NCBI GenBank assembly: GCA_021732525.1
Contig: JAKFUU010000021.1
Coordinates: forward strand, 1-59,094
Reading direction: 5' to 3'
Source: Sphingomonadaceae bacterium
Lineage (GTDB): Bacteria > Pseudomonadota > Alphaproteobacteria > Sphingomonadales > Sphingomonadaceae
DNA length: 59,094 nt
Part shown: positions 1-59,094 of the stretch, in pieces
Layout: each line of letters starts with the position of its first letter
How positions within the stretch are numbered: position 1 is the first letter of the stretch
Notes under the pieces: model-generated
Databases searched by the model: none
Seen by the model: the letters and a program-made list of their open reading frames with translations, nothing else
What the model was told of the DNA's origin: nothing
Position numbers and translations under genes: made by a program

Positions 1-215
1 CTTGGGCCAATATCCGCGCCATGCCGGGCCGCAAAGTCAAACCCGCGTTCAGCCACTTTCTTTATAAATATCGCAACTTGGTCGAGAGGTTCTTTAACAA
101 ACTAAAGCACTTCCGCGCCATTGCAACCCGATACGACAAACGGGATGACAACTTCCTCGCCTCCGTCCAACTCGCCTCAATCCGAATCTGGATCAAACAT
201 AATGAGTCGGTGACC
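1..215 (+). mobile_element. Right end of an IS5-family insertion sequence (partial)
   Basis: The first ~215 bases hold the C-terminal coding end of an IS5-type transposase and run off the left edge of the window. The element must end very close to the transposase stop, because another reading frame with a different identity (TIR-like) is already open at about base 209. The exact terminal inverted repeat cannot be fixed without the other end. Confidence 0.6.
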
Positions 216-218
216 TAG
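3..218 (+). CDS. IS5 family transposase, C-terminal fragment
   Basis: Open from the window edge to a TAG at 216-218. The fragment carries the block RNLVERFFNKLKHFRAIATR and then YDK and ASIRIWIKH, which is the conserved C-terminal signature of IS5 (IS427-like) DDE transposases, where the E of NLVERFF is the last catalytic acid. The ATG at 21 is internal, because the same frame continues upstream with WANIRA. Only the last ~70 residues are present, so nothing can be said about whether the whole gene is intact. Its target was a TIR-like gene (next entry). Confidence 0.8.
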   Translation, partial: WANIRAMPGRKVKPAFSHFLYKYRNLVERFFNKLKHFRAIATRYDKRDDNFLASVQLASIRIWIKHNESVT

Positions 219-397
219 AACGCCAGCGCGTTGTCGTACTCGAGCAAAAGGGAGTGGGGCTACCAACAGATATGCAGGGGCTAACTACCTTGCGCTTTAC
301 TGATCAATCTGACCTTGATGGGAAGATCGCGGAAATTGCACGATGCGTCGATAGGTTGGGGCCGCTCCAAAGATTGAGGAGAAAAACACCAGCCTGA
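209..397 (+). pseudogene. Remnant of a TIR-like nucleotide-binding protein (CAP12/PF10137-like C-terminus)
   Basis: The frame entered at ~209 reads GDLERQRVVVLEQKGVGLP, then TDMQGL and a tail ending at TGA 395-397, with no start codon. The pattern G-x-L-x-R-x-R-V followed by a G-V-x-L-P-[ST]-D-x-x-G-L block is how I remember the C-terminal half of the TIR-like domain PF10137, found in antiphage and CBASS effectors and in stand-alone predicted nucleotide-binding proteins. Only ~60 residues remain, directly after the IS5 end, so the gene was beheaded by the insertion or by deletion. The family call is from memory of the motif, not from a search. Confidence 0.5.
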
Positions 398-464
398 TCT
401 GATGCCCCATTGGTGCCCCGCCGGAAGGCGCGACCCGCAAATCACATCTAAGTTATTGAAAATA

Positions 465-540
<76 letters not shown>

Positions 541-747
541 ACAAGCCTGCGCGACTGTTGCAATTGCGCGAGTTGGAAGCGGTGCAATGGTGACATTTCG
601 CGATCATGTCAACAAATATAGAACCAACAAATATGGCGAATGGGTGATTGGGGTAACTGCTATCTGGCAACTCAAACCTAACAGAATAGGAATTGGCCTG
701 ATTTCCAGCTAAACCCTGTTCATTTTTGATTGAATCAAAAACCGGGT

Positions 748-887
748 CTAGAGTTTTTTCCACTTACGTGGAAGCGGCACCAGCCCACTCCCCCACCCGG
801 CCACCCATAGCATATCCTGACTGGGTGGTCGGGTGGGGGAGTGGGCTGGTGCCGTCAATGTTTCAGTATAACTGAAACAGACTCTAG
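748..887. repeat. 140-bp nested palindromic element with a 33-bp hairpin
   Basis: The 541-1033 gap between tRNA-Lys and rodA has no credible gene, but it holds a nested set of inverted repeats. The outermost is a 7-bp pair, CTAGAGT (748-754) with ACTCTAG (881-887). Inside are a small hairpin TTCCAC-TTAC-GTGGAA (757-772), a 33-bp stem (775-807 with 822-854, all paired if read as plus-strand RNA with a single G-U) around a 14-nt loop, and a hairpin GTTTCAGT-ATA-ACTGAAAC (860-878). There is no U-run after the large stem on either strand, so it is not an ordinary intrinsic terminator. I see nothing else in 541-747 or 888-1033. Confidence 0.85.
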
Positions 888-1033
888 TTTCCCTGTTTTC
901 CGCGATTTCCGAGCCGTTCGGTGTTTCCACCTCACTCGAAATCGCTCAAGATCAAATCATCGGCCGCGCATAAAAATTGCGGCGAATAAAAGGATCATAC
1001 TCATATTTCGCTTCGATCAAAATGGAAATGATC

Positions 1034-2146
1034 TTAGCCAAATTGCCCGAGACGGGTTCCCGGATGGCGTTCAATTGACATGATGATCCCAACGCAAATC
1101 ATTACCGTCAGCATCGATGATCCGCCATGGCTCATAAAGGGTAGGGGAATGCCGACGACGGGTGCCATGCCCATTACCATCATTAAATTGATCGCTGCGT
1201 AGAAGAAAATCGTGCATGTCATTCCGGCGGCAACCAGCTGTCCGTACCGCGTTTGGCTGTTCACGGCGACATTCAATCCCCATTTGAAAATCAGGAAAAA
1301 TCCGAATAATAGCGCCAATCCGCCTATCATTCCCCATTCTTCGGCCATTGTCGCAAATACGAAATCGGTGTGACCTTCGGGTAGATAGTCGAGATGGCTC
1401 TGTGTCCCTTTTAAAAAACCTTTGCCAAAAAACCCCCCGGAGCCAATGGCAATGGCGGATTGATTCACGTGATATCCTGCGCCCAGCGGATCGGCCTCCG
1501 GATCGAGAAAGGTCAATACGCGCCGTTGTTGATATTCCTCCAAACCGAAAAAATAGGCGAGCGGGATAAGGGCAACCATGGCCGCGCCTGCGCCAACGAA
1601 CCAGCGCATCGGCAAACCAGCCAGAAAGGCGACCACTACGGCGCCGAAAATTATTGCCAGGCTGGTGCCAAGGTCGGGTTGGATCAAAACCAGGCCGGCG
1701 GGAAGCGATAGCAATAATACCGGCGGCCACAGCGCATCCATCGTACTGATTTTAGAAGGCGGCAGGCGATCGAAAAACCAGGCTACGGCCAAAATAATCG
1801 CCGGTTTCATCAATTCCGACGGCTGTAAATTCATGAAACCAATGTTAATCCACCGCTGGCTACCGCCGCTGACAAAGCCCGTCACCTCAACGGTAATGAG
1901 CAAAATTAAGACCGCGCCATAGACCGGGAATGTGATTGCTTTCCAAAAATCCATCGGCAATCGCGATAGGATCAAAGCCATCGCCAAAAACACAAAAAAG
2001 CGCATCAAATGCTTCCCGGCCCAAGGGTCAAAATTTCCGCCCGCCGCTGAATAGAGAACCGATGCACCAAATATCGACATGGCTGTTAATATCAGCATGA
2101 TCCGCCAAGGCAGGCCGGCAATCGGTGCGGGAATAACGCTATTCAT
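1034..2146 (-). CDS. rodA: Rod shape-determining peptidoglycan glycosyltransferase RodA
   Basis: RodA is the SEDS-family glycosyltransferase that polymerises lipid II in the lateral-wall elongasome together with PBP2. The 370-residue product is almost entirely hydrophobic with about ten membrane segments. It has the family landmarks RWINIG (98-103), QPSE (108-111), QPDLGT (156-161) and the loop EGHTDFVF with the catalytic-site Asp at 261. It is the last gene of mreB-mreC-mreD-mrdA-rodA, and its ATG overlaps the mrdA stop by 4 bases, so the two are translationally coupled. RodA is preferred over FtsW because of the mre/mrdA context and the short N-terminus. Confidence 0.97.
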   Translation of the reverse strand: MNSVIPAPIAGLPWRIMLILTAMSIFGASVLYSAAGGNFDPWAGKHLMRFFVFLAMALILSRLPMDFWKAITFPVYGAVLILLITVEVTGFVSGGSQRWINIGFMNLQPSELMKPAIILAVAWFFDRLPPSKISTMDALWPPVLLLSLPAGLVLIQPDLGTSLAIIFGAVVVAFLAGLPMRWFVGAGAAMVALIPLAYFFGLEEYQQRRVLTFLDPEADPLGAGYHVNQSAIAIGSGGFFGKGFLKGTQSHLDYLPEGHTDFVFATMAEEWGMIGGLALLFGFFLIFKWGLNVAVNSQTRYGQLVAAGMTCTIFFYAAINLMMVMGMAPVVGIPLPFMSHGGSSMLTVMICVGIIMSIERHPGTRLGQFG

Positions 2147-4050
2147 GCGTCATTATCCGATGTTTTTTGCGAAGTGGTGCCAATAGATATTTGATATTCC
2201 GAAAGTTCACGCGCCATGCGTTCTTCGGGGGTGCCGCCCCATGCGCTTTCGAGCGTTTGCAGCGTCGCCATCGCCTTTTCCCGGTCGTAAAGGAATGTCA
2301 GCACATCTTTGGCAACGGGAGCCGCCGCACGCGCGCCGCCGACGCCATGTTCGATCACCACCGCGGCGGCATAGCGCGGATCGTTCACGGGCGCGAAGCA
2401 GACAAACAGACCGTGATCGCGATATTTCCAAGCATCGCCGCCGCCTTTGCCCAGCCCGCGCACTTGCGCTGTTCCGGTTTTGCCCGCCATTGTTATGCCG
2501 TCCAATGGCAAGCGGCTTGCGACCCCTGTGCCTCCGCCGGCGTTAACCACCCGGTCCATGCCGTCGCGAACGAGCGCCAGATGCTCCGCCGCATAGGGCA
2601 GCGCCGCAGCAACTGGGCGCTTTGCAGCGACTATAGCGGGTGTAAGCATGCGTCCCGACGCAATCCGCGCCGACATCAGGGCCAATTGCAGCGGATTGGT
2701 GAGAACGTAACCTTGGCCGATAGTGGCATTGAGCGTGTCGGCTTGGCTCCAGTTTTTGCTGTATTTTTTCTTGATCCACGCGCTATCGGGAACGGTGCCA
2801 TATCGCTGCGATATAAACGGCAGGTCATATTCTTGGCCAAGACCAAGCTGCCGTGCGACCGGCGCAATGGCATCATAACCGACCCGGCGGCCCATTGTGT
2901 AAAAATAGGTGTTACAACTGACCTTGATGGCGTCTGCCATATTGGTCGTTCCATGCCGCCCCAGACATTGGAAACGGCGGTTACCCAGCGTATAACCGCC
3001 GTTGCAAAATATCGTTTCTGCAGGATCAATGCCCAAATCCAGCAGCGCAATGGCCACCATTGGTTTCAATGTGGAACCTGGCGGATACAGCCCCTGCAAC
3101 GCCTTATTGAGCAACGGGATTCGCCGATTTTGTTGCAGCCATTTATATTCGGTAACGCCTATTCCATCGGAAAAACTGTTGGGATCAAAACTGGGCATCG
3201 ATGCCATTGTCAATATATCGCCGGTCAGGCAGTCGATAACGACCACCGCGCCCGATTCGCGGCCCAAACGGCGCGCCGCATAATTATGCAAATCAACATC
3301 GATGGTCAGCCGTAATGGTTTGCCGGGCGTATCGGGCCGGGTCGCCAATTCGCGGACGATTTTGCCGCGTGCGGTTACCTCAACGCGTTTGGCCCCCGCT
3401 GTCCCTTGCAAATTTTGTTCAAATGCTTTTTCAAGCCCGTCTTTACCCACTTTAAATCCGGGAGTGATCAAAAGCGGATTTTTACTTTCTTGATATTCTT
3501 CGGCCGATACAACCCCGACATAGCCAAGCAGATGGCCGACCGCCGGCCCGCTGGGGTAAAATCGGGAGAATCCCTGCCGCGGGCTAACTCCGGGTAATTC
3601 GGGCAAACGGACGCTGACACGGGCATAGCTGTCATAATCAAGCCCATCGGCGACTTGCACGGGTTGAAAACCGCGCGCTTGTTTCAATTCTCGGTTGATG
3701 CGTTCGACATCATCATCCGATAAATTGAGCAATTTTCTTAGTGTCGCCACCGTCCCCGATTGGTCGACAATCCGGTCTGGAATCAAATCAACGCGGAAAT
3801 CGGCGCGGTTGGTGGCGATGGGCTTGCCATATCGGTCAATGAACCAGCCGCGGCGCGGCGGGATTAGCGTTAGGCTAACCCGGTTATTTTCCGCTTTCAG
3901 CGTATATTTGTCGTTTTCGGCAACCGCAATATAGGCCATCCGTCCGGATAACAACAAACCGAAGGCCGCTTGCACACCGCCGACAAAAAAATTTCGGCGA
4001 GTGAAGGTAAAGCGTTGCTGCGCGGAGGAAACTGGTTTGGGGTCTTTCAT
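2143..4050 (-). CDS. mrdA: Penicillin-binding protein 2 (elongasome transpeptidase)
   Basis: Class B PBP that cross-links peptidoglycan during cell elongation and partners RodA. From the ATG at 4050 it has 635 residues: a cytoplasmic tail, one membrane anchor at ~25-45, a dimerisation/pedestal domain, then the transpeptidase domain with the nucleophile motif STLK (326-329), SCN (378-380) and KTGTAQ (524-529). The frame stays open upstream to 4236, but that extension runs through mreD. The start at 4050 lies 13 bases after the mreD stop and gives a normal PBP2 N-terminus, so it is preferred. The stop overlaps the rodA start (ATGA). Confidence 0.96.
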   Translation of the reverse strand: MKDPKPVSSAQQRFTFTRRNFFVGGVQAAFGLLLSGRMAYIAVAENDKYTLKAENNRVSLTLIPPRRGWFIDRYGKPIATNRADFRVDLIPDRIVDQSGTVATLRKLLNLSDDDVERINRELKQARGFQPVQVADGLDYDSYARVSVRLPELPGVSPRQGFSRFYPSGPAVGHLLGYVGVVSAEEYQESKNPLLITPGFKVGKDGLEKAFEQNLQGTAGAKRVEVTARGKIVRELATRPDTPGKPLRLTIDVDLHNYAARRLGRESGAVVVIDCLTGDILTMASMPSFDPNSFSDGIGVTEYKWLQQNRRIPLLNKALQGLYPPGSTLKPMVAIALLDLGIDPAETIFCNGGYTLGNRRFQCLGRHGTTNMADAIKVSCNTYFYTMGRRVGYDAIAPVARQLGLGQEYDLPFISQRYGTVPDSAWIKKKYSKNWSQADTLNATIGQGYVLTNPLQLALMSARIASGRMLTPAIVAAKRPVAAALPYAAEHLALVRDGMDRVVNAGGGTGVASRLPLDGITMAGKTGTAQVRGLGKGGGDAWKYRDHGLFVCFAPVNDPRYAAAVVIEHGVGGARAAAPVAKDVLTFLYDREKAMATLQTLESAWGGTPEERMARELSEYQISIGTTSQKTSDNDA

Positions 4051-4063
4051 GGCTGCGATAGTA

Positions 4064-4609
4064 TCATGTCGCAAGACGCCAGCTGTCAAGGCGCGACACC
4101 AACCGAACAATGAGCGGATAGCAAAAAATAGACAAAATAATCTGAGGTGCCAAGGTTTCGAGATGCGGCTTTGCTCCCGATAGCCCGAGAAAAAACCATC
4201 CGCCAACGATCGACAATGCAATGATAATGGCGGCAACCAGCCAATCTTGCAGATAATCGCGCCAAACCGCGCGGCTGTCGATCAATTCCAACGCGATCAT
4301 CATCAAGGACCAGATTAACGCCGCGCTGCCGAAGGGCGATCCGCTGAAAATATCGTCAAACAGCCCAAGCGGAAGCCCGGACCACATCGGCCAAAATCCC
4401 GGACGCAGCAGCCGCCAGCTCAGAAAAATCATCAAACCAAGCGGCGGCAAAATTGCCTGCGTGGTAATGATGGGAAGCGTCGTCACCATCGATCCCAGCA
4501 ACACCGAAATAATCGGAATGGCCAGCATCGACAAACGCGACTGTTCGCGGTTCAATCGCGATCGATAGCCCGCGGAGGCTCGTCTGCGCGGCGCAATGCT
4601 GACCTTCAT
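4064..4609 (-). CDS. mreD: Rod shape-determining protein MreD
   Basis: Inner-membrane component of the MreBCD elongasome scaffold. The 181 residues carry a basic N-terminal tail (about 28 residues, rich in Arg) followed by five or so hydrophobic segments and the short GLFDDIFSG motif in the middle, which recurs in MreD proteins as GL(I/L)QD. Sequence conservation in this family is low, so the call rests on hydropathy, this motif and its position between mreC and mrdA. The start ATG overlaps the mreC stop by 4 bases. Confidence 0.9.
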   Translation of the reverse strand: MKVSIAPRRRASAGYRSRLNREQSRLSMLAIPIISVLLGSMVTTLPIITTQAILPPLGLMIFLSWRLLRPGFWPMWSGLPLGLFDDIFSGSPFGSAALIWSLMMIALELIDSRAVWRDYLQDWLVAAIIIALSIVGGWFFLGLSGAKPHLETLAPQIILSIFCYPLIVRLVSRLDSWRLAT

Positions 4610-5511
4610 GGAATGGGTTCGTTTGCAATTGGCTGATCGGCGGGCTGCGCCTGCGTTGCCAATGCGTATTCCTCGTAAATTGGCAGCACCATCGCATAGG
4701 GGCTTGTGGCGGGCGTTGCCAGCGGGCGAGCGATCGCGCCATCGGCGGTCTTGCGCAGCACAATCGCATAAGGGATATTGGGGCGGAACAGCCCGCCATT
4801 GCCCGATGTTACGATGATATCGCCTATTTTAAAGGGATTGAGCCCCAAATTAACCGGCCGAATGATCACCAATCCGTTCGACAGGCCTTCGCCCGATGCC
4901 GGGGTCCCGTCTTTTGCGCGCATAACGGGCACGGGGCTATTTGCATCGGTTATCAGCAACACGCGGGCGGTCGTTGGTCCGGTTTCGATGACACGGCCAA
5001 TCAAACCATCGGGGCCGCGCACCGGCTGGCCCGATCGGATGCCAAAATTTGCGCCAATCGACAATGTGGCAAGACGCCGGCTGCTGGCTGCTGAACTGCT
5101 GATCAACCGGCCGATGGCGATATGCCCTGTTTCTTCATGCTTTAACTTCAAAAGCCCGCGTAACCGTTTGTTTTCTAATTTAATTGCGGTTGCTTCGATT
5201 AACCTTATCCGATTTTTCTTCACCTGTTTTTCAAGCGCGCGGTTTTTGGATGCGGCATCGAGATAAGCCGACGTATTTCCGCCCAGGTCATTTGCGCTGC
5301 GGCGCAGACTGTCAAACAACCGCGCTATCGGTGCGGTAATTTCGGTGCCAATGATCCGCAGTGCCGAAAAGCCGGTGGGGTCGATAACCGAAATGATCAA
5401 CAATAAACCGGCAAATATCGCGCCCGCAATGGTCAGCACATAGGTTGCAAATAACCCATATTGCGCTTTGCGGGAAAATCCCCGTGGCCGGTTTTTATGC
5501 GACGGTGCCAC
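4606..5511 (-). CDS. mreC: Rod shape-determining protein MreC
   Basis: Periplasmic scaffold of the elongasome that links MreB/MreD to PBP2. It has 301 residues: a basic cytoplasmic N-terminus, one membrane segment at ~19-43, a Lys/Glu/Leu-rich coiled coil at ~85-125, then the double beta-barrel region containing GPDGLIGRV and a VTSGNGGLF-type motif. A short Ala/Pro/Gln-rich tail follows. It starts 14 bases after the mreB stop and overlaps mreD by 4 bases. Length is close to other alphaproteobacterial MreC proteins. Confidence 0.94.
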   Translation of the reverse strand: MAPSHKNRPRGFSRKAQYGLFATYVLTIAGAIFAGLLLIISVIDPTGFSALRIIGTEITAPIARLFDSLRRSANDLGGNTSAYLDAASKNRALEKQVKKNRIRLIEATAIKLENKRLRGLLKLKHEETGHIAIGRLISSSAASSRRLATLSIGANFGIRSGQPVRGPDGLIGRVIETGPTTARVLLITDANSPVPVMRAKDGTPASGEGLSNGLVIIRPVNLGLNPFKIGDIIVTSGNGGLFRPNIPYAIVLRKTADGAIARPLATPATSPYAMVLPIYEEYALATQAQPADQPIANEPIP

Positions 5512-5525
5512 CCGCGCGCCGCCGG

Positions 5526-6632
<1,107 letters not shown>

Positions 6633-6739
6633 CTAGCGGAAATGGCTGTTTTTCGAAACAGATATTTGGCAGGGCGGCACAAGGCAGCATTGGCGATTAG
6701 GAGTCGCTTGCGCGCAGCACTTGGGTTAGGTTTGCGCAT

Positions 6740-8590
6740 ATGTCAATAAGAAGACTTCCCGAAACCCTCATCAACCGCATTGCCGCAGGTGAAGTGGTCG
6801 AAAGACCGGCCAGCGCGTTGAAGGAACTGGTGGAAAATGCCATCGATTCGGGCGCGGCCAGTATTCGCATTCGTTTATCCGCCGGCGGTTTGGACCTGAT
6901 CGAAGTGACCGACGATGGCTGCGGCATGCGCGCGGCGGATATCGCGCTTGCGCTCGAACGGCACGCGACATCAAAATTGCCCGATGATGCCATCGAAATG
7001 GTCGAAACGCTGGGTTTTCGCGGCGAAGCCTTGCCGTCAATCGCCAGCGTATCGCGGATGACGGTTGAAAGCCGTATCCGCGCCGGAACAGCAGAAACGG
7101 GCGGTGGCTGGCGCCGGGTGATCGATCATGGCCAACTGGTTGACGAAGGTCCGGCGGCGATGCCGCCAGGCACCAAAGTTCGGGTCGAAAATCTCTTTGC
7201 CAAAATACCCGCACGGCGCAAATTTTTGCGCAGCGCGCGAAGCGAATATGCTGCCGCGCTGGATGTGGTCCGGCGGCTGGCCATGTCGCGGCCCGACATT
7301 GCCTTTATGCTCGAACATGATGGCCGGCGTAGCTTGAATTTGCAGGGGCATATGGACCGGCCTTCGCGGGTTGCGGCGCTGACTGCAAAAGAGCTGGCCG
7401 AAAACAGCGTCACCTTGGATTTTGAGCGCGAAAATATCCGCTTGGGCGGTATCGCCAGCTTGCCCACCTATAACCGCGGGATTGCCGACCATCAATTTCT
7501 CTTCGTCAATGGCCGGCCGGTGAAAGACCGTTTGTTAATCGGCGCGGTGCGCGCGGCTTATGCGGAAATGCTGGCGCGCGATCGCCATGCGGTGGTCGCG
7601 CTATTTCTGGATTTGCCGCCGGGCGAAGTCGATGTAAATGTCCATCCGGCAAAGACCGAGGTGCGCTTTCGCGAACCCAATATGGTGCGCGGCATGATTA
7701 TTTCGGGGCTGCGCCAGGCGCTGGATATGTCGGGGTTCCGCAGTGTGCAGCGGCCGTCGGCGGCGGCATTGGCCCATTGGCAAAGCGAGCCAATTGACGC
7801 ACAATCAGCCTTCTTCCACCCCTCCTCTTTAGGGGAGGGGCCGGGGGTGGGGCGCTTCCGTCACACGCGGTTTGCGCCGATAGGCCCCACCCTAAATCCC
7901 TCCCCTGAAGGGAAGGGACTTCGTGAGGCGTTGTCGGGATATCTCTCTGCACCCCTCATGGGCCGCGCGGCGGAGGCGCATGAGGCTGTTCCTGAGGGAA
8001 AGGCGCATCCGCTTGGCGTGGCGCGCGGACAGGTTGCGAAAACCTATATTGTTGCGGAGGCCGAAGACGGGCTCGTCATCGTCGATCAACATGCCGCGCA
8101 TGAACGACTGGTGCTCGAACGAATGCGGCGGGCGATGGCGGTACAGGGCGGCGGCGTGCCCAACCAAGCAATGTTGCTGCCCGAAGTTGTCGAGCTTGAC
8201 GAACCGGCTTGCGACCGGCTGGAGGCGCGGATCGCGGAGCTTTCCGAATTTGGCCTGGAGATCGAGCGCTTCGGACCATCGGCGATGTTGGTGCGCGCAA
8301 CCCCGGCGATGCTGGGCGCAGGCGACAGCAGAGCGTTGATCGAAGATCTCGCCGACGATCTTGCCGCCTATGACGCGGCATTATCGCTGAAAGAACGCAT
8401 TGACCTCGTCGCCTCGACGATGGCCTGCCATGGCAGCGTGCGCGCCGGACGCGTGCTTAGCGTGCCCGAAATGAATGCGCTGCTGCGTGAAATGGAAGTT
8501 ACCCCGCATTCGGGCCAATGCAACCACGGCCGACCCACATGGGTAAAACTCGCACTGAGCGATGTCGAGAAGCTGTTTGGCCGGAAGTAG
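6740..8590 (+). CDS. mutL: DNA mismatch repair protein MutL (with an in-frame repeat in the linker)
   Basis: Matchmaker and nicking endonuclease of mismatch repair. The N-terminal GHKL ATPase shows ELVENAIDSG (29-38), TDDGCGM (57-63) and GFRGEAL. The C-terminal domain has the metal-dependent endonuclease signature DQHA-x2-E-x4-E (DQHAAHERLVLE), ACHGSVRAG and CNHGRPT, as in species lacking MutH. At 616 residues the length is normal only because the variable linker contains a ~100-bp palindromic repeat (7815-7918) read in frame as roughly residues 358-393. The insertion falls between the two folded domains, where length is known to vary, so function is probably kept. Divergent from mreB. Confidence 0.96.
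   Translation: MSIRRLPETLINRIAAGEVVERPASALKELVENAIDSGAASIRIRLSAGGLDLIEVTDDGCGMRAADIALALERHATSKLPDDAIEMVETLGFRGEALPSIASVSRMTVESRIRAGTAETGGGWRRVIDHGQLVDEGPAAMPPGTKVRVENLFAKIPARRKFLRSARSEYAAALDVVRRLAMSRPDIAFMLEHDGRRSLNLQGHMDRPSRVAALTAKELAENSVTLDFERENIRLGGIASLPTYNRGIADHQFLFVNGRPVKDRLLIGAVRAAYAEMLARDRHAVVALFLDLPPGEVDVNVHPAKTEVRFREPNMVRGMIISGLRQALDMSGFRSVQRPSAAALAHWQSEPIDAQSAFFHPSSLGEGPGVGRFRHTRFAPIGPTLNPSPEGKGLREALSGYLSAPLMGRAAEAHEAVPEGKAHPLGVARGQVAKTYIVAEAEDGLVIVDQHAAHERLVLERMRRAMAVQGGGVPNQAMLLPEVVELDEPACDRLEARIAELSEFGLEIERFGPSAMLVRATPAMLGAGDSRALIEDLADDLAAYDAALSLKERIDLVASTMACHGSVRAGRVLSVPEMNALLREMEVTPHSGQCNHGRPTWVKLALSDVEKLFGRK
7815..7918. repeat. GGGGAGGGG-family palindromic repeat inside mutL
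   Basis: The left arm (CCCCTCCTCTTTAGGGGAGG and on through GGGGTGGGGC) and the right arm (GGCCCCACCC to CTCCCCTGAAGGGAAGGG) form nested inverted repeats around a ~30-base unique centre. The same architecture occurs in the folC-accD gap at 57925-58027. Here the copy is open through frame +2 and adds about 35 residues (PSSLGEGPGVG to PSPEGKG) to the MutL linker. Confidence 0.88.
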
Positions 8591-8603
8591 AATCCCACCC
8601 GTC

Positions 8604-9029
8604 CTATTTCAATGCGCCTCCTTTTAAAGTCGCAATCAATATATCGACAAGCTCCGGAGTGACCGCACCTGTGATCGGAATCCCGTTTTGCTCTTCCACT
8701 GTTTTGATCGCTTCGACCGTTTTTTCGTCCAACAGGCCGTCGGGCTCGCCAACGGAAAAACCCAATTGAATGAGCATTTTTTGAACGATCCGAAGCTGTT
8801 CGTCTGCCACCGTCTGTCGCGCGGAAAAAAGAGATTCTGGCTTTACAGGCGGGCGCGGAGTTGAACGTCTGACAGGAGGGGAATCCGAATTGGTGGTTCC
8901 GTGACAATGCCGTGTTCCGGTGGACCGTTCGTTATGACAACCATTGCGGTCGACACCTCCCCCATGTGCAGATATCGCGGCGGGCGACAACCCGTAGCAC
9001 GTCAAAATAATGAAGTTCAATTTCTTCAT
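8604..9029 (-). CDS. Exported YHYH-motif protein with a peptidoglycan-binding-like domain
   Basis: 141 residues with a signal peptide (MKKLNF... cleaved after AISA, ~21). A His/Cys-rich block of the YHYH type follows at once (HGGGVDRNGCHNERSTGTRH, then CHG). After a Pro/Arg/Ser linker (~48-68) comes a helical domain at ~75-135 (LIQLGFSVGEPDGLLDEKT) that looks like peptidoglycan-binding domain 1. Probably a small periplasmic protein that binds peptidoglycan or a metal. It is convergent with mutL, with only 13 bases between stops. The specific role is unknown. Confidence 0.75.
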   Translation of the reverse strand: MKKLNFIILTCYGLSPAAISAHGGGVDRNGCHNERSTGTRHCHGTTNSDSPPVRRSTPRPPVKPESLFSARQTVADEQLRIVQKMLIQLGFSVGEPDGLLDEKTVEAIKTVEEQNGIPITGAVTPELVDILIATLKGGALK

Positions 9030-9058
9030 GCTTCGCGTCCTTCGAATTTAGAAGACGG

Positions 9059-9502
9059 TCATTCACGAACCTTAATCAAACCATTGCTTTCCATCGTCAA
9101 TACCGGTTTATCATTCTGATTGTAGACCACGGTTCGGGTTTTGAAAATGCCCATTTCGGGGCGGCTTTTGCTGCGCCGCTTTGATGTCGTCTCGCTCTCG
9201 CAGCGTAAAATATCACCGGCGAAAACTGGCTTTATCCAGCGTAAATTGTCGATTCCGGGTGATCCCAATCCGGCCTGTTCCGTGGCTTGAATATTTTCGA
9301 CCAGCATGGCCATCATCATGGCGCATGTGTGCCAGCCGCTGGCCGACAGCCGCCCAAAATGGGTTTGCGCCGCCGCCTCATCGTCCAAATGAAACGCTTG
9401 CGGATCATATTTACTGGCAAATTCGATCATCTCCGCGCGGGTGACGGCGTAAGAGCCAAATTTGCTGACCTTGCCAATTTCCAAATCTTCGTAAAATAGC
9501 AT
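9059..9502 (-). CDS. MaoC-like hot-dog hydratase/dehydratase
   Basis: 147-residue single hot-dog domain. MLFYEDLEIGK is the typical MaoC N-terminus, FASKYDPQAFHLDDEAA contains the conserved D-P-x-x-x-H-x-D of R-specific enoyl-CoA hydratases, and the C-terminus ends in GLIKVRE. It likely hydrates an acyl-CoA intermediate; the substrate cannot be told. The frame is open up to 9571, but the ATG at 9502 is preceded by AAGGAAG at the right distance, so the shorter form is chosen. Divergent from the M28 peptidase gene. Confidence 0.85.
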   Translation of the reverse strand: MLFYEDLEIGKVSKFGSYAVTRAEMIEFASKYDPQAFHLDDEAAAQTHFGRLSASGWHTCAMMMAMLVENIQATEQAGLGSPGIDNLRWIKPVFAGDILRCESETTSKRRSKSRPEMGIFKTRTVVYNQNDKPVLTMESNGLIKVRE

Positions 9503-9608
9503 AGGACTTCCTTTCAGTGCAGTTGATCGCGCAGAATAAGACGTTTGTCGAAATGCTTTTGCTTGCCTCAATTTCAGCTATCTTCGTAGCAATAACAGGG
9601 AGCTTTCT

Positions 9609-11225
9609 ATGACAATAAGATTTTCTTTTCGCAAATTGCTTTTGGCATCCGCGGTGGTCTTTGCTGGCGCGTCGGCGGCCTATCCGCAAACGGTTGATTC
9701 GGATAATCAAATAGTCGATGAGGGTTTGAACCGATCCGAGGTGATGAAACTCGCGCATGAGCTGGTCGATGGTATTGGCCCGCGCCTGTCCAATTCCCCC
9801 AAAATGCGTGAGGCCGAAGAATGGGCGATTGCCAAATTCAAGCAATGGGGCCTCACCAATGTGCGCCGCGAAGGCTTTGAATTTGGCCGGGGTTGGTCGA
9901 TCAATGCGTCGGATGTGCAGATGATATCGCCGCGCGCGATGCCGATCACCGCCATTCCCATCGCCTGGACACCGGCAACCGCTGGAACGATCCGCGCAGA
10001 GGTGGCGTTTGCGCCGATTAGCAAAGAAGAACATTTTGCGAAATGGCGCGGCAAATTGGCGGGAAAGATCGTGTTTATCAGCTTGCCGGGAACGGGCGAT
10101 GAACCCGATAAACCCGCTTTTCAGCGGCTTGAATCCAAGGATATCTCCAAATTTGATGAATTTAGCCTACCCGATTTTGACCCGGCGGCCGAAGACCGGC
10201 GGCAAAAACGGGTTTTATTTGCCGAAAAGCTGGATGCATTTTTGAAGGCCGAAGGCGCGCTGGCCATCGTTCGCCGCTCGCGCCGCGATGGCAAGCTGTT
10301 GCATGGGGAGGGCTATGCCTATCTCAAAGGGCGCAGCTTGGCCTTGCCGGCGGTGGAAATTGCCGCCGAAGATTATCGGCGGATTGCGCGTTTTGCCAAA
10401 AGCGGCCCGGCACCGGTCATCTCGATCAACAGCGACGTGCAATATCATGATAATGACAGCATGGCTTATAACATCATCGGCGAAATTGCCGGCACCGATC
10501 CCAAGGCGGGTTATGTGATGGCGGGAGCGCATTTTGACAGCTGGGCGGGCGGCGACGGCGCGGTCGATAACGGCGCGGGCAGCGTGACCGTGATGGAGGC
10601 TGCGCGGATTTTATCCAAGCTGAACAAGCGGCCCCGGCGCACCATCCGATTTGCGCTTTGGGCCGCCGAAGAACAGGGGCTTTTGGGATCGCTGGCCTAT
10701 ATTGAAAAACATATGGCGTCGCGCCCGCCCGCACCCGCCGATGCACCCTCACCAAGCTTTGGCTGGGCGGAGCGTTTCCCGATTACGGTAAAACCGGGCC
10801 ATGCCGAAATGAAGGCTTATTTCAATATGGATAATGGATCGGGCAAATTTCGCGGCATTTATGCCGAGGGTAATCCCGCCGCGATCCCGCTGCTCAACAA
10901 ATGGATCGCGCCTTTTCGCGCCATGGGCCTGGAAAAAGTGGTCGCCGGGCCGACGGGCGGCACCGATCATGTCTTCATGCAAACCGTCGGCTTGCCCGCC
11001 TATCAATTCATCCAAGACCCGCTCGATTATTTTGCGCGGCTGCATCATACCAATGTCGATACTTTCGATCATTTGCGGCCCAATGATTTGCGGCAGACAT
11101 CGGTGGTGATGGCAGGCGTGTTGCTGGCGGCGGCGAATGACAAGGATGAATTGGCAAGACAGCCGGTGCCGACCAAGCCCAACCCAACCGATCCGTTCAA
11201 ATATGAGGACCCGGATCGCGATTAA
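9609..11225 (+). CDS. Exported M28 family zinc aminopeptidase
   Basis: 538 residues with a clear signal peptide (cleavage after SAAYPQ, ~28). The middle (~130-260) looks like a protease-associated domain inserted before the catalytic part. The M28 zinc site is visible: AHFDSWAGGDGAVDNGAG gives the first His and the bridging Asp, WAAEEQGLLGS gives the catalytic and metal Glu, and a distal GTDHVFM/HTNVDTFDHL region supplies the remaining ligands. Expected to release N-terminal residues from peptides in the periplasm. Monocistronic, with its own promoter region shared with the divergent MaoC gene. Confidence 0.9.
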   Translation: MTIRFSFRKLLLASAVVFAGASAAYPQTVDSDNQIVDEGLNRSEVMKLAHELVDGIGPRLSNSPKMREAEEWAIAKFKQWGLTNVRREGFEFGRGWSINASDVQMISPRAMPITAIPIAWTPATAGTIRAEVAFAPISKEEHFAKWRGKLAGKIVFISLPGTGDEPDKPAFQRLESKDISKFDEFSLPDFDPAAEDRRQKRVLFAEKLDAFLKAEGALAIVRRSRRDGKLLHGEGYAYLKGRSLALPAVEIAAEDYRRIARFAKSGPAPVISINSDVQYHDNDSMAYNIIGEIAGTDPKAGYVMAGAHFDSWAGGDGAVDNGAGSVTVMEAARILSKLNKRPRRTIRFALWAAEEQGLLGSLAYIEKHMASRPPAPADAPSPSFGWAERFPITVKPGHAEMKAYFNMDNGSGKFRGIYAEGNPAAIPLLNKWIAPFRAMGLEKVVAGPTGGTDHVFMQTVGLPAYQFIQDPLDYFARLHHTNVDTFDHLRPNDLRQTSVVMAGVLLAAANDKDELARQPVPTKPNPTDPFKYEDPDRD

Positions 11226-11258
11226 ACAAACGGATCAGCGCGTCCGATCCCGCTTGCT

Positions 11259-12371
11259 TCACACGTTGAATTTGAAGTGGAGTACGTCGCCGTCCTTGAC
11301 GACATATTCCTTGCCCTCTTGACGCAATTTGCCCGCATCGCGCGCGCCGGCTTCGCCATTTAGCGCGAGATAATCGTCGTAAGCGATGGTTTCGGCGCGG
11401 ATGAAGCCGCGTTCAAAATCGCTGTGAATAGCGCCCGCCGCCTGCGGTCCTTTGCTGCCTGCTGTTACCGTCCATGCCCGCGCTTCTTTCGGGCCAACGG
11501 TGAAGAAGGTGATCAGATGCAGCAGATCATAGCCCGACCAGATGATCCGCGCGAGGCCGGTTTCCTCAAGCCCAATTTCGGTCAGAAACTCCATGCGCTC
11601 TGCCATGTCCAAGCCGACCAGCTCGCTCTCAATTTTCGCGGAGACGACCACGGCATTTGCGCCTTGCGCTTTCGCCATAGCAAACACCGCGTCGCTATGC
11701 GCGTTGCCCTTGGCGGCTGCGCCTTCGTCGACATTGCAAACATAAAGCACGGGTTTGGATGTCAACAATTGCGCTTGCTTGAAAATCTGCTCCTCATCTT
11801 TGTCATTCAACTCGGTCAGGCGGGCAGGACGGCCTTCGCGCAGCAAATCGAGCGCGCGGGCGAGCACGCCGGCGGTGGCCTTGGCCTCTTTGTCGCCGCT
11901 ATTGGCTTTTTTCTGCAAGGCGGGAACGCGCTTTTCCAGGCTTTCGAGGTCGGATAGCATCAGTTCGGTTTCCACGGTTTCAGCGTCGGATACGGGATCA
12001 ACCCGGTCATCGACATGCTGCACATCTTCGCCGACATCGGCATTTTCAAAACAGCGCAATACATGGACGATGGCATCCACTTCGCGAATATTGCCCAAAA
12101 ACTGATTGCCCAAACCTTCGCCCTTGGATGCGCCGCGGACGAGGCCCGCAATGTCAACAAAAGCAAGCTGCGTCGGGATGATTTTTTGACTGCTGGCAAT
12201 CGCCGCGAGTTTATCGAGCCGGGGATCGGGCACCGCGACATTGCCGACATTGGGTTCAATCGTGCAGAAAGGATAATTTGCAGCCTGCGCGCTTTGCGTC
12301 TCGGTCAACGCGTTGAAAAGGGTGGATTTGCCCACATTGGGAAGGCCGACGATACCGCATTTGAAACCCAT
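11259..12371 (-). CDS. ychF: Redox-regulated ATPase YchF
   Basis: Obg-superfamily P-loop protein that prefers ATP and associates with ribosomes. It has 370 residues with the G1 motif GLPNVGKS (9-16), DIAGLVRGASKGEG (G3 region), NVDE in place of the canonical NKxD (the change that gives ATP specificity in YchF), and a C-terminal TGS domain ending LHFKFNV. The start at 12371 matches the conserved MGFKCGIVG N-terminus; the longer open frame to 12440 has no family support. Located downstream of pth and a small ORF on the same strand, a common pth-ychF arrangement. Confidence 0.96.
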   Translation of the reverse strand: MGFKCGIVGLPNVGKSTLFNALTETQSAQAANYPFCTIEPNVGNVAVPDPRLDKLAAIASSQKIIPTQLAFVDIAGLVRGASKGEGLGNQFLGNIREVDAIVHVLRCFENADVGEDVQHVDDRVDPVSDAETVETELMLSDLESLEKRVPALQKKANSGDKEAKATAGVLARALDLLREGRPARLTELNDKDEEQIFKQAQLLTSKPVLYVCNVDEGAAAKGNAHSDAVFAMAKAQGANAVVVSAKIESELVGLDMAERMEFLTEIGLEETGLARIIWSGYDLLHLITFFTVGPKEARAWTVTAGSKGPQAAGAIHSDFERGFIRAETIAYDDYLALNGEAGARDAGKLRQEGKEYVVKDGDVLHFKFNV

Positions 12372-12388
12372 TGTTGATCTTTCTGTCG

Positions 12389-12613
12389 TTATGCCGGCTG
12401 CGGCATGTTGGTCCATTTCAGGGGGCAAGTGAAGGACCATTGTGTTGGCCCATAGTCACCAAGCCCTTCATGCGCAAAGTCGATAGTCATATCAAATTGC
12501 GCTTCAACCTTATTTTCGTAAATGGGGCCAAATGATACGCTGTTCACATCGATGGGATGCGGCCCGACCAATCCTGACATGGGTTGGAGAAGCGATATTG
12601 GAAAATTTGTCAT
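12389..12613 (-). CDS. Small hypothetical protein between pth and ychF
   Basis: 74 residues, no domain recognised. The ATG overlaps the pth stop as ATGA, and the gene ends 17 bases before ychF, so the frame fits neatly into the pth-ychF operon. That is the main argument that it is real. The sequence is acidic and beta-like (FGPIYENKVEAQFDMTIDFA), without signal peptide or membrane segment. No function is proposed. Confidence 0.6.
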   Translation of the reverse strand: MTNFPISLLQPMSGLVGPHPIDVNSVSFGPIYENKVEAQFDMTIDFAHEGLGDYGPTQWSFTCPLKWTNMPQPA

Positions 12614-13188
12614 GGCGCCGCTTCTTGCAACCGCATCGCGACATCATTCATAAACCGCACATCATCGCGCACGGCCAGCCAATGTGCCTCCGCCCCCACC
12701 GCGCCGAGCAAATCGGTTAGCGGGTCGATCTCGTTCTTGGCAAAATTGCCGAGCACATAACCGGTTACCCGGTCCTTATGCCCCGGATGGCCAATACCAA
12801 TGCGCACGCGGCGGAAATCTTCGCCAATATGCGCGATGCTGCTGCGTATCCCATTATGCCCCGCCGCGCCGCCGCCTTGCTTTACCTTGACCTTGAACGG
12901 CGCAAGGTCAAGCTCGTCGTAAAATACCGTCACATCGCGCGGCGTAGCTTTGTAAAAATCCATCGCTGCACGAATGCTTTGCCCGCTTTCATTCATATAA
13001 GTGGCGGGTTTGAGCATCAGGATTTTCTCGGCCCCAATCTGCGCTTCTTGTGCCCAGCCTTTGAATTTCTTGGCTGGGGCGGGCAGGTCATTTATTTCGG
13101 CAATGGCGTCGATCACCATAAAGCCGATATTATGCCGGTGCATCGCATATTGCGGTCCGGGATTGCCAAGGCCTGCCCAAATTTGCAT
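12610..13188 (-). CDS. pth: Peptidyl-tRNA hydrolase
   Basis: Releases tRNA from peptidyl-tRNA that has dropped off ribosomes. 192 residues with the active-site set of bacterial Pth: N9 in GLGNPG, catalytic H19 in HRHNIGF, N66 in YMNESG, D91/D94 in YDELDL and N112 in GGAAGHNGIRS. It follows rplY on the same strand after a terminator-like hairpin, an rplY-pth-ychF order seen in many alphaproteobacteria. The stop overlaps the downstream small ORF. Confidence 0.97.
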   Translation of the reverse strand: MQIWAGLGNPGPQYAMHRHNIGFMVIDAIAEINDLPAPAKKFKGWAQEAQIGAEKILMLKPATYMNESGQSIRAAMDFYKATPRDVTVFYDELDLAPFKVKVKQGGGAAGHNGIRSSIAHIGEDFRRVRIGIGHPGHKDRVTGYVLGNFAKNEIDPLTDLLGAVGAEAHWLAVRDDVRFMNDVAMRLQEAAP

Positions 13189-13220
13189 CCGCCGCTGCTA
13201 GCGTGCTTTGCGGATAAAGA

Positions 13221-13255
13221 AAAGGCCAGCGATGCCCAAAGCGCCGCTGGCCTTT
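13221..13255 (-). terminator. Intrinsic terminator after rplY
   Basis: On the minus strand, an 11-bp stem AAAGGCCAGCG/CGCTGGCCTTT (13245-13255 with 13221-13231) around a 13-base loop is followed by a T-rich run (TTTTCTTTAT). It sits between the rplY stop (13280) and pth start (13188), so it should reduce rplY read-through into pth. Partial read-through is plausible. Confidence 0.75.
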
Positions 13256-13279
13256 CGGATATTGGTACAGCCCGGCCGG

Positions 13280-13891
13280 TTAAGCGTCGGCATCCTTGGT
13301 GGTGTCGCCTTCCTGGCTCTTCATGCCCGATGGGGCGACGATAGTGGCGATGGTGAAATCACGGTCGGTAATTGCGCTTTTCGATCCGCTGGGCAGGGTA
13401 ACCGCCGAAATATGGATCGCCTCACCAACGTCATATCCGGTCACGTCGATATCGATATGATCGGGGATCTTGGTCGCATCGCAGATCAGCTCCAAATCGT
13501 GCCGAACAATATTGAGCACGCCGCCGCGCTTGAGGCCGGGCGAAGCAGCTTCGTTGATAAAGCGCACGGGCACTTCGACATGCACCGTTGCGTCCTTGGC
13601 CAGACGGAAGAAATCGACATGAACGGGGCGATCGGAAACCGGGTGGAATGCCACATCTTTGGGCAAAGTAATTTCGGTTTTGCCATCCAAAGTCAACGCA
13701 ACCGTGCTGTTGGTAAAGGCACCGGTCATCAATAATTTGACCAACGCTTTTTCTTCAACATGGATGGTTACGGGGGGTTTATTATCGCCATAAATAACGG
13801 CGGGTGTCCGGCCTGCACGGCGCAATGCACGGGAGGCTCCCTTGCCAGCCCGTTCGCGCAGCTCGGCCGACAATGTCAGCTGATCGCTCAT
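13280..13891 (-). CDS. rplY: 50S ribosomal protein L25, general stress (Ctc) form
   Basis: Binds 5S rRNA in the large subunit. 203 residues, the long two-domain Ctc type: an N-terminal 5S-binding domain (~1-95, with [14 protein letters not shown] and VIYGDNKPP), then the C-terminal TL5-like beta domain ([19 protein letters not shown]). A charged tail ends it. The start ATG at 13891 gives the normal N-terminus [13 protein letters not shown]. First gene of the rplY-pth-ychF series. Confidence 0.95.
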
Positions 13892-14006
13892 AGATATTCT
13901 CCAATTAAACTATAGATCTTGCCGCAACGCCTCCAGGGATGACCATCACGTGCAAGCGCGCGGCCTTACGCGGGGAAACGCCGAAACGCAAGCGGAGTCA
14001 TGAAGC

Positions 14007-14927
14007 TTATTGAATCCGTTCAACTTTATATCCTTTGGCGGCCATTAAGGCGGGCAATCCGCTGGATCCGGCCACATGCGCCGCCCCCACCGCGACAAAG
14101 GGCCGTCGCCCCTGATCGATCAGGACGGACATTTGCCTTGCCCAATTTTGGTTGCGCGTATCGAGCAAGCTTTCGCGCAGCTTTGGCGATGCCAACGCGC
14201 CCGTTGCTGCGCCGGAGAGCAAGGCGTCGGCCCGCCCATCCATCCAATGATCCAGTATTTTTTTGGTTTCGGCGCGCGCATTTCTTGCGCTGCGCAATGC
14301 CGCGGCGAGGAGCAGCCGTTGATCCGCCTCGGGCAGCCGATCAAAATAGCCAAATTGCTGCGCGGCGGTTTCCAATCCGGCATGCGGTTTGCCGGCCGCG
14401 TGAAATATTGTCTGCAATATTGATTCGACACCCGATGAGGTTTCCATGCCCAAACCGGCGCTGGCTGCGCCCGCAATGGTCACCGCCGCGGCCCAGCTTT
14501 CCATTTTTTGGAGCCTATCTGCATGGATATCTATGCCCTCCAAAATTGCCTTGGTCGCGCCAACCGGTGCCGATGGGATGCGCTTTGCTATGGGCGGCAG
14601 GCCGGAGCTGATCCCCATTTGCGCAAAAATTTCGGAAATGGCGGCCTTGTTGTCCAGGCCAGCCACTTCGGTGACCAAGCTGTCCGATTGCCGGATCGCT
14701 TTGCCGATTGTTGGTGTCTGCCAACGGATATCCGGCGGGAGCAGATGCACCGTGCCGAAAATATAGGCTTTGTTGCCTTGGGTGCCGGTTACTTGCCAAA
14801 GCGCGGGCCTGCCTTGACCATGAACGACAATCGCGCGCTGCTCGGCCTCCCCCGTACAGGCCGAAGCCATCATGAACGCGGGCCATAGGGCAAAGAACAA
14901 GAAAACGCGGCGAATGAACTTCGTCAT
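14007..14927 (-). CDS. TraB/GumN family exported protein (second of a tandem pair)
   Basis: 306 residues from the ATG at 14927: signal peptide/lipoprotein-like N-terminus (MASAC near residue 24), then the TraB/GumN fold with the first conserved motif FGTVHLLPPDI and the distal motif VGAAHVAGSSGLP. Members resemble the Tiki metalloprotease fold, but their bacterial role is not known. The start codon lies inside a GTCATTGCGAG repeat (14922-15000): ATG-ACG at its border begins the protein. The frame is open farther upstream to 15065, but that part is repeat plus the end of the neighbouring gene. Paralogue of the next gene upstream. Confidence 0.85.
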   Translation of the reverse strand: MTKFIRRVFLFFALWPAFMMASACTGEAEQRAIVVHGQGRPALWQVTGTQGNKAYIFGTVHLLPPDIRWQTPTIGKAIRQSDSLVTEVAGLDNKAAISEIFAQMGISSGLPPIAKRIPSAPVGATKAILEGIDIHADRLQKMESWAAAVTIAGAASAGLGMETSSGVESILQTIFHAAGKPHAGLETAAQQFGYFDRLPEADQRLLLAAALRSARNARAETKKILDHWMDGRADALLSGAATGALASPKLRESLLDTRNQNWARQMSVLIDQGRRPFVAVGAAHVAGSSGLPALMAAKGYKVERIQ

Positions 14928-15000
14928 TGCGAGCCTAGCGAAACAATTCAGCGGAGGGCGCCGCAGGGTCTGGATTGCCACGCTGCTCTCGCAACGACGC
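14922..15000. repeat. GTCATTGCGAG-family palindromic repeat at a start codon
   Basis: Left end CGTCATTGCGAG and right end CTCGCAACGACG form the outer inverted repeat, with CAATTC/GGATTG-type inner sequence. It is a somewhat degraded copy of the family also seen at 28850, 36264, 42632 and 51241. It lies between the two TraB-like genes and covers the start of the downstream one (14925-14927). Confidence 0.8.
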
Positions 15001-15042
15001 TCCAAGATAAAGCCATCTCGCCCTTTCGAGATTTCCATTCGA

Positions 15043-16011
15043 TCAATGATTAACCCGCGCGGCATTTAATCCATAAGCGGTCAGCAAATGGGGCACGCTG
15101 GTTGTGCCGGACAAATGGCCCGCGCCTACAGCGATGAATATAGTCCCTGGTTTTTGCATCCGCTTGTTAATCCACGCCGCCCAGTTGGCGTTGCGCTGTG
15201 TTAACAACCGGTCCGCCAGCAACAATTCGCCCAATAGCCCTTCATTGATTAGCGCCGCCAATTTTTCCGGTTCCCCCGCCGACCAAGATTCAACCAATTG
15301 GTCGATCAATTTATTGCCGCCTTCCAAATCCTTCGCACCTTCAATCAGGAAGCGGATTTGCGCGGCTTCGGGAAGTTTATCGAACAGGCCAAGTTGATAT
15401 TGGACCGTTTCAAGACCAAGGATGGGCTTCTTCGCTGCTTTGGCCGATGATGTCAGAATGCTGTCGGCGCCCGCATCCGGTGTAAAACCCGCCTTGGTGA
15501 GTGCCAATATTTGCATGGCCAATCCCGCCGCCCAAGGATCAAGTGGGTCAAAGCTCGCCTCTGGCAAACCAAGTTGCTTCATCGCGGCGTCATAAATCGC
15601 ACGATCATTCTCGGTCAGTTTTTGACGCAGCGATTTACCGCTGGTATCGATCGCCAATTTCGCGAATAACTCTTGCGCTTTCTGATCGCTGCCGTCGGGC
15701 AGTTCCAGCACCAATTGATCCGACTGGTCAAAAGCTGTCTTTAGCCCGCCGTCAAACCAACTGACGCCGGGTTTGAGCACATGGATGGTGCCGAACAGAT
15801 AGACCGTGGTGTCGGCATCCTTGACCACCCAAAGCGCAGGGTTCGCATCGACCGTTTCGGCTTTGGCATTGACAACGGGGGCCAGCGTATCGATCGCGGC
15901 CGGCGCTGGCGCTGCCTCCTGCGCCGCTGCGCTGTTCGACCCGGCGGGCGAAAATATCGACAGGGTCAATGTGGCGGCGACCAACAAACTATTGACGGTT
16001 TTGGTTCTCAT
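15043..16011 (-). CDS. TraB/GumN family exported protein (first of a tandem pair)
   Basis: 322 residues with a signal peptide (cleavage near AAAQEA, ~31). The TraB/GumN core has FGTIHVLKPG and ELPDGSD near the start and VGAGHLSGTTSVPHLL near the end. Two short His-containing motifs at both ends of the domain are the family hallmark. About 115 bases separate it from a diverged paralogue of the same family downstream, so this is a tandem duplication with one copy shortened. Periplasmic; function unknown. Confidence 0.88.
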   Translation of the reverse strand: MRTKTVNSLLVAATLTLSIFSPAGSNSAAAQEAAPAPAAIDTLAPVVNAKAETVDANPALWVVKDADTTVYLFGTIHVLKPGVSWFDGGLKTAFDQSDQLVLELPDGSDQKAQELFAKLAIDTSGKSLRQKLTENDRAIYDAAMKQLGLPEASFDPLDPWAAGLAMQILALTKAGFTPDAGADSILTSSAKAAKKPILGLETVQYQLGLFDKLPEAAQIRFLIEGAKDLEGGNKLIDQLVESWSAGEPEKLAALINEGLLGELLLADRLLTQRNANWAAWINKRMQKPGTIFIAVGAGHLSGTTSVPHLLTAYGLNAARVNH

Positions 16012-16061
16012 ATATCATTCCTTTGCTTGGGGTCGAAATGCTGAGTGAAATCTGCTGCGGT

Positions 16062-16490
16062 TCATGACATATATTTCTTCTTGACCCACACCGCGCCGCA
16101 AATGAGCAATGTGGTGTAATAGATAACGATGCCATTGGGTTCGGGGACAAGCCCGCCGCGCCATAATATCCACCAAACTGGCGCAGCGATTGCGTAAAAA
16201 TAAAAGGCATAATAAGCACCTTCTTTATAGGCATGTGCTTCCTGTTCATCGACGGTACGGTGCCAGAAGATGCTGATGACCGGAAGGAAGAAACCCCATA
16301 TTATTGCGAAAATAATTGCGGCGGAGGCAGGAATTTCGCTGTTGCTCAAAGTCAATAATGGCTGCTCCCCCAAATCGGGGACAACCATTGCCATCGCGCC
16401 GCCGGTAATGCCGCCGAGCAGCGCACAGCCAATAAGAATATTGCGGTTCAAACGTTCTTTTTTGGTCAATGGTTCGTCATTTTTAGGCAT
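16062..16490 (-). CDS. Small membrane protein coupled to an XRE regulator
   Basis: 142 residues with about four hydrophobic segments (~18-40, 50-72, 90-112, 117-137) and a Lys-rich N-terminus. No domain recognised. The ATG at 16490 has GGAGG five bases upstream and lies inside the end of the XRE gene (8-base overlap), so translation is coupled. Two-gene units of a short XRE-type regulator and a small membrane protein are common in bacteria, and the regulator usually controls the unit. A longer frame to 16583 exists but lacks this support. Confidence 0.75.
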   Translation of the reverse strand: MPKNDEPLTKKERLNRNILIGCALLGGITGGAMAMVVPDLGEQPLLTLSNSEIPASAAIIFAIIWGFFLPVISIFWHRTVDEQEAHAYKEGAYYAFYFYAIAAPVWWILWRGGLVPEPNGIVIYYTTLLICGAVWVKKKYMS

Positions 16491-16695
16491 CTTTGCCTCC
16501 GTTAAATCCGTCATCAAAAATCTCCTCAATCGGCAAATCAAACAGCCGCGCGATTTTGAAGGCCAACGGCAGCGAGGGATCATATTTCCCCGTCTCTATT
16601 GCATTGACCGCTTGGCGGGAGACATCAAGATGCTCACCCAATTGCGCCTGACTCCAATCGCGCATCGCACGCAGAACTTTCAGTTTGTTTTTCAT
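16483..16695 (-). CDS. XRE-family helix-turn-helix regulator, short form
   Basis: 70 residues, essentially one Cro/CI-type HTH domain: QAQLGEHLDVSRQAVNAIET (~16-35) is a textbook recognition-helix region, followed by LPLAFKIARLFDLPIEEIF. This compact form resembles the YozG/PBSX-like regulators that sit in front of small membrane proteins. It overlaps the downstream membrane-protein gene by 8 bases and is divergent from glyQ. Confidence 0.88.
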   Translation of the reverse strand: MKNKLKVLRAMRDWSQAQLGEHLDVSRQAVNAIETGKYDPSLPLAFKIARLFDLPIEEIFDDGFNGGKDA

Positions 16696-16818
16696 TGCGT
16701 CATTCCGGTAATCTCTAGTCTTGTGAAGCTGATCTTTTGTCAGCTGACCATGACTATATGTCCTGATTCACTAGTAATGTCAATAGCACCTTGCAAAAAG
16801 ATATGTTTGCATTGCAGA

Positions 16819-16839
16819 AAGCCCGAAATTCGGGCTTTT
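16819..16839 (+). terminator. Terminator-like hairpin in the glyQ leader
   Basis: AAGCCCGAA-A-TTCGGGCTT followed by TTG TTG gives a strong short stem with a brief U-run, about 75 bases before the glyQ ATG. The region between the divergent XRE gene and glyQ has no other gene for it to terminate, so attenuation of glyQS or a chance palindrome are both possible. Confidence 0.45.
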
Positions 16840-16913
16840 GTTGCCTCAGAAGGTCGGTCAATCCGGGGGCAAATCCGCTTGATTTCGCAGTTGCAATAGG
16901 CCAAGGGCTGGCC

Positions 16914-17807
16914 ATGAATATCGCTGTAAATCCGCCCTGCGACCACGCGCCGCTTAGCTTTCAGGATATAATCCTGACGCTGCATGCGTTTTGGGCACAG
17001 CAAGGATGCGTCATCTTGCAACCTTATGACATGCGGGTGGGGGCGGGCACATTTCACCCGGCGACCACCTTGCGTTCGCTGGGGCCAGAGCCGTGGAATG
17101 CCGCCTATGTGCAGCCGTCGCGGCGGCCCACCGATGGCCGTTACGGCGAAAATCCCAACCGCTTGCAGCATTATTATCAATATCAGGTGATCATGAAGCC
17201 GTCGCCGGATAACCTGCAAGAACTGTATCTGGGCAGCCTATCCGCCATCGGCATTGACCCGATGCTGCATGATATCCGCTTTGTCGAGGATGACTGGGAA
17301 AGCCCGACCTTGGGCGCATGGGGCCTTGGTTGGGAAGTATGGTGCGACGGCATGGAGGTGACGCAGTTCACTTACTTCCAGCAAATGGGCGGGTTTGATT
17401 GCAAGCCGGTGGCGGGTGAGCTGACCTATGGTCTTGAACGGCTGGCGATGTATATTCAGGGCGTGGACCGCGTTTATGATCTCGATTTTAACGGAGCAGG
17501 CGTCAGCTACGGCGACGTGTTCCTCGAAAATGAGCGGCAGCATTCGAAGTATAATTTTGAAGTCGCCGATACCGAACAGCTATTTCAAGGTTTCCGCAAT
17601 GCCGAGGCCGAATGCAAACGGTGCATCAATGCTGCCATCCCGCTCGCCGCGTATGACCAGGCGATTGAGGCCAGCCATCTGTTCAACCTGCTGCAAGCGC
17701 GCGGCGTGATCAGCGTGCAGGAACGCGCCAGCTATATGGGCCGGGTGCGCGATTTGGCGAAGGGAAGCTGTCAGGCCTGGATGGAGAAGAATGGGTGGGC
17801 GGCATGA
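16914..17807 (+). CDS. glyQ: Glycine--tRNA ligase alpha subunit
   Basis: Alpha chain of the heterotetrameric (alpha2beta2) bacterial GlyRS, carrying the class II catalytic core that activates glycine. From the ATG at 16914 it has 297 residues with [20 protein letters not shown], the [15 protein letters not shown] block, [17 protein letters not shown] and [12 protein letters not shown], all near-invariant in GlyQ. The frame is open upstream to 16791, but that extension contains the leader hairpin and lacks similarity to GlyQ. glyS follows after a palindromic repeat. Confidence 0.97.
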
Positions 17808-17835
17808 TCGCGGCAACGGATATATCCTTCCAATC

Positions 17836-17927
17836 CTTCGTCATTCCCGCGCAGGCGGGAATCCATCTCCGGGCGGTCAAATTTAATCCGCAGTTGATGG
17901 ATTCCCGCCTGCGCGGGAATGACGAAG
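17836..17927. repeat. CATTCCCGCGCAGGCGGGAATCC palindromic repeat between glyQ and glyS
   Basis: Arms CTTCGTCATTCCCGCGCAGG... and the exact complement ending ...GCGGGAATGACGAAG enclose ~30 unique bases. Each arm is itself a hairpin (CCCGC-GCAG-GCGGG). It fills most of the 142-base gap inside the glyQS operon. Confidence 0.9.
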
Positions 17928-17949
17928 CGCGGGGCGGGGGCGAACTGCC

Positions 17950-20340
17950 ATGACCGACTTTCTCCTTGAATTGCGCAGCGAGGAAATCCCCGCGCGGATG
18001 CAGGCCAAGGCGCGCGATGATTTGGCAAAGCTGTTCGCGGCGGAGCTGGATAAGGCCGGGCTGCATGCCACCGAAATCGTTATGTATTCGACCCCGCGCC
18101 GCTTGGCGTTGATCGCGCTCGGGTTGCCGCTGGAAACACCGGCGGTTTGCGAAGAGATCAAAGGGCCAAAGGCCGGCGCGCCGCCGCAAGCCTTTGAAGG
18201 TTTCCTGCGCAAGACTGGCCTGACGCAGGATCAGCTGGTCGAGCGCGGCGGTATCTTCTTTGCCGTCGCACAAAGGCCGGGGCGCAAGACGGCGGATATT
18301 CTGGCCGAAGCCATCCCCGCTATTATTCGCGCCTTTCCTTGGCCGAAATCGCAGCGTTGGGGCGCGGCGAGCGCCTCGACCGAAAGCCTGCGCTGGGTGC
18401 GGCCCTTGCAGGGCATCATCGCTTTGCTTGGGGATGAATTAGTGCCTTTTGAAGTGGACAGTATCGCCAGCGGTAACGTGACAATGGGCCACCGGTTTCA
18501 CCATTCGGGTGAAATTACCATCGGTAATGTGGCGGATTATGCCGCCAAGCTGCGCGCGGCCCATGTCATTCTCGATCACGAGCAGCGGCAGAATATCATC
18601 CGCGACGGCGCGGCAAAGGCGGCGGCGGATGCGGGATTAACGCTGCTGCCCGATGAAGGCTTGGTCATCGAAAATGCCGGGCTCACCGAATGGCCGGTGC
18701 CGATGCTGGGGCGGTTTGACGCGGCATTTTTGAAACTGCCGCCCGAGGTGATCCAGCTCACTGCGCGGGTGAACCAAAAATATTTCGTGTGCCGCGACGC
18801 GCATGGGCGGCTCGCGAACGCCTTCGTCTGCACCGCGAATATCGAGGCCAGCGACGGCGGCGCAGCGATTATAGCGGGCAATGAAAAAGTGTTGGCGGCG
18901 CGTTTGAGCGATGCGAAGTTTTTCTGGGAAACGGATTTGAAGATTCCGTTGGAGACGCAAGCGGCGAAGCTTTCGAATATTGTGTTCCACGAAAAGCTGG
19001 GCACCATAGCCGGCAAGGTGGAGCGGGTGGCAAAGCTCGCGCGCTGGTTGGTGGAGGAGGGGATTGTTAAATCCTCCCCGGAACGGGGAGGGGAACCAGC
19101 GAAGCTGGTGGAGGGGCAGGTGCAGTTAGCTGCTGACCTTCAGGACAACCCGAACGTGCCCCTCCACCATCTTTCAGATGGTCCCCCTCCCCGTTCCGGG
19201 GAGGATTTAGCGGGCGCTCGGTTGGCCGCCCAAGCCGAACGCGCCGCGCGGCTGTGCAAGGCCGATCTAGTCACCGGCATGGTCGGCGAGTTCCCCGAAT
19301 TGCAAGGCATCATCGGCGGCTATTACGCCCGCGCCCAGCTTACTGATCTGGATGATGCTTCACGCAATGCCATCGCCGACGCGGTGCGCGATCATTATAA
19401 ACCGGTCGGGCAGGGCGATGACGTGCCTACCGCGCCGGTGACTGTGGCGGTTAGTTTGGCGGATAAGTTGGATAGTTTGGTTGGTTTTTTTGTGGTCGGC
19501 ATACTTCCAACGGGGTCAAAAGACCCATTTGCGCTTAGAAGGGCTGCGCTTGGCATTTTAGCGATTATTTTAGAAAATAAGCTACGATGCAATTTTGTTG
19601 ATCTTGTAAGCCGAGCGAGGCGCGGGTTTGAAACGCTTGCTGACTATCAAGAAACGACAGATAAAAGAACGGCTTACGACAAATTTCTCGAAAATCTTGG
19701 TATGCGATCAGCATTTAGCGAAATTAAGAAAGTCTGGTTGGTGGATTGGGTCGTTGAAGATTTTGTTGTTGACCGCCTCAAAGTCCAGCAGCGCGAGGCT
19801 GGCGTCCGGCATGACCTGATCGACGCTGTCTTTGCGCTGGGCGGGGAGGATGATCTGGTCCGTTTGCTGGCGCGGGTGAAGGCTTTGCAGGCTTTTGTGA
19901 CAACGCAAGAGGGTGCGAATTTGCTCGCTGGATATAAACGCGCGGCGAATATTTTGAAGGCGAACACATCCGGCAAAAACAACCGTCACCCTGAACTTGA
20001 TTCAGGGTCCATCTCGCCTAATGGCACGTCGGTTGATGCACAGGAATGGATGCTGAAACAAGTTCAGCATGACGGTGTTGGTGAGGTTGAGGTTGCCTTG
20101 TTTAATGCACTCCTTGATGCCGAAACTAAGGCGTCTGATGCAATCGCCTTAGAAAATTTCGAAGCTGCGATGTCCGCGCTAGCAATCTTACGGACTCCAA
20201 TAGACGCGTTTTTCGACAAAGAGACAGGTGTGATGGTCAACGATCCAGACCCGGATAAACGGGCGTTTCGGTTGGGCCTGCTCACACGCTTCCGCGATGC
20301 CGTGCATCAGGTTGCCGATTTTTCGATAATAGAAGGCTGA
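17950..20340 (+). CDS. glyS: Glycine--tRNA ligase beta subunit, enlarged by two in-frame repeats
   Basis: Beta chain of GlyRS, which binds tRNA-Gly. It begins MTDFLLELRSEEIPARMQ, includes the GTKDPFALRR-type block (as GSKDPFALRR) and ends with the anticodon-binding-like domain. At 796 residues it is about 100 longer than is usual for the family (~690). The excess maps to two palindromic repeats translated in frame: ~373-420 (19068-19209) and ~678-709 (19983-20076). Stretches at ~19440-19760 and ~20080-20220 are AT-rich, with TTA, AGA and ATA codons rare in neighbouring genes, so the 3' half looks mosaic. Since glyS is essential and the frame is intact, the protein is presumably functional. 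Confidence 0.95.
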   Translation: MTDFLLELRSEEIPARMQAKARDDLAKLFAAELDKAGLHATEIVMYSTPRRLALIALGLPLETPAVCEEIKGPKAGAPPQAFEGFLRKTGLTQDQLVERGGIFFAVAQRPGRKTADILAEAIPAIIRAFPWPKSQRWGAASASTESLRWVRPLQGIIALLGDELVPFEVDSIASGNVTMGHRFHHSGEITIGNVADYAAKLRAAHVILDHEQRQNIIRDGAAKAAADAGLTLLPDEGLVIENAGLTEWPVPMLGRFDAAFLKLPPEVIQLTARVNQKYFVCRDAHGRLANAFVCTANIEASDGGAAIIAGNEKVLAARLSDAKFFWETDLKIPLETQAAKLSNIVFHEKLGTIAGKVERVAKLARWLVEEGIVKSSPERGGEPAKLVEGQVQLAADLQDNPNVPLHHLSDGPPPRSGEDLAGARLAAQAERAARLCKADLVTGMVGEFPELQGIIGGYYARAQLTDLDDASRNAIADAVRDHYKPVGQGDDVPTAPVTVAVSLADKLDSLVGFFVVGILPTGSKDPFALRRAALGILAIILENKLRCNFVDLVSRARRGFETLADYQETTDKRTAYDKFLENLGMRSAFSEIKKVWLVDWVVEDFVVDRLKVQQREAGVRHDLIDAVFALGGEDDLVRLLARVKALQAFVTTQEGANLLAGYKRAANILKANTSGKNNRHPELDSGSISPNGTSVDAQEWMLKQVQHDGVGEVEVALFNALLDAETKASDAIALENFEAAMSALAILRTPIDAFFDKETGVMVNDPDPDKRAFRLGLLTRFRDAVHQVADFSIIEG
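19068..19209. repeat. Long palindromic repeat inside glyS (copy 1)
   Basis: A 142-base element: left arm from TAAATCCTCCCCGGAACGGG to GGTGGAGGGGCA, right arm its near-perfect complement ending GTTCCGGGGAGGATTTA, with nested stems (CCAGC-GAA-GCTGG; CCATC-TTTC-AGATGG) and a ~35-base centre. It is open in the glyS frame and contributes residues ~373-420, just before QAERAARLCKADLVT, which resumes the normal GlyS sequence. Confidence 0.92.
19983..20076. repeat. CCCTGAAC-type palindromic repeat inside glyS (copy 2)
   Basis: Left arm CCGTCACCCTGAACTTGATT-CAGGGTCCAT and right arm ATGGATGCTGAAAC-AAGTTCAGCATGACGG. It is the same family as the intergenic copy at 45838-45951. It is read in frame as NRHPELDSGS...WMLKQVQHDG, residues ~678-709 of GlyS. 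Confidence 0.9.
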
Positions 20341-20382
20341 ATTTTCTCCCCCGGAAATGCTGAAATATAACAAGGAATGAGC

Positions 20383-23043
20383 ATGACCCAATATGTTTTT
20401 CGTTTCGGCGGCGGTGTTTCGGACGGCGATGAGACCATTCGTGGCAACAAGAATATTCTCGGCGGTAAGGGCGCGAATTTGGACGGCATGGCCGCCATCG
20501 GCCTGCCGGTGCCTCCCGGTTTCACGATCACGACCGAAATGTGCAGCGCATATTATGCGAATGGGCAAAGCTTTCCGGGTAGCCTGCGTAATGAGGTTGC
20601 AGGCGGCATCACGCATATTGAGGGCGTGACCGGCAGGGTTTTTGGCGATCCTTCGAACCCGTTGCTTGTCTCTGTCCGTTCGGGCGCGCGGGTGTCGATG
20701 CCGGGGATGATGGATACGGTGCTTAATCTCGGGCTGAATGATGCGACGGTGGAGGGGCTGGCGGTTTCATCAGGCGATGCGCGTTTTGCATGGGACAGTT
20801 ACCGCCGGTTCATCCAAATGTATGCCGATGTCGTGCTGGAGCTGGATCACGGCGCGTTTGAAGAGGCACTGGAAATTGCCAAAGAAGACCAAGGCTATTA
20901 TCTGGATACCGAATTGTCGGCGGATGACCTGCGGGCGCTGGTCGGCGAATATAAGGCGTTGGTAGCGGCCCAGTGGGGCAAGCCATTTCCGCAAGATGTG
21001 CATGATCAATTGTGGGGCGCGGTGGGCGCGGTGTTTGGTTCGTGGGAAAGCGACCGGGCCAAGATTTACCGGCGGCTGAATAGCATCCCCGGCGACTGGG
21101 GCACGGCGGTGAATGTGCAGGCCATGGTATTTGGCAATATGGGCGATACGTCGGCCACGGGGGTGGCCTTCACCCGCGATCCGGCGACGGGCGAGAATGC
21201 CTATTATGGCGAATTTCTCATCAATGCGCAGGGCGAGGATGTGGTGGCGGGTATCCGCACGCCGCAATATCTGACCCGCGCCGCGCGCGAACGGGCGGGT
21301 GCAAAACCGATGAGCATGGAAGAGGCCATGCCGGGCGTTTACGGCGAGCTGGCGGCGGTATTCCAAATCCTCGAAAGCCATTACCGCGATATGCAGGATA
21401 TCGAATTTACCGTCGAACGTGGCGCATTATGGATGCTGCAAACCCGCAGCGGCAAACGCACCGCCAAGGCCGCGCTGAAAATCGCGGTCGATATGGTGGC
21501 GGAAGGCTTGATTGGCGAGGAAGAGGCGGTCCGCCGCGTTGATCCGATGGCGCTCGACCAATTGCTGCATCCCACGCTCGATCCCAACGCGGTGCGCGAT
21601 GTGTTGACCAAGGGCCTGCCCGCCTCCCCCGGCGCGGCGTCGGGCAAGATTGTGTTTGACGCCGATACGGCGGAAAAATGGAACGAGCGCGGCGAGCCGG
21701 TGATCCTTGTGCGGATCGAGACCAGCCCCGAAGATATTCACGGCATGCATGCAGCGCGCGGAATATTGACGGCGCGAGGCGGAATGACTAGCCACGCCGC
21801 GGTTGTGGCGCGCGGCATGGGGCGGCCTTGCGTTTCGGGCGCGGGCGGCCTAGCTATCGATGCGAAAGCCAAGAGTTTGCGCGTGAATGGCCGTAATTTT
21901 GGTGAAGGCGATATGCTCACGCTCGATGGTTCCACCGGCGAAGTGATGGCGGGCGAGGTGCCCACCTTGCAACCCGAATTGGTCGGTGATTTTGGCACCT
22001 TGATGGTATGGGCCGACAAGGCCCGGCGGATGAAGGTGCGCGCCAACGCTGAAACCCCCGCCGATGCCAAAACCGCGCGCGAATTTGGCGCGGAGGGCAT
22101 CGGGCTGTGCCGAACCGAACATATGTTCTTCGATGCCGCGCGGATTACCGCCGTGCGCCAAATGATCTTGGCCGAAAGCGAAGCCGGCCGCCGCGCCGCG
22201 CTCGACAAGCTATTGCCCGAACAGCGCGGCGATTTTGCCGCGATCTTTGAGGTGATGGCGGGGCTACCCGTTACCATTCGTTTGCTCGATCCGCCCTTGC
22301 ATGAATTTCTGCCGCATGCCGAAAGCGAGTTCGCCGAAGTGGCCGAAGCGGCGGGCGTGGGCGTTGAGGTTTTGAAACAACGCGCGTCTGAGCTACATGA
22401 ATTTAACCCGATGCTGGGGCACCGGGGATGCCGCTTGGGTGTGACTTATCCCGAAATTTACGAGATGCAAGCGCGGGCGATATTTGAGGCCGCTTGTTCG
22501 CTGGCGGTTGCGCCGGTGCCTGAAATCATGATTCCCTTGGTGGGCACGAAACGCGAGTTGGAACTGATGAAACATGTCGTCGATGCGGCGGCCGAGGCGG
22601 TATTTGCCGAGCAGGGCAAGCGGATCGAATATCTGGTCGGCAGCATGATCGAATTGCCGCGGGCGTGCTTGGTGGCCGATGAAATTGCCGAAACGGGCGC
22701 GTTTTTCTCCTTCGGCACCAACGATCTGACGCAAACCACCTTAGGCGTATCGCGTGATGATGCGGCACGCTTCCTGTCGGTCTATGTCGATAAGGGCATT
22801 TACGCCCGCGACCCCTTCGTCAGCCTGGATGTCGAGGGTGTGGGGCAATTGATCGAAATCGCCGTGCAAAAGGGCCGAGCCACGCGCCCCGATATCAAGC
22901 TAGGCATTTGCGGCGAACATGGCGGCGATCCGGCCTCGATTGCCTTTTGTGAGAGCATTGACCTCGATTATGTTAGCGCATCACCATACCGCGTGCCGAT
23001 TGCGCGGCTGGCGGCGGCGCAGGCGGCGCTCGCAAAGCCGTGA
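20383..23043 (+). CDS. ppdK: Pyruvate, phosphate dikinase
   Basis: Interconverts pyruvate + ATP + Pi with phosphoenolpyruvate + AMP + PPi. 886 residues in the standard order: N-terminal ATP-grasp nucleotide domain (LGGKGANLDGMAAIGLPVPP near the start), swivelling phosphohistidine domain with the catalytic His in GGMTSHAAVVARGMG (H471), and a C-terminal TIM barrel with GLCRTEHMFF and the active-site Cys in ICGEHGGDP (C843). The ATG at 20383 has AAGGA six bases upstream; an ATG at 20377 abuts that box and is less likely. It follows glyS closely and may share its transcript. Confidence 0.97.
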   Translation: MTQYVFRFGGGVSDGDETIRGNKNILGGKGANLDGMAAIGLPVPPGFTITTEMCSAYYANGQSFPGSLRNEVAGGITHIEGVTGRVFGDPSNPLLVSVRSGARVSMPGMMDTVLNLGLNDATVEGLAVSSGDARFAWDSYRRFIQMYADVVLELDHGAFEEALEIAKEDQGYYLDTELSADDLRALVGEYKALVAAQWGKPFPQDVHDQLWGAVGAVFGSWESDRAKIYRRLNSIPGDWGTAVNVQAMVFGNMGDTSATGVAFTRDPATGENAYYGEFLINAQGEDVVAGIRTPQYLTRAARERAGAKPMSMEEAMPGVYGELAAVFQILESHYRDMQDIEFTVERGALWMLQTRSGKRTAKAALKIAVDMVAEGLIGEEEAVRRVDPMALDQLLHPTLDPNAVRDVLTKGLPASPGAASGKIVFDADTAEKWNERGEPVILVRIETSPEDIHGMHAARGILTARGGMTSHAAVVARGMGRPCVSGAGGLAIDAKAKSLRVNGRNFGEGDMLTLDGSTGEVMAGEVPTLQPELVGDFGTLMVWADKARRMKVRANAETPADAKTAREFGAEGIGLCRTEHMFFDAARITAVRQMILAESEAGRRAALDKLLPEQRGDFAAIFEVMAGLPVTIRLLDPPLHEFLPHAESEFAEVAEAAGVGVEVLKQRASELHEFNPMLGHRGCRLGVTYPEIYEMQARAIFEAACSLAVAPVPEIMIPLVGTKRELELMKHVVDAAAEAVFAEQGKRIEYLVGSMIELPRACLVADEIAETGAFFSFGTNDLTQTTLGVSRDDAARFLSVYVDKGIYARDPFVSLDVEGVGQLIEIAVQKGRATRPDIKLGICGEHGGDPASIAFCESIDLDYVSASPYRVPIARLAAAQAALAKP

Positions 23044-23066
23044 TTGTTAGAACGTGAAGACGTGCG

Positions 23067-23150
23067 ATTTGTTTCACGCAAAGACAGCAAGAAAAACAAG
23101 GAAAGAAGCGGCTGGGCGCGCCATTATCTTCTTTTTTGCGTGAAACAAAT
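23067..23150. repeat. ATTTGTTTCACGCAAA palindromic repeat
   Basis: ATTTGTTTCACGCAAAGA (23067-23084) and TTTTTTGCGTGAAACAAAT (23132-23150) are near-perfect complements around ~48 bases. It occupies the ppdK-tRNA-Arg gap, where I see no gene. This family is distinct from the others in the window. Confidence 0.8.
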
Positions 23151-23275
23151 GGCGCATGATCAAGGCGCAAAGATGATGCGGCCATGCAAGAAGATATGAC
23201 CGCCGCCGATTGGCACGAAATCAACAAAAATTCCTTGCACCTTCCTAAATCCCCGCCTAATGCCCCTCCCAGTGT

Positions 23276-23352
23276 GCACCCGTAGCTCAGCTGGATAGAG
23301 CACCAGACTACGAATCTGGGGGCCGGGCGTTCGAATCGCTCCGGGTGCACCA
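23276..23352 (+). tRNA. tRNA-Arg (anticodon ACG)
   Basis: Cloverleaf with acceptor GCACCCG/CGGGTGC, D-arm GCTC...GAGC, anticodon stem CCAGA/TCTGG around CTACGAA (anticodon ACG, expected to be edited to ICG), T-loop TTCGAAT, discriminator A and encoded CCA (23350-23352). Confidence 0.96.
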
Positions 23353-23390
23353 TTTTCCTAATCATCGAGTATAAAATGGTGTATCAAGTT

Positions 23391-23420
23391 CGTCATTGCT
23401 TCGCTTCGCTCGCAATGACG
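23391..23420. repeat. Short GTCATTGC...GCAATGAC palindrome
   Basis: CGTCATTGC-TTCGCTTCGCTC-GCAATGACG, a minimal copy of the GTCATTGCGAG family, ending 22 bases before the queC start. It probably lies in the queC leader. Confidence 0.75.
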
Positions 23421-23442
23421 AAAAATGCGGTTAGTTCTTAAA

Positions 23443-24123
23443 ATGACCAATCCCGAAAAATCCGCCATTGTCCTGTTATCCGGCGGATTGGACTCGATGG
23501 TTGTGGCCGGTCTCGCGAAAGCGCAAGGCTATGAACTCATCGCACTGACCATCGATTACAACCAGCGGCACCGTATCGAATTGCAGGCGGCTGCCACTAT
23601 CGCCAAACATTTGGGGGCGACCGAGCATATCATATTGCCGCTCGATTTAACCCGCTTTGGCGGCAGCGCGCTGACGGCGGATATTGATGTGCCCAAGGGT
23701 GGGTTGGGGAGCGATATTCCGGTCACCTATGTCCCGGCGCGCAACACGATATTCCTCTCGCTTTGCCTCGGCCTGGCCGAAGCGCGCGGCGCGCGTGACC
23801 TGTGGATTGGGGTTAATGCGCTCGATTATTCGGGTTATCCCGATTGCCGTCCCGATTTTATTCGCGCCTTTGAAGCCACGGCAAATCTGGCCACTAAGGC
23901 GGGTGTGGAGGGAGCAGGGTTTACGGTCCACACGCCCTTGCTGAATATGAGCAAGGCCGAAATTGCCTTAACGGCGGCCAGGCTCGGGCTGGATGCAGGG
24001 ATGAGCTGGTCCTGCTATGATCCGACCATCGATGGAAAAGCCTGCGGTGAGTGCGACAGTTGTCGTCTGCGGTTAAAAGGTTTCGCGGATGCGGGGCTGA
24101 TCGATCCGGTCACCTACGCATGA
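23443..24123 (+). CDS. queC: 7-cyano-7-deazaguanine synthase QueC
   Basis: ATP-dependent conversion of 7-carboxy-7-deazaguanine to preQ0 in queuosine biosynthesis. From the ATG at 23443 it has 226 residues: the PP-loop SGGLDS at 13-18, NQRHRIEL, the VPARNTIFLS block, and a C-terminal zinc site of four Cys (CYDP, then CGECDSCRLR). An ATG at 23425 is in frame but gives an atypical N-terminus; neither start has a good Shine-Dalgarno box. It overlaps queE by four bases. queD and queF are not in the window. Confidence 0.95.
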   Translation: MTNPEKSAIVLLSGGLDSMVVAGLAKAQGYELIALTIDYNQRHRIELQAAATIAKHLGATEHIILPLDLTRFGGSALTADIDVPKGGLGSDIPVTYVPARNTIFLSLCLGLAEARGARDLWIGVNALDYSGYPDCRPDFIRAFEATANLATKAGVEGAGFTVHTPLLNMSKAEIALTAARLGLDAGMSWSCYDPTIDGKACGECDSCRLRLKGFADAGLIDPVTYA

Positions 24124-24761
24124 ATTACGCCGTCAAAGAAATTTTCCTGACCCTGCAAGGGGAGGGCGCACAAGCCGGCCGCCGCGCGGTGTTTCTGCGC
24201 TTTGCCGGATGCAACCTGTGGAGCGGTTTGGAAAAAGACCGGGCCAGCGCGATCTGCCAATTTTGCGATACCGATTTTGTCGGCATGGGCGGGATAAATG
24301 GCGCGCGCTACCGCGATGCCGCGGCGCTTGCGGACAAGGTCGCAGCGCTTTGGGGCGACGGCACCGATCGCCGCTATGTCGTGATGACCGGCGGCGAACC
24401 TATGCTGCAGGTGGACGCTGCGCTGGTCGCCGCGCTCCATATGCGCGGCTTTGAAGTGGCAATGGAAAGCAACGGCACGATTGCGGCGGCGGCCGGTATC
24501 GACTGGATCTGCATTAGTCCGAAAGCGGGCAGCCACGTGGTGCAACGCAGCGGCCAAGAACTGAAATTGGTCTGGCCGCAACCGGGCAGCGATGCGGTGA
24601 TGATGGAAAGGTGGGATTTTGCGCATTTCCTCATTCAACCGATGGATAGCGGCGACGAGTCGCTTAATGAGGCCAATGTGAAGGCCGCCGCCGCCTTTGT
24701 GCAAGCCAACCCGAAATGGCGCTTGTCTTTGCAAAATCACAAGATTTTGGGCCTGCCATAA
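24120..24761 (+). CDS. queE: 7-carboxy-7-deazaguanine synthase QueE
   Basis: Radical SAM enzyme that contracts 6-carboxytetrahydropterin to 7-carboxy-7-deazaguanine. 213 residues with TLQGEGAQAGRRAVFLRFAG and the unusual cluster motif C31-x14-C46-x2-C49, the long-spaced variant known in proteobacterial QueE, then TGGEPMLQ (SAM-binding GGE). The start ATG at 24120 overlaps the queC stop (ATGA), so queC-queE is a coupled pair. The longer upstream frame lies in queC and is ignored. Confidence 0.95.
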   Translation: MNYAVKEIFLTLQGEGAQAGRRAVFLRFAGCNLWSGLEKDRASAICQFCDTDFVGMGGINGARYRDAAALADKVAALWGDGTDRRYVVMTGGEPMLQVDAALVAALHMRGFEVAMESNGTIAAAAGIDWICISPKAGSHVVQRSGQELKLVWPQPGSDAVMMERWDFAHFLIQPMDSGDESLNEANVKAAAAFVQANPKWRLSLQNHKILGLP

Positions 24762-24847
24762 GGTTTGACAAAAAACTGCTGAACGGCTTTGACAGCATGT
24801 CACAAAGATGACACACTTCTGGGCGGAGAGTTGAGAGGAGAGTCGCT

Positions 24848-25258
24848 ATGGCACGCGCGGTTCACGAAACGCCGGGGCAACAATATCAAAGATTCGGCAG
24901 GGGCAAAAGCTTTGCCCAATCGATGAGCGATCATGTCGCAATTGCACTGGTGGTTTACACGTTAATGTTGATATTCGTGGTAACGCCATCGGTGGAAACC
25001 AAGGGGTTGTCAATTTTCCCCTATTTCTTGCTGGTTTTGCTCGTCGGCGGGATTATCCCGGTATTTCGCTGGTTTGAAAAGCGATGGATAAACGCCGTTA
25101 ACGTTGATTGGCAAATGCCCGGTTTGGACGCGGGCGGAGAAGCAGATCGCCGGGTTCGTCGCCGTTTCACGATCGACCGTTTATTGTTATGGGCGATCGC
25201 TTTGGCCATTCCATTTTTGATTGCGGTAATCTGCCGGTCGGCCAAGGCATTTTTTTAA
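24848..25258 (+). CDS. Hypothetical membrane protein
   Basis: 136 residues with three hydrophobic segments (~28-47, 56-74, ~113-130) and a basic stretch before the last one. The ATG at 24848 follows GAGAGGAGAG, a good ribosome-binding site. No domain recognised; the order suggests an integral membrane protein with the cytoplasmic N-terminus carrying Gln/Arg. It sits between queE and pmbA with independent-looking spacing (86 and 55 bases). Confidence 0.7.
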   Translation: MARAVHETPGQQYQRFGRGKSFAQSMSDHVAIALVVYTLMLIFVVTPSVETKGLSIFPYFLLVLLVGGIIPVFRWFEKRWINAVNVDWQMPGLDAGGEADRRVRRRFTIDRLLLWAIALAIPFLIAVICRSAKAFF

Positions 25259-25313
25259 GGCGGTTGTCGATAGGAGAATTGACGCTAAAGCGGCCTGCGC
25301 CTAAGCCGCTGGC

Positions 25314-26660
25314 ATGTTGACCAAACAAGCCGCGCTCGATCGCGCCCAATCACTCGTTGAAAATGCCATAAAAGCCGGGGCCGATGCCGCCGATGCGGTG
25401 TATATTTGCGATGGTTCCACCGATGTTCAGGTTCGGCTGGGCTTGCTTGAAGAAGTATCGCGCAGCGAAAGCGAAGATATTGGCCTTCGCGTTTTTGCCG
25501 GGCAAAAATCGGCAACAATATCGTCATCATACATGAATCCTGATATTTTGGCGGGCCTTATAACCCGCGCGATCGATATGGCACGCGAAGCGCCCGATGA
25601 TCCTTATGCGGGGCTGGCTCCGCAAAATATGCTGATGACCGGTGATTTACCCGATATTGATAGCGATGATGGTGAAGATCCCAGCCCCGCGACCTTGCGG
25701 CAATGCGCGCTGGCTTGCGAGGATGCGGCGCGGGCGGTTGCCGGGGTAACGGGCAGCGAGGGGGCGGGCGCAACGGCGGGCCGATCCATCTTTGCATTGG
25801 CCACCAGCCATGGTTTTGCCGCCGCCAACAGCGCCTCTGGCTATAGCATTTATGCCAGCCTGCTCGCCGGAGAGGGCGACCATAAAGAGCGCGATTATGA
25901 TTATCGCACCGCGCGTTATCACGGCGATTTGCCTGATCCGCAAGGCGTTGGGGCGCTCGCCGCGGAACGGGCGGTCGGCCGGTTGAACCCCGTTACCGTC
26001 AAAAGCGGCGCGATGCCGATCCTGTTCGACCCGCGCGTTGGCGGCTCACTAGTTGGGCATTTGCTGGGCGCAATCAGCGGATCGGCGGTGACGCGGCGGA
26101 CGAGTTTCTTGCTTGAATCGCTGAATGAGCAATTGTTCGATAACGCCATCTCAATCATCGACGATCCGCTGCGCCGGCGTGGGCTCAGCAGCCGGGCATT
26201 TGACGGCGAAGGTTTGCCGACAAGCCGCCGCGCCATCATCGACAAAGGCCTGCTCACCGGTTGGATGATGGACAGCGCGTCGGCCCGGCAATTGAGCCTT
26301 GCCCCCACCGGCCATGCATCGCGCGGAACCGGCGGCGCACCGGGGGTAAGCGCCTCCAACGTGCATTTGGAGGGCAGCGATATTACGCCGTTGCAGCTGA
26401 TGAATGATGTGAAGAATGGCATTTATATAACGGAATTATCAGGACAAGGCGTGAACCCGGTCACGGGTGATTACAGCCGGGGTGCATCCGGCTTTTTAAT
26501 CGAAAATGGCGAAATAACGTTGGCGGTTAGCGAATTTACCATCGCTGGAAATTTGAAAGATATGTTCCGGCGGATGCGGGCCGCGAATGATCTGGAATTT
26601 ACGCGCAGCGTCAATGTTCCAACCTTGCGGGTGGATGGTATGATGGTCGCGGGTGCCTGA
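25314..26660 (+). CDS. pmbA: TldD/PmbA family metalloprotease subunit (PmbA/TldE)
   Basis: Partner of TldD in a heteromeric protease that processes modified peptides and degrades unfolded chains. 448 residues with the N-terminal helical/beta region (ADAADAVYICDGSTDVQVR; SRSESEDIGLRVF) and the C-terminal domain with LSGQGVNPVTGDYSRGASGFLIENGE, the conserved end of PmbA-type proteins. It lacks the HExxxH motif of TldD, which fits the PmbA assignment. The next gene starts with a GTG inside its last codons. Confidence 0.93.
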   Translation: MLTKQAALDRAQSLVENAIKAGADAADAVYICDGSTDVQVRLGLLEEVSRSESEDIGLRVFAGQKSATISSSYMNPDILAGLITRAIDMAREAPDDPYAGLAPQNMLMTGDLPDIDSDDGEDPSPATLRQCALACEDAARAVAGVTGSEGAGATAGRSIFALATSHGFAAANSASGYSIYASLLAGEGDHKERDYDYRTARYHGDLPDPQGVGALAAERAVGRLNPVTVKSGAMPILFDPRVGGSLVGHLLGAISGSAVTRRTSFLLESLNEQLFDNAISIIDDPLRRRGLSSRAFDGEGLPTSRRAIIDKGLLTGWMMDSASARQLSLAPTGHASRGTGGAPGVSASNVHLEGSDITPLQLMNDVKNGIYITELSGQGVNPVTGDYSRGASGFLIENGEITLAVSEFTIAGNLKDMFRRMRAANDLEFTRSVNVPTLRVDGMMVAGA

Positions 26661-27453
26661 AACCAGCTTAAACCTTGACGGCATTGTCGCCGCAACAAGC
26701 GAAGCAGCGGCGATGGCCCTGCGCCATTGGCGGATGGGTGCGGCCCCCGATGCAAAAGTGTGGGAAAAGACGAAGGGTCACCCCGTCTGCGATGCCGATA
26801 TGGCGGTTGATACGCTGCTCAAACAGCGTTTGTCTTCCATATTGCCCGATGCCGGCTGGCTTTCGGAGGAGACCGCCGATAATATCGACCGGCTTTCGCA
26901 GCGATTGCTATGGTGCGTTGACCCCATCGACGGCACGCGCGATTATATTCGCGGGCGCAAAGGTTGGTGTGTCTCGGTCGCTTTAATTGCCGATGGATTG
27001 CCCTATTTCTCGGCGGTGGCGGCGCCGGCGACGCAGCAGCTTTGGGTGGCGCAGGCGGGGCAGGGCGCAACCTGCAACGGCAAAACCCTGTCGGCCAGCA
27101 AAAGGAGCGAATTTTCCGGCGCGCGGGTCCCCGCCGACGACCTGCCGAAAATCGACCGTGATCTTGCCATGGCGGAAAAGCCCAACAGCATTGCGATGCG
27201 GATGATGATGGTTGCCTGCGACCGCGCCGATTTGGTGGCCACTTTGCATTGGGGTCATGAATGGGATATTGCCGGTGCGCATTTGGTGGCGCAGGAGGCG
27301 GGCGCGGCGGTGACCGATGCTTTGGGCGCGCCGCTGCGTTACAACAAGCCCAAACCGATGGATTTTGGCTTAATCTGCTGCGCTCCCGCGATTCATGCGG
27401 CGGCGCTGGTGCGGCTCGGTGACCGGGTAGCGGCGGTTTACAACGGGCTGTAA
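26653..27453 (+). CDS. Inositol monophosphatase family / 3'(2'),5'-bisphosphate nucleotidase (CysQ-like)
   Basis: Mg-dependent phosphatase. 266 residues with the metal-site motifs SEET (71-74), DPIDGTRDYI (D90, D93) and WDIAGAHLVAQEAGA, in family spacing. CysQ-type nucleotidases convert PAP to AMP, but the same motifs serve inositol and other sugar phosphates, so the substrate is open. It starts at a GTG overlapping the pmbA stop by 8 bases, so it is probably co-translated. Convergent with the serine hydrolase gene. Confidence 0.85.
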   Translation: MPETSLNLDGIVAATSEAAAMALRHWRMGAAPDAKVWEKTKGHPVCDADMAVDTLLKQRLSSILPDAGWLSEETADNIDRLSQRLLWCVDPIDGTRDYIRGRKGWCVSVALIADGLPYFSAVAAPATQQLWVAQAGQGATCNGKTLSASKRSEFSGARVPADDLPKIDRDLAMAEKPNSIAMRMMMVACDRADLVATLHWGHEWDIAGAHLVAQEAGAAVTDALGAPLRYNKPKPMDFGLICCAPAIHAAALVRLGDRVAAVYNGL

Positions 27454-27464
27454 CCCACCGGGCG

Positions 27465-28790
27465 TTATTCAATCGCCGCCAGCAACCGGCTCATCAAGGC
27501 GGTGAATTGGGTCTGACCGACATCTTTGGCCGGGTTATTCCAACTGCCCGTGACCGCGTAATATTGGCCGTTTTTCGATTGCACCAGAAAGCTCATTGAT
27601 ATGACTCCTGCCTCGCTGCCACCTTTATAACCCAGATATTTCCATTTTGCCGCGTCTGCAGGGCCGATACCGCTATTCACCGCGATAATTTGCAACATGC
27701 GTTTATTATCGCTGCGGCGGATATGGTTGAGCAGGCCCGCCAAATCGGCAGGGGATGCAAACCATTCGATCGTGTCAATATGCACCGGACCATTATCAAA
27801 GGTGGTGTTATCCACCTGTGCCAACCCCAATTTCGATTGCTCGCTGGCGATTATGGCTCGCTGCTGTGCTTCGGTGGCGCTCACATAAGCGCGATAGAGC
27901 GCGGCATTGGCGGGCGCTTTTAACGCGAATGCCTCCACCGTCGAAAGAAATGGCAAGGTTTTGTCCGGGTCACTATGTCCGATCTGTGCCAATTTGCGTT
28001 CGACATTATCGCGCCCCAGCATTTGCAGCAACGTATCAGTGGCGCTGTTATCGCTCACCGCGATCATCTGCAACGCCAATGTTTCCAATGTCACCGGGCT
28101 GTTTTCGGGCCAGCGGGCGGTGGCAGCCGAAGAAAAGCTGCGATGCGCCAGCGGCACGACGTCGGACCATTTGCGCTTGCCCGCGCCGACCTGCGCCGCC
28201 AATTCGGCGAGGATATAAAGCTTGAATGTCGATCCGATGGCATATTGCCGCCCGATATTGCGCCCGGCGACCAGCGCATTGGATCCCGCATCATTCAATT
28301 TTTCGACCAAATACCCGGCGCTGCCGGGCAGGGCAGCGAAATCGGCGTCGATTTTTTCAAAGCTGTCGTTGCGGGCGGCAAATTTGGATGCGAGCAGGCC
28401 GTTGACCTTATAAGGCGCGGCGGAGGACACGTTAATTTCCACCGTCGCATCGGCCTTTTCAAATTCTACAATCACGGTGGCCGAAAATCCCGATGGACCA
28501 GGGCTGCTGGAAACCACGCGAACCGGCTGGCCATATTGCGCAATCATCGCTTTGGTAATGGTATCAAGCTGTGCGGGCGGCACGGCGGCAAGAAAGCTAT
28601 CGTCAAAATAATCCTCGGGCTTGATATTGCCCTTTAGCAGATCAACCAATTGATCGGTGCGCGCGGCGAGCGGCGATTGCGTTTTCGCAGGTGCGGCCAA
28701 TGGCGGCGGCGCGGCGCCGGCGGGCGGGGTTACCGTGGCGCAGGCCGTTAGGTTAAGCAGCGCGGCAGCGAACATTATTGGCTTTATCAT
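27465..28790 (-). CDS. Exported lipoprotein serine hydrolase of the class A beta-lactamase fold
   Basis: 441 residues with a lipobox LTAC (C17). After an Ala/Pro linker and a ~90-residue N-terminal domain (~40-130) comes a class-A-like catalytic domain with STFK (187-190), SDN (246-248) and KGGS (389-392), in correct order and spacing. Such proteins (beta-lactamase2 family) may be PBP-like carboxypeptidases or serine hydrolases rather than true beta-lactamases. The extra N-terminal domain and lack of an obvious omega-loop ExxxN argue against an efficient penicillinase, but that cannot be settled here. Confidence 0.85.
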   Translation of the reverse strand: MIKPIMFAAALLNLTACATVTPPAGAAPPPLAAPAKTQSPLAARTDQLVDLLKGNIKPEDYFDDSFLAAVPPAQLDTITKAMIAQYGQPVRVVSSSPGPSGFSATVIVEFEKADATVEINVSSAAPYKVNGLLASKFAARNDSFEKIDADFAALPGSAGYLVEKLNDAGSNALVAGRNIGRQYAIGSTFKLYILAELAAQVGAGKRKWSDVVPLAHRSFSSAATARWPENSPVTLETLALQMIAVSDNSATDTLLQMLGRDNVERKLAQIGHSDPDKTLPFLSTVEAFALKAPANAALYRAYVSATEAQQRAIIASEQSKLGLAQVDNTTFDNGPVHIDTIEWFASPADLAGLLNHIRRSDNKRMLQIIAVNSGIGPADAAKWKYLGYKGGSEAGVISMSFLVQSKNGQYYAVTGSWNNPAKDVGQTQFTALMSRLLAAIE

Positions 28791-28812
28791 GAATGACCCT
28801 TTTTAGTCCGTG

Positions 28813-28840
28813 ATGACTTTGCATTAATGACTTTGCATTA
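28813..28840. repeat. 14-bp tandem duplication upstream of the serine hydrolase gene
   Basis: ATGACTTTGCATTA occurs twice head to tail, 23 bases upstream of the gene's start, probably inside its promoter/leader. It may be a recent slippage event. Confidence 0.8.
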
Positions 28841-28849
28841 AACCACATT

Positions 28850-28923
28850 TGTCATTGCGAGCGAAGCAATCCAGCGTTGGCGCGGTCCTTGCCTGGATTG
28901 CTTCGCTCCGCTCGCAATGACGA
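28850..28923. repeat. GTCATTGCGAG-family palindromic repeat
   Basis: TGTCATTGCGAGCGAAGCAATCCAG (left, broken here for length: GTCATTGCGAG + CGAAGCAATCC) pairs with CTGGATTGCTTCGCTCCGC + TCGCAATGACGA. A clean copy between parE and the divergent-side hydrolase gene. Confidence 0.92.
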
Positions 28924-28998
28924 GACAATCCATGCTCCAACCTCCAGCATCCTATATCAACATCTCCACGTTTAGCATGCAGATCAGGCGCAATATTA

Positions 28999-31002
28999 TC
29001 AAGCATCAATCGATTCTTCATCCAAATGCGCGGCGTTATCCTGAATGAAGTTAAACCGGTGCTCGGGATTTTTGCCCATCAATCGTTGAACCAGATCATG
29101 CACACCCGCGCGCTGTTCATATTCGCGCGGCAAGGTGATGCGGATCAGCGAGCGGGTGGCCGGGTCCATCGTGGTTTCGCGCAATTGGCCGGGGTTCATC
29201 TCACCAAGGCCTTTGAACCGGCCCACATCGACCTTTTTGCCCTGGAACAACGTGTCTTCCAACAAGGCGCGGTGCTGGTCATCGTTGGCATAGACGCTGT
29301 TGCTGCCGTGGGTCAGACGGTAAAGCGGTGGCCGCGCCAAATAAAGATGCCCATCGCGGACAATCTCGGACATTTCCTGAAAAAAGAATGTCATCAGCAA
29401 GGTGGCAATATGCGCGCCGTCGACATCGGCGTCGGTCATGATGATGACCCGGTCATAGCGAAGCGCCTCGGGATTGCATTCCTTGCCGCTGCCGCAGCCG
29501 AGCGCGAGCAACAGATCGGCAATTTCGCTGTTGCCGCGGATTTTGTCGCGGGTGGCCGACGCGACGTTGAGGATCTTGCCGCGGATCGGCAGGATCGCCT
29601 GGTTTTTGCGGTTGCGCGCTTGTTTGGCGCTGCCGCCCGCGCTGTCGCCTTCGACGATGAATAATTCGGTGCCACTGGTGCCATCACCCGAACAATCGGT
29701 CAGCTTGCCGGGCAGGCGCAATTTGCGCGCGCTGGTTGCGGTTTTGCGTTTAACCTCGCGCTCGGCCTTACGGCGCAGGCGGTCATCAACCTTTTCGAGG
29801 ATGAAACCCATCAACGCCTTGCCGCGTTCCATATTGTCGGCCAGATAATGATCGAAATGATCGCGGATCGCATTTTCGACCAAGCGCGCGGCTTCGGGTG
29901 ATGTCAGCCGGTCTTTGGTCTGGCTTTGAAATTGCGGGTTGCGAATGAATACCGACAGCATCAATTCGGCTTCGTTGAAGATATCATCGGCGGTGATCTG
30001 CGCGGCCTTTTTGTTGCTCGTCAATTCGCCAAAAGCGCGCAATCCCTTGGCGAGCGCGGCGCGAAGCCCGGCTTCATGCGTGCCCCCTGCGGGCGTGGGG
30101 ATGGTGTTGCAATACCAGCTATAGCTGCCGTCGGAATAAAGCGGCCAAGAAATGGCCCATTCGGCGCGGCCCTGGCTTTGTCCGCTTTCATCTGCTGGAA
30201 ATTCCTGCGTGCCGGAGAAAAATTCGGCCGTGGCGCAGGCGCGATTGCCCAATATTTCGCGCAAATGATCCGATAAACCGCCGGGAAATTGGAACACGGC
30301 CTCGGTTGGCACGTCATCGCTGACGAGCTCAGCATCGCAGCGCCAGCGGATTTCAACGCCGGCATAAAGATAGGCTTTGGAGCGGGCGAGCCGAAACAGC
30401 CGTGCCGGTTTGAAGCGCGCACCTTCGCCAAAAATTTGTGTGTCGGGGGTAAAGGCGATCATGGTGCCGCGCCGGTTGGGAGCCCCCCCCAAATCTTCAA
30501 GGCCACTTACCGCATGGCCGCGCGAAAAATTTTGCCGGTAAAGCTGCTTGCCGCGCGCAACTTCCACCATCGTATCGGATGATAGCGCATTGACCACCGA
30601 CACGCCGACGCCATGCAAGCCGCCCGATGTGGCATAGGCCTTGCCTTCAAATTTGCCGCCCGAATGCAGCATCGTCATAATCACTTCGAGCGCGCTTTTG
30701 CCGGGATATTTGGGATGCGGATCAACCGGAATGCCCCGGCCATTGTCGGTGATGGTCAAACGGTTATCGGCGCCAAGATAAACCTCAATCCGATTGGCAT
30801 GGCCCGCAACGGCCTCATCCATCGAATTGTCGAGCACTTCGGAGGCGAGATGATGCAATGCGCGCTCATCGGTGCCACCGATATACATGCCGGGACGGCG
30901 GCGGACCGGTTCCAACCCCTCCAGCACCTCGATCTGCGAGGCATCATATTCCTTGGAAGCCGCAGTCGCCGCAGCACTGCCGCCAAACAGATCATCATTC
31001 AT
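28999..31002 (-). CDS. parE: DNA topoisomerase IV subunit B
   Basis: ATPase subunit of topoisomerase IV, which decatenates chromosomes. 667 residues: the GHKL ATPase with VLEGLEPVRRRPGMYIGG and EVLDNSMDEA (E55), ATP-lid GGLHGVGVSVVNALS, transducer domain, then the TOPRIM domain with EGDSAGGSAKQARNR, ILPIRGKILNV and DADVDGAHI. The size and RPGMYIGGTDERALHH block fit ParE rather than GyrB, which is ~800 residues. Confidence 0.96.
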   Translation of the reverse strand: MNDDLFGGSAAATAASKEYDASQIEVLEGLEPVRRRPGMYIGGTDERALHHLASEVLDNSMDEAVAGHANRIEVYLGADNRLTITDNGRGIPVDPHPKYPGKSALEVIMTMLHSGGKFEGKAYATSGGLHGVGVSVVNALSSDTMVEVARGKQLYRQNFSRGHAVSGLEDLGGAPNRRGTMIAFTPDTQIFGEGARFKPARLFRLARSKAYLYAGVEIRWRCDAELVSDDVPTEAVFQFPGGLSDHLREILGNRACATAEFFSGTQEFPADESGQSQGRAEWAISWPLYSDGSYSWYCNTIPTPAGGTHEAGLRAALAKGLRAFGELTSNKKAAQITADDIFNEAELMLSVFIRNPQFQSQTKDRLTSPEAARLVENAIRDHFDHYLADNMERGKALMGFILEKVDDRLRRKAEREVKRKTATSARKLRLPGKLTDCSGDGTSGTELFIVEGDSAGGSAKQARNRKNQAILPIRGKILNVASATRDKIRGNSEIADLLLALGCGSGKECNPEALRYDRVIIMTDADVDGAHIATLLMTFFFQEMSEIVRDGHLYLARPPLYRLTHGSNSVYANDDQHRALLEDTLFQGKKVDVGRFKGLGEMNPGQLRETTMDPATRSLIRITLPREYEQRAGVHDLVQRLMGKNPEHRFNFIQDNAAHLDEESIDA

Positions 31003-31392
31003 GGGGGCCGCTATAGAAGGCGGCGAATCCGCAATGCAAGCAGGTCTTCACAAAATCTGTGGATACATAGCCGTCAATTTTGCCGGAATAGGTTGGTTTT
31101 TTGCGAAGAATGCGAAGAATGCGAAGGCGCGACAAAACAGGAAGCGGAATAAAGACGGCAAAGAATATAATATTTGCTAAGGCATGTCATCCTGGCGAAA
31201 GCCGGGATCTCGCTCGGATGCGCACGGGCTGCTCAGGTAGCTTTATCAAGACGGAGATCCCGGCCTTCGCCGGGATGACGAATAAAATGCTCAAAAAACA
31301 AAAACACATATGATCAAAATAGCTTGGCGAAACTTCGCTACTTCGTGTCCTTCGCGAGAAATCTTATTCCGCACATTTAGGGCGCTACAATG
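31003..31392. other. 390-bp intergenic region with repeats, no gene seen
   Basis: Between parE and gcrA. Contains a GCGAAGAAT tandem run at ~31098-31122, the palindromic repeat at 31186-31280, and a pair GCGGAATAA (31144) / TTATTCCGC (31364) that brackets it, together with a CTTCGCGAGAAAT segment that recalls the CACGCAAAG-type repeats. No ORF here has credible coding character. Confidence 0.6.
31186..31280. repeat. GTCATCCTGGCGAAAGCCGGGATC palindromic repeat
   Basis: GTCATCCTGGCGAAAGCCGG-GATCTC (left) and GAGATCCCGG-CCTTCGCCGGGATGAC (right) form the outer stem, each arm being itself a hairpin, with a ~40-base centre. Same design as the glyQ-glyS repeat, different sequence. Confidence 0.9.
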
Positions 31393-32058
31393 CTACCTTA
31401 CCCTTGGGCCGCCAAAGGGCATCGGCGGGGGCGCGCGGCGAACACCGCGGGGCAGCTGCGCCTGATAGGCCCGGCCGCAATGCGCGACGCAATAAGGAAA
31501 GCCGGGGTTGACCGCTTCTCCGCAAAAATGAAAATCTGCCTCGCCGGGATGGCCCATCGGCCAACGGCACACGCGCTCGGTCAGGTCGAGCAGGCTGGTT
31601 TTACTGGCCATGTCTGCGCTGGGTTTGGCCGGAACCAACCGGCGCGGCGGGGCAGGGGGGATCGGCGCTTGCTGATCGCCGGGGCCTTGCCGCATAAAGC
31701 CGCCGGGGCCGATGGAAACCACACGCGGGCTATCGGCGGCGGGTCGTTCAGGCATTAATGCGATGGAGGAGGGGATCGATGTTACCGGCCCGCGTGCGGC
31801 AGCTGGCTTGGCCACGCTCACCGTTTCTTTTAATTTTGGCACGGGTTTGGATGCGGGTTCCACTTTTTCTTTGGTGGTATTTTTGCTTGATTCCGAAGCT
31901 TTAACCGGCGAAGGGCGCGATTTTAGACCGAGACGGTGCGCTTTGCCGATCACAGCATTGCGCGATACGCCGCCCAAATCGTCGGCAATTTGGCTTGCCG
32001 TAAGCCCTTTGTCCCATAGGTTTTTCAGTTGGTCGATCCGCTCGTCGGTCCAAGCCAT
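31393..32058 (-). CDS. gcrA: GcrA family cell cycle regulator
   Basis: Alphaproteobacterial transcription factor that binds methylated GANTC sites with sigma-70 RNA polymerase and controls the DnaA-GcrA-CtrA cycle. From the ATG at 32058 it has 221 residues: MAWTDERIDQLKNLW is the family N-terminus, the HTH region is ASQIADDLGGVSRNAVIGKA, then a Lys/Pro/Ser-rich linker (~50-165) and a C-terminal Cys/His cluster (CRWPMGHP, FHFCG, YCVAHC). GGAG lies six bases before 32058; an ATG at 32070 is less likely. Confidence 0.95.
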   Translation of the reverse strand: MAWTDERIDQLKNLWDKGLTASQIADDLGGVSRNAVIGKAHRLGLKSRPSPVKASESSKNTTKEKVEPASKPVPKLKETVSVAKPAAARGPVTSIPSSIALMPERPAADSPRVVSIGPGGFMRQGPGDQQAPIPPAPPRRLVPAKPSADMASKTSLLDLTERVCRWPMGHPGEADFHFCGEAVNPGFPYCVAHCGRAYQAQLPRGVRRAPPPMPFGGPRVR

Positions 32059-32229
32059 GCAATGCTCCAATATGATAGTTCAACAGCTCCCCGCGAGATG
32101 CCGGAGCCATCCGTTTGCCGCGTGAAGAAAGCGGCTTGCGATATGCTGGACAGTCCGATAGTCGAAAATGCAATGACTATCCAGCAAAAATCTAACCGCC
32201 GCGGATCAGGGGCGGAAAGCCGATTGAAC

Positions 32230-33060
32230 ATGATACCGGCCGATTTGGCCACTCCAATGCCATTGCCCGCATATGGTCAACCGGCGCTGGGTGTGAATTG
32301 GACCGGGCTGCGCACGCTATATATGAAAGAAGTGCGCCGTTTTATGAAGGTGCAGCTGCAAACCGTATGGGGTCCGGCGCTTACAACCTTGCTTTTTCTT
32401 GCGATATTTTCGTTGGCCCTTGGGCGCGGCGATCGCACCGAATTGGGTGTGCCTTTCGCAGATTTTCTCGCGCCGGGTTTGATCGCGATGGCGATGATCC
32501 AAAATGCCTTTGCAAATAGCAGCTTTTCGTTGCTGGTCGGTAAGGTGCAGGGCACCATCGTCGATTATCTGATGCCGCCATTATCCAATGCCGAATTGAT
32601 GACCGCGATGGTGGGGGCCGCCGTTACCCGCGCCTTCATGGTGGGTTTTGCGCTGTGGTTGGCGATGCTGCTGTGGCCGGGCGTTTCGGTTATCCCGGCG
32701 GCATTGCCCGTGGCGTTGTTATTCGGCTTGCTGGGCTCGGCGCTCGTCGGGTTAATCGGGATATTAACGTCAATTTGGGCGGAGAAATTTGATCACGCCG
32801 CCGCGGTCACCAATTTCATTATCGCACCGCTCGCGCTGCTTTCGGGCACTTTTTATGCCGTTGACCGGTTGTCATCCACCTTTCAAGCGATCAGCCATGC
32901 CAATCCGTTTTTCTACATTATCTCCGGCTTTCGCTACGGCTTTTTGGGGCGAACCGATTCGGATATTGTGATGGGCGCGGGTATCTTGTTCGCGCTCAAT
33001 ATCGCGATGGGAATTTTGGTGTATCAAATTTTACGCAGTGGATGGAAATTGCGCGCTTGA
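32230..33060 (+). CDS. ABC-2 type transporter permease
   Basis: 276 residues with six membrane segments. It has LYMKEVRRFMKVQLQTVWGP at the N-terminus and the C-terminal block FYAVDRLSSTFQ...NPFFYIISGFRYGF, both diagnostic of ABC-2 permeases of the NodJ/DrrB/YhhJ type that export polysaccharides or lipids. The ATG at 32230 is chosen; ATGs at 32173 and 32029 are in frame, but the extra residues lack family character. The ATPase subunit is not in the window, which is odd because these are normally adjacent. Divergent from gcrA. Confidence 0.85.
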   Translation: MIPADLATPMPLPAYGQPALGVNWTGLRTLYMKEVRRFMKVQLQTVWGPALTTLLFLAIFSLALGRGDRTELGVPFADFLAPGLIAMAMIQNAFANSSFSLLVGKVQGTIVDYLMPPLSNAELMTAMVGAAVTRAFMVGFALWLAMLLWPGVSVIPAALPVALLFGLLGSALVGLIGILTSIWAEKFDHAAAVTNFIIAPLALLSGTFYAVDRLSSTFQAISHANPFFYIISGFRYGFLGRTDSDIVMGAGILFALNIAMGILVYQILRSGWKLRA

Positions 33061-33068
33061 TGCCGGGA

Positions 33069-33497
33069 TCAGCGCCGCGTCCATGTTTGACTGCGGCAAA
33101 ATGGCCCGACACAGCCTTTCATCACCAGATTGCCCGATTTGCCGATATACATGATCGAACGATAGGTTTTGCCATTTTTGGGATCGTAAACCTTGCCGTG
33201 CCATTCCTTACCTTTGGGCACAAAGCCGGTCAAAAAAGCGGTGCCCAACAATTTACGACTACGCTGGCTTTTGTCGGGATTGTTATCGTCGCGTTGATCC
33301 GCGCCATTGGGCGGGATGACGAGATATTGCGCTAACTTGCCGCAAACCACCGTGCCGCATTGTTCAATGCTGACGACCGCGTCCTTATCCTGCGTTACCC
33401 ATTTGCCGTTGATTGATACAGGTGCTGCATAGGCGGCGCTGGTGCCTGCAAGGAACAGCAAGGCAATGGCACCGGGTATCAATTGGGTGGGCTTCAT
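33069..33497 (-). CDS. Exported DUF2147 family protein
   Basis: 142 residues with a signal peptide (cleavage after AAYAAP, ~25). SINGKWVTQDKDAVVSIEQC and ...GKTYRSIMYIGKSGNLVMKG fit the DUF2147 beta-barrel family, which occurs in the periplasm of many proteobacteria without known function. Start at 33497 has AGGAGA upstream. Convergent with the ABC permease gene, 8 bases apart. Confidence 0.8.
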   Translation of the reverse strand: MKPTQLIPGAIALLFLAGTSAAYAAPVSINGKWVTQDKDAVVSIEQCGTVVCGKLAQYLVIPPNGADQRDDNNPDKSQRSRKLLGTAFLTGFVPKGKEWHGKVYDPKNGKTYRSIMYIGKSGNLVMKGCVGPFCRSQTWTRR

Positions 33498-33608
33498 CAA
33501 AAAATCTCCTTCAGGCACATTTGCGGCATAAGATACGCTGGTTTATGCCAATATGCCCCCTAGCAATAAACTCGGGCAATTGCATATCAAGCTTTGCATG
33601 GCTAAGCG

Positions 33609-34247
33609 ATGAACATGACAGAAATATTGTTATATGATTATTTTCGTTCGTCGGCGAGCTACCGCGTTCGCATTGTGCTTAACCTTAAGGGCATTGCCTA
33701 TACGGCGGTGCCGACCAGTCTTTTGGATGGAGAAAATAAGGCAGCGGAATATGTCGCGCGCAATCCGCAAGGCTTCGTGCCGATGCTTCGCATCGATGGT
33801 CATGATCTAACGCAAAGCCTGGCGATTATCGACTATCTTGACGCGCAATATCCGGAGCCGCCGATGTTTTCGACCGACCCTGCCGCGCGCGCAAAAACGC
33901 TGGCGCAGGCTTTGTTGATCGCGGCGGATATCCACCCCCTCAATAACCTGCGCGTGCTGCGTTATTTGAAGGATGAATATGGTCAGGATCAAGACGCGGT
34001 GGATCGTTGGTATCGCCATTGGATCACCGAAGGCTTTACCGCTTTGGAAGCTGCGGCGCCGGATGATGGCCTTTTTGGCGGTGAACGGCCCAATTTGGCC
34101 GATGTGTGCCTCGTCCCGCAAATGGCCAATGCCCGGCGGTTTAACGCCTCGCTGGAGCCCTATCCTAGGCTGCTGCGGATCGACGCGGTGTTGGGGGAGA
34201 TTCCGGCCTTTGCCGCCGCGCATCCCGATGCGGTTATGGAGGTTTGA
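33609..34247 (+). CDS. maiA: Maleylacetoacetate isomerase (zeta-class GST)
   Basis: Glutathione-dependent isomerisation of maleylacetoacetate to fumarylacetoacetate in tyrosine/phenylalanine catabolism. 212 residues with the zeta-class N-terminal motif SSASYRVR (14-21; active-site Ser) followed by NLKG, NPQGFVPML and the GST C-terminal helical domain (GGERPNLADVCLVPQ). An ATG two codons downstream is an alternative start. No other homogentisate-pathway gene is adjacent, so the role is inferred from sequence class only. Confidence 0.9.
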   Translation: MNMTEILLYDYFRSSASYRVRIVLNLKGIAYTAVPTSLLDGENKAAEYVARNPQGFVPMLRIDGHDLTQSLAIIDYLDAQYPEPPMFSTDPAARAKTLAQALLIAADIHPLNNLRVLRYLKDEYGQDQDAVDRWYRHWITEGFTALEAAAPDDGLFGGERPNLADVCLVPQMANARRFNASLEPYPRLLRIDAVLGEIPAFAAAHPDAVMEV

Positions 34248-34367
34248 ATTGGAGGTTTTGCATCGACCTTATTGCTAAACATATTGGTGATCTTGATTAA
34301 GCGTCCATTCTGCTGGCGAATATCAAATCTTCGATATGGGAAAAGCTTAAGGTTTACGTTGTCCTGA

Positions 34368-35468
<1,101 letters not shown>

Positions 35469-35558
35469 TCGGTCCCGGCGGCCAGATTGATTGACATTTT
35501 TGGGGCAGCGGCAGATGATCGGCCCGCCCCCTTTTTGTATGTCTACTGGAGTCCTGTT

Positions 35559-36170
35559 ATGAAAAAAGCGCTCATCATTTTCGCCCCGCTCGTCTTTGCC
35601 GTTCCGTTATTGGCGCAGCAGGCGCCAACCGAGCTTCCCGGAAAGGCCGACCCTGCGCGCGTTGCGGCGGGCGCTTATGTGCTGGATAAAGCCCATTCAC
35701 AGGTCAATTGGCAGGTAAATCATTTCGGCTTTAACGATTATTTTGGCTTGTTTGGCGATATGACCGGTAACTTATCAATCGATCCTGCCAACCTCTCGGC
35801 AGCAAAGGTTGATGTGGAAATTCCAATCGCGTCGGTTGCGACATCAAGCGCTGGATTAAATGCTCACCTGAAAACAGCGGATTTTTTTGATAGCGAAAAA
35901 TTTCCGGCAGCCCGCTTTGTCTCCACCGGGGTTATTGCCAATGGCAATAAGGCGACGATCAAAGGCAATCTCACGATGCTGGGCGTCACCAAGCCGGTGG
36001 AGTTGGAGGCAGCTTTTGAAGGTGCGGGGGTCAATCCAATTAGCAAGAAAGCGACGATTGGCTTTCACGCGAAAACAACGATCAAGCGCAGCGAATGGGG
36101 CATGATCAAATATGTCCCCTTTGTCGGTGATGAAGTGAAGTTGCGGATCAGTGCTGCTTTCGAAAAATAG
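35559..36170 (+). CDS. Exported YceI family lipid-binding-like protein
   Basis: 203 residues with a signal peptide (cleavage after LLAQQ, ~22). The YceI lipocalin-like barrel is recognisable by VLDKAHSQVNWQVNHFGFNDYFG, the IPIASVATSSAGLNAHLK segment and DFFDSEKFPAARFVST, ending in SEWGM...GDEVKLRIS. The family binds isoprenoid-like lipids in the periplasm; the ligand here is unknown. The ATG at 35559 follows TGGAG; the in-frame ATG at 35487 would give no signal peptide. Confidence 0.9.
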   Translation: MKKALIIFAPLVFAVPLLAQQAPTELPGKADPARVAAGAYVLDKAHSQVNWQVNHFGFNDYFGLFGDMTGNLSIDPANLSAAKVDVEIPIASVATSSAGLNAHLKTADFFDSEKFPAARFVSTGVIANGNKATIKGNLTMLGVTKPVELEAAFEGAGVNPISKKATIGFHAKTTIKRSEWGMIKYVPFVGDEVKLRISAAFEK

Positions 36171-36185
36171 CAGCCATTAAATTTA

Positions 36186-36252
36186 GAGCATGATGCGATT
36201 AAACCAAATCGTATCATGCTCCTTATCACTTTGTGGTCGCGTGATGCTCTAA
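36186..36252. repeat. AGAGCATGAT-type palindromic repeat
   Basis: GAGCATGATGCGATT (36186-36200) pairs with AATCGTATCATGCTC (36207-36221, one mismatch), and a third arm CGTGATGCTCTAA ends at 36252. The same AGAGCA...GATGCTCT theme occurs at 51294-51397 and is common in alphaproteobacteria. Confidence 0.75.
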
Positions 36253-36263
36253 TCTGCAACACT

Positions 36264-36347
36264 CATCATTGCGAGCAAAGCGAAGCAATCCAGGGTAATC
36301 CTGCACAATCCTAGATTGCCGTGTCGCTTTGCTCCTCGCAATGACGA
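36264..36347. repeat. GTCATTGCGAG-family palindromic repeat
   Basis: TCATCATTGCGAGCAAAGCG + AAGCAATCCAGG on the left; CTAGATTGCC...CTCGCAATGACGA on the right. Near twin of the copy at 42632 (both contain ATCC/TCTA-AGGGT and CCTAGATTGCC). Confidence 0.9.
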
Positions 36348-36369
36348 TTCGTATTTACCGCATCATGCT

Positions 36370-36927
36370 TTAGTTGGTTGCGTAATGTTCTTTCGCATCA
36401 TGCTTCGGATAATTTCCGTTGCCTTTGGAGATAAATCCAGGAACGTCTTTTTCCCAAACTTTGGCAACGCTGGCGCTATTGTTCAAATAGAGCTTGCCAT
36501 CGACAATTTTGTAAACTTTGGGATCGGTGGGCGCCAAGGCGTCGTTCGCACCGATCGCCCATGCGCAATATCCGCCATATTGCGGCGCATATTTGTCGGG
36601 CGATGCTTGGAACGTTTTTGCATTTTCTGCATTGGCGAAGCGATAATCAAAACCTTGATAACGAACCGTAAAATCGGCGCTGCCCGCGACAGGTTCTTTG
36701 CCGGTAAAATAGCTAACCGGATCATAACCGGACAAAGCAAGCGTATCGCCGTCTTCCTTTGTATAGACAGGGCCGGTTGGTTTACCGCCGATATCGGCCA
36801 AAAGCTTGGGTTCGGCGGCCTTGGTTGCCGATTGTTCGGTATTGGCAGCATCTGCAGCCTTTTCGGCCGGCTTGGTGCATGCCGCAACGCTGGTCAACAA
36901 TGCTATAGCAATAAGAGCTTGTTTCAT
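36370..36927 (-). CDS. YHS domain-containing lipoprotein
   Basis: 185 residues from the ATG at 36927 (AAGGAA upstream; a TTG at 36933 is in frame). Lipobox VAAC, then an acidic/Ala linker, then a YHS-type domain (SGYDPVSYF; FTVRYQGFDYRFANAENAKT; YAPQYGGYCAWAIG; DGKLYLNNSASV). NCBI calls this group YHS domain-containing (seleno)proteins, since the Cys of GGYCAW is Sec in some relatives. YHS domains are associated with metal handling. It is the last of three exported proteins encoded in a row, with the Cys-periodic peptide and a second YHS protein upstream. Confidence 0.88.
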   Translation of the reverse strand: MKQALIAIALLTSVAACTKPAEKAADAANTEQSATKAAEPKLLADIGGKPTGPVYTKEDGDTLALSGYDPVSYFTGKEPVAGSADFTVRYQGFDYRFANAENAKTFQASPDKYAPQYGGYCAWAIGANDALAPTDPKVYKIVDGKLYLNNSASVAKVWEKDVPGFISKGNGNYPKHDAKEHYATN

Positions 36928-37062
36928 AATCAAAAATTCCTTTGTGATATGGCCGATGAAGCACTACCATATTTTGATATTCGCGGTAAATCCCAAAAAG
37001 GTTTCAGCATCGATTGGCTGCAAAAGCAAAATTTATCTGATCCGCGATGCATTCAAAAAAAT

Positions 37063-37100
37063 AAAAGGCGGCCCACTCTAGTAAGAATGAACCGCCTTTT
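37063..37100 (-). terminator. Terminator after the Cys-periodic gene
   Basis: AAAAGGCGG (37063-37071) and CCGCCTTTT (37092-37100) form a 9-bp stem. On the minus strand it is followed by ATTTTTTT-like sequence, so it should end the Cys-periodic transcript before the downstream YHS gene. It can also work on the plus strand (CCTTTTTTAGG). Confidence 0.8.
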
Positions 37101-37116
37101 TTAGGTGAAGTTGCTA

Positions 37117-37431
37117 TTAAGCTTTAGGAGCGCAGCCTGCTGCGGCACATCCCTTAGCGGCACAAGCCGATGCTCCGCAACCTGCGGCTGCGCAAGCCGA
37201 TGCGCCGCAGCCCTTAGCAGCGCAAGCCGAAGCCGCACAAGCCGAAGCTGCGCAAGCTGCTTTCGCTTTCTTACCTTTTTTCTTCTTGCTCTTTTTCGCA
37301 GCACAAGGATTTGCACCGCAAGCCGAAGCGGCACATGCGCCGCAGCCTTGAACAGCGGTTGCCGGAGCCGAAGCCATTGCCAATCCGCCAGATACCGCCA
37401 ACAAAGTGGCTAATTTCAACGTCTTATTCAT
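37117..37431 (-). CDS. Exported Cys-periodic low-complexity peptide (metallophore/bufferin-precursor-like)
   Basis: 104 residues: signal peptide to ASAPATA (~26), a short mature start with QGCGACAASACGANPC, a Lys-rich hinge (KKSKKKKGKKAK, ~47-58), then nine Cys each exactly five residues apart (CAASA / CAAKG / CGASA units), 13 Cys in total. Only Ala, Gly, Ser, Lys, Pro and Cys are used after the signal. The 5-residue Cys period recalls HvfA-type precursors (EGKCG repeats) and bufferins, which are copper- or zinc-binding RiPPs, but the DUF692 (MNIO) and DUF2063 partners of those systems are not adjacent. It is an independent gene with its own terminator. Whether it is modified or simply a thiol-rich metal sink is unknown. 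Confidence 0.8.
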   Translation of the reverse strand: MNKTLKLATLLAVSGGLAMASAPATAVQGCGACAASACGANPCAAKKSKKKKGKKAKAACAASACAASACAAKGCGASACAAAGCGASACAAKGCAAAGCAPKA

Positions 37432-37466
37432 AAAACTCTCTCTTTTCTGCTGGGTGGTGAAATTGG

Positions 37467-37498
37467 TGATGACGGAGCATCGTGTGTCTCCGCCATCA
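37467..37498 (-). promoter_or_regulatory. Hairpin between the second YHS gene and the Cys-periodic gene
   Basis: TGATGACGGAG (37467-37477) and CTCCGCCATCA (37488-37498) form an 11-bp stem (one mismatch, G-U in minus-strand RNA), with only a weak U-rich tail. It may attenuate transcription or protect an mRNA end between the two genes. Confidence 0.45.
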
Positions 37499-37508
37499 TA
37501 GGGTCCGA

Positions 37509-37994
37509 TCAGGCGCCAAATTCGGCATCGTCGGGAATAGTCGGCCAGGCTTTATCGGCCTTGCTCACGAAGCCGGGCACGTCGCCAAGCCAGATTGTTT
37601 GCACGCGCTTGTCAAAGTTGAGATATAATTTTCCGTCGACAATTTTCGAGTAAACGGGATCTCCCGGCGCAAGCGCGCCGCGCGACATGGCCCATGCACA
37701 ATGACCGCCATATTGCGGGGCGAATGCTGCGGGATTTTCCTTAAAGGCCGCGGCATTTTCGGAAGAGGCAAAATAATATAAACGGCCATCATGTTTGACC
37801 TTATATTTCTTCAAACCTTTCACGGGTTGGCCGTTACCACGAAAATAGCTGACGGTATCATAGCCACCGACAGCAGCTTCGCTGACTTCTTCATCAATAT
37901 AAACCGGGCGCGCCTCCGCCTGCTGGTTGATTGAGATTAAAGTGACCGGTGCGATTGTTGCAACAAATGCAAACAATAAAAGCGACTTTTTCAT
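37509..37994 (-). CDS. Exported YHS domain-containing protein
   Basis: 161 residues with a signal peptide (cleavage near QQAEARP, ~28) and no lipobox Cys. The YHS domain shows GGYDTVSYFRG, YKVKHDGRLYYFASSENAAA and FAPQYGGHCAWAMS, with the single mature Cys in the same GG-x-CAW position as its neighbour. About 35-40% of visible motif positions match the YHS lipoprotein downstream, so the two are paralogues flanking the Cys-periodic peptide. Likely periplasmic and metal-related by family association; no experimental role known. Confidence 0.87.
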   Translation of the reverse strand: MKKSLLLFAFVATIAPVTLISINQQAEARPVYIDEEVSEAAVGGYDTVSYFRGNGQPVKGLKKYKVKHDGRLYYFASSENAAAFKENPAAFAPQYGGHCAWAMSRGALAPGDPVYSKIVDGKLYLNFDKRVQTIWLGDVPGFVSKADKAWPTIPDDAEFGA

Positions 37995-38138
37995 GAGACA
38001 ACTCCTCTGACAAAATACTCACAAACCTGACCGATGCCGTCGGGGGGAAGGGAATGGCAACGGCCAGGCTTGTGATGATATTCGTTGGGCGATAGCGATT
38101 GGTTTCACTTAACGTGATTTATTTCACAAAATATTGAA

Positions 38139-39113
38139 TCATATATAATAGTTCTTATCCAATGCCGTCTTTGCGGCCCGATATTCGGTTTCCAGCCGCG
38201 CAACCATATCGGCGACGGGCTCTATTTTTTTGACCGCGCCGATGCCTTGGCCGCTACCCCAGATGTCTTTCCATGCCTTTGCCTCGCTATTGCCGCCGGA
38301 GCCAAAATTCATCGCCGAAATATCGCCCGCGGGCAGATTGTCGGGGTCCATCCCCGCTTTTTCAATCGACTGGCGCAGATAATTGCCATGCACCCCGGTG
38401 AATAGATCCGAATAGACAATGTCGCTCGCCTTGGCCTCGACGATATTGTCCTTATAGCCGCCCGCCGCGCGCGCTTCGTCGGTGGCGATAAAGGCGCTGC
38501 CGATATAGGCCAAATCGGCACCCATCGCCTGCGCCGCCAAAATCGCCGCGCCATTTGCGATCGAACCAGACAGCGCCACCGGCCCGTCAAACCATTCGCG
38601 AATTTCCTGTATCAAGGCAAAGGGAGAGGTAATGCCGGCATGGCCGCCCGCGCCCGCCGCGACGGGGATCAAGCCGTCGGCGCCTTTTTCGATCGCTTTG
38701 CGGGCGAAGCGGTCGTTGATGATATCATGGAGCACAATGCCGCCCCAGCCATGCACCGCCTGGTTCAAATCTTCCCGCGCGCCCAGCGAGGTGATCGTGA
38801 TCGGCACCTGCCATTTGGCGCAGGTTGCGACATCCTCTTCCAGCCGGTTGTTTGATTTATGCACAATTTGATTCACCGCATAGGGCGCGGCGGGGCGATG
38901 CGGATGCGCGCGATTATGCGCGGCCAGTTCCTCGGTAATCTGATGCAGCCACTCATCCAGTTGCGTTTGCGGCCGGGCATTGAGTGCGGGGAAGGACCCG
39001 ACCACGCCCGCCTTGCATTGCGCAATCACCAGCTCTGGGCCGGAGATGATAAATAGTGGCGATCCGATAACGGGCAGGCGCAAATTATCGAACAAGGGGG
39101 ACGGCAGGGGCAT
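38139..39113 (-). CDS. Nitronate monooxygenase (FMN, 2-nitropropane dioxygenase family)
   Basis: 324 residues, a TIM-barrel FMN enzyme. PVIGSPLFIISGPELVIAQC at the N-terminus and the phosphate-binding GLIPVAAGAGGHAG and ADLAYIGSAFIATDEA motifs match the NMO/NPD family, which oxidises alkyl nitronates such as propionate-3-nitronate. Family members also include enoyl-ACP reductase FabK, so the substrate is inferred. Single gene, divergent neighbours not coupled. Confidence 0.87.
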   Translation of the reverse strand: MPLPSPLFDNLRLPVIGSPLFIISGPELVIAQCKAGVVGSFPALNARPQTQLDEWLHQITEELAAHNRAHPHRPAAPYAVNQIVHKSNNRLEEDVATCAKWQVPITITSLGAREDLNQAVHGWGGIVLHDIINDRFARKAIEKGADGLIPVAAGAGGHAGITSPFALIQEIREWFDGPVALSGSIANGAAILAAQAMGADLAYIGSAFIATDEARAAGGYKDNIVEAKASDIVYSDLFTGVHGNYLRQSIEKAGMDPDNLPAGDISAMNFGSGGNSEAKAWKDIWGSGQGIGAVKKIEPVADMVARLETEYRAAKTALDKNYYI

Positions 39114-39247
39114 GAGCGCTCCTAAATAGCTGAATGGTTCGGTTAACTCCGATAGACCGGATCATACAGGAGGAGTCAACAAGGCGGTTTGCTGCGGCGC
39201 GTTTACCGGGGCGGAGGTAACAAGATTCGAATATATCGCGATAAATC

Positions 39248-39897
39248 CTAATCCCGCCCTATCACCCATTTTGACACCGCCCAGGCCGCCACTGCACCTG
39301 CAAGCTGCGCCGCGATGAAGGCAGGTGCATTGGCCGGCGCAATGCCCGCGAAACTGTCGCTGAGCGATCTGGCAATGGTAATCGCGGGGTTGGCGAAGCT
39401 GGTCGAAGAGGTGAACCAGTAAGCCGCCGTTATGTATAAAGCAACGCTGGCCGCAACCGCTTGCGGTTTGGCTTTAGTAGTCGCCAATATGGTGAACACC
39501 AGCCGAAGGTGGCGATAAACTCGCCGAGCCATTGACCGGAGCCGGTGCGAATGGCTTGCGAAAATTGGATCACCGGCTGGTCGAACATCAAATGCGCGGC
39601 CCACACGCCGGCAATGCCGCCAATCAACTGCGCCGCGCCATAGGCCAGCAGGTTTGGCGTGCTCAATTCTCCGCGCAAACGAAACACCAACGACACCGCC
39701 GGATTAAAATGCGCGCCCGATATTGGCCCCAGCATGGTGATCAACACGAATAGCATCGCGCCCGTGGCCAAGGTATTACCAAGCAACGCCACCGCAACGT
39801 TGCCGCCCGACAGCTGCTCCGCCATGATGCCCGAACCGACAACGGTGGCAAATAGGAAGAAGGAGCCGGCGGCTTCGGCGAATAGCTTCTGGTTCAT
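39248..39897 (-). pseudogene. Aquaporin/MIP family channel, broken by a frameshift
   Basis: Two consecutive frames make one channel. The first (from 39897) carries MNQKLFAEAAGSFFLFATVV and the first NPA box (AHFNPAVSL); the second carries the other NPA box (FANPAITIARSLSDSFAG) and the last helices. They join near 39503, where the genome reads ACCTTCGGCTGG; one additional G (TTCGGG-CTG) restores GEFIATFG-LVFTILATTKA. With one base fewer, the first frame ends at 39430 without the second pore half. Either a genuine -1 mutation or a sequencing error. Channel substrate (water, glycerol, arsenite) cannot be told. Confidence 0.85.
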
Positions 39898-39981
39898 GGC
39901 ATGCGCTCCTGTCCTATCCTATCCGTTGCGGGGCATCTTTCTCGCCCAGGATGGCGCGATGGCGGCACATTCCTCATTTTG

Positions 39982-41658
39982 TCAAGCGCCGTTGACCGCG
40001 CTCAATATCGCCCGCACGCTGGCGGTGGCGACATCGCGGCTGTTGCCGACGCCAAACAGCACCGGTCCGCCCGCGATCCGGCATTCGACATAAGCGGCAG
40101 CGCGCGCATCGGTGCCATGGCCGATGGCATGTTCGCTATAATCGATAATTTCGAGCGCGCCGGCCAGCGCGTTTTCGAGCGCGTCGGCAAGGCTGGAGAT
40201 CAGACCGTTGCCGCGTCCGCTCACCGATTGTTCTTCGCCATCGATGCGGATTGTTCCTGCGAAGATACGTTCCGCGCCGTGGCGCGGGTTCAAACTTTCG
40301 TTAAAATCGATCAATTCAAAGCGGTCGGTTTCATTAGGGATCAAATGATAGCGCAACTGGAAGGCGTCAAAAATATCGGTGCTGGAAAGTTCGCGCCCGG
40401 TGGTGTCGGATAGCTCCTGTACCGTCAGGCTGAAATTCGCCTGCATTCGTTTGGGCAATTTATAGCCATAATCCTGTTCGAGCACCCAGGCGACACCGCC
40501 TTTGCCGCTTTGCGAATTGACGCGGATTACGGCTTCATAGCTGCGGCCCAAATCGGCGGGGTCGATCGGCAGATAGGGCACTTGCCAAAGCTGATCGTTG
40601 CGCTGTTCCTGCGCAGCGAAGCCTTTTTTGATCGCGTCTTGGTGACTGCCCGAAAAAGCGGTGAAGACCAATTCGCCGGCGTAGGGATGGCGCGGATGAA
40701 CGGGGAGCTGGTTGCAATATTCCACCGTCTGGATCACTTCGTCGATGTTGCTGAAATCGAGACCGGGATGCAGCCCCTGCGTATACATATTGAGCGCCAG
40801 CGTGACGATATCGACATTGCCGGTGCGCTCGCCATTGCCGAACAGGCATCCTTCGATGCGGTCGGCTCCCGCCAGCAAACCAAGCTCCGCCGCGGCGATG
40901 CCGCTGCCCCGGTCATTATGCGGATGGAGCGAGATCACCACGCTATCGCGCGCGCTGATATGGCGGCACATCCATTCGATCTGATCGGCATAGATGTTGG
41001 GCATTGCGGCTTCCACCGTGGCGGGCAGATTGAGGATTAGCGGTTTTTGCGCTGTGGGTTTGAGCACCGCCATCACCGCCTCGCAAACCTCCAAGCTAAA
41101 TTCCAGTTCGGCGGTGGAGAAGGTTTCGGGGCTATATTCAAAATGCCAATCGGTTTGGGGGTGCTGGACGGCATATTCGGCGAGCATTTCCGCGCCCTCG
41201 ACCGCGATCGCCTTTACGCCTGCTTTATCCAGCCCGAACACGATATCGCGCCAAGCCGGGCTGACGGCATTATACAGATGCACGATGGCGCGCGGCGCGC
41301 CGGCCATGCTCTCGAATGTCCGTTCGATCAGATCGCGGCGCGATTGGACGAGCGATTGGATCACCACGTCGCTGGGTATCTTGCCGCTATCGACCAATCC
41401 GCGCACAAAATCAAAATCGGTTTGGCTGGCGCTGGGGAAGCCGACCTCGATTTCCTTCACGCCAATTTTGCACAGCAGATCGAAGAAGCGCTGTTTTTTC
41501 TCATGCCCCATCGGATCGATCAGCGCTTGATTGCCATCGCGCAGATCCGTGGAGAGCCAGCGCGGCGGCGCGGTGATGGTTCGGCTGGGCCATTGCCGGT
41601 TCGGCAAATCTACTTGCGGAAAGGGGCGATATTTTTGGGATGGATCGGGAATCATCAT
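39982..41658 (-). CDS. leuA: 2-isopropylmalate synthase
   Basis: First committed step of leucine synthesis, condensing acetyl-CoA with 2-oxoisovalerate. 558 residues, LeuA type 2 (long form): the TIM barrel begins [15 protein letters not shown] (metal-binding RDGNQ) and includes [16 protein letters not shown] (HxHxD metal ligands) and [12 protein letters not shown]. The C-terminal regulatory domain for leucine feedback is ~430-558 ([24 protein letters not shown]). A leader peptide rich in Leu codons lies ~120 bases upstream, so expression is probably attenuated. Confidence 0.96.
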
Positions 41659-41731
41659 GATAGGCTCGCTATTATCGGGTTGTTGCCAGCAGCAACGGTT
41701 GGTCCTGAGGCTTGATCTTTATGTGGGGGAA

Positions 41732-41782
41732 CCCTTAGGCGGGGGAGCGGCAACAGGCCAACCGAACACACACGCCTAAGGG
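41732..41782 (-). promoter_or_regulatory. leuA leader hairpin (attenuator candidate)
   Basis: CCCTTAGGCG (41773-41782 complement) and CGCCTAAGGG (41732-41741 complement) give a perfect 10-bp stem around ~31 bases, and the upstream arm overlaps the end of the leader ORF. A ribosome stalled on the Leu codons would change this pairing. A second small stem GTTGC-CAGCA-GCAAC lies nearer leuA. No strong U-run is visible, so the exact terminator is uncertain. Confidence 0.6.
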
Positions 41783-41826
41783 CGGGTAAGTCGAAATAGG
41801 GATAGGAGTTGCCGGGCTGCCTTCAT
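41776..41826 (-). CDS. leuA leader peptide
   Basis: Sixteen codons: MKAARQLLSLFRLTRP, stop TAG. Four of them are Leu (CTC, CTA, CTA, CTT), three within five codons. AAGGA sits four bases before the ATG. Its stop lies inside the left arm of a 10-bp leader hairpin, and leuA begins ~115 bases downstream. This is the classic arrangement of a leucine attenuator. Too short for routine gene calling. Confidence 0.75.
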   Translation of the reverse strand: MKAARQLLSLFRLTRP

Positions 41827-41983
41827 ATTCCTTATTGTTAACCCGAACCGGTTCGTATCGTCCAGCCCTTATTTACCGCTATAGGCGGGCGGGGTCAAAA
41901 AGCAGATGGGGTTAAATAAGATTTCTGATTAAAAACCCTTTTGCGCTAAATGGCTATAAAAGAAAAATCAGGAGTCGGATGAG

Positions 41984-42505
41984 ATGCGCCATAGTATGAC
42001 CTTTGCACTGGCCTTTTGTTTAGGGGCATGCAGCAGCATTCCTGAATCCGCGCCGCCAACCGGTGCAACGGCGATATTGCAGCGCGGCGGCGCGCCAGTG
42101 GGCGGGGCGGCCCTATCACAAAACGGCGCTGATGTTGCGATCACATTGACGGTGGACGGCCTTGCCAGCGGTGAATATGGGATGCATCTGCATCAAATTG
42201 GCAAATGCGATGGTCCCGATTATAAAAGCGCCGGCCCGCATTGGAACCCCGGCAATCGTCAGCATGGGCTGAATAATCCGCAAGGCGCGCATGGCGGCGA
42301 CTTGCCCAACCTGGTCGCTGTCGGCGGGCGGCCCGCGACTTATTCGGGGCAGATAGCGAGCATTATGCTAACCGGACCGAGTGGGTTGATCGACGGCGAC
42401 GGCGCGGCGATCATTATCCATGCAAAGGCCGATGACGGCTTAACCGATCCCAGCGGCAACAGCGGCGACCGGATCATCTGCGGTATGTTGACGCTCGAAA
42501 ATTGA
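41984..42505 (+). CDS. sodC: Copper/zinc superoxide dismutase (exported lipoprotein)
   Basis: Periplasmic dismutation of superoxide. 173 residues with a lipobox LGAC (C16), then the SodC barrel. Metal ligands appear in order: HLHQIGKCD (H68, H70), HWNP (H86), RQHGLNNP (H94), GAHGGDLPNL (H103, D106), IIIHAKADD (H146). The disulfide C75/C166 and the guiding Arg (GDRIICG, R163) are conserved. AGGAG lies nine bases before the ATG. Confidence 0.95.
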   Translation: MRHSMTFALAFCLGACSSIPESAPPTGATAILQRGGAPVGGAALSQNGADVAITLTVDGLASGEYGMHLHQIGKCDGPDYKSAGPHWNPGNRQHGLNNPQGAHGGDLPNLVAVGGRPATYSGQIASIMLTGPSGLIDGDGAAIIIHAKADDGLTDPSGNSGDRIICGMLTLEN

Positions 42506-42885
42506 GATCGCAGCTATCAACAGCGTTCATTTTCACTCTCGCAAAGGGGGGAACGCAGTGATCGTAGATCAATCCACCACCCGTGCCGAAATTTAACCTT
42601 TTGAGTCTGATGACGTTGAGTTGATTCTCCTTGTCATTGTGAGCGAAGCGAAGCAATCTAGGGTTATTCTGCGCAACCCTAGATTGCCGCGTCGCTTCGC
42701 TCCTCGCAATGACGATTCGTATTACTGCAACTTGCTTTAGGTGATGGACCGCCGCCTGCGTGGGGGTGACAATATGGCTTGGGGGGCGGCGATGAGGTTC
42801 GCAAGGGCGCGAAGGGGTTCAATTTTCAGCCGTCCTAAAGGAACGCTGCACGGGCGGTTTCGGCATGTTCCCTCAGTTAACCCTC
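42506..42885. other. Intergenic region sodC to merR, no gene seen
   Basis: About 380 bases containing one GTCATTGCGAG repeat (42632-42716). The remainder, 42717-42885, is G-rich but has no coding signature or structured RNA that I recognise; the merR promoter follows. Confidence 0.6.
42632..42716. repeat. GTCATTGCGAG-family palindromic repeat
   Basis: TGTCATTGTGAGCGAAGCGAAGC... on the left, GCGTCGCTTCGCTCCTCGCAATGACGA on the right (each under 30 bases but shown here only in part). Closely matches the copy at 36264-36347, including CCTAGATTGCCG in the right half. Confidence 0.88.
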
Positions 42886-42912
42886 TTGACGTTTACGCAA
42901 ACGTAAACTAAA
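42886..42912 (+). promoter_or_regulatory. Promoter with a palindromic MerR-type operator
   Basis: TTGACG (-35, 42886-42891), then the palindrome GTTTACG-CAAA-CGTAAAC (42891-42908) as the spacer, then TAAACA-like -10. The long spacer filled by an inverted repeat is typical for MerR-family regulators, so the merR gene ~30 bases downstream probably controls itself and the acyl-CoA dehydrogenase behind it. Confidence 0.7.
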
Positions 42913-42938
42913 CATATCTCATAATGACGGGGATATCT

Positions 42939-43415
42939 ATGGAACAGGTCGATTTCGGTGGACTAGCCAGTAATAGCCAGCATCAGCATGGGACAATTGA
43001 TACGCCCGATTCGTTGAATCGCGAAGCATTTGCGATTTCCGATCTGTCGGCTGAATTTGACGTAACCGCCCGCGCCTTGCGTTTTTATGAAGACCAAGGC
43101 TTGATCGCACCGCAGCGGCAAGGGCTAACACGGATTTATTCCCGGCGGGACCGCGCAAGGCTTGCTTGGATTTTGCGCGCCAAGCGCGTTGGTTTTTCGC
43201 TTGCCGAAATTCGCGAAATGATCGATCTTTATGACTTGAATGATGGCCGCAATGTGCAACGCCGGGTCACGATCGAAAAATGCAAAGAACGCATCAAGCT
43301 GTTAACGGCACAGCGCGATGATATTGAAAGTGCAATAGCCGAACTTACCGAATTTATTGCCGTTGTTGAAACTGTTGAAGCGGAAGAATCGACCACGCAG
43401 AAAAGGTCCGCTTAA
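42939..43415 (+). CDS. MerR family transcriptional regulator
   Basis: 158 residues from the ATG at 42939 (GGGG six bases upstream; an ATG five codons earlier is possible). After a ~30-residue polar tail comes the winged HTH: FAISDLSAEFDVTARALRFYEDQGLIAPQRQG, cited here only as the FYEDQGL core, and YSRRDRARLAWILRAKRVGFSLAEI. A coiled-coil follows (KCKERIKLLTAQRDDIESAI). It has no metal-binding Cys, so it resembles the LiuR-like branch, which controls acyl-CoA catabolism. It sits 28 bases before the acyl-CoA dehydrogenase gene. Confidence 0.88.
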   Translation: MEQVDFGGLASNSQHQHGTIDTPDSLNREAFAISDLSAEFDVTARALRFYEDQGLIAPQRQGLTRIYSRRDRARLAWILRAKRVGFSLAEIREMIDLYDLNDGRNVQRRVTIEKCKERIKLLTAQRDDIESAIAELTEFIAVVETVEAEESTTQKRSA

Positions 43416-43443
43416 CCCCGCCCCCTTATTTTAGGAGCCTCAT

Positions 43444-45246
43444 ATGCCCCAATATCAAGCGCCCATTAACGACAGCAAATTTATCCTCAACGAAGTTTTG
43501 AAAATTGACCGTTTTTCGAACTTGCCCGGCTTTGAAAATGCCGCGCCTGACATGATCGAAGCGATCCTGACCGAAGGCGGAAAATTTGTTCAAAATGTGC
43601 TATTTCCGCTCAATCAGGTTGGCGATCTGGAAGGCTGCACGCGGCACGCAGATGGCAGTGTAACCACGCCAACGGGCTTCAAGGCCGCCTATCAGCAATA
43701 TTGCGAGGCCGGTTGGGGCACTTTGTCGGCTCCAGAAGAATTTGGCGGGCAGGGAATGCCGCATATCGTCTCAATGGCATTTGAAGAATTTATGGCCAGC
43801 TCCAACATGGCCTTCGCAATGTATCCCGGCCTGACCCATGGCGCAGTCTCCTCAATTTTGGCCAAAGGCAGTGAAGAGCAAAAGGCAAAATATGTGCCCA
43901 ATATGGTCTCAGGCAAATGGGGCGGCACGATGAACCTGACCGAGCCGCATTGCGGAACCGACCTTGGTCTTATCCGTACCAAAGCGGTACCCAATGGCGA
44001 TGGCAGTCACGCGGTCACCGGCATGAAGATTTTCATCAGCTCTGGCGAGCATGACATGACCGAAAATATCATCCATCTGGTGTTGGCAAAAACGCCAGAT
44101 GCCCCCGACAATGTGAAGGGCATTTCGCTCTTCATCGTGCCCAAATTTTTGGTCAACGACGATGGATCGCTGGGCGCGCGCAATGCGGTATCTTGCGGCT
44201 CGATCGAACATAAGATGGGTATTCATGGCAATTCGACCTGCGTGATGAATTATGACGGAGCCACCGGATATCTCGTCGGTGAAGAGAATAAAGGCCTTGC
44301 CGCCATGTTCATTATGATGAATGTCGCGCGGCTCGGCGTTGGGCAGCAAGGGCTGGGCCTGGCCGAAGTGGCTTATCAAAATGCGGTGCATTATGCGAAT
44401 GACCGCCGCCAAGGCCGCGCGCTGACGGGCACCAAAGATGCGCATGAAAAAGCCGACACATTATTCGTCCACCCCGATGTGCGCCGCATGTTGATGGATG
44501 CGAAGGCCTTTACCGAAGGCTTTCGCGCGCTATGCCTTTGGGGCGCTTTGCAAGCTGATTTGATCCACAAGGCGCAGACCGAGGAAGAGCGGCTTACCGC
44601 TGATGATCTGCTGTCGCTGCTCACCCCGGTGATCAAAGGTTACGGCACCGATAAGGGCTATGAAATCGCCACCAATGCGCAGCAGGTTTTCGGCGGACAC
44701 GGCTATATTGGCGAATGGGGCATGGAGCAATATGTACGCGATGCGCGGATCACGATGATCTATGAAGGTGCCAACGGCGTTCAAGCAATGGATCTGGTCG
44801 GGCGTAAGCTGGCACAAAAGGGAGGCCGAGCGGTACAGGCATTCTTCAAGGTTGTTGATGAAGAATGTGAAGCGGCGAAATCGAACGAGAAGCTGGCGGA
44901 TTTTGCGTCGCGGCTTGAAAAAACCAATGGGGAGTTAAAGGCGGCGACCATGTGGTTCATGCAAAATGGCATGGCCAATCCCGATAATGTCGGCGCCGGA
45001 GCGCATCATTATATGCATATTATGGGCATTGTCGCATTGGGTCTGCAGTGGCTGCGAATGTCGCAAGCGGCGATCGAGGCGTTGGATAGCGGCCATGACA
45101 ATGTTGCCTTCTATGAAACAAAATTGGTAACCGCGCGATATTTTTCGGAGCGATTTATGCCTGAGGCAGGGGCGTTGCGCCGCAAGATCGAAGCGGGCAG
45201 CGAGGCGATCATGGCATTAGCGCCGGAAATGTTCGCGGTGGCTTAA
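43444..45246 (+). CDS. Acyl-CoA dehydrogenase, long form (DmdC/C-terminal-domain type)
   Basis: FAD enzyme of fatty-acid-like beta-oxidation. 600 residues, longer than the ~380 of ordinary ACADs, because it has an N-terminal extra domain (MPQYQAPINDSKFILNEVL...) and a C-terminal domain (~460-600). The core has GGTMNLTEPHCGTDLG, GMKIFISSGEHD and QVFGGHGYIGEWGMEQ, with the catalytic Glu expected in MIYEGANGVQAMDL. This group includes 3-methylthiopropionyl-CoA dehydrogenase DmdC, but other substrates are common. GGAG box precedes the ATG; co-directed with merR and a GNAT gene. Confidence 0.9.
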   Translation: MPQYQAPINDSKFILNEVLKIDRFSNLPGFENAAPDMIEAILTEGGKFVQNVLFPLNQVGDLEGCTRHADGSVTTPTGFKAAYQQYCEAGWGTLSAPEEFGGQGMPHIVSMAFEEFMASSNMAFAMYPGLTHGAVSSILAKGSEEQKAKYVPNMVSGKWGGTMNLTEPHCGTDLGLIRTKAVPNGDGSHAVTGMKIFISSGEHDMTENIIHLVLAKTPDAPDNVKGISLFIVPKFLVNDDGSLGARNAVSCGSIEHKMGIHGNSTCVMNYDGATGYLVGEENKGLAAMFIMMNVARLGVGQQGLGLAEVAYQNAVHYANDRRQGRALTGTKDAHEKADTLFVHPDVRRMLMDAKAFTEGFRALCLWGALQADLIHKAQTEEERLTADDLLSLLTPVIKGYGTDKGYEIATNAQQVFGGHGYIGEWGMEQYVRDARITMIYEGANGVQAMDLVGRKLAQKGGRAVQAFFKVVDEECEAAKSNEKLADFASRLEKTNGELKAATMWFMQNGMANPDNVGAGAHHYMHIMGIVALGLQWLRMSQAAIEALDSGHDNVAFYETKLVTARYFSERFMPEAGALRRKIEAGSEAIMALAPEMFAVA

Positions 45247-45263
45247 ACAAAGGATCGGATCGC

Positions 45264-45830
45264 ATGTTGACCGTTAGATTCGATAGCAAGGTGACATTGC
45301 AGGATGACGTAATCTTGCTGCGCCCGCTCGCCCCTGATGATTGGGAGCCGTTATTTTTGGTGGCATCCGATCCGTTAATATGGGCGCTGCATCCCGCGCA
45401 TGACCGCTGGCAAATGACTGTGTTTCGCGGTTATTTTAACGAGGCGCTGGCGCAAGATAGCGCCTTTGTCATCATCGATAAAGCAAGCGGCGATATCATC
45501 GGATCATCGCGCTATGGCTTTGAACGGGCCGGACCTGGTGAAGCGGAAATCGGCTGGACATTTTTGGCGCGCGCTTATTGGGGCGGAGAAACCAATCGGC
45601 GAATGAAGCGGTTGATGTTGGCGCACGCATTGCAGCATTTTGACCGAGTGATTTTTCTGGTGGGGCAGGATAACCTGCGTTCGCGCCGCGCCATGGAAAA
45701 AATTGGCGGCCGTTTGACCGAACGATTATTCCGCTCGGAACTGAAGGGCGCGGTGGTGACGCATGTGATCTACGCGATTGATCGGCAGGGTTTCGAAAAT
45801 GGACCGTTGAACGGAGCTATTGCCAGTTAA
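45264..45830 (+). CDS. GNAT family N-acetyltransferase
   Basis: 188 residues of the RimJ/RimL-like type: LLRPLAPDDWEPLFLVASDP at the start, SSRYGFERAGPGEAEIGWTFLARAYWGGETN across the acetyl-CoA pocket (shown as core EIGWTF and RAYWGG), and NLRSRRAMEKIGGRL near the end, which contains the usual S-R-x-A-x-E-K-x-G acetyl-CoA motif. It begins 18 bases after the acyl-CoA dehydrogenase stop, so it is probably cotranscribed. Acceptor substrate unknown. Confidence 0.87.
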   Translation: MLTVRFDSKVTLQDDVILLRPLAPDDWEPLFLVASDPLIWALHPAHDRWQMTVFRGYFNEALAQDSAFVIIDKASGDIIGSSRYGFERAGPGEAEIGWTFLARAYWGGETNRRMKRLMLAHALQHFDRVIFLVGQDNLRSRRAMEKIGGRLTERLFRSELKGAVVTHVIYAIDRQGFENGPLNGAIAS

Positions 45831-45837
45831 AAATTCA

Positions 45838-45951
45838 TCGTCATGCTGAACTTGTTTCACCTAGCGGTGACTTCGTTCCAGCATCCATTGTGCCTAACAA
45901 GCCGCCGATCTAGGCTGGTAAATGGACCCTGAAACAAGTTCAGGGTGACGG
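45838..45951. repeat. CCCTGAAC/GCTGAAC palindromic repeat (intergenic copy)
   Basis: ATCGTCATGCTGAACTTG + TTTCA on the left and TGAAACAAGTTCAGGGTGACG on the right. Same family as the copy translated inside glyS (19983-20076). It fills most of the gap between the GNAT and SleB genes. Confidence 0.88.
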
Positions 45952-45967
45952 TGGGTTCTAACACCAC

Positions 45968-46405
45968 CTAACGCTTCATACATTGGCGTTTGTCGGCGCG
46001 CGGATAGATTTTGCAATTCCACAGGGCCTTTTCAAAGCCATTCTTCGTATCGCGCAGATAGCTGAATGTCATGCTATTGCGCGCTGCTTCGCCAATTTCG
46101 CCGACTTCAGGAATGTCGCCATCCTCCAACCAACCTAAAATTTTGCAGTAGCTTTTGCCTGCGCATTTGGCTTCAGCCAGCGCCAGATACTCCTCCGCAC
46201 GGCCTTGTTTATCGAGCAGCAATCGCGCGCCGCCTTCGGTTGCGATTTCGCGTTTGGCGGGCCGGAAATCCGTCGCTGCGGCCAATTCGCTGCTCGCCAG
46301 CGGCTCGGCTATGCTCCCTGTCCGGTGAAATGGAGACAGCGCCGCCATCTTTGATATCCCGGGTTCTTGTCCGGTGATGGCCCGCCGAAACGCCGCGGGT
46401 TGTCC
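45968..46405 (-). pseudogene. C-terminal part of the SleB-type cell wall hydrolase, beyond an in-frame amber codon
   Basis: The sequence after TAG 46406-46408 stays open in the same frame for ~146 codons: GQPAAFRRAITGQEPGISK, then MAALSPFHRTG and the conserved tail CAGKSYCKILGWLED...MTFSYLRDTKNGFEKALWNC...RQCMKR, which is the usual C-terminus of sphingomonad SleB-family hydrolases. It would need the ATG at 46346-46348 or read-through to be made. Best explained as the stranded half of one gene. Confidence 0.85.
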
Positions 46406-47089
46406 CTACGATCCGCGCCAGCGGAAGAACAAATGGGTGCCAACGGCGGAGATTTTCTCAAGGCTGCTGCTCCAATAGGGCACCACCCAGTCGGTATGAT
46501 AATGCGTGGCATGCCCCACCGGCGTAAACACGCTGCCCGATAAAGCGGCGCTGGCGAGCAACCGGGCGTTGCTCCATGCGCTGTCGCTATATTGCCGCGC
46601 CATCGCCCCGTCGCAGGTAAAGGTAAATTGGCATCCGCTTTGCCTCTCGGTGCCTTGGAAGATCACGCCGCAGATGGATTTGGGAAAGGCCGGATGGCGC
46701 GCGCGGTTGATCACCACCTGCGCCACTGCGCGCTGACCGGCGGGGTCATGGCCCGCCTCATAAAGCATTGCTGCGGTCAGGCAATCGGCGGCGCGCGCGC
46801 GGGCGGCATCATCACCGGCAAAGACAAAGGGCCGGGCGGGCGGCCCCGGATTGCTGGAAAAAGGGACTTTGGCGTTGATCGCGCGGGCATCTTCTATCGC
46901 AACGGGTTGCAGAATCAGCGGCTCCACCGCGGGCAAGGTTGACGCCGGGATGTTGGTGCTTTTTCCGCCGGTTTGCGGATTATGCACCGGAGCATAACGC
47001 GGGGCAAATGCCAGCAAAGCCGCGCATACAAGCAGCAATATTACTGGGGCCGCCAACCCCAGCCGGTATTTGATCGTCGCGCCGGGCAA
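46406..47089 (-). CDS. SleB-type cell wall hydrolase, truncated at an amber codon
   Basis: 227 residues: a membrane segment (~11-29), a Pro/Ala linker, then the complete hydrolase-2 (SleB) domain with LTAAMLYEAGHDPAGQRAVA (catalytic Glu), VINRARHPAFPKSICGVIFQ, SGCQFTFTCDG and GHATHYHTDWVVPYW, ending RWRGS-TAG. In full-length relatives a Trp follows RWRG, and TGG to TAG is one transition, so this is likely a nonsense mutation. The catalytic domain is intact. The start codon is a TTG four bases after the cysK stop with no clear Shine-Dalgarno, so the N-terminus is uncertain. Third gene of the MFS-cysK-sleB run. Confidence 0.85.
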   Translation of the reverse strand: MPGATIKYRLGLAAPVILLLVCAALLAFAPRYAPVHNPQTGGKSTNIPASTLPAVEPLILQPVAIEDARAINAKVPFSSNPGPPARPFVFAGDDAARARAADCLTAAMLYEAGHDPAGQRAVAQVVINRARHPAFPKSICGVIFQGTERQSGCQFTFTCDGAMARQYSDSAWSNARLLASAALSGSVFTPVGHATHYHTDWVVPYWSSSLEKISAVGTHLFFRWRGS

Positions 47090-47092
47090 GAG

Positions 47093-48013
47093 TCAGGCCG
47101 CTGGCAGGAAATCCGGCACCGATAAATAACGCTCGCCGGTGTCATAATTGAAACCCATTATGCGGCTGCCCAAGGGCAGATCGGGCAATTTCTGCGCAAT
47201 CGCGGCCAATGTCGCGCCGGATGAAATTCCAACCAGCATGCCCTCTTCAGCGGCGGCACGGCGGGCCATGTCCTTGGCATCTTCGGGATCGACCTGAATC
47301 ACGCCATCGATCAAATCGGTGTGCAGATTTCCTGGAATAAAGCCCGCGCCGATGCCCTGTATCGGGTGCGGTCCGGGTTGTCCGCCGCTGATCACCGGGG
47401 ACAGGGTGGGCTCGACGGCGTATACTTTCAAATTTGGCCAAACTTTTTTCAGCGCCATCGCACAGCCGGTGATATGGCCGCCGGTGCCAACGCCGGTGAT
47501 CATTGCGTCGATCGGCGTGTCGGCAAAATCGTTGAGAATCTCCTGCGCCGTGGTGCGCATATGCACGTCAATATTGGCGGGATTTTCAAATTGCTGCGGC
47601 ATCCATGCGCCCGGTGTGGCTGCGACCAATTCGATGGCGCGTTCAATTGCGCCCTTCATGCCCTTTTCCTTGGGCGTCAGATCGAAAGTCGCGCCGTAAG
47701 CCAGCATCAGCCGCCGCCGTTCGAGCGACATCGATTCGGGCATGACCAACACCAGCCGATATCCCTTCACCGCCGCCGCCATCGCCAGGCCCACGCCGGT
47801 ATTGCCCGATGTCGGCTCAATGATCGTGCCGCCGCTTTGCAATTGCCCATCGCGCTCGGCCGCCTCGATCATCGCCAAGCCGATCCGGTCCTTGATCGAA
47901 CCGCCGGGGTTGGACCGTTCGGATTTGATCCAGACTTCGGCCGCTCCAAATAACCGCTGCATACGAATATGCGGAGTGTTGCCGATGGTTTCCAGAATCG
48001 ATTGGGCTTTCAT
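47093..48013 (-). CDS. cysK: Cysteine synthase A (O-acetylserine sulfhydrylase)
   Basis: PLP enzyme making L-cysteine from O-acetylserine and sulfide. 306 residues with the PLP lysine K41 in GGSIKDRIG, the substrate loop [21 protein letters not shown] (phosphate-binding) and [10 protein letters not shown]. The length and lack of a heme or CBS domain indicate CysK/CysM type; CysK is favoured by SIKDR and PTSGNTG. The ATG overlaps the MFS stop by 4 bases. Confidence 0.93.
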
Positions 48014-49335
48014 AATGCGGCTTCCTTTGTTTGCTTTATTGGGGTTTGATATGTTGGGGTTCGCTGTGTTGGGGCGTCATGTTCAACCGGGAGCAATTCT
48101 GCCGGAAAATCAAATCTCTTAGCCGCGCCAAGCTGCGGAAACAGGCGGGACCAAAGGCCGGTAATGGCGATAGCGCCCGCGCCGCCCGCAACAATGGCCG
48201 CAACCGGCCCGATCAAAAGTGCCAGCGCGCCGGTAAAGGCATCGCCCAATTCGTTCGACGCGCTGATCGTCATCTGGCTGACCGCGCTCACCCGGCCGCG
48301 CTTGTCATCGGGGGTGTAGAGTTGAATCAGCGTCGAGCGAATGAAAACCCCAAACATATCCGCCGCGCCGCATAAAGCGAGACAGGCCACCGAGAGCGGC
48401 AGATAGGGCGACAAGCCAAAGCCAACCGTGCCCAGTCCGAAAACCACCATTGCCACGAGCATCTTGTTGCCCACATTATTGGCGAGCGGCGAAAAGGAAA
48501 ACCATATGGCAACCAGCGCCGCCCCCAATGCCGGTGCGGCGGCGAGCAAAGACAGACCATTTTCGCCGACCTGCAATATATCGCGGGCGAACACCGGAAT
48601 CATCGCTTGCGCCCCGGCGAGGAACATTACCATCAGATCGAGCGATATCGCGCCAAGCACCAACTTGTTGGTCCACACATAAGCCAGTCCGTCGGCAATT
48701 TGCCGCAATGGCCCCTTGCTCTTGTCAATCATGCTACGTGATATCTTGCCGATCCGCATCATGGCGCCCAAGGACAGCGCATAGAGAATGGCACAAACAA
48801 TATAGGGCAGCGCCGCGTCGACCTTATAAAGCGGCCCCGCCAAGCCGGGCCCGATGATCACGCCGACCTGCCAGGCGATCGTCGATAAAGCGATGGCGCG
48901 CGGCAGCGATTGCGCCGGCACCAGATTGGGCGTCAGCGCGCTGAGCGCCGGGCCGATGAAGGCGCGGCAAATGCCGAGCAAAATGGCAATCACATAAAAG
49001 GCAGATAGCGAGAGATGATCGCTGCGGGTGAGCATTGCCAGCGCCGCCGCGATACCAAATTGTCCGGCAAGCACCGCGCGCGCGATCCAGCGCCGGTCGA
49101 GCCGGTCCGCCAGCCAGCCGACCAGCGGCGTCAGGATAAATAAAGGCACAAATTGGAGCAATCCGAGCAGCCCCAATATCCCTGCGGATGCTGCAATGCC
49201 CAAATCTTCGCGCGCCAGATTATACGCCTGCCACCCCACAATCAACATCATCGCATATTGCGCCAACATGGACGCAAAGCGTGAAAACCACAGATAACGA
49301 AAATTCGGAATCGAAAAAGGATGCGGCGCGCTCAT
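48010..49335 (-). CDS. MFS transporter (enterobactin-exporter-like)
   Basis: 441 residues with twelve hydrophobic segments. [21 protein letters not shown] and the loop [14 protein letters not shown] (the D-R-x-x-R motif A) mark the major facilitator fold, and the layout matches the EntS/multidrug-efflux-type subgroup. The ATG at 49335 is chosen; the frame runs open to 49578, but the extra 81 residues have no membrane topology. It is first in an operon with cysK, so export linked to thiol or sulfur metabolism is conceivable but unproven. Confidence 0.85.
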
Positions 49336-49453
49336 GACCGTCTGATTATCCTGTTGTGGGTGGTGACGCAATGCCGCGCATTTGTCAAAAGGCCTCTGGC
49401 CAAAGGCGGCAAGTTGGTGCAGACGGTGGTTATAGATATTGTGGGAGAGGATC

Positions 49454-51229
49454 ATGAAAATTCGAACATTGTTGATCGCGGCTTCGGCGGCGGCGCTGAT
49501 GATAACCGGGGCTTGCAAAAAAGCGGAGAGCGGCGCAGCGCCCGCCAGCATCACCAGCGATGGCAGCGATTGGGGCAATTATATGGAAAATTTCCTGAAA
49601 GGATATTTCCCGGTCAATCCCGCTTTCGCCATTTACCAAGGCCGGCATGAATATGATGGAAAGCTCGCCGATTTTTCGCCCGCCGGGTTAAAGGCAATGA
49701 TCGATTACCGGAAACAAGCGGTGGCGGGTGCTCAGGCGATTGACGAAGCCAAACTTTCCGACGCGCAGAAATTTGAACGGCAATATCTGATCAACACGAT
49801 GCAAAGCGAGCTATTCTGGTTGGAGGAAGCCGATCAGCCGCATAAGAACCCGGCCTATTATGTGCAAGCGCTCGACCCCAGCGTGTTCATAGCGCGGCCC
49901 TATGCCGACGCCGAAACGCGGATGAAGGCCTTCATCAAATATCTCGGCAATATCCCCACGGCGGCGGCGCAGATTAAGGTTAACCTCAAATTGCCGCTGC
50001 CCGCCACTTTCGTGAAATATGGTCAGGCCGGTTTTGGCGGCTTTGCCACCAGCTATACCGGCGATGCCAAGGCGGCTTTCGCTTCGGTGAAGGACGCGGC
50101 GCTGCAAAAGGAATATGATGCCGCCGCCGCCAAAGCCGCCGCCGCGATGCAGGATCTGGCCGCCTATGTCGGATCGCAGCCGGGCACGGCGGATGGATTT
50201 GCGCTGGGCGCGGAAAAATTTGCCAATATGGTGAAGAAAACCGAGGGCGTGGATATCTCGCTGGCGCAATTGACCGCAATCGGACAGGCCGATTTGAAAC
50301 GCAATCAGACGGCGCTGGCGAAGATATGTGCGCGCTACGCCCCCGGTTTGCCAGTGCAAGCCTGTATGGATAAGATGAGCGCGAATAAGGCCGCCGACGG
50401 TCCCGTCGCCGAGGCGCGCCGCCAATTGCCGCCGATTAAAAAATTCCTCATCGATAAAAATCTGGTCTCCATTCCCGGCACCGAAGAAGCCAAGGTGGAG
50501 GAATCGCCGCCCTATAACCGGCAAAATTCGGCTTATATCGACATTCCTGGGCCATTTGAAAAAGGCTTACCGTCGGTTTATTATATCAGCCCGCCTGATC
50601 CCGCATGGGACAAGAAAACGCAGGATGAATTTGTGCCGGGCAAGGCGGATTTGCTTGGCACGTCGGTGCATGAAATTTGGCCCGGTCATTTCCTGAATTT
50701 CTTGCATGCCAACCGCGCGAAATCGCTGTTTGGCCGGCTGTTCGTCGGTTATGCCTATGCCGAGGGATGGGCGCATTATACCGAAGAAATGATGATCGAA
50801 GCGGGTTTGCCGGATGCCGGCGTGATGGAGGGCCTGACCCCCGATGAAATTCGGATCGGCCAGATTAGCAACGCGCTGCTGCGCGATTGCCGCTTTATCT
50901 CCGCCATTGGCTTGCACAGCGGAACGATGAGCGTGGAGCAGTCGAAGCAGTTTTTCATGAAGGAATGTTATCAATCGGAAGGCACCGCATTGCAGCAATC
51001 GGCGCGCGGCACTTATGATCCGGCCTATCTGAATTACACGCTCGGCAAGCTGATGATCAAGCAATTGCGCGAGGATTGGACCGCGAAAAACGGGGCAGGG
51101 GGCGACAAGACGAAATGGAAGGCATTCCATGATGAGTTCCTGTCCTATGGCGGCCCGCAGATCCCGATGGTGCGCAAGGCAATGATGAAAGAGGCCGAGG
51201 CGCGAGCCGTGTTTGCAAAAACAAGTTGA
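49454..51229 (+). CDS. DUF885 family zinc metallopeptidase lipoprotein
   Basis: 591 residues: signal peptide with lipobox ITGAC (~21), then the long helical DUF885 fold. The zinc site HEIWPGH (406-412, an H-E-x3-G-H variant of HExxH) and the downstream AYAEGWAHYTEEM Glu-rich helix are the family hallmark. GGAGAGG precedes the ATG at 49454 (an upstream in-frame ATG at 49439 lacks one). Probably an exported di-/carboxypeptidase, common in several copies in sphingomonads. Substrate unknown. Confidence 0.88.
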   Translation: MKIRTLLIAASAAALMITGACKKAESGAAPASITSDGSDWGNYMENFLKGYFPVNPAFAIYQGRHEYDGKLADFSPAGLKAMIDYRKQAVAGAQAIDEAKLSDAQKFERQYLINTMQSELFWLEEADQPHKNPAYYVQALDPSVFIARPYADAETRMKAFIKYLGNIPTAAAQIKVNLKLPLPATFVKYGQAGFGGFATSYTGDAKAAFASVKDAALQKEYDAAAAKAAAAMQDLAAYVGSQPGTADGFALGAEKFANMVKKTEGVDISLAQLTAIGQADLKRNQTALAKICARYAPGLPVQACMDKMSANKAADGPVAEARRQLPPIKKFLIDKNLVSIPGTEEAKVEESPPYNRQNSAYIDIPGPFEKGLPSVYYISPPDPAWDKKTQDEFVPGKADLLGTSVHEIWPGHFLNFLHANRAKSLFGRLFVGYAYAEGWAHYTEEMMIEAGLPDAGVMEGLTPDEIRIGQISNALLRDCRFISAIGLHSGTMSVEQSKQFFMKECYQSEGTALQQSARGTYDPAYLNYTLGKLMIKQLREDWTAKNGAGGDKTKWKAFHDEFLSYGGPQIPMVRKAMMKEAEARAVFAKTS

Positions 51230-51240
51230 TGTTACGTTCA

Positions 51241-51281
51241 TCGTCATTGCGAGGCAGCCGAAGGGCTCCTCGCAATGACGA
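51241..51281. repeat. Short GTCATTGCGAG-family palindrome
   Basis: TCGTCATTGCGAG-GCAGCCGAAGGGCTC-CTCGCAATGACGA. A compact copy directly after the DUF885 stop; it may act as a 3' mRNA end structure. Confidence 0.85.
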
Positions 51282-51293
51282 GGTCGCAAGTTT

Positions 51294-51397
51294 TAGAGCA
51301 GGCAGCGTGAGATAGGAATCACACCGCCCGCTCTATCTGTTTGTTGTCGCATCGCTTTATGCGAAAAACCGGTGCCCACTTTTTCGCGCGATGCTCT
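51294..51397. repeat. AGAGCA...GATGCTCT repeat, RIME-like
   Basis: Outer arms AGAGCA and TGCTCT. The middle TTGTTGTCGCATCGCTTTAT-GCGAAAAACCGGTGCCCACTTTTTCGCGCGATGCTCT (shown only in part) matches a dispersed motif frequent in rhizobial and related genomes. It fills the gap between the convergent DUF885 and uvrD genes. Confidence 0.7.
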
Positions 51398-51411
51398 GGT
51401 TATATTATGAA

Positions 51412-53730
51412 TTACCCCAGGCGCACAAAGCTGTCGATCACCCGCTTGCTGCCGGCGGTATCAAATTCGATATCGAGCTTGTTGCCCTCAATTTCCATAA
51501 TCTCGCCATAGCCGAATTTTTCGTGAAATACGCGCATGCCAATGGCAATGTCGCCGCGCGGCCGCGCAGCGAAGCTTGCGGCGCTGCGCGTATTTTCGCG
51601 GATTTGCGGCGACGCCGGGTTGAACCCGCCGCTCGATGCGGCGCGCTGCCAGCCGGGACCGCGGGCGTTGCTGCGTCCTTGATTGGCCGCCGCCAGATGC
51701 GCGAACGGGTCTTCGCGCCCACCTCCTTCATTGGCGGTCCAATTGGCGCGCCACAAAGATGCGCCGCCGCTCATGCTTTCCTCCGCCTCGACATGTTCGG
51801 CAGGCAATTCGCCGATAAAGCGCGATGGGATGCTGCTTGTCCACTGGCCATAAATGCGGCGGTTGGCGGCATGCAGGATCGTGCATTTTTGGCAGGCGCG
51901 GGTGATCGCTACATAGGCGAGGCGGCGTTCTTCTTCGAGGCTGGCGAGGCCGCCTTCGTCAAGGGCGCGCTGCGATGGGAACAGGCCCTCTTCCCAGCCG
52001 ACAAGGAATATATTGTGATATTCCAATCCTTTGGCGGCGTGGATGGTCATGATCGTTACTTGTTCGCCGCTGGTTCGATTGTCATTATCCATCACCAGGC
52101 TGACATGTTCCAAAAATTCGCCGAGCGTTTCATATTCCTCCATTGCCCGCGTCAGCTCGCTGAGATTTTCGAGCCGCCCGGCGGATTCGGCGCTGCGTTC
52201 GGCTTGCAGCATGTCGGTATAGCCCGCTTCATCAAGGATAATCCGGGCGAGATCGGCGGGGGGCATATCGCCCGATTGCATCCGCCAACGCGCAATTTGC
52301 CCCATCAATGTGGCCAGCGAGCCGCGCGCCTTTCCGGTCATCTCATCCGTCCCGGTCATTTGCGCAGCGGCGGCGGAGAGCGGCACACCGGCGGCACGCG
52401 CGAGAATATGGATCTTTTCCAGCGCCTTGCCGCCAATGCCGCGTTTGGGGGTGTTGATGATCCGTTCGAAAGCGAGGTCATCTGCGCCCTGATTGACGAT
52501 CCGCAAATAGGCGATGGCGTCGCGAATTTCGGCGCGTTCATAAAAACGAAAACCGCCGATGATCTTATAATTCAGGCCAATTTGTATGAAGCGATCTTCA
52601 AATTCGCGGGTTTGATGCTGCGCCCGCACCAGGATCGCGATATCGTTCAGCGACGCGCTTTTATGCTGTAGCGCTTCGATCTCTTCACCGACGCGGCGTG
52701 CCTCTTCGGGGCCGTCCCACACGCCAATCACGCGGAGCTTTTCGCCCTCGTCCAGCTCTGTCCAAAGCGTTTTGCCCAGCCGCGCGCTATTCGCACCGAT
52801 CAAGCCCGACGCGGCGGCGAGGATATGCGGGGTGGAGCGGTAATTTTGTTCGAGCTTGATGATCTTTGCGCCGGGGAAATCCTTTTCAAAGCGCAGAATA
52901 TTGGCCACTTCCGCCCCGCGCCAGCTATAGATCGACTGATCATCGTCGCCGACGCAGGCGATATTTTTGCGTTTCTGCGCCAGCAGCCGCAGCCAGAGAT
53001 ATTGGACGGCGTTGGTATCCTGATATTCATCGACCAATATATATTTGAAACGATCCTGATATTTTTCAAGGATATCGCGGTTGTTTTTCAGTAAGTTTAG
53101 ACTATGCAGCAGCAGATCACCAAAGTCGCAGGCATTGAGCGCGAGCATCCGTTTTTGGTAGAGCGCATAGAGCGCCTGACCCTTTCCGCCTGCATAGGCC
53201 TCATTATCGCCCGGCGTCAGGTCGGCGGGGCTTAATCCCTTATTTTTCCAACCATCAATCAGCCCCGCCAGCTGCTTCGCCGGAAAGCGTTTCTCGTCAA
53301 TATCTTCGGACAATATTAGCTGTTTGAGCAGGCGCAATTGATCGTCGGTGTCGATGATGGTGAAGTTCGATTGCAGCCCCATCAGCTCGGCATGGTGGCG
53401 CAGCATTTTGGCACCAATCGAGTGGAAAGTGCCCAGCCACGGCATGCCTTCGCCCGCCCCGCCAACCATCCTACCGATGCGCTCCTTCATTTCGCGGGCG
53501 GCTTTGTTGGTGAAGGTGACGGCGAGGATTTCGGATGGCCAGGCGAGCCGCAACGCCAAAATATGCGCCATCCGTGCGGTGAGCGCCGCGGTTTTGCCGG
53601 TGCCTGCACCTGCGAGCAACAGCACCGGGCCCTCGGTCGTCAGCACGGCTTCGCGCTGCGGCGGGTTTAACCCGGTGAGCCAGGAATATTCCTGCGCGGG
53701 ATTTTGGCCGGGGTGGACAAGATCAGACAT
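51412..53730 (-). CDS. uvrD: ATP-dependent DNA helicase UvrD/PcrA
   Basis: Superfamily 1A 3'-5' helicase of excision and mismatch repair. 772 residues: LNPPQREAVLTTEGPVLLLA, Walker A GAGTGKT (41-47), ARMAHILA, the DEYQDTN Walker B, VGDDDQSIYSWRGA and the C-terminal motif VAITRACQKC. The start at 53730 gives the usual short N-terminus before the Q-motif; an ATG at 53751 would overlap the end of rsmD and is less likely. The tail ends in a UvrD-like C-terminal domain (GYGEIMEIEGNKLDIEF). Part of a minus-strand run with rsmD and rluB. Confidence 0.95.
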   Translation of the reverse strand: MSDLVHPGQNPAQEYSWLTGLNPPQREAVLTTEGPVLLLAGAGTGKTAALTARMAHILALRLAWPSEILAVTFTNKAAREMKERIGRMVGGAGEGMPWLGTFHSIGAKMLRHHAELMGLQSNFTIIDTDDQLRLLKQLILSEDIDEKRFPAKQLAGLIDGWKNKGLSPADLTPGDNEAYAGGKGQALYALYQKRMLALNACDFGDLLLHSLNLLKNNRDILEKYQDRFKYILVDEYQDTNAVQYLWLRLLAQKRKNIACVGDDDQSIYSWRGAEVANILRFEKDFPGAKIIKLEQNYRSTPHILAAASGLIGANSARLGKTLWTELDEGEKLRVIGVWDGPEEARRVGEEIEALQHKSASLNDIAILVRAQHQTREFEDRFIQIGLNYKIIGGFRFYERAEIRDAIAYLRIVNQGADDLAFERIINTPKRGIGGKALEKIHILARAAGVPLSAAAAQMTGTDEMTGKARGSLATLMGQIARWRMQSGDMPPADLARIILDEAGYTDMLQAERSAESAGRLENLSELTRAMEEYETLGEFLEHVSLVMDNDNRTSGEQVTIMTIHAAKGLEYHNIFLVGWEEGLFPSQRALDEGGLASLEEERRLAYVAITRACQKCTILHAANRRIYGQWTSSIPSRFIGELPAEHVEAEESMSGGASLWRANWTANEGGGREDPFAHLAAANQGRSNARGPGWQRAASSGGFNPASPQIRENTRSAASFAARPRGDIAIGMRVFHEKFGYGEIMEIEGNKLDIEFDTAGSKRVIDSFVRLG

Positions 53731-53740
53731 GGCGGAACGT

Positions 53741-54304
53741 TTACGGAACATCGAACGCAGCGGCAAGAGGGCGCAGCAAATGAATCCGCGCCTTACCGAT
53801 ATCGCGGACCGTCTCAACCGCAAAGCCCTTCACGTTCACTTGCTCATCGCGTGATGTTTCGATGCTGATCCATGTTGACGGTGCCACCCAGCCCAGCCGT
53901 GCCAATTTGTCGAGCGCGACCGAAGCCGCATTGCTGTTATAAGGCGCATCGATCAACATCAGGTCGTAGCTGTTGATGGCCTTGCCAAGCGATAACACCG
54001 ATGCCGGCCGGACATCACACAAAGCCTGAGCGCCCAGCTTTTCGATATTTCTTTCCAGCGCGGTGAGCGCTGCGCGGTCCTGCTCCACGAAAGTGCAATG
54101 CGCCGCGCCGCGCGACAATGCCTCAAGGCCTAGCGCGCCCGATCCGGCAAACAGATCGAGCACCGCCAATTCTTCGAATGACCCAAGCCGGCTGGTCAGC
54201 ATCGAGAATAACGTCTCGCGGGTGCGGTCCGCGGTGGGCCGCGTGGTGTCACTTTTGGGCGCAAAAAGCGGCCGTGAGCGCCATTCTCCGGCAATGATCC
54301 TCAT
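53741..54304 (-). CDS. rsmD: 16S rRNA (guanine966-N2)-methyltransferase RsmD
   Basis: SAM-dependent methyltransferase of the small-subunit rRNA. 187 residues: MRIIAGEWRSRPLFAPKSDT, RPTADRTRETLFSML, the SAM motif VLDLFAGSGALGLEALSRGA and the active-site motif LIDAPY. The catalytic [ND]-P-P-[YF] motif of this family appears here as D-A-P-Y, an unusual change at the second position. It overlaps the rluB stop by 4 bases and lies 10 bases before uvrD. Confidence 0.93.
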   Translation of the reverse strand: MRIIAGEWRSRPLFAPKSDTTRPTADRTRETLFSMLTSRLGSFEELAVLDLFAGSGALGLEALSRGAAHCTFVEQDRAALTALERNIEKLGAQALCDVRPASVLSLGKAINSYDLMLIDAPYNSNAASVALDKLARLGWVAPSTWISIETSRDEQVNVKGFAVETVRDIGKARIHLLRPLAAAFDVP

Positions 54305-55167
54305 TTTTTCAGGCTGCCCCGAAATTCGATTAGATCAACTTTGCGCACTTCGCCGACCGCGCCGGGCGGCATATCGCCCAGTATAAATTTGCCGTATCGC
54401 GTGCGGATCAGGCGGTTGACCTCCAGACCCAAATATTCGAGCACGCGGCGCACTTCGCGGTTTTTGCCTTCGGTCAGCGTCATTTCAATCCAGACATTCG
54501 CGCCGGTGCGCCGTTCCATATTGGCGTCAATCTTGCCATAGAGCACCCCGTCAACCTCGACACCGTGGATCAACTCTTCCAGCTCGGTCTGGCTGATATT
54601 GCCAAAACAGCGCGCGCGGTAAGTTCGCTCTACGCCGGTCGAGGGCAATTCCATCTGCCGCTTAAACGCACCGTCATTGGTCAGCAGCAACAGCCCTTCC
54701 GTATTCAGATCGAGCCGACCGATCGGCATCAGGCGCGGCAATTCGGGCGGCAACAGATCATAGATCGTTTTGCGCCCCGAAAAATCGCGTTCGGCGGTTA
54801 AACAGCCTTCGGGCTTATGAAACAAATAGAGCATGGTGGGTGCCGGTGCGCCAACCAGCTTGCCGTCCACCGCCACGCCGTCGAGATTCTTGAGCACCAT
54901 TGCTGGCGTTTCGATAATCTCATCATGCCGCGTAACGCGCTTATCGGCGATCATCCGTTCGACTTCGCGCCGCGAAGCCACGCCAGCCCGCGCGAGCAGC
55001 TTGGCAATCCGCGCTTCGCCGTCGGCTTTCTCCAGCGCGCCTTTGGATGGCGAGGCTGGTGTTGCTGCGGGTTTGCGCCGAGGCTTATTGTCCCAGCGGA
55101 TTCGCGGCGGGTGTTCGCCGCTTTTGACAGGGCGCTTAACGGGCGGACGGGAAGGCGGTTTGACCAT
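54301..55167 (-). CDS. rluB: Ribosomal large subunit pseudouridine synthase B-type
   Basis: RsuA/RluB/C/D-family synthase. 288 residues from the ATG at 55167 (a TTG at 55194 is in frame). A basic, Pro-rich N-terminus (~1-45), an S4 RNA-binding domain (ARIAKLLARAGVASRREVERMI), then the catalytic domain with GRLDLNTEGLLLLTNDGAF, whose Asp is the nucleophile, and the C-terminal block EGKNREVRRVLEYLGLEV. The type (RluB rather than RsuA/RluE/F) is chosen from the full S4 domain and tail. First gene of rluB-rsmD-uvrD. Confidence 0.9.
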   Translation of the reverse strand: MVKPPSRPPVKRPVKSGEHPPRIRWDNKPRRKPAATPASPSKGALEKADGEARIAKLLARAGVASRREVERMIADKRVTRHDEIIETPAMVLKNLDGVAVDGKLVGAPAPTMLYLFHKPEGCLTAERDFSGRKTIYDLLPPELPRLMPIGRLDLNTEGLLLLTNDGAFKRQMELPSTGVERTYRARCFGNISQTELEELIHGVEVDGVLYGKIDANMERRTGANVWIEMTLTEGKNREVRRVLEYLGLEVNRLIRTRYGKFILGDMPPGAVGEVRKVDLIEFRGSLKK

Positions 55168-55243
55168 CCGCCGCCCATGGCGCAATCTTTGCAAAAAGTC
55201 ACTGGCTATTCCGGAAAAGCGCGTTAGTCATTTGGATGGAAAA

Positions 55244-56587
55244 ATGGGAGAGGCCGAAAACAGCATGGACAGCGCAGAAAGCAGCAAAGGTGGGGGCGCG
55301 GCGATCAAACCCTATCTGGAAAAAGAGGCGATCATTGCGCTGCTTTTGGGGATATCATCGGGATTTCCCTATGCGATGATCGGCGCGACGTTGACCACGC
55401 GGCTGGCGCAGGACGGCATCGATAAAAAGGCGGTTACCGCCTTTGCGCTGGCTTTTCTTGTCTATAATTTCAAATGGCTGTGGGCCTGGATAGTGGACGG
55501 GGTGCGATTGCCGATTATCGGCGCGCTGGGACAGCGGATATCGTGGATTATCCTATCGGCGATATTTGTGGTGATTGCCGTGTTAAATCTGGGCCTTGCC
55601 GACCCTAAGGCCAGCTTGCTCTATGTCGCCTATTCCGCCATATTGGTTGGCTTTGCCGGTGCCACTTTTGACATTGTGATCGACGCCTACCGGATTGAAA
55701 TATTGAAACCCGAACAACAGGGCGTCGGCGCGGGGATGAATCAATATGGCTGGCGTATCGGATCGGCGGGGGCGGCGTCGTTGGCGCTGGTCATCGCGGC
55801 GCGCGGCGGGTGGGATCTCGCCTATTTCGCTTGCGCCATATTGGCGGCTCCTGCCGTGATCGCGGTGGTGTGGGGCGGCGAACCTATCCGCCACCGCGAA
55901 GCCATTCAGCGCCAAGCCATGAATATTGGCGAGGCGATTATCGGGCCTTTCCGCGAATTTTTCAGCCGGCATGGCGCGTGGTTGGTGCTGTTGTTTATTT
56001 TGCTGCATAAAATTGGCGATACGCTGGGGCAATTGACGCTGCGGTTGCTGCTCGAAGATTTGGGCTTCAACAATGATGAAATCGCGATTTACGACGTGGG
56101 TGTTGGCTTTTGGGCCTATCTGATCGGCATATTTGTCGGCGGCGTGGTTTATGCGAAAATGGGCCTGAAACATTCGGTATTGCTCAGCCTGAGTTTGATG
56201 ATGGTTTCCAATTTCAGCTTCGCGTTGCTGGCGGCGGCGGGGCAATCCAATATCGGTTTGGCCGGGGCGATTGGTTTTGAAAATTTTGCCAGCGGTCTTG
56301 CCGGTGTGGTTCTGGTCGCTTATTTTGCGGCGCTGTGCAACCTGCGCTTTACGGCGGCGCATTATGCGTTGATCTCGTCAGCGTCCAGTATCGTGGGCCG
56401 TTTCCTGACCGGAACAACGGCAGGCGCGATGGTCGAGGGCATGGGCTTTTTCAATTTTTATGTGATGACCACTTTTGCCGCGATGCCCGGCATATTCCTA
56501 TTTTGGATGATGATGCGCAGCGGGCTTGTGGATAGTTCGATCGGCGACGCCGCGAAAGCCAGCGAGGAGCCGCCGCAGAAGGTTTAA
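55244..56587 (+). CDS. AmpG-like MFS transporter
   Basis: 447 residues, twelve membrane segments. KPYLEKEAIIALLLGISSGF, then DKKAVTAFALAFLVYNFKWLW (shown in part), DIVIDAYRIEILKP and GAGMNQYGWRIGSAGAASLA match the AmpG/muropeptide-permease branch (also called PAT, including acetyl-CoA carriers). Muropeptide uptake would suit the nearby wall genes, but the family is heterogeneous. Start ATG at 55244 (GGATGGA upstream); 55265 is an alternative. Convergent with folC, stops overlapping by 4 bases. Confidence 0.85.
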   Translation: MGEAENSMDSAESSKGGGAAIKPYLEKEAIIALLLGISSGFPYAMIGATLTTRLAQDGIDKKAVTAFALAFLVYNFKWLWAWIVDGVRLPIIGALGQRISWIILSAIFVVIAVLNLGLADPKASLLYVAYSAILVGFAGATFDIVIDAYRIEILKPEQQGVGAGMNQYGWRIGSAGAASLALVIAARGGWDLAYFACAILAAPAVIAVVWGGEPIRHREAIQRQAMNIGEAIIGPFREFFSRHGAWLVLLFILLHKIGDTLGQLTLRLLLEDLGFNNDEIAIYDVGVGFWAYLIGIFVGGVVYAKMGLKHSVLLSLSLMMVSNFSFALLAAAGQSNIGLAGAIGFENFASGLAGVVLVAYFAALCNLRFTAAHYALISSASSIVGRFLTGTTAGAMVEGMGFFNFYVMTTFAAMPGIFLFWMMMRSGLVDSSIGDAAKASEEPPQKV

Positions 56588-57921
56588 TCCGGAACCTGAT
56601 CGTTCGCGCGTAGCACCTCGCCTGCAAGATACAGCGAACCGGCGATGAGCACGGCTTCGCCCCGGCGCGGTGTGAATGCGGTCAGGGCGGCGTGAATATC
56701 GGTGGCTTCGCTGACCGGTATGCCGCTTGCGCTTTCGGCAAAGGCATGGGCAGAATGATATGCATGGCCGGGAACGGGAACGACGGTGATGCTCGTCAAT
56801 TGGCGGCGCAGCGGCGCGATGATTGACGCGGGGTCTTTACCCGCTAGCATGCCCATGATCAGATGAAGCCGCGTTTCGCCCGGCCCAAAATGCCCGGCGA
56901 GCGCCAATCCGGCATCGACATTATGCCCGCCATCGATCCAAATTTCGGTGCCCGCGGGCAGGCAGGCACTCAATAACCCCGGCCCAAGCCGCTGCAGCCG
57001 CGCGGGCCAATGCGCCCATTCCATCGCGGCGGCATAGGCGGCATCGGGGATCGCAAGCTCGCTTTGATGGCGCAACATGGCCACCGCAAGCGCGGCATTA
57101 TCCGCCTGATGCGCGCCGGGCATGCGGGGCAGTGGCAATTTTAGCGTGCCTTTGGCGTCACGATAGGCAATCTGGCCATTATATATTGCGGCGTCCCAGT
57201 CGCCCTTGCGCGCATGCAGCACCGCCCCGCTGTGGGCCGCATGATCGGCGATCACCGCATTCACCTTGGCCGGGTAGGATTGCGTTACCAATGGCACGCC
57301 GGATTTGGCGATTCCGGCCTTTTCCCAGCCAATGCGCGCCAGCGGATCAATCTCGGTTTCAGGCGGTATCCCGGCTTCGGGTGCCAACAAAAAAGCCTCG
57401 TGATCGATACCCAGCGAGGCCATACCGCAGATGGCAGGGGCGGCGATAACATTGGTCGCGTCCAATCGTCCGCCAAGGCCGACCTCGATGATGGCGGCGT
57501 CGGCTGGGGTGCGCGAAAAGGCGAGGAAAGCAGCGGCGGTGGTGACTTCGAAGAAGCTCACCTCTAACCCCTCGGCGTGGTCGAGAACTTCCGCCAGCAA
57601 CGGCGCCAGCCTATTGTCGTCAATCAGCCTACCCGCCAGCCTGATCCGTTCATTGAAGCGTACCAGATGCGGGCTGGTATAGACATGCGCGGTCAGACCC
57701 GACGCCTCTATCGCGGCGCGCAAGAAGGCGCAGGTGGAACCTTTGCCGTTGGTTCCCGCGACGTGAAAGACCGGCGGCAATTTCTGATGCGGATTGCCGA
57801 GGGCGGCCATTAACGCCGCAATCCGTTCCAACCCCAAAATATCGCGCCCCGGCGACAATTGCGCAAAACGATCAAGCTGCGTCTGAACGGCGGGATCAGA
57901 AGATGTGGCGTGGTCGGGCAC
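56584..57921 (-). CDS. folC: Bifunctional folylpolyglutamate synthase/dihydrofolate synthase
   Basis: Adds glutamate to dihydropteroate and folates. 445 residues: GTNGKGS P-loop (56-62), YTSPHLVRFNERIR, VEVGLGGRLDATNV (as EVGLGGRLDATNV) and the C-terminal Mur-ligase-like domain with DGGHNVDAGLALA. It starts with a GTG at 57921. The purine-rich arm of the repeat next to it (GGGGAGGGG, 5 bases before the GTG) is the only visible Shine-Dalgarno sequence. Downstream of accD on the same strand, an accD-folC order standard in alphaproteobacteria. Confidence 0.95.
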   Translation of the reverse strand: MPDHATSSDPAVQTQLDRFAQLSPGRDILGLERIAALMAALGNPHQKLPPVFHVAGTNGKGSTCAFLRAAIEASGLTAHVYTSPHLVRFNERIRLAGRLIDDNRLAPLLAEVLDHAEGLEVSFFEVTTAAAFLAFSRTPADAAIIEVGLGGRLDATNVIAAPAICGMASLGIDHEAFLLAPEAGIPPETEIDPLARIGWEKAGIAKSGVPLVTQSYPAKVNAVIADHAAHSGAVLHARKGDWDAAIYNGQIAYRDAKGTLKLPLPRMPGAHQADNAALAVAMLRHQSELAIPDAAYAAAMEWAHWPARLQRLGPGLLSACLPAGTEIWIDGGHNVDAGLALAGHFGPGETRLHLIMGMLAGKDPASIIAPLRRQLTSITVVPVPGHAYHSAHAFAESASGIPVSEATDIHAALTAFTPRRGEAVLIAGSLYLAGEVLRANDQVPD

Positions 57922-57924
57922 TAG

Positions 57925-58027
57925 CTCCCCTCCCCTTCAGGGGAGGGGCAGGGGGAGGGGCATGTCAGGATGGCGCAGCGTCGATCGAACAGCCCCACCC
58001 CAACCCCTCCCCTGAAGGGGAGGGGCT
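57925..58027. repeat. GGGGAGGGG-family palindromic repeat between accD and folC
   Basis: Left arm CTCCCCTCCCCTTCAGGGGA + GGGGCAGGGGG, right arm GCCCCACCCC...CCCTCCCCTGAAGGGG + AGGGGCT, ~40-base centre. It is the same family as the copy inside mutL. Read on the minus strand its left end supplies AGGGGAGGGGAGC immediately before the folC GTG. Confidence 0.92.
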
Positions 58028-58030
58028 TAG

Positions 58031-58888
58031 TCATGCAGCTGCCTTTTTGCTCGCCATCAAATAGCTGACCAGTTTCGACAACGTTGCGCGCAATTCATGC
58101 CGGTGGGTCACCATATCGACCATACCGTGATCGAGCAGATATTCGGCGCGCTGGAACCCATCGGGCAGCTTTTCGCGGATTGTCTGTTCGATCACCCGTT
58201 GACCCGCAAAGCCGATTAAAGCGCCCGGTTCGGCAATTTGAATATCACCAAGCATCGCATAACTTGCGGTGACGCCGCCGGTGGTCGGATCGGTCAGCAC
58301 GACAATATAGGGCAGGCCGGCATCATGCAGCAATTGGATCGCCACCGTGCTGCGCGGCATTTGCATCAAGCTCAAAATCCCCTCCTGCATCCGCGCGCCG
58401 CCCGCCGCCGTGAAGATAATATAGGGGCATTTGGCTTTAATCGCCTCGCGCACCGCCTCAACAAAGCTCTCGCCCACCGCCATGCCCATCGATCCGCCCA
58501 TGAAGGCAAAATCCTGCACGCTGATCACCGCTTGCTGGCCTTCAATCGTGCCGCGGGCGCTGACCATAGCGTCGGTTTCGCCGGTGGCGGCACGGGCGGC
58601 CTTGATCCGGTCGGTATATTTTTTGGTATCTTTGAACTTTAGCGGATCTTCGGCGACCGTTGGCGGGGTGAGCACCTTATAGCTATCATCATCGAAAATC
58701 GCGGCAAAACGCTCCGCCGGGCCGATCCGGCCATGGTGATCGCATTTAGGACAGACCGATTGATTCTCTTCAAATTCGCGCAGGAATATCATCGCCTGAC
58801 AACCCTTGCATTTATGCCAGAGCGTATCGGCGGTTTCGCGCTTTGCACCAAAGGGCAAAGCATTGCGGACGCGGGTAACCCAGTTCAT
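58031..58888 (-). CDS. accD: Acetyl-CoA carboxylase carboxyltransferase subunit beta
   Basis: Part of the ACC carboxyltransferase that makes malonyl-CoA. 285 residues with the N-terminal zinc ribbon C27-x2-C30 and C46-x2-C49 and the crotonase-like core ([54 protein letters not shown]). Downstream of it lie the palindromic repeat and folC. Upstream, an IS3-family element begins 73 bases before the start codon and probably separates accD from its former upstream neighbour (trpA in many relatives). Confidence 0.96.
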
Positions 58889-58960
58889 ATCGATACCTTA
58901 TGTTGATTAGGCTTTGGTTTAAGCAGGATGGAGATTTGCGCAACACTTATGCTGTGGTTG

Positions 58961-59094
58961 TGACGTGCCCCCCTGAAATGTAGCCAGAAATGAGTAGAGT
59001 CCGTTTTCAAGGAGACGGACGAATGAAGCGCAGCAGGTTCAGCGATGAGCAGATCATTGCGATATTGAAGGAGCAGGAGTCTGGGATGCCGACG
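58961..59094 (+). mobile_element. Left end of an IS3-family (IS407-group-like) element (partial)
   Basis: TGACGTGCCCCCCTGAAA at 58961 is the typical IS3/IS407-group inverted repeat (TGACCTGCCCCC-like). A GGAG box and the orfA start follow at 59023. The element runs off the right edge, so its intactness is unknown. It sits 73 bases upstream of accD and may carry or block an accD promoter. Confidence 0.8.
59023..59094 (+). CDS. IS3-family transposase OrfA, N-terminal fragment
   Basis: MKRSRFSDEQIIAILKEQES (20 residues shown) is the standard N-terminal HTH start of IS3-family OrfA proteins, which bind the inverted repeats. Only 24 codons are in the window. AAGGAGACGG precedes the ATG. Confidence 0.88.
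   Translation, partial: MKRSRFSDEQIIAILKEQESGMPT

Follow-up and report, generated by a model that had tools for sequence, protein, structure and literature searches.

A cysteine-repeat exported peptide encoded between two YHS-domain proteins in Sphingomonadaceae, and its possible place in a sigmaF-type metal-stress response

We describe a locus in a Sphingomonadaceae genome at which a Cys-repeat exported peptide is encoded between two exported YHS-domain proteins, with a sigmaF-type promoter element in front of each YHS gene. Our preferred reading, which we regard as moderately probable, is that the locus is a metal-stress module of the sigmaF type, whose poly-Cys peptide, possibly unmodified, buffers metal or thiols with the YHS proteins as its partners. 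The use of sigmaF, the binding of metal, the lack of modification and the role of the YHS proteins are what we infer; the regulatory link, i.e. the sigmaF-type elements before the YHS genes, is the new part of the finding. The window, meaning the whole stretch of DNA that was analysed, is 59,094 nucleotides long.

All three genes lie on the reverse strand. YHS-A, an exported YHS_seleno-family protein of 161 residues, occupies 37509..37994 and was assigned from its open reading frame and its match to NF041384. The peptide, with 104 residues and 13 Cys, is encoded at 37117..37431, as indicated by its open reading frame, its homologues and the codon changes between orthologues. YHS-B, a second YHS_seleno-family protein, lies at 36370..36927, also on the basis of an NF041384 match. 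Its reading frame is listed from a TTG at 36933 (36370-36933, 187 residues), and we judged by eye that the ATG at 36927, which gives 185 residues and has AAGGA upstream, is the better start. An earlier note on this DNA had placed the peptide gene between two exported YHS-domain genes, and the open reading frames confirm this arrangement, with both neighbours in the YHS_seleno family. The locus is flanked by a nitronate-monooxygenase-like gene on one side and by convergent YceI and IlvC genes on the other. Elsewhere in the window, an aquaporin-like (MIP) gene at 39248-39897 on the reverse strand is read in two overlapping frames of 155 and 118 residues, both of which match MIP, which suggests a frameshift or an assembly error.

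YHS-B and YHS-A score 146 and 134 bits, respectively, against the YHS (seleno)protein model NF041384, whose curated cut-off is 70, and both are members of the family. Each has the Cys after GGx that is seen in NF041384, here as GG-[HY]-CAW. In YHS-A this is the single Cys, Cys99 in GGHCAW, and it is invariant in 33 aligned rows; in YHS-B it stands in GGYCAW. The earlier note was right that each protein has one Cys in a GG-x-CAW motif, but in YHS-B that Cys is not alone: inspection by eye places a second one in a lipobox-like VAAC, and YHS-B is therefore probably a lipoprotein. The signal peptides of the peptide and of the YHS proteins were likewise assigned by eye. The AF2 model of YHS-A has a mean pLDDT of 86 and is good from about residue 41 onward; when compared with the PDB using Foldseek, it gave no match at E<=0.001, the best hits being the axonemal chains 9d2f_A (adenylate kinase 9) and 9fqr_Xf. 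The accessible part of PMC13188914 lists a selenoprotein, with the motif GxU, among the members of the YHS family.

The peptide begins with a signal-peptide region (residues 1-26, 37354..37431, reverse strand; cleavage site by eye) that contains a GGL motif, found without change in all 23 relatives aligned. Its Cys residues are at positions 30, 33, 38, 43, 60, 65, 70, 75, 80, 85, 90, 95 and 100. They form an N-terminal group (C30, C33, C38 and C43; 37303..37344) and a run of nine at spacing 5 from C60 to C100 (37132..37254), which are separated by a Lys-rich linker at residues 44-59 (37255..37302), all on the reverse strand. The linker, recognized by eye, is the Lys-rich hinge of the earlier note. 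That note had also described a secreted protein of 104 residues and 13 Cys, nine of them exactly five apart, and the reading frame bears this out. The 78 residues after position 26 contain 10 Cys pairs at period 5, and 200,000 composition-preserving shuffles of these residues reached neither this number of pairs nor the nine-Cys run. By eye, there are no aromatic residues and no His after residue 26. No Pfam family matched the peptide, and AF2 predicted no fold for it (pLDDT 46), as one would expect if it were an apo metallothionein-like chain.

A single-sequence database search with the peptide gave no match at E<=0.001, and a plasmid search with it gave none; a three-row peptide profile found 5 database proteins at E<=0.01. 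When three peptides were used to search the order, 29 of 396 genomes had a match at E<=0.01, the weaker matches being doubtful. A 23-row profile that mixed spacing types was rejected as poor, having missed the CxxC peptide of genome G011. A scan of genome contigs with YHS-A yielded 78 loci, 45 of which were taken as Sphingomonadaceae, judging by the titles of the records and by the neighbouring genes (among them, L080 bears the title Sulfitobacter, and no IlvC appears in the flanks fetched for five Sphingopyxis loci). An exported Cys-rich peptide with at least eight Cys lies downstream of the YHS gene at 29 of these 45 loci and at none of the 33 others, leaving 16 Sphingomonadaceae loci with YHS and no peptide. 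Among the 29 peptide loci, ten have the YHS-peptide-YHS order of the window, 13 from Erythrobacter have the second YHS gene 2-3 kb upstream, three have a single YHS gene, and in three from Sphingorhabdus the second YHS protein has a signal peptide and then a Cys-rich domain at its own N terminus, with a further Cys peptide after the fused YHS. Single-frame fusions of a Cys domain to YHS thus occur at the three Sphingorhabdus loci and in four database proteins, one of which is the same as that of L106; the fusion protein of G035 (L017), a genome of the host genus, is identical to that of uncultured Sphingorhabdus L093, which makes Sphingorhabdus, or its GTDB genus, the most likely source of the window.

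What these relatives share is not the spacing of the Cys residues. In 32 proteins, fusions included, we counted 184 spacings of 5, 112 of 3 and 79 of 4, and relatives at the same syntenic place use all three, with up to 23 Cys; the residues before the Cys drift as well. It is thus the density of Cys within an Ala-rich exported chain that is conserved, and a period of five can be ruled out as a diagnostic of the family. The earlier note had named the 5-residue Cys period as the hallmark of HvfA/bufferin-type precursors; these spacings do not support C-x4-C as the defining feature here. Of the two features that it proposed to follow in homologues, the YHS-peptide neighbourhood is kept (29 of 45 loci, ten of the 29 in the full YHS-peptide-YHS order) but the period is not.

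One alternative is that the protein is a disulfide-cross-linked structural component of the envelope, or a low-complexity repeat with no specific function. The low complexity of the peptide, its variable repeat length and its lack of a predicted fold would suit this explanation, as would the persistence of a one-Cys relative in genome G290. However, in seven close orthologue pairs the changes at Cys codons were synonymous 32 times and replaced the residue 4 times; for the other codons after residue 26 the figures are 194 and 47. Since the Cys codons change mostly synonymously, the peptide gene is, by these comparisons, under selection and no accident of repeat growth. Together with the conserved YHS neighbourhood and the stress-type promoter element, this makes a structural or functionless repeat very improbable.

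The number of Cys also follows the presence of YHS. Of 16 peptide relatives (L028-L043), the 13 that have YHS in the fetched flank contain 10-16 Cys, and the three without it, L033, L035 and L043, contain 7, 6 and 1; wider stretches around L033 (L206) and L043 (L208) contain no YHS. Because Cys are few where the YHS neighbour is absent, the Cys run seems to be tied to YHS, which fits one working unit in this small and related sample. The G290 relative (from position 4947 of L208) keeps the signal region, the CGPS motif and an Arg-rich linker, and has lost the Cys run down to 1 Cys. Genome G427, which has no MNIO match, encodes a 7-Cys peptide that looks degenerate and is not adjoined by YHS.

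The evidence for regulation comes from the upstream regions. A count of dyads in 37 regions upstream of YHS-A brought out TGAAA-N18-CGAA and GAAAC-N17-CGAA, which together read TGAAACC-N16-CGAA. This first count omitted 7 of 44 regions with doubtful starts or places, which were restored in the next count; the second count used ATG starts only. The sigmaF-binding sequence of Caulobacter is given as GTAACC-N16-CGAA in the accessible part of PMC3511200, which allows at most two substitutions at the same spacing. A pattern scan of both strands of the 59-kb window found exactly two copies of G[AT]AACC-N16-CGAA, one before each YHS gene on the reverse strand: at 38081..38106, 86 nt before the YHS-A start, and at 36980..37005, 52 nt before the YHS-B ATG. 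Both read GAAACC, i.e. they differ from the Caulobacter sequence by one substitution, and the exact sequence is absent from the window. In 100 shuffled windows the mean number of elements was 0.16, and one window of the 100 had two or more. Between the peptide gene and YHS-B, a consensus scan found a terminator-like hairpin of 17 pairs followed by a T tract (37063..37100, reverse strand); it has by far the longest stem of 5 such sites in 2.2 kb, where 3.2 are expected. This hairpin after the peptide gene suggests that YHS-A and the peptide are transcribed together, and YHS-B separately.

The 45 Sphingomonadaceae loci contain 32 copies of G[AT]AACC-N16-CGAA, all 32 on the coding strand and within 500 nt upstream of a YHS match, at 28 loci. 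Shuffling the 45 loci gave a mean of 1.2 elements anywhere (at most 5 in 30 rounds), and the 33 other loci hold a single element in total, which is not before YHS. The element is missing from 17 of the 45 loci, and its position varies. In Erythrobacter it is absent before 10 of 13 YHS-A genes and present before 10 of 13 second YHS genes; the ten other YHS-peptide-YHS loci have none before the second YHS gene; and in the host genus most YHS loci lack it, including that of the peptide-bearing genome G005 and three YHS-bufferin operons. With the spacing relaxed to N15-17, the pattern also recurs within the ilvC coding sequence. The exact GTAACC-N16-CGAA lies before BufA1, the DUF2282 bufferin precursor, at 16 of 27 MNIO-side places, including BufA1 of the host genome itself, where a second site falls within the last part of the DUF2063 gene, ahead of DoxX-sigma-NrsF. 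The exact form also lies before the peptide relatives of G290 (at 50 nt) and G427 (at 233 nt). No excess of EcfG- or sigma70-like promoters was found.

In Caulobacter, the SigF regulon is induced by chromate and cadmium (PMC3511200) and by copper (PMC8224329), as reported in the accessible parts of these papers, and on this ground we regard the locus as extending that regulon in Sphingomonadaceae. The earlier note had suggested that the three proteins form a periplasmic metal-binding or thiol system. This induction supports the suggestion, as do the gene linkage in homologues and the sigmaF-type element common to bufferin operons.

A related explanation is a sacrificial thiol or redox buffer: the poly-Cys chain, along with the Cys of YHS, would guard the envelope against oxidants and would not bind metal. 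The selenoprotein member of the YHS family is in keeping with it, and on two Rhizobium plasmids (L211 and L220) the gene of a YHS (seleno)protein is followed by those of DsbD and DsbA, which would point to periplasmic thiol redox. The accessible text of PMC8224329 adds that the Caulobacter SigF regulon includes an MsrPQ-like system, cites a severely impaired resistance of the sigF mutant to oxidative stress in stationary phase, and reports that the sensitivity of the mutant to Cr and Cd is unchanged. The same text describes the mutant as copper-sensitive, however, and the Caulobacter sigmaF targets tested in PMC3511200 and PMC8224329 respond to Cr, Cd and Cu but are induced no more than twofold by peroxides, paraquat and diamide, in the parts of the two papers at hand. 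We consider a pure redox buffer improbable.

The earlier note had reported the modifying enzymes of known bufferins, MNIO (DUF692) and DUF2063, as missing. This holds for the window, where the neighbours of the peptide gene are YHS, NMO, YceI and IlvC and neither enzyme is encoded near it, but not for the genome: since one MNIO and one DUF2063 gene are present on another contig (C8), 'missing' is true of the window only. They belong to a complete bufferin operon in the order BufA1, MNIO, DUF2063 and DoxX, followed by an ECF-type sigma factor and NrsF. We tested 29 genomes for MNIO: 21 with a Cys-repeat peptide, one with the one-Cys relative (G290), six with YHS only and one with a doubtful peptide (G297). 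MNIO is present in 20 of the 21 peptide genomes, in one of which its gene is divided between two frames and has an internal TGA (G030:C53:16163-16980), versus 48 of 149 genomes drawn from the whole family, some Cys-peptide genomes among them. Within the host genus, MNIO is found in 11 of 11 YHS-bearing genomes versus 12 of 34 others (one-sided Fisher 1.3e-4) and NrsF in 11 of 11 versus 9 of 34 (1.7e-5), both tests ignoring ancestry and gaps in the MAGs.

These counts raise an alternative: the single MNIO/DUF2063 pair of the genome may act in trans on the peptide, which would then be a RiPP precursor of the bufferin type, exported as a modified metallophore. The promoter type that the peptide locus has in common with bufferin operons would agree with this, and according to the accessible part of PMC12452194 sizeable proportions of Buf1 and Buf2 precursors do not adjoin MNIO genes. 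Yet 28 of 29 MNIO loci (L151-L179) encode a candidate precursor of their own, either BufA1-like or of another kind with Cys, L173 being cut by the end of its contig; the Cys spacing and the residues before the Cys drift; the peptide matches none of the bufferin profiles searched; and G427, with no MNIO match, keeps its 7-Cys, degenerate-looking peptide downstream of an exact GTAACC-N16-CGAA. We rate modification in trans as unlikely. At one MNIO locus, L178 (G290:C2), MNIO comes after a 231-residue ORF that has 12 Cys and in which no signal peptide is obvious; as a candidate substrate it is unusual.

YHS genes also occur within bufferin operons. In three congeners (L010, L018 and L019) a YHS gene lies directly before BufA1-MNIO. 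Two plasmids, L209 and L210, have similar arrangements: that of Thalassobaculum encodes YHS, DUF2282, DUF692, a DNA-binding-domain protein in the place of DUF2063, DoxX, a sigma factor and NrsF, and that of Aminobacter encodes DUF2282, DUF692, a DNA-binding-domain protein, DoxX, a GDCCVxC (seleno)protein and YHS. These plasmids place two families named (seleno)protein, YHS and GDCCVxC, within MNIO systems. Such cases are a minority, with MNIO near YHS in 2 of 16 plasmid regions (a non-random set from the top 25 rows of 73 YHS-matching records, six of them without listed genes) and in none of the 33 other contig loci. At four gammaproteobacterial loci (L114, L115, L141 and L215), a DoxX-like gene directly follows YHS, and the flanks contain no match to MNIO. 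YHS is not mentioned in the main text, as far as accessible, of the paper on the MNIO landscape (PMC12452194), and among the open-access papers searched we found none with YHS together with DUF692 or with DUF2282.

According to our preferred reading of a sigmaF-type metal-stress module, stress in the envelope from copper or another soft metal would release sigmaF from NrsF, and sigmaF-type (ECF) promoters would start two transcripts, YHS-A with the peptide and YHS-B, alongside the bufferin-1 operon. Sec would export the peptide to the periplasm, where its 13 thiols may hold Cu(I) or similar soft metals, or take up oxidizing equivalents, in a metallothionein-like manner. The peptide would work unmodified, or modification would not be required; the number and density of its Cys would matter and their exact spacing would not. 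YHS-A, soluble, and YHS-B, lipid-anchored, would be its partners and most likely would keep the peptide thiols reduced or hand metal on through the single Cys that sits where some relatives have selenocysteine. More speculatively, exported YHS (seleno)proteins may be an unnamed partner of the alphaproteobacterial sigmaF/bufferin system, to which Sphingomonadaceae added unmodified poly-Cys 'export metallothioneins' that do the job of bufferins, are fused to YHS in Sphingorhabdus and lose their Cys where YHS is lost; we hold this wider proposal as tentative and on the doubtful side. With the candidate module, the copper-stress bufferin regulon would gain a protein partner and a peptide family that matches nothing in Pfam, and the widespread, little-characterized YHS (seleno)proteins a testable function. 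It also offers a natural comparison, in one compartment, of enzyme-modified and apparently unmodified Cys peptides.

Among known systems, the bufferins (Buf1/DUF2282, Buf2, Buf_EGKCG and the CxxxxC group; Antoine et al. 2025, PMC12452194, in its accessible part) are the nearest in being Sec-exported Cys-containing peptides. The peptide shares with them a signal peptide, assigned by eye, and several Cys, and it resembles Buf1-type bufferins in particular, which are linked to sigma/NrsF, occur in the same genomes and have the same promoter type. Unlike bufferins, it has no MNIO or DUF2063 neighbour and hence not the order precursor-MNIO-DUF2063, no match to a precursor profile such as DUF2282 in Pfam or NCBIfam, where its only match is NF038108, and no conserved Cys motif or spacing, and it has a YHS partner. 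As gene order, profile and motif all differ, we do not class it as a bufferin; it may resemble one in place and purpose.

CefA (NF038108, 'Cys-every-fifth RiPP peptide') resembles the peptide in its period-5 Cys run, with borderline scores of 24.5 to 30.5 bits against a cut-off of 30: the whole protein reaches 24.5 bits in hmmscan, below the cut-off, and the genome search gave 29.7 bits, or 30.5 bits with the frame neighbours included. The syntenic relatives differ from CefA in using spacing 3 or 4. In 385 genomes of the class, no further NF038108 locus among those fetched is adjoined by a match to MNIO, BufA1 or YHS of the host genome's own type, and by eye several are simple-repeat frames. 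Bacterial metallothioneins are short, Cys-rich and free of aromatic residues, with an expected metal-thiolate chemistry. By composition alone the peptide would fit a metallothionein-like protein; it differs in being exported, in its simple tandem repeat, in having no His and in matching no Pfam family.

The Caulobacter sigmaF regulon (PMC3511200 and PMC8224329, both in their accessible parts) is alike in its GTAACC-N16-CGAA promoter, its bufferin operons and its link to metal stress, and unlike in that no YHS or Cys-repeat gene was seen in the accessible regulon table; YHS is likewise absent from the accessible text of PMC8224329. Finally, YHS-A and YHS-B belong to YHS_seleno (NF041384) and have their Cys at the reported place of the GxU selenocysteine, and what sets them apart within this family is their linkage to a Cys-repeat peptide, to which YHS is fused in some relatives.
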